DNA of 41,296 bases, from contig JAHDSB010000001.1 in the NCBI GenBank assembly GCA_018433015.1, forward strand, positions 1 through 41,296, read 5' to 3'. The DNA is from Clostridia bacterium (GTDB taxonomy: Bacteria > Bacillota > Peptococcia > DRI-13 > SV3-B141). A program made the translations under genes and the position numbers. Below, piece after piece: positions 1 to 41,296 of this stretch; position 1 is the first letter of the stretch; every line of letters starts with the position of its first letter. The notes below the pieces were generated by a model, which was not told where the DNA came from, ran no database searches, and saw only the letters and a program-made list of their open reading frames with translations.

Positions 1-292
1 ATATAAAGATGATATTAAAGCAGGAGGAATCTTAATTATGGACTCCTCCTTGATAGAGGAAGAGCCGGACTTTAAGGGGCAAGTGTATAAAGTTCCTTTA
101 ACAGAAATAGCCCGGGAAAAACTGGGGAAGACTTTAGTGGCCAATATTGTAGCCTTAGGAGCTTTAGCTAAAATTACTGGCTTAGTTCCCTTGGAAGTCT
201 TGGAAGAAGTAGTGGGAGATCGTTTCCCCAAAGCTAAAGAGTTAAACAGCAAAGCTTTAGCTGCAGGTTTTGAGGCCGTAGAGAAGATATAA
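1..292 (+). CDS. korC: 2-oxoacid:ferredoxin oxidoreductase gamma subunit, C-terminal part (5' end outside window)
   Basis: The open frame runs without a stop from base 2, so the ATG at 38 is internal and this is the last ~97 codons of a gene that starts upstream. The residues before that Met (AGGILIMDSSLI) match the glycine-rich 'GG.L..NSSL' segment of PorG/KorC subunits, and the tail with ANIVALGALAKITGL fits the dimer-interface helix of the family, usually about 180 residues long. The gamma subunit is part of the cytoplasmic complex that oxidatively decarboxylates a 2-oxoacid to an acyl-CoA and reduces ferredoxin. The other subunits should lie upstream, outside the window. The following dehydrogenase gene starts 13 bases later, so the two are probably co-transcribed. 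The exact 2-oxoacid cannot be told from this fragment. Confidence 0.8.
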   Translation, partial: YKDDIKAGGILIMDSSLIEEEPDFKGQVYKVPLTEIAREKLGKTLVANIVALGALAKITGLVPLEVLEEVVGDRFPKAKELNSKALAAGFEAVEKI

Positions 293-305
293 GGAGTGAT
301 TATAA

Positions 306-1391
306 GTGACTACTAATACATACTCACCGGATAGTCTCAAGGAATTTGCCGGTGCTATCTTTCATAAGCTTGGTTTGTCTGAAGAAGATGCAGAAATAGT
401 AAGTGATGTCTTAATAACTACTGATTTAAGAGGTATATCTTCTCATGGGGTAGCCAGAATACCTGTCTATGCTAAACGTATTAAGTTAGGTTTAATCAAC
501 CCCAAGCCCAACAACCAGGTGCTGAAAGAGAACACATGTACAGCTTTAATTGATGGAGATAACGGGATGGGGCAGGTGGCCTCTTACAAAGCCATGAAGT
601 TGTGCATAAAAAAAGCCCAACACACCGGGATGGCTTCTGTAGCAGTCAGAAATTCCAACCATTTTGGAATAAATGCTTATTATTCCATGATGGCTGCAAA
701 AGAAGGGCTAATAGGAATGGCCTTTACTAATACTTCCCCTTTAATGGCTCCCTTTGGAGGAAGAGAAAGACTTTTAGGTTCAAATCCATTAAGTATATCA
801 GTACCTGCTGGGAAAGAACCTGATGTAGTTATAGATATGGCCACAAGTGTAGTAGCTCGCGGTAAATTGGAGGTGGCACTAAAGAAGGGAATAGAGATTC
901 CTAAAGATTGGGCAGTTGATGCTGAGGGTAACTTTACCACAGACCCTGGGAAAGCCCTGGCAGGAGCCCTTTTACCTTTTGGCGGTCATAAAGGTTATGG
1001 ATTAGCACTGTTAGTAGATATTCTTTCTGGTGTTTTAACAAGTTCCAAGTATGGTCCTTATACAGGTTCCCTCTTTGGCAATATGGATCGCAGTCAGGAG
1101 ATAGGACACTTTTTCTTAGCGATAAATATAGACAATTTCCGAGATTATTCAGAATTCACTGAAGAAATGGACAAAATGGTTAAGGAAATTAAGAACTCCC
1201 AGAAGGCAGAAGGTGTTGCTAGGATCTATACACCGGGAGAGCTGGAGTTTGAGAAATATCAGGAGCTGTTAATCAATGGGGTTGTTATTAATGATAAGGT
1301 TCAAGAAGAGTTAAATTTCTTAGCTCAGAAACTAGGTATACCATCTTTACAGGAAATAAGCGCCCAAAGTCAAATTGCCTCCACTGTTTGA
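306..1391 (+). CDS. Ldh2-family malate/L-lactate/L-sulfolactate-type dehydrogenase
   Basis: This is a 361-residue cytoplasmic NAD(P)-dependent oxidoreductase of the Ldh2/YlbC/ComC family, at the family's normal length. Visible landmarks are the N-terminal helix with DLRGISSHGVAR (putative catalytic His), NSNHFGINAYYS, PSLxSVPAG-like and DMATSVVARGK nucleotide-binding segments, and the LPFGGHKGYGLALLVDILSG signature. The family interconverts an L-2-hydroxyacid and a 2-oxoacid; the exact substrate is open (malate, lactate, sulfolactate, ureidoglycolate and others). The start is GTG with AAGGAG about ten bases upstream. It sits between an oxidoreductase subunit and a SerA-type dehydrogenase, so it probably feeds a 2-oxoacid to the ferredoxin oxidoreductase. 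Confidence 0.88.
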   Translation: MTTNTYSPDSLKEFAGAIFHKLGLSEEDAEIVSDVLITTDLRGISSHGVARIPVYAKRIKLGLINPKPNNQVLKENTCTALIDGDNGMGQVASYKAMKLCIKKAQHTGMASVAVRNSNHFGINAYYSMMAAKEGLIGMAFTNTSPLMAPFGGRERLLGSNPLSISVPAGKEPDVVIDMATSVVARGKLEVALKKGIEIPKDWAVDAEGNFTTDPGKALAGALLPFGGHKGYGLALLVDILSGVLTSSKYGPYTGSLFGNMDRSQEIGHFFLAINIDNFRDYSEFTEEMDKMVKEIKNSQKAEGVARIYTPGELEFEKYQELLINGVVINDKVQEELNFLAQKLGIPSLQEISAQSQIASTV

Positions 1392-1428
1392 GTTTGAAGG
1401 AGTAAAAAAAATAAAAGGATGGTTTATC

Positions 1429-2343
1429 ATGAAAATACTTATCACTGAAAAAATAAGCAATTCTGGTATTGCTTTATTAAAAAGGCATTGTGAAGTTACT
1501 TGTGAGTTTGGAATTTCCCGAGACGAATTGCTAGCTTGTATTGCAGAATACGATGCCATGATAATTAGAGCCGACACTAAAATAGATAGGATCTTGCTTG
1601 ATAAAGCAAAGAAACTTAAAGCAATTGGTATGGCAGGGATAGGACTTAATCATATTGATGTGGATTATGCTAAAGAAAAAAATGTTACAGTCTTTAATGT
1701 CCCTGATGGTAGTAATGAATCTGTAGCAGAACTGACAATAGGCCTAATGCTAAATATAGTGAGGAAAGTAGATGCAGCTGTTCAGGATACTAAAGAAAAA
1801 AATGTTTGGAATAAACATGCATTTATGGGCCGGCAACTTAAAGGTAAGGTTTTGGGGATTATTGCCCTAGGGAAAATAGGGACTAGGGTAGCCCAATTTT
1901 GCCAGGTCTTAGGAATGAAGATAATAGCTTATGATCCGTATTTGGATAAAACAAGAGCTGCTGAACTTAAGGTGGAGCTGGTTAGTCTTGAGGAGTTGTT
2001 AAGCCAAGCTGATATAATATCCATTCATGCACCCTTAACAAAAGATACTTATCATCTTTTAGGTACAAAAGAGCTAAAGAAAATGAAAAAAGGAGCTTAT
2101 CTAATTAATTTGGGACGCGGTGGAATCATTGATGAAGAAAGTTTGTATTTAGCCTTAAAAGAAGGACATTTAGCCGGAGCAGCAGTTGATGTGATGGAGC
2201 AGGAACCTCCGGGAAAATCTAAGCTTTTTGAATTAGATAATTTTATAGTTACTCCTCATATAGGTGCTGGCACTGTAGAAGCACAAGATTATATAGCTTT
2301 AAATATTGCAAAAAAAGTTTTAAATCATCTGAAATTGGCTTAG
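1429..2343 (+). CDS. D-isomer-specific 2-hydroxyacid dehydrogenase (SerA-like)
   Basis: A 304-residue NAD-dependent dehydrogenase of the SerA/2-hydroxyacid family, without the C-terminal ACT domain of true phosphoglycerate dehydrogenases. The ATG at 1429 is chosen because an AAAAGGA site lies about ten bases upstream; an in-frame extension back to 1375 overlaps the previous gene and has no ribosome binding site. The Rossmann motif reads LGIIALGKIG, with Ala in place of the usual first Gly. The catalytic Arg (NLGRGGIID), Glu (MEQEPP) and His (TPHIGAGT) are all present, so the enzyme should be active. Together with the preceding Ldh2-type enzyme it could interconvert both stereoisomers of one hydroxyacid through a common 2-oxoacid. 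This is inference from neighbourhood. Confidence 0.87.
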   Translation: MKILITEKISNSGIALLKRHCEVTCEFGISRDELLACIAEYDAMIIRADTKIDRILLDKAKKLKAIGMAGIGLNHIDVDYAKEKNVTVFNVPDGSNESVAELTIGLMLNIVRKVDAAVQDTKEKNVWNKHAFMGRQLKGKVLGIIALGKIGTRVAQFCQVLGMKIIAYDPYLDKTRAAELKVELVSLEELLSQADIISIHAPLTKDTYHLLGTKELKKMKKGAYLINLGRGGIIDEESLYLALKEGHLAGAAVDVMEQEPPGKSKLFELDNFIVTPHIGAGTVEAQDYIALNIAKKVLNHLKLA

Positions 2344-2413
2344 GAAAGGAGGCATATTGAGAATAAAAATATTAATTTATAATTTTAGAAAATTACAAAT
2401 GGGAGGTTAAAAA

Positions 2414-3445
2414 ATGGAGAAAAAGTTACTAGCTTTATCATTATGTGTATTGTTATTAACTAGTATGTCCTTAGTGGGTTGTGGCGGCAACAATACCGGT
2501 GAAGAAAAAAGTGGGCCCGTATTTTTAAATATTACTACTGCTACAACGGGCGGGACTTATTATCCTATAGGTGTTGGATTGGCTAATCTCTGGAACGAAA
2601 AACTCAAAGAAAGTGATGGTATTTCAGTTTCTGCCCAGTCTTCTGCAGGTTCAGTAGAAAATATTGATCTGCTTAGAAATAAAGAGGCACAATTAGCTAT
2701 CATGCAGGGATTATGCGGAGCTATGGCCTGGCAAGGGAAAGGACCTTTTGAGGGTAACCCTTATCAAGATTATCGCTCTATTGCTGCATTATGGTTTAAT
2801 GTGGAACATTTTACTGTTAAACAGGAACTTGCTAAAACAGGAACCGTTGACGATATTAAAGGATTACATTTTTCCGTAGGACCTTCCGGCAGTGGTACAG
2901 AAACTTCAACCCTTACCATTATGGAAGGATTAGGCTTAACTTTGGATGATATTACTTCAGAACGTTTAGGATATACCGAAACTGCTCAGGCCATGAAAGA
3001 TGGACGCCTCGATGGTGGTTCTTTCCCAGGTGGACCTCCGGTATCTGCTATTTCTGATTTATATGCTAGTCCTTTAGAAGTAAAAACTCTGGAGTTTAGT
3101 GATGAGCATTTAAATAATATCAATAATGTTTTTCCTACTTGGGATAAATGGGTTATAAAACCTGAAACCTATACAGGACAGAGTGAAGAAATACATACTA
3201 TTGCTCAGCCTAACTGGCTAGCCATAAATTCAGATATTGATGAAGAAATAGTTTATAAACTGACCAAAACTATTTTTGAGAACCTGGAATATTTACACGG
3301 TGTTCATAAAGCTACCGAGCAGATCAGTTTTGAAACAGCCTTCAAGGGTGTCCCTGTTCCACTTCATCCTGGTGCCGTAAAATTTTTTAAAGAAAAAGGA
3401 ATTGAGATTCCGGATAATATGATCCCTCCTGAACTCAAAAATTAG
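2414..3445 (+). CDS. TAXI-family TRAP transporter solute-binding lipoprotein
   Basis: A 343-residue extracytoplasmic binding protein. The N-terminus is a lipoprotein signal with a lipobox ending at Cys23 (SLVGCGG), so it should be anchored on the outer face of the membrane. The hallmark TAXI start GGTYYPIGVGLANLWNE follows, and later PSGSGTETST and GGSFPGGPPVSAISD are the segments expected to line the ligand pocket. A GGGAGG site lies just upstream of the ATG. It is followed by the fused membrane component of the same TRAP system, so it delivers a small organic acid or amino acid to that permease. The ligand is not predictable, though the upstream hydroxyacid dehydrogenases suggest a hydroxy- or oxo-acid. 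Confidence 0.92.
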   Translation: MEKKLLALSLCVLLLTSMSLVGCGGNNTGEEKSGPVFLNITTATTGGTYYPIGVGLANLWNEKLKESDGISVSAQSSAGSVENIDLLRNKEAQLAIMQGLCGAMAWQGKGPFEGNPYQDYRSIAALWFNVEHFTVKQELAKTGTVDDIKGLHFSVGPSGSGTETSTLTIMEGLGLTLDDITSERLGYTETAQAMKDGRLDGGSFPGGPPVSAISDLYASPLEVKTLEFSDEHLNNINNVFPTWDKWVIKPETYTGQSEEIHTIAQPNWLAINSDIDEEIVYKLTKTIFENLEYLHGVHKATEQISFETAFKGVPVPLHPGAVKFFKEKGIEIPDNMIPPELKN

Positions 3446-3461
3446 AGAAGTTAGTAACATA

Positions 3462-3500
3462 ATGCATTAGCGGTGCCAGTAAGGGCTGCCGCTAATGCAT
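3462..3500 (+). other. Intercistronic inverted repeat between TAXI protein and TRAP permease
   Basis: A perfect 12-bp inverted repeat: ATGCATTAGCGG at 3462-3473 and its complement CCGCTAATGCAT at 3489-3500, with a 15-base loop. No T-tract follows, so it is unlikely to be a simple terminator. It ends just before the permease ribosome binding site. Such hairpins often protect the 3' end of the abundant binding-protein message relative to the permease. This role is inferred, not shown. Confidence 0.65.
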
Positions 3501-3529
3501 AACATCACTTGAAAAGGAGGTATTTTTCT

Positions 3530-5482
3530 GTGAGTATATTTCCGTGGCGTAAAAATAAGGATACAAAAACTAAAAATAAGGAAATAGAAAAGAGTCGACG
3601 AGTTCTTAGTGGTAATGAAAAAAGAATTGTGAGCATAATTGCAATTGCCTTTGCTCTGTTCCAAATCTATGTCAACAGTTTTAGTTACATGCCTTCTACC
3701 ATCAGAAATGCCTTACATCTCAGTTTTTTATTAGTATTAACCTTTCTACTCTATCCCGCTAATAAAAAATCCGCAAAAAATAGTTTCACAATTTTTGATA
3801 TCGTGTTAGCTCTATTAGGAGCAGGGATAGGGATCTATTTAGCTACAAATTTTAATATCGTACATTTGGAACGCGGATCTATTGCTATAACCCGAGATTA
3901 TATTTTTTCAGCCTTGACCATCCTTTTATTGCTGGAAGCCGGCAGACGCACCATGGGGTATATAATTCCTTCTCTAGCCATATTTTTCTTGATCTATGCT
4001 AAATTTGGGCCTGCTTTTCCCGGCATGTTTGCCCATGGTGGATTCTTTTGGAAAAGAATTTTATATAGGATGTATTTAACTTATGAAGGCATATTTGGTA
4101 TCACCCTAAGTGTATCGGCCACATATATTTTCTTGTTTATTCTGTTTGGTGCCTTCCTGAAGCAGAGTGGCGCTACAGAGTTTTTCAATGATATCTCTTT
4201 AGCTTTAGCAGGAAAAAAACGCGGAGGACCTGCCCAGGTTGCTGTAGTATCCAGCGGTTTGATGGGGACATTAAGTGGTAGTGCTGTTGCTAATGTGGCA
4301 ACTACGGGGTCAGTCACTATACCTATGATGAAAAATATTGGATATAAACCGCATTTTGCTGGGGCTGTTGAGGCTGCTGCTTCAACGGGCGGAATGATTA
4401 TGCCACCCATCATGGGGGCTGCGGCATTTATTATGTCTTCATTTTTAGAAGTCCCGTATTTAAGAATAATGATGGCGGGTATAATACCTGCTCTGTTGTA
4501 TTATTCTTCAGTTAGCATTTCTGTTGATCTGGAGGCTAAGCGTTTAGGTCTTAAAGGGTTAGAAGAGGACAGAATACCGGCCCTGAAAAGTGTTATAAAA
4601 CAGCGGGGTTTATTAATTTTACCGTTAGTTGTAATTATTTGGGCTCTGGTTTCGGGTCGCAGTGCAATTTATGCTGGTTTCGCAGGTATAGTTACTACCA
4701 TAATTGCTGCTTCTGTTAAAAAAGAGACAAGAATGGGTTTTAAAGATATTCTTCAAGCTTTGGAATCTGCTTCTTATTCAGCTGTTCAAGTAGGTATTGC
4801 TTGTGGGGCTTGCGGTATTATTGTGGGAGTTGCCGGCATGACAGGGGTAGGCTCAGTTATGGCCTACAACATCATTAAATTATCTGGGGGAATTCTCTTT
4901 GTTGCTTTACTTTCTGTAATGGTTATTTCTGTTATTCTCAGTATGGGGCTGCCCTCTACAGCTCTCTATATAGTAGTAGCAGTTACGGCTGCCCCAGCCC
5001 TGGTAGAAATGGGAGTTGCTCCTATAGCTGCTCACATGTTTGTTTTCTGGTTTGGTGCCTTATCTAATGTTACTCCTCCCGTAGCATTAGCAGCTTATAC
5101 AGCAGGTGGCATCGCGGGAGCAGATCCCATGAAAACAGGGTTTACAGCCTTGAAATTAACATTTGCGGGTTTCTTAATACCTTTTATGTTTGCATATAAC
5201 CCTGTTATCGTTTGGGAAAATGCAACATTTATAACAATAGTAAGGGTCATCATCACGGGCTTCATTGGAGTATATGCCCTAGCAGTATCATTACAAAACT
5301 ACTTTAGTGGGTATCTCAAGAAATATGAGCGGGCTCTCTTTTTTATAGGTGCTTTATTAATGCTGGAACCCGGCTTGTTAACGGATGGTATCGGAATTGC
5401 TATAGTTGCATTATCCTTTATTATTCATATTAAAAGGGTGGGGAAAGGTCCGGAAGGGCTCACCTCTACTGCCTTACAATAA
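3530..5482 (+). CDS. TRAP transporter permease, fused small and large membrane subunits (TAXI type)
   Basis: A 650-residue polytopic membrane protein with about 16-18 hydrophobic segments, the length expected for DctQ-DctM fusions of TAXI systems. Family landmarks are GTLSGSAVANVATTGSVTIP, then VEAAASTGGMIMPPIMGAAAF, and SMGLPSTALYIVVAV near the second half of the DctM domain. The GTG at 3530 is preferred over an upstream in-frame TTG at 3509 because AAAGGAGG (3513-3520) lies nine bases before it; the TTG would place that site inside the gene. It should use a sodium or proton gradient to import the solute captured by the preceding lipoprotein. A terminator follows ten bases after the stop. 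Confidence 0.93.
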   Translation: MSIFPWRKNKDTKTKNKEIEKSRRVLSGNEKRIVSIIAIAFALFQIYVNSFSYMPSTIRNALHLSFLLVLTFLLYPANKKSAKNSFTIFDIVLALLGAGIGIYLATNFNIVHLERGSIAITRDYIFSALTILLLLEAGRRTMGYIIPSLAIFFLIYAKFGPAFPGMFAHGGFFWKRILYRMYLTYEGIFGITLSVSATYIFLFILFGAFLKQSGATEFFNDISLALAGKKRGGPAQVAVVSSGLMGTLSGSAVANVATTGSVTIPMMKNIGYKPHFAGAVEAAASTGGMIMPPIMGAAAFIMSSFLEVPYLRIMMAGIIPALLYYSSVSISVDLEAKRLGLKGLEEDRIPALKSVIKQRGLLILPLVVIIWALVSGRSAIYAGFAGIVTTIIAASVKKETRMGFKDILQALESASYSAVQVGIACGACGIIVGVAGMTGVGSVMAYNIIKLSGGILFVALLSVMVISVILSMGLPSTALYIVVAVTAAPALVEMGVAPIAAHMFVFWFGALSNVTPPVALAAYTAGGIAGADPMKTGFTALKLTFAGFLIPFMFAYNPVIVWENATFITIVRVIITGFIGVYALAVSLQNYFSGYLKKYERALFFIGALLMLEPGLLTDGIGIAIVALSFIIHIKRVGKGPEGLTSTALQ

Positions 5483-5491
5483 GTAATAAAA

Positions 5492-5520
5492 AAACCTGTC
5501 TAAATGGCAGGTTTCTTTAT
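5492..5520 (+). terminator. Rho-independent terminator after the TRAP permease
   Basis: AAACCTGTC pairs with GGCAGGTTT (one T-G pair) around a five-base TAAAT loop, followed by TCTTTAT. It separates the TRAP operon from the second TAXI gene. Its short T-run suggests that some read-through is possible. Confidence 0.8.
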
Positions 5521-5569
5521 AAGTAGAAAAAATAAGGAAAATACTTAAAGCAGAGGAGTGCTTAGTAGC

Positions 5570-6571
5570 GTGAACAAGCTTATCAAGCAGAGAGTTATTA
5601 TTATCAGTTTAACGGTCATATTTTTAATTTCCTGTACTGCTAGGATCTTGAAGAATGATAGCACTATTGATTATGGAGAAACAATCATGATTTTTGCCGT
5701 TGGCACTGGAGATGTAGGAGGCACATTTTATCCCGCGGGTGCGGCTATAATAAAAGTCATGAATGATTTTGTCGAAGGAGTAAGAGCTACAGCAGAATGT
5801 TCCGAAGGTTCTGTGGATAATTCTCGCATGGTGGGCTCAGGAGAACTTTTGTTTGGGTTAGCTATAGGGGATATTGCATATAATGCTTATACAGGAACAG
5901 AAATGTTCTCCTCACCTAATCCTAATATAACTTGTTTATTTGCTATATATCCAAGTATTTCTCAATGGGTAACCTTAGAAAGTTCTAATATTGATTCTAT
6001 CAAGGATTTAAAAGGCAATAAAATATCGGTAGGGATGCCGGGCAGTGGTTCTGAGGTGTCCAGTTCTATGATTATTAAGGCGGCAGGTATCCAGTATCCG
6101 GGAGAAATATTTCCTACATATATGGGATGTGGGGAAGGAGCTGCAGCGGTAAGGGACGGTCATGTTGTTGCTGCTCATACCATAGGTGGTGTACCTTTTG
6201 GTGCTTATGTGGATTTATTTAAAACAAAAAAGGCTGCTTTAATCCCTCTAGATAAAGACATGATTCAGAAAATAGTAGAAGAATATCCTTTTTATTCCCC
6301 GGCTGAAATTCCTGCTAATTCGTATCCAGGCCAGGATGAACCGGTAGATTCTGTTGGTATAAAATGTCTGTTCCTAGCGAATAAGGAAGTAGTATCAGAG
6401 GAATTAGCTTATAACATCACAAAGGCTGTCTGGGAAAATCTTGGCGTTTTGTGGGGTGAACATCAAGCACTTAAAGCTATGAATAAGGATTTTATTGTGT
6501 CTGACTTGCCTATTCCTTTGCATCCGGGAGCTGAAAAATATTGGAAAGAAATAGGGATATTAAAATATTAA
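5570..6571 (+). CDS. Second TAXI-family solute-binding lipoprotein, without its own permease
   Basis: A 333-residue TAXI binding protein. The GTG at 5570 is preferred because AGAGGAG ends about eleven bases upstream; an alternative GTG at 5558 overlaps that site. The short signal ends in a lipobox (FLISC), and mature sequence begins GDVGGTFYPAGAAI, the TAXI hallmark. It resembles the first TAXI protein in plan (GSGSEVSSSMIIKAAG, AAHTIGGVPFGAYVD, PIPLHPGAEKYW) but is clearly diverged. No permease gene follows; the next gene is on the other strand only six bases away. It may share the upstream permease, widening its substrate range, or act as a sensor. Transcription probably depends on read-through of the terminator or on an unseen promoter. 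Confidence 0.88.
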   Translation: MNKLIKQRVIIISLTVIFLISCTARILKNDSTIDYGETIMIFAVGTGDVGGTFYPAGAAIIKVMNDFVEGVRATAECSEGSVDNSRMVGSGELLFGLAIGDIAYNAYTGTEMFSSPNPNITCLFAIYPSISQWVTLESSNIDSIKDLKGNKISVGMPGSGSEVSSSMIIKAAGIQYPGEIFPTYMGCGEGAAAVRDGHVVAAHTIGGVPFGAYVDLFKTKKAALIPLDKDMIQKIVEEYPFYSPAEIPANSYPGQDEPVDSVGIKCLFLANKEVVSEELAYNITKAVWENLGVLWGEHQALKAMNKDFIVSDLPIPLHPGAEKYWKEIGILKY

Positions 6572-6577
6572 CCTTAT

Positions 6578-8545
6578 CTAATTAGTAATTAATCTGCAGT
6601 AGGAATTTACAGTGACAAGATAATAGAGGAAATAAATTATGGTATAGGAAACTATGCTGATAAGAACAGGCATAAACAAGTTTGCATTAAATAAATTTGC
6701 AATGCTTATTAAAGCCATAGTGCTGTGAGAAATTCCAATAAGAAGGGGAAGCAGGAAGATAAAAAGCATTTGTTTGGCTAGGGAGGCTCGTATTTCATTA
6801 CTGTTAAAACCAATATTTTGTAAGATTTTATACCTGAATTTTTCTTCATTGGCTTCTGTCAACTGTTTAAAATATATAACACTGCCCGTAGCAAGAAGGA
6901 AAACTAGACTTAAAAAAGCTCCAATAAACATCAAGAGACCGCCTGATTCCATACCGGCTTTATAGGTTGTATAAAAGGAGGAAAACTTAGCTTCTGGGGG
7001 CATAATTTCTTCTAATGCTCGCGTTAATTTTCCACTATTTTTTTGATTAGATATAACTATTCCTGTGAGATTATGCTTTTGGCCTTGGGATAAAAGAGAC
7101 TGAAAGACATCATCATGAACAATTACCGGCATTCCCTGTAAGAGGTTTTTATTAATTAGATTATAAGTTTTTATGTCTGCGATTTTAAAGGATTGTTGTT
7201 TATTATTTAGGGAGATTTCCAGATTTTTTTCTTCCAGATTCGTGTATTTAAATAAAGTGTAATAGAGAGGATCAAAGATAATAACTTCTTCAGGGGAATT
7301 AAGGTTAATATATTCATTAAGATTTTCCGCAGCAGATAATTCATTGAAAGTGCTCTGGGATATAAGTGAAACTACTTGGGTCACATCGTCTTTTTGTTTA
7401 TCATAATAATAGATGGAACTAGGTAAATATTCTGCTTCAGGAATGTCCCCCGGTAATCTGATACTTTTAATATCTACTGAATTTATAACTTTATTTTGTG
7501 GATATTTATCTATTATGGAGGTTACTTTTTGTTCTAAATAGGTGCCCTGTTTTATATAAGCATAAGATAGAGGGCAAGAAGCAGTGGCAGAAGCTTCATT
7601 TTTATAATAGAGGCTGTAAGTTGCTCCTATAGCAGTTAAAGCAGTAGCACTAAGAACAGCGATAGTTGCCAGGGTTCGAGCGTTATCTTTAATCCTGTAC
7701 AGCAATTGGGAAGTACTGATAATATTGATACCGTTATAATAATAAGCTTTATTTTTCTGGGCAGTTTTAACAATGAATACAACCAGGGAGGAAAACAAAA
7801 GATAAGTTCCTGCAATAGTAAATAATAAAATTAAGCCTATAGAGATTAAGGGATTAATGGGAAATAAAGTGTATAATTTGAAATTGAAGATATTAAAAGA
7901 TAACCCATAACCAATAATAATTAGAATTATTGATAAAAAAGAAATCAGTAAAGATGCTTTGGGTTCCTTTTCTCTTTTTTTATCTGCTCTAAAAAGCTCA
8001 ATGAGTTTGAATCTGTAGATTAAGCTGTAGCTATGAATAGAAGTTAGTAAAAAAATCAGGGCAAATACTGTAAGTGTATTAAAAATTGCTTTTAAAGGTA
8101 TAGAGAATTTTACCACAGTTGTTAAACCCATAAGTTTAAGTAAGAGCATTACAAAAAGCTTTGATAATAAGCTACCTAAGAAGATGCCGGTAGCCAAGGC
8201 TAAAATTCCCATCATTATATTTTCGTAGAATAACATTAAGCCTATTTGTTTCTTTTTTACGCCCATTAAAGCATAAAGTCCTAGTTCTTTCTTTCTTTTT
8301 CTTGTAAAGAAGGCATTAGAGTACCAAATAAAGATGGCAGAAAAAATAGTTATAATTATTGCTGCACCTTGAAATGCGCTTAAAAGTTGGGCTGTTGTAG
8401 TGAATTTGTCGATCACTTGTTGATTAAAACGGAGAGAAATAAAGGTAAAGTAGATCATGATGTTTAGTGAAATAGAAATATAGTACAGAAAGTAGTTGGC
8501 AAAATTTCTACGGATGTTTTTCCAAGTTATATCAAATAAAGTCAT
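6578..8545 (-). CDS. BceB-like ABC transporter permease (antimicrobial-peptide resistance type)
   Basis: A 655-residue membrane protein, typical of BceB/YtsD permeases. It has about ten membrane segments in the FtsX-like arrangement: one near residues 15-37, a group up to about 300, then a large extracellular domain (about 310-530) between the seventh and eighth segments, then three C-terminal helices. The N-terminal pattern FDITWKNIRRNFANYFLYY and ELGLYALMGVKKKQIGLMLF are characteristic. Partners normally form a peptide-detoxifying or flux-sensing complex with an ATPase (BceA) and a histidine kinase (BceS). Neither is encoded next to it here: upstream is a non-coding gap and the divergent DUF4430 operon. 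The ribosome binding site (AAAGGCGG, about twelve bases upstream) is weak. Confidence 0.85.
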   Translation of the reverse strand: MTLFDITWKNIRRNFANYFLYYISISLNIMIYFTFISLRFNQQVIDKFTTTAQLLSAFQGAAIIITIFSAIFIWYSNAFFTRKRKKELGLYALMGVKKKQIGLMLFYENIMMGILALATGIFLGSLLSKLFVMLLLKLMGLTTVVKFSIPLKAIFNTLTVFALIFLLTSIHSYSLIYRFKLIELFRADKKREKEPKASLLISFLSIILIIIGYGLSFNIFNFKLYTLFPINPLISIGLILLFTIAGTYLLFSSLVVFIVKTAQKNKAYYYNGINIISTSQLLYRIKDNARTLATIAVLSATALTAIGATYSLYYKNEASATASCPLSYAYIKQGTYLEQKVTSIIDKYPQNKVINSVDIKSIRLPGDIPEAEYLPSSIYYYDKQKDDVTQVVSLISQSTFNELSAAENLNEYINLNSPEEVIIFDPLYYTLFKYTNLEEKNLEISLNNKQQSFKIADIKTYNLINKNLLQGMPVIVHDDVFQSLLSQGQKHNLTGIVISNQKNSGKLTRALEEIMPPEAKFSSFYTTYKAGMESGGLLMFIGAFLSLVFLLATGSVIYFKQLTEANEEKFRYKILQNIGFNSNEIRASLAKQMLFIFLLPLLIGISHSTMALISIANLFNANLFMPVLISIVSYTIIYFLYYLVTVNSYCRLITN

Positions 8546-8677
8546 TTATTTTATACCGCCTTTTTACTGGATTATAGTAGACTCCCTAATACTATAGATT
8601 TTATACAAATAATAGAGCTACAACCATTTGTTTAACTAACAAATCATAGGGATAGCTTACATTTTTGTCACCAGATT

Positions 8678-8712
8678 GCCGCTGCAGTTAAAATACTGGA
8701 GCGGCCTTTTTA
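8678..8712 (+). terminator. Intrinsic terminator with no obvious upstream gene
   Basis: GCCGCT pairs with AGCGGC, then after a G-G mismatch CAGT pairs with ACTG around a TAAAAT loop, followed by CTTTTTAT. Orientation is plus. The only gene immediately upstream is the minus-strand BceB-like gene, so this terminates either a short unannotated plus-strand transcript, antisense transcription, or an attenuated leader of the DUF4430 operon. Confidence 0.75.
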
Positions 8713-8825
8713 TAATTTATTTGGAAATTATAATAGTTCATATTTATTAACAAATACGCATGGAAAACTGAATTTTGCACATTGAAAGAAACAAAATAAG
8801 CATGAAATAATGTAAAGCAAGCAAT

Positions 8826-8854
8826 TTGTAAATAAATACCGCTTATGATACAAA
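8826..8854 (+). promoter_or_regulatory. Predicted sigma-A promoter of the DUF4430-MoxR-vWA operon
   Basis: TTGTAA (8826-8831), a 17-base spacer and TACAAA (8849-8854), with a TG one base before the -10 (extended -10). It lies about 45 bases before the first start codon. Assigned by pattern only. Confidence 0.5.
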
Positions 8855-8899
8855 ATAAGGTGTATAGATATATGAAGATATGGATGTGGAGGTTATATC

Positions 8900-10279
8900 T
8901 TGCAAGATAAAAGGAGTATATCAAGTCTGATAATAGCAACACTATTAATTGTTGTTTTGTTGCTAGTCGGATGTGTAAAGGAAAAACAAAAGGTTATCTC
9001 TAATAGGGAACCCCAACTAGGTCAAGTTAATGTAGCTGAGCAAAGGCCTGAAAATAAAACTGATTATAATACGCCTGAATTCAATACGGAGAAGAGCGGG
9101 GCAGAGGAAAGTATAAAGATAAATAAGGACTACAAAGGTATAGAAAGTAAGGGAAAAAGTGAAAAGAGTAACAATATTGAAGATAGTAAAGATAGTAAAG
9201 ATAATAAGGATGAGGGCAGCGATACTAAGGAAAAAGAGTTATCTGAGGAAAGTTTAGATAACAAAAATAATGATGACAGCAATGATGGCAAGGACGAAGA
9301 GGTATATGGCGACTATCAAGGACCAGTACAGGGAGAGATAAAATATCAGGAAGGACGACCTGCCGGAGAAAATTCTAAGGAGTATAAAGCCTCGGGAGAT
9401 ATAGAGAGTCCCTATAAAGTTGATCTGATAGTTACCACGGATTATGGACACAACAAGATCTTTGCCAAAAATGTAGGTTTAGTAAAGGATGAAGTTGGTA
9501 TGGAGGTTTTGTTTAGAAATCTCGATATTCAAACGGCCTACGGGGGAGGTTTTGTCAATGCTATCAATGGAATAGAGTCCCAATATACCTTCTTTACCGG
9601 AAAAAATAGGAAAAAGGTGGATTGGTTCTATTGGGTCAATGGGATATTAGCGCCCATAGGAATCGCCGAGTATAAGCCCCAACCCGGTGATGTCATTTGG
9701 TGGGACCATCATAATTGGAGTACAACGATGTTTGTACCGGCAGTGATTGGTGCTTATCCTCAGCCCTTCAAAAATGGATTTTGGGGAAAGAACCCCGGTA
9801 CGATGATCATGTATTGCGAGGAATGGCAAGCTGAGGCGGAAAAATTAAAGGCAAGTCTGTTGGAACAGGGAGTTAAACAGATAGATGTTATTCCTTACAA
9901 TCCGGAATTAGTAAAGAAACCCTCCAAATATTGCATATTATTAGGACCGTGGGAAGAGTTAAGGAAAGACAATGAGATGTTACAGGATATCAATATGAAG
10001 AATAAGTTGCTGGGGGTGTATGTGAAATTTGCAGAGGGAAAAGTAGCAGGTTTGAATTACAAAGGTAAAACTATAGTGACCTATGATAATGCGGGGGCTA
10101 TTTATAGTTTTACAGCACATCAGGGTGGGATAAAACCAATTTGGTTAATAACTGGGTCAAATAAAGAAGGAACACACAAGGCTTGGGAATTACTGATGAA
10201 TAAACCTGAGACTATCGATAAATATTTTGGTGTCGTGGTAACAGAAAAGGAAGTTCTAAATGTACCTTTTGTAAACTAA
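8900..10279 (+). CDS. DUF4430 (transcobalamin C-terminal-like) lipoprotein with acidic linker
   Basis: A 459-residue surface lipoprotein starting at TTG, eight bases after GGAGG. The signal helix ends in a lipobox with Cys25 (LLVGCVKEK). Residues ~30-170 form a low-complexity linker rich in Asp, Lys, Glu, Asn and Ser. Residues ~172-274 match DUF4430, the beta-domain fold of transcobalamin and intrinsic factor: the VDWFYWVNGILAPIGIAEY and KPQPGDVIWWDHHNW segments correspond to the characteristic 'W...VNG....G...Y.l..GD.v.W' pattern. Residues ~275-459 are a further domain I do not recognise. It heads a nine-gene operon ending in an alpha-barrel SLH protein. Binding of cobalamin or another corrinoid is plausible from family relationship and the nearby B12 riboswitch, but is not proven. 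Confidence 0.82.
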   Translation: MQDKRSISSLIIATLLIVVLLLVGCVKEKQKVISNREPQLGQVNVAEQRPENKTDYNTPEFNTEKSGAEESIKINKDYKGIESKGKSEKSNNIEDSKDSKDNKDEGSDTKEKELSEESLDNKNNDDSNDGKDEEVYGDYQGPVQGEIKYQEGRPAGENSKEYKASGDIESPYKVDLIVTTDYGHNKIFAKNVGLVKDEVGMEVLFRNLDIQTAYGGGFVNAINGIESQYTFFTGKNRKKVDWFYWVNGILAPIGIAEYKPQPGDVIWWDHHNWSTTMFVPAVIGAYPQPFKNGFWGKNPGTMIMYCEEWQAEAEKLKASLLEQGVKQIDVIPYNPELVKKPSKYCILLGPWEELRKDNEMLQDINMKNKLLGVYVKFAEGKVAGLNYKGKTIVTYDNAGAIYSFTAHQGGIKPIWLITGSNKEGTHKAWELLMNKPETIDKYFGVVVTEKEVLNVPFVN

Positions 10280-10294
10280 AGGAAGTGGTGATCG

Positions 10295-12316
10295 TTGTTA
10301 AAAAGGGCCCAAAAACTGCTGCTTGTAAGCTTAGTATTATTAGCTTTTGTTTTATGTAGCAAGGTTTATGCTGAAGACCAGTTAAAAATTTCCTCTGAGA
10401 TAGGGTTTGCAGGAAAATGTAAGCTGGGAGGTTTTAATCCTGTTGAAGTTGTATTAGAAGCAGCAGACCAGGAGATAAAGGGAACATTAAGAGTTAGTGT
10501 GGGTGAGAAAGTTTTTAGTCATTCGGTGGAATTAGCTCCGGGGGCAATTAAAAGATATGAAATGTCCGTACCAATTTTTCAAGCCAAAGAGCAGATTACA
10601 ATAGAGTTTATACAAGCTGAAAAAGTAATAGAAACTGAAGTGTTGCAACCGGAAATTTTGTCTCCCGACAGTATTTTTCTCGGAATTATTAGTGATAAGC
10701 CCGAGAATTATACATATATAAAAGGTCTTAGCTCTGCAATATTACCATTTGAGCAAGTAGAACTGGTACAGCTTACTCTCGATAAGGGCTATGGTTTACA
10801 AGTAATAGATAATTTCAATTTACTTGTTTTGGACGATTATTGTACGGATAATATTTCCCCTGTAGTACAAGAAACTCTCAAAAAGTGGATTGCCCGGGGA
10901 AATAGTTTTTTAGTAGGAGCAGGAAAGTACAAATATAAAACTTTAACCGGCATGTTTGCCCAGCTTAACAGTACTACACCATATGGCGAGGGAGTTATTG
11001 TTCCGGTGGAAGATTTGGAAAATTGCAGTGCTGCAGAGCTGCAAAGGGTCTGGGAAACCCATCTTACTTCTTTAGGGATAAATAAAATAATTCATAATGA
11101 TAGATTGCAACAACAAATTAACCAAGCTTTAGAGCTTTCCGGAGTTGCTGATAGTCAACTACAACCCCGGTACCATACGGTGTTATTCTTGCTGTCTGTC
11201 TTGTTTATTTATATAGTTTTGTTGCTAGGGGCTACCATTGCCAAACAGAGATTGCCTGGTGCTTTTGTCTTAGTTATTGTGTGCTTTAGTTTACTATCAT
11301 ATGGTTTAGCCTTAAAGGGCGGTGTTGCATCAAGTAAAGCAGCAGGGGCTTGCATTAATCATTATCAGGATAAGATCGTAAAGTGCTGTGGATTGAAAAG
11401 AATCTATCCTTATCAAGAAAAGGATCTATCTGTTAAACTACCTGATTCCGGGGTTATTGCCGGTTTGGGCAGTGATGCTTATCAGATAGATCCTCTCGAA
11501 AATACTTTTCTTGCTGGTGAAGAGAGAGAACAGAGCATTTTTACCAGCAGCATACATTTCCATGATAAAAAGCCTAGCCAACTAAGAATTAACGCTAACA
11601 ATGTGCTGGAGGGAAGTATATTTAATCCTCTACCAGAGAAAATGCACAACTGCGTAATGTTGGTGGGAGATACTCTCGTCCCTGTGGGGGATTTGGCCGG
11701 TATGGAACAGGTACAGCTTAATTACCAGTTGGATTATTCTCTGGGAGGGCAAGGGGATTTTCAATACCTGAATAGCATTGCCCAGCAAGGTAGCTTGTCG
11801 GAAGATCAACGACAGTTGTTGGAATATTATTACTATAATCTAGCTGGTTACTCTGCCTGTGGTAAGCTTTTGGGATTTACCGAGGAACCAACGAAGCTTG
11901 TAATGGAGGGAAAAGAACAGAAAATCAAACAATATATACTAAATGCTTTTGATCTGGAATGGGAAGGTTCTGAGGACCAGCTCTATTTGCCTAGGGGCGT
12001 TGTTAAACCCCTGGTAGATAGTTCCTTGAGAAGGGAAGTGTTGGGAGAAGAGGATAAGGATTATTTCGTATATTATGCCTTGCCAACTAATATCATGCCT
12101 CAGGAGATCAAGCTTTATGTAGAGGGACAAGAAGAGGCTCTTAGCCTGGAGGCTTTTAATTATGTACAACAGAACTGGATGTCTCTGAGGGGAGAGGTAT
12201 TAACTGATACAGAATTGGAAGCTTGTACTCTTGCTGGACCGCTAACTTTAAAAATAAGGGGAGGAGCCAGGATATTCCTACCTCAAATAGCTGTTAAAGG
12301 AAGTTTATTGCCATGA
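10295..12316 (+). CDS. Exported membrane protein of MoxR/vWA operon, function unknown
   Basis: A 673-residue protein I cannot assign to a named family. It starts at TTG with AAGGAAGTGG about nine bases upstream. There is a cleavable signal peptide (residues 1-26, ending VYA), an extracellular beta-rich region to about 120, a Rossmann-like segment at ~125-225 (IFLGIISD, NLLVLDDYC, WIARGNSFLVGAGKY) reminiscent of glutamine-amidotransferase-like domains in similar operons, two membrane helices at ~294-316 and ~322-341, and a long C-terminal region. The C-terminal part follows an even number of helices and is therefore probably outside. It overlaps the next gene by four bases (ATGA), implying translational coupling. 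It probably supplies a scaffold for the vWA proteins encoded downstream. Confidence 0.7.
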   Translation: MLKRAQKLLLVSLVLLAFVLCSKVYAEDQLKISSEIGFAGKCKLGGFNPVEVVLEAADQEIKGTLRVSVGEKVFSHSVELAPGAIKRYEMSVPIFQAKEQITIEFIQAEKVIETEVLQPEILSPDSIFLGIISDKPENYTYIKGLSSAILPFEQVELVQLTLDKGYGLQVIDNFNLLVLDDYCTDNISPVVQETLKKWIARGNSFLVGAGKYKYKTLTGMFAQLNSTTPYGEGVIVPVEDLENCSAAELQRVWETHLTSLGINKIIHNDRLQQQINQALELSGVADSQLQPRYHTVLFLLSVLFIYIVLLLGATIAKQRLPGAFVLVIVCFSLLSYGLALKGGVASSKAAGACINHYQDKIVKCCGLKRIYPYQEKDLSVKLPDSGVIAGLGSDAYQIDPLENTFLAGEEREQSIFTSSIHFHDKKPSQLRINANNVLEGSIFNPLPEKMHNCVMLVGDTLVPVGDLAGMEQVQLNYQLDYSLGGQGDFQYLNSIAQQGSLSEDQRQLLEYYYYNLAGYSACGKLLGFTEEPTKLVMEGKEQKIKQYILNAFDLEWEGSEDQLYLPRGVVKPLVDSSLRREVLGEEDKDYFVYYALPTNIMPQEIKLYVEGQEEALSLEAFNYVQQNWMSLRGEVLTDTELEACTLAGPLTLKIRGGARIFLPQIAVKGSLLP

Positions 12317-13020
12317 ATCTTTTAAAAAGCTGTGAGCTGAAACACAACAATAAATGTTTAATAGTGATAAATCTCATCATCATGAGTGTAATATTACTCA
12401 GTTGCTTTTTCATGGTAACTCTTCCCAGGGAGGGCTATAATCCTGAAGTGTATAGCAAGGTTTATTTGTATTTTGTCTTGTTTCAATTTCTGTTATATAG
12501 TGTATTAATCTCTTTCTGGGATATAACGGATTTAAATATAGATGAGATAGTTAGGGATGCAGTGGTGTTTGTGGTATCTATTGTTCCTTTGATTTTCATG
12601 ATTTTTATTATCGGACAGATAAGGGGAGCTAATATTTTGCTTCCGTTACTTGTGCAAATCATCTGGGGGATAACCATACTATCGCTGAAAAGTCTGTTGC
12701 ATTCTTGTTCTCTTGCAGGGATGTGGGTAGAGGTCCTCCTTAATATTTTCCAATTTATTGTAGTGATTGTCAGCCTGGCTTTTTTGTACTTTATTGTTTG
12801 TTATCAGCAGATAGTAGTTACAACTGTTTTTGATAAAGATATTTCTTTAATATTTTTCTTAAACCCACTATTAACAGCATTAGGACTCTTGCATACACAA
12901 ATAGGTGGCACAACGCAAATGGGAAGTATGCCCTATGTAACAAATATTCTTTTTTGGAGTTTAGCCAGCCTGATTTTCAATCTAGTAAGGCGTAAAGTGA
13001 ATAAAAGCCAAGGAGCTTAG
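12313..13020 (+). CDS. Polytopic membrane protein of MoxR/vWA operon, function unknown
   Basis: A 235-residue integral membrane protein with six or seven hydrophobic helices (about residues 15-37, 50-71, 80-102, 106-127, 137-163, 174-195 and 205-222) and a short basic C-terminus. The layout resembles ABC-2-type permease components, but there is no ATPase in the operon and no diagnostic motif, so I leave the function open. The start ATG overlaps the preceding stop in the sequence ATGA, and the following gene begins two bases after its stop. It is tightly coupled in the operon. Confidence 0.7.
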   Translation: MNLLKSCELKHNNKCLIVINLIIMSVILLSCFFMVTLPREGYNPEVYSKVYLYFVLFQFLLYSVLISFWDITDLNIDEIVRDAVVFVVSIVPLIFMIFIIGQIRGANILLPLLVQIIWGITILSLKSLLHSCSLAGMWVEVLLNIFQFIVVIVSLAFLYFIVCYQQIVVTTVFDKDISLIFFLNPLLTALGLLHTQIGGTTQMGSMPYVTNILFWSLASLIFNLVRRKVNKSQGA

Positions 13021-13022
13021 TT

Positions 13023-14600
13023 ATGAGAAAAGAAGATAAAATTATTTCTTTCATAAAGAGATTGCGCAGGAGAATTTGGCTTTCTACCTTACTGAAAATG
13101 TTTTTTAATTCTTTAATATGTACGGGAATTGCTTGCTTTTGTTTAGTAGCTATTAGTCACTTAACGCCTGTAGTCTATATTTATCGCAAAGCCGTGTTTT
13201 TGGTAGCTATGCTTATGGCTCTAGGCTTAAGTGTAGGGCTAATTAAACGGCCTACTCTTTTTAAAACGGCCGTAGTAGGGGATAGTTTAGGACTGCAGGA
13301 GCGTTTAGTAACCTATTTAGAATATAAGGATCTAGATGCACCGGTGATAGAGCTTTTTGTAAGAGAGACGGAAGAGACTTTAGAGAATAGTAGTTATCTG
13401 GATGAATTTAAGCTTAATATCTCGGGTAAAAAAGTATTATGTGCTTTTGTTCTTATCGTAGGGGCGGCGGGGCTTTCTTTTTTACCTTCCACAAAGAGAG
13501 ATGTTGCTCTGCATAGTCAGGAAATAAACCAGAAGATTAAAGAAGAAGCCCAAATTATTACGGCTAAAACAGAGGAATTAGGGCAGGAAGAAGAGCTGCC
13601 TCCAGAACAACGGCAAAAAATGTTGTCTACCTTAGAAAAGTTGAGTAAAGAGTTGAATAGAAGTTTTGCTTACCAGGAAGCAGCGGCTCATGTGGCTCAA
13701 GCCCAACAACAGCTAGCACTACTTAATGAGCATCACCGTCAGGACGGTTTGGAAAGTTTGCAAGGGATTCTCTCTGGTTTATCCCCGAATCATCCGGTCT
13801 TGCAACAAGCTGAACTAGAAGGAAGCAGAGAAGATTTATTACAAGCTTTAGAACAAGAAAATTTTAGTAGTGAAGAACAAAAAGCTATGCTGGAAAACAT
13901 AGCTGAAATGCAAAGGGAATATTCTGCTGGGGACGATACATTGGAAAAAATAAAGGACTCCCTGCAAGAAAAAAACTTAACAGGGAAAGAGTTAGTAGAG
14001 GCATTAAAAAAAGAGAGACAGGATGTTGCTTCTTGCCGGAATATTGCAGAAACTGAAATTACTTTACAGCAGATGAAAGAGCGCTTATTAGCTCGGGATA
14101 ATAAGGGATTCAAAAGCTTGGGCGGAGAAGATAAGGCTGCTGATTTTGCTAAAGGAGAAATAGAAAAAGCGGGAAACGGTGAATTAACAGCAGAAAGATC
14201 CGAAGAAATAGCCTTAGGACAATATGGCACCAAACATATGCGCAGTTCCAGTGGGATAGGAGGCGGAGGTCCACTTAACTCCCAAGAAGGTAGCGAAGAG
14301 AGTAGAGAAGGAGAAATAGAGAAAAAAGCGGTAGGAACTCGGCTTAGTTCAGAGGAAAGTCAGACTTCCTATGTACAGGGACAGTGGCAGGAGCAAGGTA
14401 AAATACAGAACAAATATTCTCCAGATGCCTTGGAAATAGAGGGAGAAAATAAAGCGTTAGCAGCAATGTATGGAGGTTTTCGCAGAGAAGGTATGGAGTA
14501 TGTTGCTAAACAGGAAATACCTCTAGCCAGAAAACAGTTGGTGTTAGATTATTATCTAAAGTTGAGCGGGGGGCAGAATGATGCAGGAGCAAGTGATTAA
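13023..14600 (+). CDS. Membrane-anchored coiled-coil protein of MoxR/vWA operon
   Basis: A 525-residue protein with two N-terminal membrane helices (~22-45 and ~55-74), a third at ~138-155, and then a long Glu/Gln/Lys-rich, helix-forming region (~165-370) with strong coiled-coil character. The C-terminal ~150 residues are Gly/Ser/Glu-rich and likely flexible. The overall plan resembles DUF4175-like proteins found beside MoxR ATPases, but I cannot confirm the family. AAGGAG lies seven bases before the ATG. The last 23 bases overlap the moxR gene. It may be a membrane-tethered partner or substrate of the ATPase. Confidence 0.7.
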   Translation: MRKEDKIISFIKRLRRRIWLSTLLKMFFNSLICTGIACFCLVAISHLTPVVYIYRKAVFLVAMLMALGLSVGLIKRPTLFKTAVVGDSLGLQERLVTYLEYKDLDAPVIELFVRETEETLENSSYLDEFKLNISGKKVLCAFVLIVGAAGLSFLPSTKRDVALHSQEINQKIKEEAQIITAKTEELGQEEELPPEQRQKMLSTLEKLSKELNRSFAYQEAAAHVAQAQQQLALLNEHHRQDGLESLQGILSGLSPNHPVLQQAELEGSREDLLQALEQENFSSEEQKAMLENIAEMQREYSAGDDTLEKIKDSLQEKNLTGKELVEALKKERQDVASCRNIAETEITLQQMKERLLARDNKGFKSLGGEDKAADFAKGEIEKAGNGELTAERSEEIALGQYGTKHMRSSSGIGGGGPLNSQEGSEESREGEIEKKAVGTRLSSEESQTSYVQGQWQEQGKIQNKYSPDALEIEGENKALAAMYGGFRREGMEYVAKQEIPLARKQLVLDYYLKLSGGQNDAGASD

Positions 14601-15552
14601 CTCTTTTAAAGAACAGTTCACAGCTATTGTGGAAGAAGTAGAAAAACAGGTGGTAGGTCAGGAAGAAATCGTAAAAAATACGTTAATAGGGATCATTGCG
14701 GGAGGAAATATTCTCATTGAAGGGACACCGGGTTTAGGTAAAACGGTGCTCGTTAAGACATTTGCGAAAGTGCTGGATTTGCCTTTTTCTCGGATCCAGT
14801 TTACTCCCGATCTAATGCCGGTAGATATAATCGGTACAACCATAGTTACTAAACAGGAGAATAAGATAGATTTTGTGTTTCAAAAAGGTCCTATTTTTAG
14901 CTCTTTAGTCCTGGCTGATGAAATCAATAGGGCTACTCCTAAAACTCAGAGTGCTATGTTGGAAGCCATGCAAGAGAAGACGGTAACTGTAGGCAAATCT
15001 ACTCATAAATTGCCCCAACCTTTTTTTGTTTTAGCCACGGAAAACCCTTTAGAGATGGAAGGGACATATCCCCTCCCGGAAGCTCAATTGGATAGATTCT
15101 TGTTCAAATTAAACATTAAATTGCCACCTAAAGAAGATCTCTTAAAAATAATAGATATAACTGTCAGTGGTTATGGCGAACCGCAAATTCGGAAGCAGGT
15201 AAATCAACAACAGCTGTTGGAGATGAAAGAAAAAGCCCTGCAAATTCCTGTGGCAGCCAGTGTGAAAGAAAAAGCCCTTAGTATTATGATTCAAACCCAT
15301 CCGGAAGGGACAACTCTTTCCCTAGTAAAAGACTATGTGAAGAGCGGAGCCAGCCCGCGGGGGGTGCAAGGGATGATCATGGCTGCTAAAGTTAGAGCTT
15401 TAGCAGAGGGTCGGTATAATGTTGCTTTAGAGGATGTTTATACTGTTGCCTTGCCTTGTCTCCGTCATCGCATATTCTTGAATTTTAAAGCCCAGGCCGA
15501 AAAAATTAATCCTGATGAGATAATTCAGGAAATTATCAAGAAGGTGCACTAA
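14578..15552 (+). CDS. moxR: MoxR-family AAA+ ATPase
   Basis: A 324-residue cytoplasmic AAA+ ATPase of the normal MoxR length. Walker A is GTPGLGKT (residues 49-56), Walker B is LVLADEIN (Asp114-Glu115), sensor 1 is in LATENPLEMEGTYPLPEAQ (Asn156), and LDRFLFKL follows. MoxR proteins act with vWA-domain partners as chaperone-like machines that mature or remodel protein complexes or insert cofactors; they are distant relatives of the AAA+ subunits of Mg and Co chelatases. Here three downstream genes encode vWA-type proteins, the classic arrangement. The start overlaps the previous gene by 23 bases; a second ATG three bases on is equally possible. Confidence 0.95.
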   Translation: MMQEQVINSFKEQFTAIVEEVEKQVVGQEEIVKNTLIGIIAGGNILIEGTPGLGKTVLVKTFAKVLDLPFSRIQFTPDLMPVDIIGTTIVTKQENKIDFVFQKGPIFSSLVLADEINRATPKTQSAMLEAMQEKTVTVGKSTHKLPQPFFVLATENPLEMEGTYPLPEAQLDRFLFKLNIKLPPKEDLLKIIDITVSGYGEPQIRKQVNQQQLLEMKEKALQIPVAASVKEKALSIMIQTHPEGTTLSLVKDYVKSGASPRGVQGMIMAAKVRALAEGRYNVALEDVYTVALPCLRHRIFLNFKAQAEKINPDEIIQEIIKKVH

Positions 15553-15553
15553 T

Positions 15554-16396
15554 TTGGAGGCTTTTTTAAAAGAAATAGAGGGTCTTAAGATAGTACCTAA
15601 AAAAATGCTTAAAAAGGGTGGTAGAGGAAGTTATAAAGGAACAGGCCGAGGCGACTCTTTAGATTTTTACGGACATCGCAGGTATGTGGCGGGGGATGAT
15701 ATTCGGAAAATAGATTGGCTGGCTTACACCCGCACAGAGGAATTGTATGTGAAAGAATTTACAGAAGAAAAGGAATTGCATGTTAATGTAGTCTTGGATA
15801 ACAGTGCCTCTATGGATTATGGCGATCCAAATAAATGGGAAATGGCCAGAACCTTAGCCTTAGGGTTAAGTTATTTAACTTTAAAACAAAAGGATTCCTT
15901 GAGTTTCTATACTATCAATGATGATCTTATATGCATTCAACAGTATATGCGGGGAAAAGAAAACTTTTTTAATCTTCTGCAGCTTATGGAAAATGCACCT
16001 TGCCGGGGGACTACTGTTTTTACAAAGCTAATGCAATTAGAGACCGGGCGATCAGGTATTACTTTTGTTATCTCTGATTTGTTAGAGAAGAATTGGAGTG
16101 AAATCTTAGATTATCTAAATGTTTATGGTCAGGAGATTGTGATAATCCATAGCTTAGCTCCCTCCGAGTTAACGCCCAATTTAGCAGAAGAACTTAAATT
16201 AATAGATAAAGAGACGGGAAAAATTAGAAAAATACACTTTAACAGTACGGTAAGAGCTAGCTATATGAAAAAAATCAGGGAATTTATTGCTCAGAACAGA
16301 GAAATATGTACCTCCCGGGAAGCCCAATATGTTTTGGCTGTGACAGATATGCTCCCTGTAACTATTCTGGCTAGGGCTGTGGAGGTATTTAAATGA
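15554..16396 (+). CDS. DUF58 domain protein (vWA-like, MoxR partner)
   Basis: A 280-residue soluble protein starting at TTG, eight bases after AAGGTG. The DUF58 signature GDDIRKIDWLAYTR is at ~47-60, preceded by LDFYGHRRYVAG. It continues into a vWA-like fold whose metal-site motif is DNSASM (Asp82, Ser84, Ser86). No membrane helix is visible, so it is expected in the cytoplasm with MoxR. It begins one base after the moxR stop codon and overlaps the next gene by four bases, giving a strictly coupled moxR-DUF58-batA order seen in many bacteria. Its client is unknown. Confidence 0.92.
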   Translation: MEAFLKEIEGLKIVPKKMLKKGGRGSYKGTGRGDSLDFYGHRRYVAGDDIRKIDWLAYTRTEELYVKEFTEEKELHVNVVLDNSASMDYGDPNKWEMARTLALGLSYLTLKQKDSLSFYTINDDLICIQQYMRGKENFFNLLQLMENAPCRGTTVFTKLMQLETGRSGITFVISDLLEKNWSEILDYLNVYGQEIVIIHSLAPSELTPNLAEELKLIDKETGKIRKIHFNSTVRASYMKKIREFIAQNREICTSREAQYVLAVTDMLPVTILARAVEVFK

Positions 16397-18090
16397 AGTT
16401 TTTAAACCCGTGGGGACTGCTGGGGGGGCTGTTGTTACCCATCATCGTGCTGCTGCATTTAAAGCGCAGACAAGTTGTGGAAGAACAAGTTCCTTCCTTG
16501 GCCTTTTGGGACGAGGTTATTAGAGAACTAGAAGGAACAAAACGCAAGAAAATAAAAAAAAGCTTACTGTTATTAATACAGCTAGCTTTAGGAATCTTAT
16601 TAGTACTTGCGTGTGCTGAACCAGCGATATTCTCCAGTTTAAAGGGAGAAGAAGTAACCTTTGCTTTGGATTGTTCCCTAGCAATGAAAGCTAGGGAAGG
16701 GGAAGAAACTCATTTTCAGCAAGCTAAAGAAGAAATAGAGAAGTTTATGGAGAGCTTAGCTGAGGATACCAGAATAAATATCGTGTTGCTTAAAAATGAG
16801 AGTGAACTCTATGGAGAAAAACTTTCTAAGAACAAGGTGCGTCAAGCTTTGCAGAAGATTAGCTGTACAAATGAGGTCTTGAATGTAGAGTTTGCCTCCC
16901 AAGTTTTACAGACTCTGCCAGGAGAAGTTATTATAGTGAGCAATAAGGATTTGCAGCTAGGAGATAAAGTCATTCAAGTGGGTAAAAGCTTTGCTAATCT
17001 GGGAATTGTTGCGGCAAATTATGATTATTATTCCGGTATAGTTCTCTGCAGAATTAAAAACTATTCTAACAATCCTAAAGAAGCAGTAATTAGTCTAGCT
17101 GATCACCAAGAAAAAAGGGATATCCAAAGCTTTAAAGTGCAGGGTGGAGCAGAAACTGATATTACTCTGCAGAGCGGAAAGGATGCCGGCTTGCTTCAGT
17201 TAAAAATAGAAAATCAGGATGCCCTAGCAGAAGACAATACCTTCATATTACCCCTAGGTGAAGGATATCAGCAGAAGATATTGTTAGTAGGAGATAATTT
17301 CTTTTTGCACAGCGCGTTAGCATGTAATCCCAAGTTTCAGGTAGAGACAAGAGAAGCCTGGGATGATCAGTGCTTGGGCTATGATATATATGTTATAAAT
17401 AAAAAAATAGGGGTAGAGAAATTACCACCGGATGTTTGTGCTCTGATGACAAATGTACCTGCTCAGCTAATGGCAGACAGAAAAAAGGGTGTTTATCCTT
17501 TGCAGATGACAGAGGGTTCTTGGGCTAAGCATGTAAAACTGAAGGAAGCCTTTATTGAAGATCCTATCCTCTTAAAGAAAGAGGAAGGCGATCAGGTTAT
17601 AGTTGAGGTTGAGGGGAAACCGTTGATGCTCTACAGAGTAAAGGATAAGCAGTGTATAGTATATTCCTCCCTGGATTTATCTAACTCCAACTTAGTCATG
17701 TTGCCGGATTTCCCTATCTTACTCGATAATATTCTAGAAGATTTTTTTATGAATAATAACTTGAATTATGGCCCAGGCAGTACTATCTATCCTTGGAAAG
17801 GTAAGAGCTTAGAGCTTGTGGGACCTAAGGGACAAAAAACTAGCTTAGAAGAATTACCCGTTACCTTAGACGAAGTGGGTCTCTATCAACTGAAAGAGGG
17901 AGAAACTGTTGTAAAACATATGGTAGTTAATCCTCCTGCGACCTTAATAAGTGATATGGAAAATAGTAAGCAGTCTGAGGCAGTAAAGCAAGATACTGGT
18001 CCGGTGATTTTTGATTTACAAAATATTATGCTAATAATCGTCCTTATTTTACTAGTAGCGGAGTGGGAGGTAGCTAAGCTTGACTTGTGA
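16393..18090 (+). CDS. BatA-like vWA membrane protein
   Basis: A 565-residue protein. The N-terminal BatA region (FLNPWGLLGGLLLPIIVLLH, residues 3-22) and a second helix at ~57-76 form the family's double membrane anchor. A vWA domain follows (~85-200), but its metal site reads DCSLAM (Asp93, Ser95, Ala97), so the third position of DxSxS is lost and metal binding may be weak. The rest is extracytoplasmic with a final membrane helix at ~545-561 (IMLIIVLILLVAEW). It overlaps the DUF58 gene by four bases and the next gene by eleven. It likely transmits the action of MoxR across or at the membrane. Confidence 0.88.
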   Translation: MKFLNPWGLLGGLLLPIIVLLHLKRRQVVEEQVPSLAFWDEVIRELEGTKRKKIKKSLLLLIQLALGILLVLACAEPAIFSSLKGEEVTFALDCSLAMKAREGEETHFQQAKEEIEKFMESLAEDTRINIVLLKNESELYGEKLSKNKVRQALQKISCTNEVLNVEFASQVLQTLPGEVIIVSNKDLQLGDKVIQVGKSFANLGIVAANYDYYSGIVLCRIKNYSNNPKEAVISLADHQEKRDIQSFKVQGGAETDITLQSGKDAGLLQLKIENQDALAEDNTFILPLGEGYQQKILLVGDNFFLHSALACNPKFQVETREAWDDQCLGYDIYVINKKIGVEKLPPDVCALMTNVPAQLMADRKKGVYPLQMTEGSWAKHVKLKEAFIEDPILLKKEEGDQVIVEVEGKPLMLYRVKDKQCIVYSSLDLSNSNLVMLPDFPILLDNILEDFFMNNNLNYGPGSTIYPWKGKSLELVGPKGQKTSLEELPVTLDEVGLYQLKEGETVVKHMVVNPPATLISDMENSKQSEAVKQDTGPVIFDLQNIMLIIVLILLVAEWEVAKLDL

Positions 18091-20590
18091 TTTTCAACTG
18101 AACCCCATAGTAATCGCCTTGTGTGTAGGAATATTAGCATATTTTCTCTGGCAGGGATTATATCACTGCCCTTATTATCATCAGAGGAAGTGGCTCTGGC
18201 TAGGAACAAGGCTTTTGATCCTTCTTTGTTTAACCCTGGTGCTCATGGATTTTCAGCTAATTTTGACTAGCAGCAAAACTGCCACCATTTTTTTAGTAGA
18301 TAGGTCTTTCAGTGTAGAGCAGCACAAAGGAGAGATGGAAAGCTTCATTAACAGACAAATTGCCGCTAAAGAAGCTCGAGACCAAATAGCTGTCCTTACC
18401 TTTGGTCGTGAGCCCATGATTGAACAACCTCTAACTCAGGAGAGTAAAGAAATAAAACTTATGACACAGCCTCACCAGGGTAGCACTAATCTGCAAAAAG
18501 CTCTGGAATTTGCCGTTTCATATTTTCCTCCTAAGACAAATCGTAGATTAGTGTTGATCAGTGATGGACAGGAAAATGTAGGCAGTCTGGCTGGGGTGGA
18601 TAATTTGTTGCAAGAGAACAAAGTTAATCTCCTCTTTTTTCCCTTAGAAACCAGGAAGAAACAAGATGTACAGCTTACTGCTCTGCGGTTTCCTTATAAC
18701 ATCCACAAAGGTGAAACAATTCCTGTAACAGCAGAGATAGATAGTAATATCTCAGGGGAAGGAAGTTTATACCTCTATCTTGAGGATCAAGAGATCCTCA
18801 CCAAAAAACTACACATAAAAAAGGGTTTTAATAAATTTACATATTTTGTTCCTTGTAAGACAGAGGGAAACAGTAATTTGCGGGGAGAAATTATTTTCCC
18901 TCCTGATGAAAATTTGGAAAACAATAAGTATACTGCTCCGCTGATGATAAGGGGTATTCCAAAGGTTTTGATCATTGGTGATCAGCATGATACTGCCAAT
19001 ATAGATCAGATGGTAGATGCCTTGGGTTATATACGTACAAATCTTAAGCCTCGAGAAATAGTGGGATCCTTAGATTTTTTATTGGGCTTTGAAGAGATAA
19101 TTCTCGTAAATACAAGCCATGAAGATTTAACGGAAGAATTTGAACACAATCTGACTTTTTGTGTGGAACAGCAGGGGACGGGTTTGCTAGTAGTGGGGGG
19201 AGAAAACACTTTTGCCCTGGGAGGATATAAAGATACCACGTTAGAAAAGATGCTCCCCGTTACCTGTAAGATGCGGGGTGATAAAAAACAGCCCAATACG
19301 GGCTTAGTTTTAATTATAGACTGTTCCGGCAGCATGGCCGAGGAAAGTAACGGAGTTCAGAAGATTGAAATGGCTAAAGAAGCAGCTCTACGCTCGCTAG
19401 AAATATTAGAACCCCATGATTATCTGGGTATTGTAGCTTTTTCGGATAGAGTCGAAGGGGTGGTACCTTTTCAGCAGGTGCAAGATAAGGACCAGCTTAG
19501 AAAGAAAATCGGAACATTAAGCCCTCAAGGCGGTACGTTAATTATCCCTGCTTTACATAAGGCTAAGGAGTTCCTGCAAAATGCCAATATTAAGACTAAA
19601 CATATCATCTTGCTATCGGACGGGCAGGGAGAAAAAAGTGGATATCAGAAATTGGTAGAAAGTTTTAAAAAGCAGGAAATTACAGTTTCTACGGTAGCTT
19701 TAGGGAAAGATGCCGATAATGAGTTGTTACAAGCTTTGGGTCAGGGTACGCAAGGAAGAAACTATCTAGTACACGATTGTACCAAGGTTCCCGGGATATT
19801 TACCAAGGAGACATATTTGTCCACTAAGAAGTATCTCAATAATAGAGAGTTTGTGCCGCAATGGGTGCACGAAGCTTCCTGGTTGCCAGCGCAAAGTCCC
19901 CCTGTATTAAAGGGATATATGGGCACAGGGATTAAGCAGCAGGCTGAGATGTTGCTAAAGAGTGATAAGGATGATCCAATATTGGCTACCTGGCAATATG
20001 GTTTGGGAAAGGTAGTAGTTTGGACTTCCGATCTTAATGGCAAATGGAGCAAGGAATGGATTAAATGGCCGGGCTTGATGGGTATCTGGAAAGGTGCTGT
20101 CAATTACTGCTTACCTCACCTGCAAAAGGACATGAATGTGGAAATAAATAAGCAAGGTAACACCGTTGCTCTCTTTGTGGATACTGGTATGAAGGATACA
20201 GGTCAAATGTTACAGGTGCTTGTCAAGAGTAGTCATAGTCAAGAAAAAATTAAGCTCTCTCAAGTATCTGCCGGTAAATTCTCCGGGCACTTAGAATTAA
20301 ACGAAGTAGGAGAATATGCCCTTAGTTTTGTTTTGCAGCAGGACCAGCAAGTATTGAAGCACACAAGCCGAGTAGTGTATTTGGATTATTCTCCCGAATA
20401 TGCCTTAACTAACGGAGAAAGTAGAGATAATCTTCAAAGTATTGCCGGTACATGTTGGAGTAATGATAGTGAAGATGTGTTTGCTTCACCTCTGAAAATT
20501 AAAAATAAAGGAATGAGGGAAGTAAAACATATATTATTGCCTTTAGCTCTAGGTCTGTTGATAGCAGATATAGGAATAAGAAAATGGTGA
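18080..20590 (+). CDS. Large membrane protein with two vWA domains and a glutamine-amidotransferase-like domain
   Basis: An 836-residue protein with TTG start and GGGAGG nine bases upstream. Two N-terminal helices (~10-30, ~40-62) are followed by a vWA domain with DRSFS (Asp74, Ser76, Ser78), a threonine loop GSTNL and LISDGQE. A linker beta domain and a class I amidotransferase-like fold follow (~293-395; KVLIIGD, LLVVGGENTFALGGY). A second vWA domain (~405-580) carries DCSGS (Asp414, Ser416, Ser418), GGTLI and LLSDGQG. The protein ends in a membrane helix (~817-832). Both metal sites look intact, unlike that of the preceding protein. Tandem vWA domains suggest protein-protein adhesion on the outer face of the membrane. 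Confidence 0.88.
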   Translation: MTCDFQLNPIVIALCVGILAYFLWQGLYHCPYYHQRKWLWLGTRLLILLCLTLVLMDFQLILTSSKTATIFLVDRSFSVEQHKGEMESFINRQIAAKEARDQIAVLTFGREPMIEQPLTQESKEIKLMTQPHQGSTNLQKALEFAVSYFPPKTNRRLVLISDGQENVGSLAGVDNLLQENKVNLLFFPLETRKKQDVQLTALRFPYNIHKGETIPVTAEIDSNISGEGSLYLYLEDQEILTKKLHIKKGFNKFTYFVPCKTEGNSNLRGEIIFPPDENLENNKYTAPLMIRGIPKVLIIGDQHDTANIDQMVDALGYIRTNLKPREIVGSLDFLLGFEEIILVNTSHEDLTEEFEHNLTFCVEQQGTGLLVVGGENTFALGGYKDTTLEKMLPVTCKMRGDKKQPNTGLVLIIDCSGSMAEESNGVQKIEMAKEAALRSLEILEPHDYLGIVAFSDRVEGVVPFQQVQDKDQLRKKIGTLSPQGGTLIIPALHKAKEFLQNANIKTKHIILLSDGQGEKSGYQKLVESFKKQEITVSTVALGKDADNELLQALGQGTQGRNYLVHDCTKVPGIFTKETYLSTKKYLNNREFVPQWVHEASWLPAQSPPVLKGYMGTGIKQQAEMLLKSDKDDPILATWQYGLGKVVVWTSDLNGKWSKEWIKWPGLMGIWKGAVNYCLPHLQKDMNVEINKQGNTVALFVDTGMKDTGQMLQVLVKSSHSQEKIKLSQVSAGKFSGHLELNEVGEYALSFVLQQDQQVLKHTSRVVYLDYSPEYALTNGESRDNLQSIAGTCWSNDSEDVFASPLKIKNKGMREVKHILLPLALGLLIADIGIRKW

Positions 20591-20601
20591 GGAGGGTTAT
20601 G

Positions 20602-22200
20602 ATGTTTAAAAGATTGCCAAGGCTGGTTCTTGCTTGTTGTTTGAGTTTTGCTGTAGTATTCAGTGCTACTTGCAGTAGCGTGTGGGCCCTAACACAGGAG
20701 GAGATCTATAACGCAGCCCAAAAAACTATCCAATATTATCATGATAAATATCAGGAATATGAGTTCAAGGGAATCTTAGATTGGCCTGCGGTAGGTTTAT
20801 TCGGCTTTGGGGAAGATGTGAATGGACCTAAATGGACAGTTAGCGAAAAGAATGGCGTGTATTGGCGAGAACAGGAAGTTAGAGAAGGAATCGGTCTTTC
20901 TAAAGTTAAAAACACAGACTATCAGAGGACTATTATTGGCGCATGTGCAGCGGGACAAGATCCGAGAAATTTCGGCAATCTGAATTTAGTGGAAATTGTA
21001 AAGCAAACCATGCTTCCTTCCGGTCATTTTGCCGATTCTGTGGAGGATAATCTTACGGAGGAACCGGTAGGGGAAGACCTTGTTAATGCTCATATTTTCG
21101 GGGTTATAGCCTTACACTGTGCTGGGGAGCCCATCCCTAATCGGGATAAATGTTTGCAATGGTTGGAGGAACAACAGCATCCTGATGGAGGATTTACCTT
21201 TGATGTGAAATATTTTGATGATCCTGCTGAATATGAACTGATTGAGTCTGATGTAGATATGACGGCGGGAGCTCTAATGGCCTTTGCTATTCTAGGGGAA
21301 GATGAAACTAATTCTGCTGTAAAGAAAGCTTTAGATTTTTTGCATGAAAAACAGCAAGATAGTGGAGGATTTGCATCCTGGGGAACGGAGAATGTAGAAA
21401 GTTGTGCGTGGGTAGTGCAAGCCCTTACTCTGCTGGGGCAAGATCCCATGGGTTCTCATTGGACTAAACCTTCCGGAGAAAATCCTGTAAGCGCTATGTT
21501 AAAATTTCAACTGCCTAATGGGGGTTTTACCCATGTATTAGCAGAAGAGGATAGGATTCCTATTTATGATAATGGAATGTCTACTGAGCAGGCTTTATAC
21601 GGAATGGCTGATGCTTATAATAAAAAAGCAGTCTATGATATGCTTCATGAAAAGTATAGACTGGAAGTAGAGAAAAACATGTTTACTGATTTTAAACCGG
21701 GACAGTTTGGCTTTAATGAAGGCATGGATCTAGTTTATAGTTATGTATTGACCGGATATCCTGATGGAACCTTTCGTCCTGACAAGGCTGTTACCAGGGC
21801 AGAGTTCAGTAAATTTTTAGTTTATGGTTTAGGATTAAAGGAGGAACTTGCCAAGGGAATTAAAGGATCGGCCAAGTTTAGTGACATAACTAATGGATAT
21901 TGGGCTGATGAGTGTATAGGTATATGTGCCCAGAGAGGTTATATCAGGGGTACAGGAGAAAGTACATTTTCTCCTAAGGAACATATTTCAGGGGAACAGT
22001 TGATGGCAGCCATCGTAAGAGCAGCCAACTTAGAAAAAGAGGCTAAAGCATTGCATCAGATAGAGAAGGGTTGGTCTGATGGTGTCCTAAAAGCAGCGGC
22101 AAAGCATGGGTTTACTTATGATGGTTTTGCTGCAAAAGAACCTGTCACCAGGGCTCAAAGTGCCTGGGCTATAGCTAAACTTAGAGAGCTTAAGGAATAA
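20602..22200 (+). CDS. SLH-anchored prenyltransferase/squalene-oxidase-repeat (alpha/alpha barrel) protein
   Basis: A 532-residue secreted protein. The ATG at 20602 sits six bases after GGAGG; the ATG at 20584 would place that site inside the gene. A signal peptide covers ~1-30. Residues ~90-350 carry alpha/alpha-barrel repeats with the typical turns (WLEEQQHPDGGFTF, FLHEKQQDSGGFASWG, KFQLPNGGFTHV). Three SLH motifs follow (~358-412 with GYPDGTFRPDKAVTRAEF, ~425-478, and a shorter one at ~490-530), anchoring it to cell-wall polymer. The same fold forms the alpha domain of intrinsic factor and transcobalamin; the beta-domain counterpart is encoded by the first gene of this operon. Terpene cyclase activity is unlikely in an exported protein. 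Corrinoid capture is an inference. Confidence 0.85.
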   Translation: MFKRLPRLVLACCLSFAVVFSATCSSVWALTQEEIYNAAQKTIQYYHDKYQEYEFKGILDWPAVGLFGFGEDVNGPKWTVSEKNGVYWREQEVREGIGLSKVKNTDYQRTIIGACAAGQDPRNFGNLNLVEIVKQTMLPSGHFADSVEDNLTEEPVGEDLVNAHIFGVIALHCAGEPIPNRDKCLQWLEEQQHPDGGFTFDVKYFDDPAEYELIESDVDMTAGALMAFAILGEDETNSAVKKALDFLHEKQQDSGGFASWGTENVESCAWVVQALTLLGQDPMGSHWTKPSGENPVSAMLKFQLPNGGFTHVLAEEDRIPIYDNGMSTEQALYGMADAYNKKAVYDMLHEKYRLEVEKNMFTDFKPGQFGFNEGMDLVYSYVLTGYPDGTFRPDKAVTRAEFSKFLVYGLGLKEELAKGIKGSAKFSDITNGYWADECIGICAQRGYIRGTGESTFSPKEHISGEQLMAAIVRAANLEKEAKALHQIEKGWSDGVLKAAAKHGFTYDGFAAKEPVTRAQSAWAIAKLRELKE

Positions 22201-22224
22201 GACAAGCTAGTAATTGGTTTAATA

Positions 22225-22233
22225 TGGTATAAT
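22225..22233 (+). promoter_or_regulatory. Extended -10 promoter of the riboswitch leader
   Basis: TGGTATAAT is a perfect extended -10 element (TG-N-TATAAT) 29-37 bases before the riboswitch core. No consensus -35 is seen at 17 bases, which an extended -10 can tolerate. Transcription would start near 22240. Confidence 0.6.
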
Positions 22234-22261
22234 TTTAATAATAGACAAGTGAATATAGTGT

Positions 22262-22430
22262 CTTTTTAGGTGCCCTTTTATAAGGGAGAATAGGGAAATC
22301 GGTATAATGCCGATGCGGGCCCGCCGCTGTAATCGAAGACGAATCCCCAATATGTCACTGTTTGGTTGGACCAAATGGGAAGGCGTGGGAGGAGAATGAC
22401 GCGAAAGCCAGAAGACCTGCCTAGAAAGGG
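22262..22430 (+). promoter_or_regulatory. Cobalamin riboswitch (B12 element)
   Basis: The conserved core is present in order: AGGTGCC (22268-22274), AGGGAA near 22292, GCGGGCCCGCCGCTGTAA (22315-22332), and the B12 box AAGCCAGAAGACCTGCC (22405-22421). The region between core and box is long enough for the peripheral helices of a class I adenosylcobalamin-type element. These elements bind coenzyme B12 and normally turn off the downstream gene. Here it lies after the nine-gene operon and directly before a terminator and a LytTR gene, not before a transporter or biosynthesis gene in this window. Confidence 0.93.
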
Positions 22431-22522
22431 AGTAGAAATTCGGGGAAGAAGGACTGCTCATGTATTTGCTATGGTCCAAAATAACTATAGCAGTACATTA
22501 CAGAATGGGAGTGCGGGCACCC

Positions 22523-22551
22523 ATCCCTTGGCGGAAGCTGAGGGATTTTTT
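22523..22551 (+). terminator. Intrinsic terminator of the cobalamin riboswitch
   Basis: ATCCCTTGGC pairs with GCTGAGGGAT over ten pairs (two are G-T) around a GGAA tetraloop, followed by six T. An overlapping alternative hairpin (ATGGG...CCCAT, 22505-22524) shares bases 22523-22524 with its left arm and could act as part of an antiterminator. It lies about 40 bases before the LytTR start and also could end read-through transcripts of the upstream operon. Confidence 0.88.
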
Positions 22552-22591
22552 GTACTTAAGAATTATATTAGAGGAAAAGAAGGTATTGTAT

Positions 22592-22951
22592 ATGGTTTCT
22601 AATGGGTGCGAAAATTTTAAAGGAGATATCCTGTGTTTTAAGACAGGAACAGAAAAAGTATTTGTATTAAGAAATGATATAGTAATGTTTGCTACAAAAG
22701 AGAGAAAAGTAGAAATTTATACTTCTACTGCTACATTTATTGTTAAAGCTACTCTTAACGAAATAGAAGTGAAATTAGATGATGCCAGTTTCTTCAGATC
22801 ACATCAATCTTATTTAATTAATTTAAAGAAAGTAAAGAAGATCATTAACAAGGGAACCAGGAGATATGTAGTTTTTCATGGCATCAAGAAGACGGCTATA
22901 ATTAGCAAAGCAAATGAGCAAAAACTAGAAGCTATTATTCAAAGTATATGA
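22592..22951 (+). CDS. Stand-alone LytTR-domain DNA-binding regulator under B12 riboswitch
   Basis: A 119-residue protein consisting essentially of a LytTR DNA-binding domain (about residues 15-115; DIVMFATKERKVEIYTS, then FFRSHQSYLINLKKVKKI, typical of the family). There is no receiver domain or membrane helix. The ATG at 22592 is chosen because AAGGT lies about eight bases upstream; the frame remains open back into the riboswitch, but that extension is not LytTR-like and covers the terminator. LytTR proteins bind direct repeats upstream of cell-surface, competence or virulence genes. This one should be expressed when cobalamin is scarce. Its targets are unknown; the neighbouring surface-protein operon is an obvious candidate. 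Confidence 0.88.
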   Translation: MVSNGCENFKGDILCFKTGTEKVFVLRNDIVMFATKERKVEIYTSTATFIVKATLNEIEVKLDDASFFRSHQSYLINLKKVKKIINKGTRRYVVFHGIKKTAIISKANEQKLEAIIQSI

Positions 22952-23058
22952 GTATTAGTAAACCCTTAACTATCTTACTGCTTATAGTGTAAAAATTGAC
23001 TCTATAGGCTTTTCTTTATTTATTTTAGCAAAGGTAAATATTTTTTTATGAAATGGTA

Positions 23059-23108
23059 TTGACAAACGGCAACTACACATGTAGTCTATATATAGATTAC
23101 ACGTGTAG
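23059..23108 (+). promoter_or_regulatory. blaI-type promoter with two operators
   Basis: TTGACA (23059-23064) and a weak -10 such as TAGTCT (23082-23087) overlap two similar dyads: CTACACATGTAG (23073-23084) and TTACACGTGTAG (23097-23108), 24 bases apart centre to centre. Both fit the TACA-N2-TGTA operator of BlaI/MecI repressors. The repressor gene follows 26 bases later, so it should repress itself and the protease gene behind it. Confidence 0.85.
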
Positions 23109-23134
23109 TTGAAAAAAGTAAAAGGAGAGAAAAA

Positions 23135-23512
23135 ATGAACGAGGTGCCTCAAATATCGAATTCGGAATTAAAGATCATGAAAGTTCTGTGGAAAAAAGCC
23201 CCTGCTACTGCTAATGATATCATGGATCATTTAAGTAAGAGCACAGACTGGAAGCCAACTACAATAAAAACATTACTAAGTAGATTAGTAAAAAAGGAAG
23301 CAATTGATTTTGAAGAAGAAAATAGAACCTATTACTATTATCCCCTGGTAAAAGAAAAGGAATATGTAAAGGCTGAAGGTACATCTTTTCTGAAACGAGT
23401 ATATGGGGGAGCCTTAACAGTAATGATAGCCAATTTTTTAGAAACAGAAGAATTGTCAGATGAAGATATTGATGAACTAAAAACTATTCTTAATAAGAAA
23501 AAAGAGAGGTAA
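23135..23512 (+). CDS. BlaI/MecI/CopY-family transcriptional repressor
   Basis: A 125-residue winged-helix repressor. The N-terminal DNA-binding domain reads ISNSELKIMKVLWKKAPATA and TTIKTLLSRLVKKEAIDFE, typical of BlaI/MecI; the C-terminal helices serve dimerisation. AAAGGAGA precedes the ATG. It is directly followed by an M56 protease gene, the classic sensor-protease/repressor pair in which the protease signal leads to cleavage of the repressor. Paired operators lie in its own promoter. Since the partner protease carries a peptidoglycan-peptidase domain rather than a penicillin sensor, the inducer may be a cell-wall state rather than a beta-lactam. Confidence 0.93.
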   Translation: MNEVPQISNSELKIMKVLWKKAPATANDIMDHLSKSTDWKPTTIKTLLSRLVKKEAIDFEEENRTYYYYPLVKEKEYVKAEGTSFLKRVYGGALTVMIANFLETEELSDEDIDELKTILNKKKER

Positions 23513-25009
23513 ATGGTAGTGGGAACCATATTTAGTTGGCTAATATCAACATCTATTATAGGGGGTTTTCTAGTAGGTTGTATTCTTTTAACTAAAGCGC
23601 TTTTTAAAAACAAGCTGGGAGCTAGGTGGCATTACTGTATTTGGTTTTTGTTGGTGCTAAAGTTATTAATGCCTTATGGGCCTCAGAGCACAATAAGTGT
23701 TTTTAATATTTTTAAAATTCCTGAACAGATAACTAGTAAAACCTTAGATATAATGGAAATAAAGGATGAAAAAATATATGATGGGGCTACCTGGAATGAA
23801 TTAGATCAACTTACTAATGTAAATGATAAGTTGAGTAATTCAAATAAAAAAGTTACTACGTTTATGACTATTTGGGCTCTAGGGGTAATTGTGCTAGCAG
23901 TTTATACCATAAGGGTTAATGTTAACTTATGGTTATTGATAAAACAAGGTAGGCTGTGTAAAAATGAAGAATTACATATAACTCTTGAAAAATGTAAAAG
24001 AATGATGAACATAAAGAGAAACATACCATTGATAAAAACCCAGGCCGTGGTAAGTCCGGCGCTTTTCGGATTATTCCGACCATATTTATTGTTACCGCCA
24101 AACTTAGCTGAAAAAATAAGTAGGGAAGAATTAAAGTATGTTTTGCTCCATGAATTGGCTCATTTCAAGAGAAAAGATATTGCTGTTTATTGGTTAACGG
24201 GAGTATTACAGATAATCCATTGGTTTAATCCTGTTATCTGGTATGGTTTCTATAAGATGCGCCAAGATTGCGAGATTGCTTGTGATGCTTTAGTCCTTTC
24301 CCGGATAGAACAAGAGGAATATACAAATTATGGTCATACCATCATTAATTTAGTAGCTAGCATGAAAAAATCCTATCAGCCTATAGCTGCTATAGGGATG
24401 GTAGGATCAAAAGAAGAGTTAAGAAGGAGGATTAAGATGATTACATTATTTAAGAGAAATGCCTATAAACTTTCTATAATGTCTATTCTTGCAGCTTTAT
24501 TAATAGGAGGTATATTTTTAACTAATTCCCAAGCAAATGCTTTAGTTCCTGCAAGTGCTGAGGTCACAGAGATAGAAGGAACTCTGGCTACTGAAGAGGG
24601 AAAATTAGGATTGTGGCCCCTGCCAAATTATAATAGGATAACATCACTTTTTGGCGAAAGGGTACACCCCGTCTTGAAAAAGAAAGTTGTACATACGGGC
24701 ATTGATATTGCCAGTCCGGAAGGTGAAAAAATTGTTGCTGTTGCTGCCGGATCTGTGATATATAGCGATTTTAATGAAGGCTATGGTAAAACGGTTATCA
24801 TTGACCATGGAGATAATATTGTTTCCGTTTATAGTCATTGCAGTGAGTTGCTTGTCGAAAAAGATACTATAGTTAAGGCGGGAGATGAAATAGCAGAGGT
24901 AGGATCTACAGGTAAAGCTACAGGACCTCATCTGCACTTTGAGGTAAGAAAAGATGGTGAAGCTGTTAATCCTCTGAAATATATTGTTCAACCTAGGGAA
25001 GAAGAGTGA
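23513..25009 (+). CDS. M56 (BlaR1-like) membrane protease fused to an M23 peptidase domain
   Basis: A 498-residue membrane protein. Helices lie at ~5-30, ~36-55, ~117-143 and ~319-341. The cytoplasmic M56 domain has the zinc motif HELAH (213-217) with a downstream acidic ligand region DCEIACDAL (~252). After the last helix, an extracellular M23 domain (~368-492) carries HTGID (His394, Asp398) and PHLHFEV (His473, His475), so its active site looks complete. BlaR1 proteins carry a penicillin-binding sensor at this place instead. The ATG directly follows the repressor stop; a GTG at 23519 has better spacing from AGAGAGG and may be the true start. It probably senses and/or cuts peptidoglycan and relieves repression by the BlaI-type protein. 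Confidence 0.9.
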   Translation: MVVGTIFSWLISTSIIGGFLVGCILLTKALFKNKLGARWHYCIWFLLVLKLLMPYGPQSTISVFNIFKIPEQITSKTLDIMEIKDEKIYDGATWNELDQLTNVNDKLSNSNKKVTTFMTIWALGVIVLAVYTIRVNVNLWLLIKQGRLCKNEELHITLEKCKRMMNIKRNIPLIKTQAVVSPALFGLFRPYLLLPPNLAEKISREELKYVLLHELAHFKRKDIAVYWLTGVLQIIHWFNPVIWYGFYKMRQDCEIACDALVLSRIEQEEYTNYGHTIINLVASMKKSYQPIAAIGMVGSKEELRRRIKMITLFKRNAYKLSIMSILAALLIGGIFLTNSQANALVPASAEVTEIEGTLATEEGKLGLWPLPNYNRITSLFGERVHPVLKKKVVHTGIDIASPEGEKIVAVAAGSVIYSDFNEGYGKTVIIDHGDNIVSVYSHCSELLVEKDTIVKAGDEIAEVGSTGKATGPHLHFEVRKDGEAVNPLKYIVQPREEE

Positions 25010-25070
25010 CAAGAAGAGTAAGGGTTCTAAAGCTGTTTGAAACATAGGATTCTAGTAGGTTAAAAATAAT

Positions 25071-25958
25071 TTATACTTGATGCAAGAAGGAGTGGGTGAA
25101 ATTTATCCACTCCTTTGCTGCGTAAGACAAATATTTATTTTTTCGCCAAGCAATAGCTAAATACCAGTTAATGGTGGGTTCATTTAAAGGAATAGTTTTA
25201 ATTCTATTGGAGTCAAGGTTGCGGCAGACTGGCTCAGGTAAAAGGGCAATCCCCAAATTAGCGGCCACCATTTCACTGATGAAGTCCCATTGAGAGCTTT
25301 CATATATAATCTTAGGATGAAAGCCTTTTTTGATGCATTCCTCATAAATAAGGTTATGAAGCGTAAAGTCTTTCGAGAGAAAAATAAAATTTTCATTGCT
25401 TAATTCTCGGAGTGCCACAGCAGCTTTACCTGCTAAGGGATGATTCGGATGGACCAGGAGCATGAGGGGGTTATTTACAAAAGGAAAAAAGGCGAAATCT
25501 TCCTGGTCAATAGGCAATAATACAACACCAATATCGATATTACCTTGGAGTAGCTCAGTTTCTACTTTTTTCGCTCCATACTCAAATAATTTTATTTTAA
25601 TCAAAGGATAAAGCTTATTAAATTCACTGATGATCTGGGGAAAGAATCTTGCACCCACCATGGGGGGCAAGCCTATTTTTATTTGGCCTTTTTTTAGCCC
25701 TTTTACATCTAAGAGTTCTACCGGGATGTTTTCAAAAAGAGTGATTATTTGTAATCCCTGTTTATAAAGAATCTTTCCTGCGTCGGTTAGTTCTATTTGT
25801 CTGGAACTACGGTCAAATAATAAAATTCCCAGCTCTTCTTCGATATTTTTTACTAATTTACTTACGGTAGGTTGAGAAACGTGAAGTTTTTGTGCTGCTA
25901 GGGAAAAACTTTTACTTTTGGCCACTTCTAAGAAATATTTTAAATGAAGGATATCCAT
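25071..25958 (-). CDS. LysR-family regulator (CidR/CcpC-like), divergent from lrgA/lrgB pair
   Basis: A 295-residue LysR regulator of normal length. The N-terminal helix-turn-helix reads FLEVAKSKSFSLAAQKLHVS and QPTVSKLVKNIEEELG; the rest is the two-lobed effector domain. The ATG at 25958 is chosen because AAAGGAG lies about six bases upstream; an upstream in-frame TTG overlaps that site. It faces the lrgA/lrgB pair across a 156-base gap. In Bacillus and Staphylococcus, LysR proteins such as CidR activate the neighbouring cid operon in response to acetate or pyruvate overflow, so the same role is likely here. The effector is not visible from sequence. Confidence 0.92.
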   Translation of the reverse strand: MDILHLKYFLEVAKSKSFSLAAQKLHVSQPTVSKLVKNIEEELGILLFDRSSRQIELTDAGKILYKQGLQIITLFENIPVELLDVKGLKKGQIKIGLPPMVGARFFPQIISEFNKLYPLIKIKLFEYGAKKVETELLQGNIDIGVVLLPIDQEDFAFFPFVNNPLMLLVHPNHPLAGKAAVALRELSNENFIFLSKDFTLHNLIYEECIKKGFHPKIIYESSQWDFISEMVAANLGIALLPEPVCRNLDSNRIKTIPLNEPTINWYLAIAWRKNKYLSYAAKEWINFTHSFLHQV

Positions 25959-26024
25959 AAGCAACTCCTTTATATATACTTATATATAAATATATAGATG
26001 AAAATTATATAAAGATAAAAAACT

Positions 26025-26054
26025 TTGTTATAGATAATATGCATAAGTTATATT
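26025..26054 (+). promoter_or_regulatory. Predicted promoter of the lrgA/lrgB pair
   Basis: TTGTTA (26025-26030), an 18-base spacer and TATATT (26049-26054) in the divergent gap between the LysR gene and lrgA. The region is very AT-rich, so chance matches are likely; no clear LysR box was picked out. Confidence 0.35.
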
Positions 26055-26114
26055 CTAAATATGAATTTTACTCTATACTTAAAATTATGTAAACTATGGG
26101 GGAGGTGACGCATA

Positions 26115-26474
26115 ATGAAGTATGTCAAGTATCTGGGACAAATCCTAATATTTATTGGATTTGCAATTATAGGAAATTTTATAGTTGATTTTTTAAAGTT
26201 GGATATACCCGGGAGTATCATTGGACTGTTGCTGGTGTTTTTGCTATTAAAAAGTAAGATCCTTAAGCTTCACTGGGTAGAAGAAGGAGCAAATTTTCTT
26301 CTGGCTAATTTATTGATATTTTTTATTCCTGCAGCCGTAGGAATTATTGAATATAAGAACCTTATTGCTGAAAAGGGCATTAGTCTTTTATTTATCATAT
26401 TAATAAGTACAAGTGTGGTAATGGTTAGTGCAGGGTTTTTAGCAAATAAACTTATACAATTAAGAAAGGATTAA
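26115..26474 (+). CDS. lrgA: CidA/LrgA-family membrane protein
   Basis: A 119-residue membrane protein with four hydrophobic helices, matching the holin-like CidA/LrgA family (IPGSIIGLLLVFLLL and ANLLIFFIPAAVGIIEY are diagnostic). GGGGAGGTG lies before the ATG. CidA/LrgA act with CidB/LrgB partners in control of murein hydrolase activity and cell lysis; in Bacillus the related PftAB pair imports pyruvate. It is followed after ten bases by the LrgB partner and divergently controlled by a LysR regulator. Confidence 0.92.
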   Translation: MKYVKYLGQILIFIGFAIIGNFIVDFLKLDIPGSIIGLLLVFLLLKSKILKLHWVEEGANFLLANLLIFFIPAAVGIIEYKNLIAEKGISLLFIILISTSVVMVSAGFLANKLIQLRKD

Positions 26475-26484
26475 GTAAATTAAT

Positions 26485-27174
26485 ATGTCAGGTATAGCAT
26501 ATCTTTTAATAACCATTGTTATCTATGCAGCAGCCCAATTTATTTATAAGCAACGTAAAAATCTGCTGTTTTCTCCCATGTTGCTTACTCCTCTGGCCCT
26601 AATAACTGTATTATCTCTGCAGAATATTCCTTATGAAACTTTTAATGCCGGTACCCATTGGCTCTCGGATTTGTTACAGCCGGCAACGGTAGCTTTTGCT
26701 ATCCCTTTATATAAATATTTTGATTTGCTTAAGAAGCATGTCCACGCTATATTGATAAGTGTTTTAACCGGTTCGGTTCTAGCTATTATAACAACTATTT
26801 TGTTAGCTGTTTTGTGCAATATTGAAGCGGAAATAGCTGCCAGCTTTGCTCCCCGTTCTATTACTACCCCTTTTGCCATGGCTGTTTCAGAAACTATCGG
26901 GGGAATTCCTAATCTAACAGCTAATTTTGTGATAGTAACAGGAATGTTGGGCTCAATCTTAGGTCCTTTATTAATAAGAGTGTTTAAAATAGAAAGTGAT
27001 ATAGCAAAAGGAGTCTTGCTGGGAATGGGAGCCCATGCCGTAGGTACCTCGAAAGCCTTTGAATTAGGAGATATAGAAGGTACCATCTCCTGCCTATCTA
27101 TGATTTTGGCTGCTATCATTACTGTATTGATCGGGCCTAATTTGATAAATTATACCATCAGATTTTTAGGGTAA
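26485..27174 (+). CDS. lrgB: LrgB/CidB-family membrane protein
   Basis: A 229-residue polytopic membrane protein of the LrgB family. Diagnostic segments are FAPRSITTPFAMAVSE, GGIPNLTANFVIVTGMLG and GMGAHAVGTSKAFELG. It starts ten bases after lrgA, with AAAGGA rather far upstream (about 14 bases), so translation may be coupled to lrgA. With LrgA it should form the membrane complex involved in pyruvate/acid-linked transport or autolysis control; which of the two applies cannot be decided here. A bidirectional terminator lies 62 bases after the stop. Confidence 0.93.
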   Translation: MSGIAYLLITIVIYAAAQFIYKQRKNLLFSPMLLTPLALITVLSLQNIPYETFNAGTHWLSDLLQPATVAFAIPLYKYFDLLKKHVHAILISVLTGSVLAIITTILLAVLCNIEAEIAASFAPRSITTPFAMAVSETIGGIPNLTANFVIVTGMLGSILGPLLIRVFKIESDIAKGVLLGMGAHAVGTSKAFELGDIEGTISCLSMILAAIITVLIGPNLINYTIRFLG

Positions 27175-27236
27175 AAGTGGTAATGATTAAAGTTATGAAT
27201 ATAGTTATGAATAGTTATAAAGGTAGTTAATATTTA

Positions 27237-27268
27237 AACCCTGTATCATTTTCTATACAGGGTTACTT
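27237..27268. terminator. Bidirectional terminator between lrgB and the sigma-54 activator
   Basis: AACCCTGTAT pairs perfectly with ATACAGGGTT around an eight-base loop. ACTTTT follows on the plus strand, and TTTAAATATTAA on the minus strand. It separates two convergent genes. Confidence 0.85.
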
Positions 27269-27269
27269 T

Positions 27270-29318
27270 TCATTTGTCCCATGAATCTACCAATTGTTTA
27301 CCTTTTTGTGTTAACTTAGAGCCCTTTCCTACAAAAGAATTTATAAGTTTATATTTTTTTAAAATACTTAAGCGTGTTTTTATCTGTTGCTCGCTTAATG
27401 TTATGTCATAATGATGTAATTTTTTTAATAAATAGGAACGTCCTATAAGATGCTCCTTATTATAGGATTCACGAAATATTTTTAAAATAGCCATTATATC
27501 TTTTTTTGCTACTAGATCCGGATCTAGTAGCTGGCCTTGATCTACTGGTTTTTGCTCTGAATTAAATCCCGTGTTTAAAGAATAATGGGACAGGATGTCA
27601 ACGAGATCTGTTTTAAGATTTTGCGAAACTGTTTCCACAGTAATAATGTATTCGGCGATATTTTCCAGTTGCCTGATGTTACCTGGCCAAGCATAAGCTA
27701 ATAATATTTTTTTAACATCTGTACTTATCTGGGGATAAGGTTTGTTTTGTATTTTCGCATATTTTCCTAGAAAATAATGTAATAAGAGTTCTATATCTTC
27801 TTTGCGTTCCCTTAAAGAAGGTAAATGCAGGGGTAAAACATTCAATCTGTAATACAAATCTTTTCTAAATTTATTATTTTCTACAAGGGCATTTAAGGAT
27901 TTATTTGTAGCTGCTATTACTCTTACATCAATAGGAATTGTGCTATTACCGGAGATACGCATGATTTCTTTTTCTTGCAACACCCGTAAGAGTTTTGTTT
28001 GGATGGTTAAGGGAGCATCGCCTATTTCATCTAAAAAGATGGTGCCGGTATGAGCCAGTTCAAAGAGTCCGATTTTTCCACCTTTTTTAGCTCCTGTAAA
28101 GGCACCGTCTTCGTAACCGAAAAGTTCACTTTCCAATAGGGACTCAGAAAGGGCTGCGCAATTAATAGCCACAAAAGGTTTTTTTCTTCTTTTGGAGGCT
28201 TGATGGATGGATTGAGCAAATAATTCTTTTCCTGTGCCGCTTTCCCCGGTGATGAGTATAGTAGAATCAGTTTGCGCTAAATTTTTTGCTTTTTCAATAA
28301 TATTAGACATAGTTCTACTTTGGAAAATTATATCGGAAAAAGAGTATTTAGCTTTATTCCCCGAATATCTCAGTTGTTTACGATGTTGTTCATCAATATT
28401 TCTTATTTGCGTTAAATCTTTGAGGATAAGCATATGCACTTTATTATTTTCCGAAATATAAATATCTTTATTAGTTACATGAATAGTTCTGTTGTTAAAT
28501 TGTATAAAAGGATTCTTCATGTTGGTCAAGGGTTGGGGATACAAATCTAGGATGTTAGTTCCTTTAAGATCAGCTTTACCGATTATATTGGCAGCAGCAG
28601 TATTATAAAATGTAATAATATGGTTAAAATCCGTCATGATAACACCATCTTCCAACTCAGAAATGGCCATTTCCATTTGCAATTGGAGGGCTTTATTTGT
28701 TTTTACTTGATGTGATAATTTCATGGATGAACTAACTAAATCACAAATATAGCGAGAATAAACTAATTCATCACAAGATGTACTACCGGTAAAATGAATT
28801 AAAATTTCAGCTATAGTCATAATGCTTATAAGACGAGTTCCCAGATCGATTACATTAGGGATATCTGGAGGTACTAAATGAGGTTCTCCCGGTGTGATGG
28901 CATATTTAAATGTTTTATTTGTAATTTCAACGGGATTGTAAGGGTGAAAAACTAGGTGGTTGATACCCACAGTTTCCAGTTCATTTATAACCTCAATGGT
29001 ATTTTGAAATAAGTTATTCACAACTAAGACTTCAGAACCAGGGGGGATATTGAAGAGACATTCTAACTTCTTAGGATTGATAGTTCTTTTAGCAATCAAA
29101 TATTTCGCCGTAGGATCTAGATAAGGTAAATAGAGATTTTTCACAACGGGAGCAGTTAGTAAAATTAAATCATCATAAATTAATTCATGGGCAGGGATGT
29201 CATTCAAGCACAAACTATTAACTTTAATTTGGTTTCCTATGAGTTTAGTTAATTGATTATATATTTCAGTTTTTGCCTTTTGGTTATAAGAAAGGGTTGT
29301 TAAAGAATGATTAGGCAT
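27270..29318 (-). CDS. Sigma-54-dependent transcriptional activator (PAS + AAA+), regulator of the adjacent catabolic operon
   Basis: A 682-residue enhancer-binding protein. The ATG at 29318 has GGAGGT six bases upstream; the 21-codon extension in front has no such site. The N-terminal ~200 residues form a sensory region that loosely resembles the PrpR/RocR N-terminal fold, but I cannot name the ligand. A PAS domain (~217-300) follows. The AAA+ domain (~328-560) has Walker A GESGTGKE (~358-365), the sigma-54 contact GAFTGA (~405-410) and Walker B DEIG (~430). No Fis-type helix-turn-helix is evident; the C-terminus (~605-680) looks like a winged helix with YLLKKLHHYDITLSEQQIKT. A -24/-12 promoter lies in front of the divergent operon, which it likely activates. 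Confidence 0.9.
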   Translation of the reverse strand: MPNHSLTTLSYNQKAKTEIYNQLTKLIGNQIKVNSLCLNDIPAHELIYDDLILLTAPVVKNLYLPYLDPTAKYLIAKRTINPKKLECLFNIPPGSEVLVVNNLFQNTIEVINELETVGINHLVFHPYNPVEITNKTFKYAITPGEPHLVPPDIPNVIDLGTRLISIMTIAEILIHFTGSTSCDELVYSRYICDLVSSSMKLSHQVKTNKALQLQMEMAISELEDGVIMTDFNHIITFYNTAAANIIGKADLKGTNILDLYPQPLTNMKNPFIQFNNRTIHVTNKDIYISENNKVHMLILKDLTQIRNIDEQHRKQLRYSGNKAKYSFSDIIFQSRTMSNIIEKAKNLAQTDSTILITGESGTGKELFAQSIHQASKRRKKPFVAINCAALSESLLESELFGYEDGAFTGAKKGGKIGLFELAHTGTIFLDEIGDAPLTIQTKLLRVLQEKEIMRISGNSTIPIDVRVIAATNKSLNALVENNKFRKDLYYRLNVLPLHLPSLRERKEDIELLLHYFLGKYAKIQNKPYPQISTDVKKILLAYAWPGNIRQLENIAEYIITVETVSQNLKTDLVDILSHYSLNTGFNSEQKPVDQGQLLDPDLVAKKDIMAILKIFRESYNKEHLIGRSYLLKKLHHYDITLSEQQIKTRLSILKKYKLINSFVGKGSKLTQKGKQLVDSWDK

Positions 29319-29489
29319 AATAAGACCTCCAGATTTGTTAAATAAACTCCAGCGGTTAAAGGTAAGGGCCCTACTAACCAAGAAAATTAAGCTATACTAA
29401 ATCAAGAAAATATATTTAAATATTCAAATAATTATATTATGTTATATTCGGTTATTAGATAAATAAATCCTGCAAAAAAAACTAGTGAA

Positions 29490-29534
29490 CCCATAACCAG
29501 GTTAAACCAGGCTTAACCTGGTTATGGGGTTTTT
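29490..29534 (+). terminator. Strong hairpin terminator in the divergent region
   Basis: CCCATAACCAGGTTAA (29490-29505) pairs perfectly over 16 bases with TTAACCTGGTTATGGG (29513-29528) around a seven-base loop, followed by GTTTTT. On the minus strand a run of eight T lies eight bases after the stem, so weak activity that way is possible. No plus-strand gene precedes it. Confidence 0.8.
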
Positions 29535-29618
29535 ATTGCTATAAAAATCACCTTAACTTAATTTTCACTTACAGTATTTATTATAATTACTGTATATATC
29601 ATTGTTTAGAAGGCTCTC

Positions 29619-29634
29619 TGTGACTATTCTCACA
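29619..29634. promoter_or_regulatory. TGTGA-N6-TCACA palindrome upstream of the sigma-54 promoter
   Basis: TGTGACTATTCTCACA is a perfect palindrome in its outer five bases on each side, matching the CRP/FNR-family consensus. It ends six bases before the -24 GG of the sigma-54 promoter, centred near -40 from the expected start. The binding protein is unknown. Confidence 0.6.
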
Positions 29635-29638
29635 AGGT

Positions 29639-29656
29639 CTGGCATAGGTTTTGCAA
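29639..29656 (+). promoter_or_regulatory. Sigma-54 (-24/-12) promoter of the catabolic operon
   Basis: CTGGCATAGGTTTTGCAA contains TGGCA and TTGCA with exactly ten bases between the invariant GG (29641-29642) and GC (29653-29654). It lies 95 bases before the dehydrogenase start and is divergent from a sigma-54 activator gene. Confidence 0.88.
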
Positions 29657-29750
29657 ATATAGAAATATAAATGCTAGCTGAAAGGTTATCTAGATAACTA
29701 ATTATTAGTGCAAATTACTGACATTGATGAGTGGGAGAGGAGAGAATGCA

Positions 29751-30722
29751 ATGAAAAAGATATTAATTACTTCGGAAGAGATAAAGAAGGAAAACTGGAG
29801 GGAAATAGAAAGGATTTTGCTGGAAAACAAAATAACCCCTATTTTTAATAAATTGAAACGAGCAATGACGGCGGAAGAGATCTGTCAGGTATGTGCAGAA
29901 CATAAAATAGAAGGAATTGTTGTATACTCAAGTTCTGATGAAATAAACAATAAAGTGTTTGAAAATTGCCACGATTTAAAAGTTATCTCCAGACATGGAG
30001 TTGGTATTGAAAATATTGATGTGGACGCGGCAGAAAAAAACGGGGTAAAAATAAGGACTACAAATAAGGTAGGGTATTACGAGACAGTAGCAGACTTAAC
30101 CTTGGGATTAATGATTAATATAGCGCGCAACATAACTCAAGTTCATCAAGAACTGAAAAAGAAGAATTGGATTAGGCCAATTGGTACGGATGTATGGGGT
30201 AAATCTTTAGGTATAGTAGGTCTGGGGCGCATTGGCATGGCAGTAGCTGAAAGAGCTAAAGGTTTTAAAATGAAAGTGCTGGCTTATGATCCTTATGTTA
30301 ATCAAGATTTAGCCCAGCAGCAGGAGATTGAATTAGTTCCCTTGACTAAGCTCCTGCAGGATAGCGACTTTATCAGTTTGCATTTACCTTTAAATAGGGA
30401 GACTAAAAACATAATCAGTGCTGAACAATTTAAACTCATGAAGGGAACAGCTTACTTAATTAATGTTGCCAGAGCCGATTTAGTCGAGCAAAAGGCCTTA
30501 CTTAATGCCTTAAAAAATGAAGAAATAAAGGGAGTCGCCCTAGATGTTTTTTCTGTAGAACCTGCCCTAAAAGATCCTTTAGTGGAGAGTAATTTACCTA
30601 ACTTAGTTCTTACTTCCCATATTGGCTCTTATACTACGGAAGTTTTGCGGCAGATGGATATTTCCGTAATTAACAATGCCATAGAGATTATTAAGGGATG
30701 TAAAGGAGATAGGGAAAAATAA
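29751..30722 (+). CDS. 2-hydroxyacid dehydrogenase (SerA-like)
   Basis: A 323-residue NAD-dependent 2-hydroxyacid dehydrogenase, first gene behind the sigma-54 promoter. The ATG at 29751 is chosen because GAGAGGAGAG lies eight bases upstream; two earlier in-frame starts have no site. The Rossmann motif GIVGLGRIG, the catalytic Arg in NVARADLV, Glu in FSVEP and His in TSHIGSYT are all present. It has no ACT domain, so it is unlikely to be the serine-pathway enzyme. It is diverged from the similar enzyme near the start of the window. It may reduce a 2-oxoacid formed by the aminotransferase at the end of this cluster, or oxidise an incoming hydroxyacid. The substrate is unknown. Confidence 0.88.
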   Translation: MKKILITSEEIKKENWREIERILLENKITPIFNKLKRAMTAEEICQVCAEHKIEGIVVYSSSDEINNKVFENCHDLKVISRHGVGIENIDVDAAEKNGVKIRTTNKVGYYETVADLTLGLMINIARNITQVHQELKKKNWIRPIGTDVWGKSLGIVGLGRIGMAVAERAKGFKMKVLAYDPYVNQDLAQQQEIELVPLTKLLQDSDFISLHLPLNRETKNIISAEQFKLMKGTAYLINVARADLVEQKALLNALKNEEIKGVALDVFSVEPALKDPLVESNLPNLVLTSHIGSYTTEVLRQMDISVINNAIEIIKGCKGDREK

Positions 30723-30855
30723 TTATATTTAAATATTTAAAACATACTTAAATTTCTGTATTTACTAACATTAAATTTGAATAGAGAAAGGAGGCTCAGG
30801 ATTTCCGTTTTTACGTAATTATTTTCTTCATTCTATAAAATTAAGGAGGTATGTT

Positions 30856-32244
30856 ATGAAGAATAAAGTTACCTTAACAGAGTCTGTCGTCCTTATGTGT
30901 ATAATTATAGCCCATATAGTAGCTTGTGTTCGTATGGGTCTTGGTCTGGTAGCTCCCCTCTTCCTTTCCTGGGTAATAATTTACTTATTTAATCTCTATA
31001 AGAAGAACGATTATAAAGTATTAGAAAAAGCCTGTCTTGATTCTATTCGCTCCGGTTTTCAGTCCATAGCTATTGTTTTAGCCGTAGGGGTATTAATTGG
31101 GACTTGGATTATTTCCGGTACAGTACCTACCTTGATTTATTATGGATTAAAACTGATCCATCCCAATTGGTTTTTAGTGGCCACTTTATTGATCTGTTCA
31201 ATACTATCTTTGGCAACAGGTACTTCTTATGGTTCGGCAGGTTCCGGAGGTTTGGCCATGATGGGTATAGGTATCGGGATGGGTTTCCCTCCGGGAATGA
31301 TTGCTGGGGCTGTTATTTGTGGCGCTTTATTTGGGGATAAAATGTCTCCCTTCTCAGATACTACCAATCTTGCTCCGGCAATGGCGGGGGGAGACTTATT
31401 CAAACATATCGGTAGTATGTGTTGGACAACAATTCCCCCTTATATCATATGTTTAATTATTTTCGCTATATTTGGTTTCTCCCATAGTAGTACAAATTAT
31501 GATCCTACACAAGTTGTTACTTACATGGAAGGTTTAAAGAGTGTATTTAATATTAACCCCATCATGCTTTTGCCTATTATTTTAGTTATTGTTTTACTGA
31601 TTTTCAAAACTCCAGCTATACCGGCAATTTTAATTGGTGCCATTAGCGGTGGGGTAGTAGCTGTTTTTTTCCAAGATACCACAATTGCAGAAGTAGTTAA
31701 TGTTATGCATAAAGGCTATAACATTGATTCAGGGATTTATTTAATTGACAGATTGCTTAATCGTGGTGGCGTTAATAGTATGACTGATATTGCTTGTATC
31801 ATGATATTTGCAATGGGTTTAGGCGGTATGCTAGAGAAATTAGGCGTATTAGCTAACTTCTTGAGTCTTATTATAAATAAAATCACTTCTACGGGACGTT
31901 TAATTCTTTCCACTTTATTAGTGGCTTACATTACAGGAGCTATTGGTTGTACCATGTCCATGTCCCATGTAATCACTGGGAAGCTGATGGCACCTACCTA
32001 TCGAGCTAGAGGTATTGAGCCAGAGATTCTCTCAAGAACAATGGAAGATGCAGGTACCCTGGGTGGTACACTTATGCCTTGGCATACTAATGCAGTATTC
32101 TTTACCGGAGCTCTTGGGGTTACCTATGGAGAATATATACCCTTCGTTTTCATATGTTTCCTTACTCCTATATTCTCTCTCATTTATGGCTATACAGGTA
32201 TAACAATAAAACGTGTTAAGAAGGAGGAATATTATGAAGCCTGA
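30856..32244 (+). CDS. nhaC: NhaC-family Na+/H+ antiporter
   Basis: A 462-residue membrane protein of NhaC type with about eleven to twelve helices. The signature GTSYGSAGSGGLAMMGIGIG and the following ICGALFGDKMSPFSDTTNLA are clear, and a second half repeats the fold (TGAIGCTMSMSHVITGKL). AAGGAGGT lies just before the ATG. NhaC relatives exchange sodium for protons, or a metabolite pair as in malate/lactate antiport (MleN). Its place ahead of an AbgT importer in a catabolic operon suggests metabolite exchange or sodium cycling to support that import. Eleven bases overlap the next gene. Confidence 0.92.
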   Translation: MKNKVTLTESVVLMCIIIAHIVACVRMGLGLVAPLFLSWVIIYLFNLYKKNDYKVLEKACLDSIRSGFQSIAIVLAVGVLIGTWIISGTVPTLIYYGLKLIHPNWFLVATLLICSILSLATGTSYGSAGSGGLAMMGIGIGMGFPPGMIAGAVICGALFGDKMSPFSDTTNLAPAMAGGDLFKHIGSMCWTTIPPYIICLIIFAIFGFSHSSTNYDPTQVVTYMEGLKSVFNINPIMLLPIILVIVLLIFKTPAIPAILIGAISGGVVAVFFQDTTIAEVVNVMHKGYNIDSGIYLIDRLLNRGGVNSMTDIACIMIFAMGLGGMLEKLGVLANFLSLIINKITSTGRLILSTLLVAYITGAIGCTMSMSHVITGKLMAPTYRARGIEPEILSRTMEDAGTLGGTLMPWHTNAVFFTGALGVTYGEYIPFVFICFLTPIFSLIYGYTGITIKRVKKEEYYEA

Positions 32245-33781
32245 AATTATCAAGGAAAATCAGAGCCAAATGCGGGGTTTTTTAGGGTGGGTCGAAAGAG
32301 TAGGTAATAAAGTACCTCATCCGGTGTACTTATTTATCTGGTTATTTTTCATTACATTGGTCCTAACTTCGGTGTGTAGTATGTTAGGATTACAAGCCAT
32401 CAATCCTACTAATAAAGAGGTTGTAGCTGTAGTAAATATGTTGACTGGCCCTCAATTAGGCTTATTTCTAAAAAATATTGTAAATGAATTTGCTACCTTT
32501 AGACCACTGGGAATGGTTGTAGTGGCAACTATCGGTCTAGGAGTTGCTAATAGAAGCGGATTGTTAGAAACTTCCTTGAGACTTACAGGTCTGGCCAAGT
32601 CAGCCACAGTGACAACAGCATTAGTATTTCTAGTGGGAATATGCGGCAATATTGCCGGCGATGCCGCCTTTATTATATTACCGCCCTTGACAGCTTTGCT
32701 GTTTCAAGGAATGGGTAGAAATCCTTTAGCCGGATTATTTGCCGGTTTTGCCGGTGTTGCTTGTGGTTTTGGTGCCAATTTATTAATAGGTTCGGCGGAT
32801 GCCGCTTTAGCAGGGTTAACAGAGGCGGCGGCGCAGATAATCGATCCTAGCTATGTGGCTACACCTGCCATGGGATATTATTATCTGTTTGCCTCGACTA
32901 TTTTTCTAGTACCCATTGGTACCATAGTGACGATGAAATATGTGGAACCTAAATTAAATAAGTTTGGTATTGGTGTGGAATCAATCAAGAAATTTACCGC
33001 AGATGATATAAAGGTTACTTTATCACAGGAAGAAAAAGGGGCCTTGAAAGCAGCTGCTCTATCCGTACTAGCTTTTGTTGCTGTTATAGTTCTGATGACT
33101 TTACCGGGCTTACCCTTTGCCGCTCCTGAAGGGAAAAGTATTATAGAAGGATACTTGTTGAAATCCGTACCTCCCCTTATTCTGTTGCTTTTCTTTATAC
33201 CCGGTTATGTTTATGGTAAAAAAATAGGCAAAATTAAAAGTTTTCAAGATACCATACCCATGATGTGTGAGGAACTTAAAACCTTAGCAAGTTTTATTCT
33301 GATTTGTTTCTTTGCCTCCATGTTTATTTCCGTTTTTAGTGATAGCAATATAGGTTTTATAATAGCTATCAAAGGTGCGGAATTCTTGCAGCACATAGGA
33401 TTACAAGGCCCCTTATTGCTAGTATCTTTTGTGATAGTGGTAGGAATTATTAATTTATTCATTGGTAGTGCTAGTGCTAAATATGCCCTGCTTTCTACAG
33501 TATTTGTGCCCATGTTAATGATGTCTGGGATAGACCCTGCTGCAACTCAAGCCGTGTATAGAATGGGTGATAGTATAACTAACAATATAACACCGACTCT
33601 CCCTTATTTGGCCATTGTATTGAGTTATGCTCAAGAATATGATAACAGGGCCAAAACAGGTACAGTTATGGCTTATATGCTCCCCTATACTATAGCCTTT
33701 GGAGTAGCATGGTGTGCATTTTTAGCTATTTGGTATTTGTTAGGCTTACCCATGGGGCCAGGGTACAGCATTCTATATTAA
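32234..33781 (+). CDS. abgT: AbgT-family transporter (p-aminobenzoyl-glutamate type)
   Basis: A 515-residue membrane transporter of the AbgT family. The ATG at 32234 has GAAGGAGG eight bases upstream; earlier in-frame codons lie inside the nhaC gene. Characteristic segments are GNIAGDAAFIILPPLTALLF, GFGANLLIGSADAALAGLTE, NLFIGSASAKYALLSTVFVP and YRMGDSITNNITPTLPYL. E. coli AbgT imports p-aminobenzoyl-glutamate, and other members export sulfonamides. The next two genes encode M20 amidohydrolases as in the E. coli abgAB-abgT locus, so import of an N-acyl or N-aroyl amino acid is the best guess. Confidence 0.94.
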   Translation: MKPEIIKENQSQMRGFLGWVERVGNKVPHPVYLFIWLFFITLVLTSVCSMLGLQAINPTNKEVVAVVNMLTGPQLGLFLKNIVNEFATFRPLGMVVVATIGLGVANRSGLLETSLRLTGLAKSATVTTALVFLVGICGNIAGDAAFIILPPLTALLFQGMGRNPLAGLFAGFAGVACGFGANLLIGSADAALAGLTEAAAQIIDPSYVATPAMGYYYLFASTIFLVPIGTIVTMKYVEPKLNKFGIGVESIKKFTADDIKVTLSQEEKGALKAAALSVLAFVAVIVLMTLPGLPFAAPEGKSIIEGYLLKSVPPLILLLFFIPGYVYGKKIGKIKSFQDTIPMMCEELKTLASFILICFFASMFISVFSDSNIGFIIAIKGAEFLQHIGLQGPLLLVSFVIVVGIINLFIGSASAKYALLSTVFVPMLMMSGIDPAATQAVYRMGDSITNNITPTLPYLAIVLSYAQEYDNRAKTGTVMAYMLPYTIAFGVAWCAFLAIWYLLGLPMGPGYSILY

Positions 33782-33844
33782 TAAAGATACAGTAGCGAAG
33801 ATAGAGGGACATTGTTCTTTACCATCTTGTAGGAGGTAAAACAA

Positions 33845-35101
33845 ATGAATTATAGGCAAGAGAGCATTTCCATCAAAGAAAAGATACTTCAATATAGACG
33901 ACATTTCCATATGTATCCGGAAGTTAGTACTAAAGAGTTTCAAACAGCTGAATATATAGCTAAAGAGTTAACTAACATGGGGATAAAGATTATACAAAGA
34001 GGAGCTAGCCCCCAGGAAATAGGTGAGGAAATATATACAAAAGAAGGTAAAGAAACAATACTAAAATACGGCGATCCTCTCCCAGGTGTGGTAGGTTTAC
34101 TGAAGGGTGACTTAGAAGGTCCTACTGTAGCCTTGAGAGCTGATATGGATGCACTGGCCATGGAAGAAAAGAATGACTTACCTTATTCCTCCCAAAATAA
34201 AGGTATTATGCATGCCTGTGGTCATGATGCTCATATGGCTATCTTATTAGGAACGGCTCAGCTCCTGGCCCGTAAACGGAAAAATCTCAAGGGAAATGTA
34301 AAATTTATTTTCCAACCTTCCGAGGAAATAATAGGCGGGGCAGTTCCCTTGATAAAAGATGGAGTACTCAAAAACCCTGATGTGGATGTGATCTTTGGAC
34401 TCCATATGGACCCCAGTTATAAAGTGGGAGAAGTAGGTATTTCCTATGGGGAAACTATGGCAGCTTCCGATAGATTAATTATTAAAATATTTGGTAAAAG
34501 TTCCCATGGGGCTACCCCAGAGCTTGGTACAGATGCTATTGTAATAGCCGGTCATATTTTAGTAGCCTTTCAATCTTTAATGGCCAGGATGAAAAGTCCT
34601 TTAGAATCTGCAGTTCTGAGTTTTGGAACGATACATGGAGGTCAACAACCCAATTCTCTTGCCGAGGAAGTTATCATAAGAGGAATTTTGCGGACTTTTA
34701 ATCCTAAGGTCAGAAAAGAAATAATACAAAATATGCAGCAGATCTTAACAGGTGTTACCCAGGCCTATGGTGGCTCATTTGAATTTACCAGGGAAAAAAG
34801 TTATGACAGTTTGATAAATGATAAAGATAGTGTAATTTTTTTAGAAGAAACTTTTAAGGATATTATTGGGAAAGAAAATATAAAAGTGTTGGAAAAGCCC
34901 CGCACTATAGTGGAAGACTTTGCTTATTATTTACAAGAGGTACCCGGGGCCTTTTTCTTCTTAGGTTCAGGAAATCCGCAAAAAGACACCCAGTATCCTT
35001 TACATAGTTCTAATTTTAATATCGATGAAGATGCCTTAGAACTGGGAGTTGCCTTAATGACAGCGTTGACACTTAATTATCTTGATAAAAAGACTCTATA
35101 A
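33845..35101 (+). CDS. M20-family amidohydrolase (hippurate hydrolase/N-acyl-amino-acid amidohydrolase type)
   Basis: A 418-residue cytoplasmic metallo-amidohydrolase. The metal and catalytic motifs are complete: LRADMDALAMEE (~97-108), HACGHDAH (123-130), QPSEE (157-161) and a late HSSNFNID. Residues ~54-80 form an insertion relative to the usual hippurate hydrolase. AGGAGGT lies upstream of the ATG. It should release a carboxylic acid from the amino acid of an N-acyl or N-aroyl conjugate brought in by the AbgT-type transporter. Confidence 0.93.
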   Translation: MNYRQESISIKEKILQYRRHFHMYPEVSTKEFQTAEYIAKELTNMGIKIIQRGASPQEIGEEIYTKEGKETILKYGDPLPGVVGLLKGDLEGPTVALRADMDALAMEEKNDLPYSSQNKGIMHACGHDAHMAILLGTAQLLARKRKNLKGNVKFIFQPSEEIIGGAVPLIKDGVLKNPDVDVIFGLHMDPSYKVGEVGISYGETMAASDRLIIKIFGKSSHGATPELGTDAIVIAGHILVAFQSLMARMKSPLESAVLSFGTIHGGQQPNSLAEEVIIRGILRTFNPKVRKEIIQNMQQILTGVTQAYGGSFEFTREKSYDSLINDKDSVIFLEETFKDIIGKENIKVLEKPRTIVEDFAYYLQEVPGAFFFLGSGNPQKDTQYPLHSSNFNIDEDALELGVALMTALTLNYLDKKTL

Positions 35102-35123
35102 TTAATGTTATGGAGGGATAGTA

Positions 35124-36347
35124 TTGTATGATTACTTAGAACAGAGAATAATTGATGCTATTGAGGAAAATTCCAACAGGATAAAACAGTTAAGTTTAAA
35201 TATATTCAATAATCCGGAAACTGCTAATAAAGAGTATTTAGCGGCTGATATTTTAACGAAAGAATTAGAAGCGCATGGTTTTACAATAAAGCGAGGTTTA
35301 AAAGGAATTAAGCCGGTAGATAGGGAAGAAGTTATATTAGATACGGCTTTTAAAGCAAGAGCACCGGGGAAAAAGACAGGACCTAATATAGCCCTAATCT
35401 TGGAGTATGATGCTTTACCTACTGGTCATGCCTGTGGCCATAATCTAATATGTGCAGCGGGCTTGAGTGCAGCCCTAGGTCTCAAAGAAGTTATGGGGGA
35501 AGTGCAGGGTAATTTACTGGTGTTTGGAACTCCCGCCGAAGAAGGAGCCCTTACAGGCAATAAGACGGAGATGACTTATGCAGGACATTTTGCTGATGTT
35601 GATGTTATCTTAGCAAATCATCCGGGAGATCGGTGGGATCCAGGTGCCAACTGGTTGGCATTTAGTAAAGGCACTATTAATTTTCATGGTAAAGCTTCTC
35701 ATGCAGCATCTGCCCCGGAACAGGGAATCAATGCGTTAAAGGCAGCATATCTATTTTTTAATGGTGTTGATGCTTTACGGGAACATATTCGAGAAGATGC
35801 TAGGCTTCATGGGATAATAACTCAGGGAGGAAATAAGAGTAATATGGTGCCTGAGTTTGCCCAGGTAATGTTTGCTGTACGTGCCTTTGATAAGCCCTAT
35901 GTGAATAAAGTAGTACAAAGGGTGACGGATATTATTGAAGGTGCATGTTTGATGACAGGGGCAAGAGCCGATTACAGTTGGGGTTATGCAGTTAATGCCC
36001 CTCTCAATGTACCTAGCCTGGTGGAATTAACAAAAGAGAAGATAAAACAAGTAGGGATTGAAAGTAAGGAAATAAGAAGATGGACTGCATATGCCTCTAC
36101 AGATTTAGGGGAGGTGGGTATTACCGTCCCTACCATGAATTTATTTTATTCTGCTGCACCCCCGGGTACAGGATTACATACGGAGGAGATGTTAAAGGCT
36201 GTAAAGGAACCTATAGCCTTGGATGCAATGATTACTGCCAGTAAAGTAATAGCCTTAACGGCCTATCAGATCTTCACCAGTCCTGCATTATTAAAAGAAA
36301 TTAAAGCTGAATTTAGCACAATTAAAGAGGAGTTATTTAATGGATAA
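35124..36347 (+). CDS. Second M20-family amidohydrolase (AbgB/ACY1L2-like)
   Basis: A 407-residue amidohydrolase of the AbgB branch. It begins at TTG seven bases after GGAGG. Motifs are EYDALPTGHACGHN (94-107), FGTPAEEG (134-141) and HGKASHAASAPEQG in the lid domain. It is clearly a different subfamily from the preceding M20 gene. In E. coli the AbgA and AbgB subunits together cleave p-aminobenzoyl-glutamate; the two genes here may likewise form a heteromer or act on different conjugates. A hairpin terminator follows the stop. Confidence 0.92.
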   Translation: MYDYLEQRIIDAIEENSNRIKQLSLNIFNNPETANKEYLAADILTKELEAHGFTIKRGLKGIKPVDREEVILDTAFKARAPGKKTGPNIALILEYDALPTGHACGHNLICAAGLSAALGLKEVMGEVQGNLLVFGTPAEEGALTGNKTEMTYAGHFADVDVILANHPGDRWDPGANWLAFSKGTINFHGKASHAASAPEQGINALKAAYLFFNGVDALREHIREDARLHGIITQGGNKSNMVPEFAQVMFAVRAFDKPYVNKVVQRVTDIIEGACLMTGARADYSWGYAVNAPLNVPSLVELTKEKIKQVGIESKEIRRWTAYASTDLGEVGITVPTMNLFYSAAPPGTGLHTEEMLKAVKEPIALDAMITASKVIALTAYQIFTSPALLKEIKAEFSTIKEELFNG

Positions 36348-36352
36348 AAATA

Positions 36353-36395
36353 AAACTACCATCAGTGGGAGTCTTTTCCCACTGATGGTTAGTTT
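36353..36395. terminator. Hairpin after the amidohydrolase genes
   Basis: AAACTACCATCAGTGGGA pairs with TCCCACTGATGGT and TAGTTT (one bulged T) around a six-base loop. The A-run and T-run form the base of the stem, giving a bidirectional terminator shape. The aminotransferase that follows may be read through or separately started. Confidence 0.7.
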
Positions 36396-36446
36396 AAATA
36401 ATCATAGTGTTATTAAATATCTGTATTCTTTAAGGAGATGATTAGG

Positions 36447-37628
36447 GTGAAATATAATTTCGATACTATTATAGACCGAAGCAATAATTATTCTTCTAAA
36501 TGGGACGAGTTAGAAGTGATGTTTGGCAGTAAAGATTTGCTTCCTATGTGGGTGGCAGATATGGATTTTAAATCACCCCAACCAGTGATTGACGCTATTG
36601 TAAAAAGGGCAGAACAAGGAATATTTGGCTACACCTCAAGACCTGATACATATCATGAAGCAATAATTAACTGGTTTGCAAAACGTTATCAATGGGAAGT
36701 AAAGGAGGACTGGTTCGTTTATTCTCCCGGCGTTGTTCCTGCCTTAAGTTTTATCATCAATACATTTACGAAACCGGGGGATAAAATAATTGTCCAACCT
36801 CCCGTTTATTATCCCTTTTTCCAGGTTATAGAGAATAACGGGTGTCAGGTAGTTACAAATCCCTTAAAGTTGCTAAACCAGCAATATGTAATGGATTATG
36901 AAGATTTAGAAGCAAAGCTTAAAGAGTCACAAGCAAAATTGCTGCTTCTCTCCAGTCCCCACAATCCGGGAGGACGAGTATGGCATAAAGAAGAATTAAG
37001 AAAGTTAGGGAAAATATGTTTAAGGCATGGTGTGTTAGTTATTTCTGATGAGATCCATGGAGATCTTATATTTAAAGGAAATAAACATATTCCTTTTGCT
37101 TCTATAACAGAGGAATTTGCCCAAAATTCTATTACGTGCACGGCTCCCAGTAAGACTTTTAACTTAGCGGGTCTGCAGACCTCAAATATAATAATCCCTA
37201 ATCAAACACTGCGAGAAAAATTTGCTAGTACTATGACAAATTTTCATTTAAAAAGAAATAATGCTTTCGGATTAGTTGCTTTAGAAGCAGCGTATAAATA
37301 TGGGGAGGAATGGCTGGAGCAGTTAATTGCTTATTTAGAGGGAAATTTAGATTATTTAGTTGAGTATTTTGCAAAAAGAATAAAGCAAATAAAAGTCATC
37401 AAACCGGAAGGCACCTATCTTGTCTGGTTGGATTGCAGGGAACTTGGCTTGACTACCCAGGAACTTAATGATTTTATGATTAAGGAAGCACAAGTTGCGT
37501 TAGATTCCGGGGTTTGGTTTGGTCAGGGGGGACAAGGTTTTATGAGAATTAATATAGCTTGTCCCCGAGCTTTATTAGAAGAAGGTATCAAGAGGATAGA
37601 AAAAGCGGTAAAGCTACATTTTAAGTAG
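36447..37628 (+). CDS. patB: PatB/MalY-type PLP-dependent aminotransferase or cystathionine beta-lyase
   Basis: A 393-residue fold-type I PLP enzyme. The GTG at 36447 has AAGGAG ten bases upstream and gives the conserved start KYNFDTIIDRSNNYSSKWD; an ATG at 36438 directly abuts that site. Key residues are MWVADMDF, SSPHNPGGR, ISDEIHGDL and the PLP lysine in APSKTFNLAG (about Lys236). PatB/MalY enzymes break C-S bonds in cystathionine or cysteine conjugates to give pyruvate and ammonia, and some act as aminotransferases. After two N-deacylating enzymes, a C-S lyase would complete breakdown of an N-acyl cysteine conjugate, though transamination is equally possible. Confidence 0.9.
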   Translation: MKYNFDTIIDRSNNYSSKWDELEVMFGSKDLLPMWVADMDFKSPQPVIDAIVKRAEQGIFGYTSRPDTYHEAIINWFAKRYQWEVKEDWFVYSPGVVPALSFIINTFTKPGDKIIVQPPVYYPFFQVIENNGCQVVTNPLKLLNQQYVMDYEDLEAKLKESQAKLLLLSSPHNPGGRVWHKEELRKLGKICLRHGVLVISDEIHGDLIFKGNKHIPFASITEEFAQNSITCTAPSKTFNLAGLQTSNIIIPNQTLREKFASTMTNFHLKRNNAFGLVALEAAYKYGEEWLEQLIAYLEGNLDYLVEYFAKRIKQIKVIKPEGTYLVWLDCRELGLTTQELNDFMIKEAQVALDSGVWFGQGGQGFMRINIACPRALLEEGIKRIEKAVKLHFK

Positions 37629-37673
37629 AAATATTAATGATTTATCTCCTAAATTTAAAAATATAATATATAT

Positions 37674-37709
37674 GTCAGTCATAGTGAGAAATCACTTGAC
37701 TGGCTTTTT
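37674..37709 (+). terminator. Terminator after the PatB-type gene
   Basis: GTCAGTCA pairs with TGACTGGC (one T-G pair) and, past a bulged T, AGTGA pairs with TCACT around a GAAA tetraloop; TTTTT follows. It closes the catabolic cluster. Confidence 0.87.
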
Positions 37710-37731
37710 CAATGTATAGAGTATCTAATTA

Positions 37732-37763
37732 TTGACAAAGAAGTGGTAAAAATCTGATACAAT
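37732..37763 (+). promoter_or_regulatory. Predicted promoter of the acyltransferase-fold gene
   Basis: TGATACAAT (37755-37763) is an extended -10. A TTGACA lies at 37732-37737, but the 20-base spacer is longer than ideal. Confidence 0.45.
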
Positions 37764-37819
37764 ATAGTACAGTCAGTTATTTAGTAAATTATATATAAAT
37801 AATTATTAGAAAAATTGGG

Positions 37820-39118
37820 GTGATTCCAATTATTTATCAATATAAAACTACGGGGCAGGATTGGTTCAATTATATATCCCAAGGGTGTACCTCAAATGCT
37901 CTCATTCAGTATGTCATGAAAGTAAAGGGAAAGATCAATTATCCTATTCTGGAGAAAGCTATTAGATTGTCCTTTGATGCCGAACCAATTCTCGGATGTT
38001 GTTTTATGGAACAAGATCCTTGCCCTACTTGGGAAACTATCAATAATTTAGAAATATATCCGTTATGTCCCCTGATTACTACAGATAATGCTCAACAGGA
38101 AATTGATAAATTTTTAGCTAGTGAACTGTGGGCAGATAAATCACCCCAGTTAAAGGCTTGCGTTATTAGGGATGAAAAAGAGGATACAATTTGCCTTAAA
38201 CTTAATCATGCTGCCTGTGACGGAGCAGGAGCAAAATATTACCTGAGACTCTTGGAAGAGATCTACAGAAAAATAGAGGCTAATGAAATTTATATACCCC
38301 CTGTAAGAGAAGGTAAAAGAACAACTCAGGAATTTTATAAAGCCTTAAATATTACAAATTTAAAAGATACCTTTCAACCTGGAAGTGCTGAATTATCATC
38401 TACCTGGGGATTTCCCACGGTTGAAAATAAAGATATGCCCTCAAGGTTTACTTATGAGATATGCAGGTTGGAAGAGCAAGATTTTAAGGCCCTTTATAAA
38501 TATTCTAAAAATCGAGGAATAACTATTAATAATATAATTCTTTCCGCCTATTATCTAGCTATGTTAAACCTTGTGGAAATCAAAGAAGGATTAAAAGAAA
38601 TTCAGTTTATGATTGATCTGAGAAAATATTTACCCTCGGGAATTACCCAAACTATATGTAATCTATCCGCCATTGTTAATATTGAACTGCCGGTTATAGA
38701 GGACAATGATTTAGGGAAAATGGTAAGCATCACAGCCGAGGAAATGAAAAAGGTTATGTCGGAAAAACCCTATATTCACAGCACCATAGGGGGAGATTTA
38801 GCAACTGCAGAAGGGTTTTATAATGTCCGTGATTTTATAAATAATGATTGGGAAAATATAAAAATCTCTGGGAAATGCACTCCTATGATATCTAACCTGG
38901 GTCAGCTGACCCCACAATTGCTGGAGTTTGGCACCGCCCTTATCCAGGATGTGTATGTAGTTACACCGGCCTTTTATGCTCCGGCCTTTATGCTGGGACT
39001 CAGTACATACAATAATAGATTAACGTTATGTGCAAGCTATTACACCCCTGGTATTGCTCGAGAAAAAGTAAAGTTGCTACTAGATGATATGTGCAAAATG
39101 TTGAAAGAATTAGTGTGA
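37820..39118 (+). CDS. Stand-alone condensation/acyltransferase-fold protein (HxxxDG)
   Basis: A 432-residue cytoplasmic protein of the chloramphenicol-acetyltransferase/condensation-domain superfamily. The active-site motif HAACDGAG (His130, Asp134, Gly135) fits HxxxDG, and the second half has the expected FMIDLRKYLP and SNLGQLTP segments. Such single proteins are seen as alcohol or polyketide-associated acyltransferases and are mostly uncharacterised. No peptide synthetase, carrier protein or thioesterase gene is present in the window. The GTG start has only a GGGG just before it, so initiation is uncertain; there is no better candidate nearby. It is flanked by terminators on both sides and so stands as a single-gene unit. 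Confidence 0.75.
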   Translation: MIPIIYQYKTTGQDWFNYISQGCTSNALIQYVMKVKGKINYPILEKAIRLSFDAEPILGCCFMEQDPCPTWETINNLEIYPLCPLITTDNAQQEIDKFLASELWADKSPQLKACVIRDEKEDTICLKLNHAACDGAGAKYYLRLLEEIYRKIEANEIYIPPVREGKRTTQEFYKALNITNLKDTFQPGSAELSSTWGFPTVENKDMPSRFTYEICRLEEQDFKALYKYSKNRGITINNIILSAYYLAMLNLVEIKEGLKEIQFMIDLRKYLPSGITQTICNLSAIVNIELPVIEDNDLGKMVSITAEEMKKVMSEKPYIHSTIGGDLATAEGFYNVRDFINNDWENIKISGKCTPMISNLGQLTPQLLEFGTALIQDVYVVTPAFYAPAFMLGLSTYNNRLTLCASYYTPGIAREKVKLLLDDMCKMLKELV

Positions 39119-39121
39119 ATT

Positions 39122-39167
39122 ATAAAGGAGAACACCCATGTCCCATCACAGGGGTGTTCTCCTTTAT
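39122..39167. terminator. Hairpin after the acyltransferase-fold gene
   Basis: A 16-bp perfect stem, ATAAAGGAGAACACCC with GGGTGTTCTCCTTTAT, around a 14-base loop. T-run and A-run are within the stem, a bidirectional terminator form. Confidence 0.75.
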
Positions 39168-39290
39168 GCTACTATTTTATAGGAAAATAGAAAAAATATT
39201 AAAAAAATAAATTTTTTTGTAGAAAAGTAGAACCTTTTTGCATCCTTATTTGTCTTATATATGGAAAAAGTAATATGGGGGTGTTTTTTT

Positions 39291-39698
39291 ATGAAAAAGA
39301 GAAAAATTGCTTTACTAGTTTTAATGTGTTTGTTTATGGTTAGTATCTCAAGTGTGGCCTATGCGGCGCCGGAAATGGAAATGATTTTTAGTAGTAAGAG
39401 TTCAAGTGTTTTTATTACAGCAGAGTCAAAAATATCAGTTTCATCGGGTCAGATTATTTGCCACGCTATCAATAATTTGACAGATTATTATGATACATCC
39501 ATAACAATGGAGTTACAAAGAGGTGTTGGTGCTACAGATTGGGAAACGTTAAAAACATGGAGTGGTTCCGATTATGCAGCCCGCTTTGAGCTATATGGCA
39601 CTTACGATTTTGCACCTGGCTTATATCGCATAAAAGCGACTCATACTGCGAATGGAGATAGTATAGTTTCCTATACTAAACAGACCTATTTTAAATAA
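39291..39698 (+). CDS. Small secreted protein, function unknown
   Basis: A 135-residue protein beginning at ATG 39291, nine bases after GGGGGTG; an upstream in-frame ATG at 39261 would put charged and bulky residues before the signal. The signal peptide is clear (MKKRKIALLVLMCLFMVSIS and cleavage after VAYA). The mature ~110 residues are beta-rich, with ISVSSGQIICHAINNLTDYY and YDFAPGLYRIKATHTANG, resembling small secreted DUF6147-like proteins of Clostridia, but I cannot confirm the family. It has its own terminator and converges with a minus-strand sigma/anti-sigma pair. Confidence 0.72.
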   Translation: MKKRKIALLVLMCLFMVSISSVAYAAPEMEMIFSSKSSSVFITAESKISVSSGQIICHAINNLTDYYDTSITMELQRGVGATDWETLKTWSGSDYAARFELYGTYDFAPGLYRIKATHTANGDSIVSYTKQTYFK

Positions 39699-39717
39699 TC
39701 ATAAAGAGAAATGAGTT

Positions 39718-39746
39718 AAGCGACCTGGGGGGGAGGTCGCTTTTTT
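39718..39746 (+). terminator. Terminator after the small secreted protein gene
   Basis: AAGCGACCT pairs with AGGTCGCTT around a seven-base G-rich loop, followed by a run of T to 39746. Confidence 0.9.
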
Positions 39747-39768
39747 ATACTCTTATGCTTATACTTAA

Positions 39769-40488
39769 TCAATGGAGCCCGTCAATTATTTTTACTAATT
39801 CCTCATCAGTAATGTTCCGGGAGAGTATTGTATACTTAATGGATGAATCTAACCATGAATATTGGATGCTATTACCATTTTTGATTTTTGTATACGAGAT
39901 ATTATCTAACAAAATATTTTCTACTTCATTATTTTTTGGTATATACATAACTATATTTTCGTTAGAATTAACATAATTTTGGTCAATAATTATGTATGTA
40001 TCCTCTTTTTTATAAGTAAACGTTATGCTGGATTTAGGATATGCACTAACATGAACAGTAATTTCAGGTTCAATCTGTAATATAGCAGGTATGTACTGTG
40101 GTACTCTTACTGCAAAGCTAAGTAAATTTCGCGCTTGATCAATATTAATATCTTTATAAACTCCCGGTTCAGTATTAGCTGTACGAATTTCGTTGATGAC
40201 TGCATTTTCTTCATTGGATTTTTCTAAAAAATTAAAAATAGTATTTTTAAATGCGGTAACTTGTGATGGGAACAAGGTAAAGAGACAAATTACACTGGCT
40301 ACAGTTACGGTTACGGCAGTTTTGAGAAATTTCTTTACTCTTTTTGCCCGCTCGGCTTTTTGCTCTTCCCTTAGTCTAAGCTCGAACTCCTGCCATTTTT
40401 CTTCAATATCGATCGGTAGGGGAGCTTCGATCATACTTTTTAGATTATGGGAAATTACTTCATCCAAGTAATCGTAATCTTTTTTCAT
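39769..40488 (-). CDS. Anti-sigma factor with DUF4367-like domain
   Basis: A 239-residue membrane protein. The N-terminal ~50 residues are charged and cytoplasmic, one membrane helix lies at ~53-71 (FLKTAVTVTVASVICLFTLF), and the outer part contains a DUF4367-like domain (~115-239; SFAVRVPQYIP, ITFTYKKEDTYIIID, YSWLDSSIKYTILS). Such proteins follow ECF sigma genes in Firmicutes and hold the sigma factor at the membrane. Its ATG overlaps the stop of the sigma gene by four bases (ATGA), supporting a functional pair. The signal that releases the sigma factor is unknown. Confidence 0.85.
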   Translation of the reverse strand: MKKDYDYLDEVISHNLKSMIEAPLPIDIEEKWQEFELRLREEQKAERAKRVKKFLKTAVTVTVASVICLFTLFPSQVTAFKNTIFNFLEKSNEENAVINEIRTANTEPGVYKDINIDQARNLLSFAVRVPQYIPAILQIEPEITVHVSAYPKSSITFTYKKEDTYIIIDQNYVNSNENIVMYIPKNNEVENILLDNISYTKIKNGNSIQYSWLDSSIKYTILSRNITDEELVKIIDGLH

Positions 40489-41027
40489 TTTATTCCCGTC
40501 CTTACTTGGTGATGTTCACTATTGGCAGTTGTTAGTATTTTTGCCAGATACTTTTTTGCCCGATATAATGAGGACTTTACGGTGCCTACAGGTATTTCTA
40601 AGGTTTCAGCTATCTCCTGCTCCGTAAGCTCCCAATAATATTTTAAGATGATGATTTGGCTTTGTAGAGGTTTTAGTTTATTGATAGCGGTACGTAATTC
40701 TCTATTCAATTCTTTTTGTTCTAATATTTCCTCCGGATCTACCATATTTTTTGACACATTTACAAATAAGTCTAATACATCATCTTTTTCCACGTAGAGT
40801 ATTTTTTTGTTTCGATTATATAAGTTTAAAGAATATTTAGCAGCAATAGAAGCTATCCAGGACCCAAATTTTGTAGGATCTTTTAAAGTATCAATTTTTT
40901 TATAGGCGTTTATAAAAGATTCTTGGGTGGCTTCTTCGGCTAAGGAGGGATTTTTGAGAATCATTAGGCACGTATTATAAACCTTTTTATAATATGTGCC
41001 GTATAAGAATTTAAACGATAAGTCCAT
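40485..41027 (-). CDS. ECF-family RNA polymerase sigma factor
   Basis: A 180-residue sigma-70 factor of the extracytoplasmic-function group. Region 2 reads AEEATQESFINAYKKIDTL and FGSWIASIAAKYSLNLY; region 4 reads LKPLQSQIIILKYYWELTEQ and AETLEIPVGTVKSSLYRAKK. There is no region 3, as usual. It is followed, with a four-base overlap, by its probable membrane anti-sigma factor. GGTGAT about eight bases before the ATG is a weak ribosome binding site. I searched the upstream bases for an AAC/CGT autoregulated promoter and found no convincing one. Confidence 0.93.
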   Translation of the reverse strand: MDLSFKFLYGTYYKKVYNTCLMILKNPSLAEEATQESFINAYKKIDTLKDPTKFGSWIASIAAKYSLNLYNRNKKILYVEKDDVLDLFVNVSKNMVDPEEILEQKELNRELRTAINKLKPLQSQIIILKYYWELTEQEIAETLEIPVGTVKSSLYRAKKYLAKILTTANSEHHQVRTGIK

Positions 41028-41150
41028 TCAACATCACCAATTTTATGATTTTATAATAACTTCTACGTTTGGTGATATTTCCCTTTACAAAATCATACAA
41101 AATAAGCTATATTTCTATAAAATTATTTAAAATTTTCTTTTCCTTGAAGT

Positions 41151-41207
41151 AAAAGGGGGCTGTTGCACAATGGACTGAATAGTCCAATGTGTAACAAGCC
41201 CCTTTTT
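41151..41207. terminator. Long imperfect hairpin upstream of the sigma gene
   Basis: A long interrupted stem: AAAAGGGG, GTT, CACA and TGGACT pair in order with AGTCCA, TGTG, AAC and CCCCTTTT around a GAAT loop. T-runs lie on both strands, so it can terminate in either direction. No gene in the window ends right before it on the plus strand. Confidence 0.65.
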
Positions 41208-41224
41208 GTTATACTCATAAATAG

Positions 41225-41247
41225 AAAAACGGGTCCCGAAGGACCCG
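41225..41247 (-). terminator. Minus-strand terminator of a gene beyond the window
   Basis: Read on the minus strand, CGGGTCC-TTCG-GGACCCG followed by TTTTT, a classic UUCG-capped terminator. It implies a minus-strand gene ending to the right of the window. Confidence 0.82.
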
Positions 41248-41296
41248 GCAATCCAGTATAATTAAGTTATGTCAACAACAAAACTATACAATAAAA

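Follow-up and report, generated by a model that had tools for sequence, protein, structure and literature searches.

Does a perfect CRP-like dyad that abuts a sigma-54 promoter mark a second layer of control, or is it a look-alike that arose by chance? This question is raised by an intergenic region in a 41,296-nucleotide stretch of DNA from a Clostridia bacterium (the window), where a preliminary description had placed a TGTGA-N6-TCACA sequence just upstream of a -24/-12 promoter. The two elements are indeed adjacent: TGTGACTATTCTCACA matches the CRP/FNR operator consensus with 0 mismatches, is the sole perfect copy inside the window, and is separated by six bases from the GG of TGGCATAGGTTTTGCA, in which GG-N10-GC lies inside TGGCAY-N5-TTGCW (Table 1). 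The arms of the dyad are exactly 5 bp long and extend neither inward nor outward. In the reading that we prefer, and to which we assign a probability of about two in three, this is an ordinary sigma-54 promoter with an upstream UAS array, and the CRP-like dyad lies beside it by chance.

Table 1. Features of the divergent module in the window.
Feature	Coordinates	Strand	Remarks
Sigma-54 activator (EBP), 682 aa	27270..29318	-	AAA+ with GAFTGA; C-terminal predicted winged helix
Terminator-like hairpin, 16-bp stem / 7-nt loop, then GTTTTTATTG	29490..29528	+	encloses UAS array
Predicted UAS array	29495..29523	.	three AACCWGGTT-type units; tandem form at two genome places only
TACAGTA-N11-TACTGTA dyad	29570..29594	.	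perfect 7-bp arms, longer than those of the CRP-like dyad
TGTGA-N6-TCACA dyad	29619..29634	.	centred at about -39.5 from the estimated start (initiation assumed 12 bases past the -12 GC); probably fortuitous
Sigma-54 -24/-12 promoter TGGCATAGGTTTTGCA	29640..29655	+	pattern excess 33 vs 0 in own genome
D-2-hydroxyacid dehydrogenase, first gene of presumed target operon	29751..30722	+	
NhaC-family Na+/H+ antiporter-like transporter, presumed operon	30856..32244	+	
AbgT-family transporter, presumed operon	32213..33781	+	
M20 amidohydrolase, presumed operon	33845..35101	+	
Second M20-family hydrolase, presumed operon	35124..36347	+	

The identification of the promoter as a sigma-54 element is borne out by its genomic setting. 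Across the 3,754,200 bases of the host genome (197 contigs, completeness 99.29), TGGCAYNNNNNTTGCW is matched 33 times, and never when it is read backwards; all 33 sites were retained, some of them probably inside genes. The host also carries the sigma-54 gene rpoN, and the gene divergent from the promoter encodes an AAA+ activator with a GAFTGA motif. For comparison, the closest members of this activator family in the host and in eight other genomes of the order were collected (28 loci), and a -24/-12 element, picked by hand, was accepted near the activator gene in 26 of them. L065 and L071 were excluded as having no convincing promoter, and L076 and L080 were retained despite scores that did not exceed that of the site rejected at L071. 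A sigma-A promoter just upstream was considered and rejected, as 3 promoter-like sites were found in 29200-29800 against 3.3 expected, none of them on the plus strand 5' of the dyad. A query for sigma-54 activators returned 37 matches from the 3.75-Mb host genome, some of which are fragments or remote; in Clostridiales, 1 to 35 activators per species have been reported (PMC6615313).

We infer that the five co-directional genes 3' of 29655 form one operon. A paralogous module is present in the same genome (L148, G000 contig C129, 5704-8995), its activator being 49% and its dehydrogenase 57% identical to those in the window. In that module the dehydrogenase is followed by a convergent gene and not by transporters. 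An orthologue of the operon as a whole was not found, and a contig scan with the dehydrogenase as query yielded 32 loci at an identity of no more than 41%.

Several counts bear on whether the dyad belongs to a set of functional sites. Perfect copies of TGTGA-N6-TCACA number 3 in 3.75 Mb against 4.3 expected from the base composition of the window, and copies with at most one mismatch number 62 against 56 in the reversed control, so that the genome-wide over-representation of a regulon is not seen, and a CRP regulon was rejected. Of the two perfect copies elsewhere in the genome, one falls within a coding ORF that resembles a pyrroline-5-carboxylate reductase, and the second overlaps a Shine-Dalgarno-like GGAGG immediately ahead of a GntR-like gene's start codon (both judged by eye). 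Of 398 genomes sampled from the phylum, the host alone has the dyad followed by TGGCAYNNNNNTTGC within 0-30 bases, counting exact matches only, and a recurring dyad-plus-promoter architecture was rejected as well. Nor is a proximal TGTGA dyad common to sigma-54 sites: within 120 bases upstream of the other 32 host pattern sites the best match has 2 mismatches, at one site, and over the same distance upstream of the 25 other family promoters the best match has 3, with 4 in the paralog. Lack of conservation, which the preliminary description had held to count against a function of the dyad, is thus what was observed as far as sequence allows, with at least 3 mismatches at these 25 promoters, as judged on one paralog and distant family members.

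Short inverted repeats, on the other hand, are commonplace at such positions. Some 5-bp perfect inverted repeat with a spacer of 0-10 is found within 60 nt upstream of 24 of the 33 sigma-54 pattern sites and in 49% of mononucleotide shuffles of the dyad stretch, so the dyad as such is ordinary; with a spacer of exactly 6 the figures are 9 of 33 sites (nested longer hairpins counted) and 7% of shuffles. An exact TGTGA-N6-TCACA within 60 bases of any of the 33 sites would be expected 0.0017 times if that sequence had been named in advance. We discount this figure because it was not so named: many familiar operators would have been recognised, and most of these sites have some 5-bp dyad to offer. 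We regard the dyad as a sequence that most probably resembles a CRP site by coincidence and has no CRP/FNR function.

The proteins that might read such a site were also considered. The HTH_Crp_2 model has 11 matches in the host, 5 of them over the cut-off; the three strongest are the only proteins in the host with a cNMP-binding domain, and the other two over the cut-off are, by eye, proteins of other kinds. The recognition helix of E. coli CRP reads SRETVGR, and those of the three host CRP/FNR proteins, aligned to it by eye, read SRVTITN, TRPSLSR and PRPSLSR. None of the three has the full R180-E181-R185 set, so that the idea of a host CRP with complete recognition residues was set aside: two keep R at positions 180 and 185 with proline at 181 (R-P-R), while in the third V replaces E and N replaces the second R (R-V-N). 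In the work of Rodionov et al. (2005), R180 and E181 are associated with the half-site of CRP, and proline in place of E181 with the motif GTAACnnnnGTTAC, a specificity rule that is a correlation (PMC1274295). By this rule no host CRP/FNR protein is expected to prefer TGTGA-N6-TCACA. A copy of GTAACATATGTTAC, which fits the published HcpR2 motif GTAACnnnnGTTAC (PMC1274295), is present just upstream of one of the two proline-bearing CRP/FNR genes, beside a ferredoxin-like gene (L088, G000 contig C125).

With no excess of sites, no recurrence beyond the host among the 398 genomes, no full CRP code in any host protein and a paralog that lacks the dyad, the CRP/FNR site put forward in the preliminary description is left unsupported. 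The best-surviving alternative, which we nevertheless consider unlikely at perhaps the level of a serious outside chance, is the broader one that a second regulator of the CRP/FNR or another dimeric family (GntR type, for example) occupies the dyad near -40, where it would block or tune the closed complex formed with sigma-54. The exact CRP consensus does touch the expected edge of the holoenzyme, it would be improbable here had it been specified beforehand, two of the three host CRP/FNR proteins retain both arginines, and the genome-wide counts are compatible with a regulator that has a single target. There are precedents as well. CRP-cAMP inhibits dctA and glnAp2 of E. coli, and also Pu, and CRP acting on a -24/-12 promoter is the arrangement imagined in the preliminary description (PMC3900584); in the analysis of that article, Pu itself contains no potential CRP site. 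CcpA, for its part, binds the cel promoter of Bacillus thuringiensis, with a putative cre located 5' of the sigma-54 element (PMC10864463). Unlike the dctA, glnAp2 and Pu cases (PMC3900584), however, neither a full-code CRP nor a TGTGA regulon was found in the present host, neither the paralog nor any of the other family promoters has the dyad, and the two remaining perfect copies sit in a coding ORF and over a ribosome-binding-like GGAGG. More doubtful still is a narrower form of the idea, in which only one copy of the module would have the dyad as an operator, the single target of some dimeric regulator that from its place at -40 would either lock the sigma-54 closed complex or license it. 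If true, two paralogous promoters with the same enhancer would answer to different second signals.

Removing the tempting but unsupported story of a second regulator puts a testable enhancer in its place, and the divergent activator is the protein presumed to bind it. This protein matches Sigma54_activat (PF00158) at 238.9 bits and has a weak PAS match below the cut-off. Its best NCBIfam model is PrdR, but it was not filed as such because the score of 370.5 bits falls short of the cut-off of 795. The C-terminal 84 residues have no match to a Fis-type HTH in Pfam, and this does not disqualify the protein from the EBP family, since the Fis type is usual and not universal. When modelled, this segment forms three helices, then a wing of two strands and a final helix (pLDDT 92.6, pTM 0.82), and its best Foldseek matches are the winged-helix regulators LmrR/PadR and CggR, none with an E-value below 0.001. 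The DNA-binding domain is thus predicted from the model to be a winged helix and not the usual Fis type.

The predicted array consists of the units AACCAGGTT, AACCAGGCT (one mismatch) and AACCTGGTT, which begin at distances of 145, 135 and 125 bases 5' of the -24 T. Its core was found as a recurrent inverted repeat upstream of the 26 family promoters. The tandem AACCWGGTTN{0,3}ACCWGG occurs at exactly two places in 3.75 Mb (0 in the reversed control), and both arrays lie 145 bases 5' of a sigma-54 -24 T, next to the two activator genes that are most alike. The second place is the paralogous module, where AACCAGGTT begins at -145 and -134 and the promoter is kept, while the dyad is missing. Three loci from other genomes in the order have units with at most one mismatch (at -128/-117, at -108 and at -120/-109/-98), and a fourth such locus has units at -254/-243. 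In addition, AACC-N1-2-GGTT has 9 matches in the 7.8 kb 5' of the family promoters against 3 in the other 126.7 kb of those loci, and is present in 6 of the 26 loci, whereas 500 mononucleotide shuffles gave 0.19 such loci on average and never more than 2. Because the motif was found by inspecting the very loci that were later counted, its uniqueness in the genome and the common offset are the stronger evidence. A global alignment of the two intergenic regions leaves the UAS copies unaligned, so the claim of a common UAS rests on the offsets. A broader search at 90-120 bases from the promoter found the UAS in 2 of 46 genomes, the host and G023, and missed the paralog, whose spacing falls outside that range. 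Among the best matches of a literature search with the UAS letters there was no sigma-54 title, which says nothing on whether the motif has been published.

The helix of the winged domain shows some agreement with the array. Recognition helices that fit [IL][KR]xRL occur at all six loci with a UAS and at four without, so that 6 of the 10 loci with this form carry the UAS and 0 of the 16 without it do; as the form was defined after the loci had been seen, the association is no more than suggestive. A tree of the binding domains, covering the 17 of 28 that the anchor pattern picked up, speaks against it: five UAS-bearing members group together with L071, but the domain from the window falls elsewhere. 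In the same comparison, the domain in the window is just 32% identical to that of the paralog, hardly more than the 31% that it shares with several members without a UAS. The structure alignment of the binding domains covered 27 of the 28 loci, L067 being excluded.

Taken at the level of sequence, the module appears to be a sigma-54 promoter of the usual enhancer-dependent kind: its predicted enhancer is conventional, and what is less common is the type of DNA-binding domain in its activator. The divergent activator, on receiving its presumed signal, would bind the three-unit AACCWGGTT-type array through its C-terminal winged helix and loop to the sigma-54 polymerase at the promoter, and the hydroxyacid dehydrogenase, transporter and hydrolase genes would be switched on. 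The other proposal of the preliminary description, that the dyad is an unusual activator site, became unlikely because a conventional enhancer is predicted upstream: a separate enhancer-like array lies at a normal distance and is common to the closest paralogous promoter, which does without the dyad.

Despite the divergent orientation of the flanking genes, the array is embedded in a strong terminator-like hairpin followed by a T run (MFE -27.5 kcal/mol, where shuffles average -14.2; z -4.48). Comparable hairpins lie between the activator gene and the promoter in L064, L072 and L083. The fold is possibly a second reason for the inverted repeats of the array. It could also be argued, although we hold this to be improbable, that the AACCWGGTT repeats form nothing but the stem of a terminator insulating the operon, and that the true enhancer lies elsewhere, for example in TACAGTA-N11-TACTGTA. 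The 16-bp hairpin with its T run fits this explanation, as do the T runs that also follow the repeats in L077 and L079 of other genomes. The TACAGTA dyad, whose only perfect copy in the genome lies here, 46-70 bases 5' of the -24 T, would be its candidate enhancer, and may itself be due to chance. Against a terminator, the repeats recur in the paralog at an identical offset, where nothing more than a 17-base repeat with 8-bp arms was scored and no T run follows on the promoter strand; AACC/GGTT units stand 5' of family promoters at four loci from other genomes in the order; and there is no evident transcript to stop because the flanking genes diverge. That the dyad is instead a promoter-proximal secondary site of the divergent activator itself is very improbable: multiple UAS are found in the target operons of 32 of 39 Clostridiales EBP groups (PMC6615313), but the dyad and the AACCWGGTT array have no core in common, the paralog keeps the array without the dyad, and, among the matches listed, none of the 26 family loci has a UAS core with at most one mismatch at 90 bases or less from the -24 T.

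An ordinary sigma-54 promoter with an upstream array has close counterparts. The module resembles the Clostridiales systems of sigma-54 and one-component EBPs surveyed by Nie et al. (2019), which have TTGGCATNNNNNTTGCT-type promoters, an EBP gene near the target, often multiple UAS located mostly 100-250 bp upstream, a PAS/AAA+ architecture, and targets in amino-acid metabolism and fermentation (PMC6615313). It differs from them in that 335 EBPs of the survey have a Fis-type HTH where a winged helix is predicted here, and in that the UAS is TGT-N10-12-ACA in 15 of 39 groups there and a predicted tandem AACCWGGTT here (PMC6615313). By description, the activator is also like DVU0151 of Desulfovibrio vulgaris, an EBP without a Fis HTH for which a winged helix was suggested, and which is likewise divergent from the sigma-54 promoter of a transport operon; DVU0151 has GAFSEA in place of the GAFTGA found here (PMC4641369). 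A winged-helix EBP is therefore not a new kind. AACCWGGTT in tandem becomes a candidate binding motif for sigma-54 activators with such a predicted domain, most of those surveyed being of the Fis type (PMC6615313).

Two further observations concern the neighborhood. An LrgA/LrgB-like pair with a divergent LysR regulator is located at 25071-27174, the LysR protein scoring 405.6 bits against a CidR cut-off of 415. Shortly past the presumed operon, at 37820-39118, a condensation-domain protein is encoded (PF00668, 36.6 bits).
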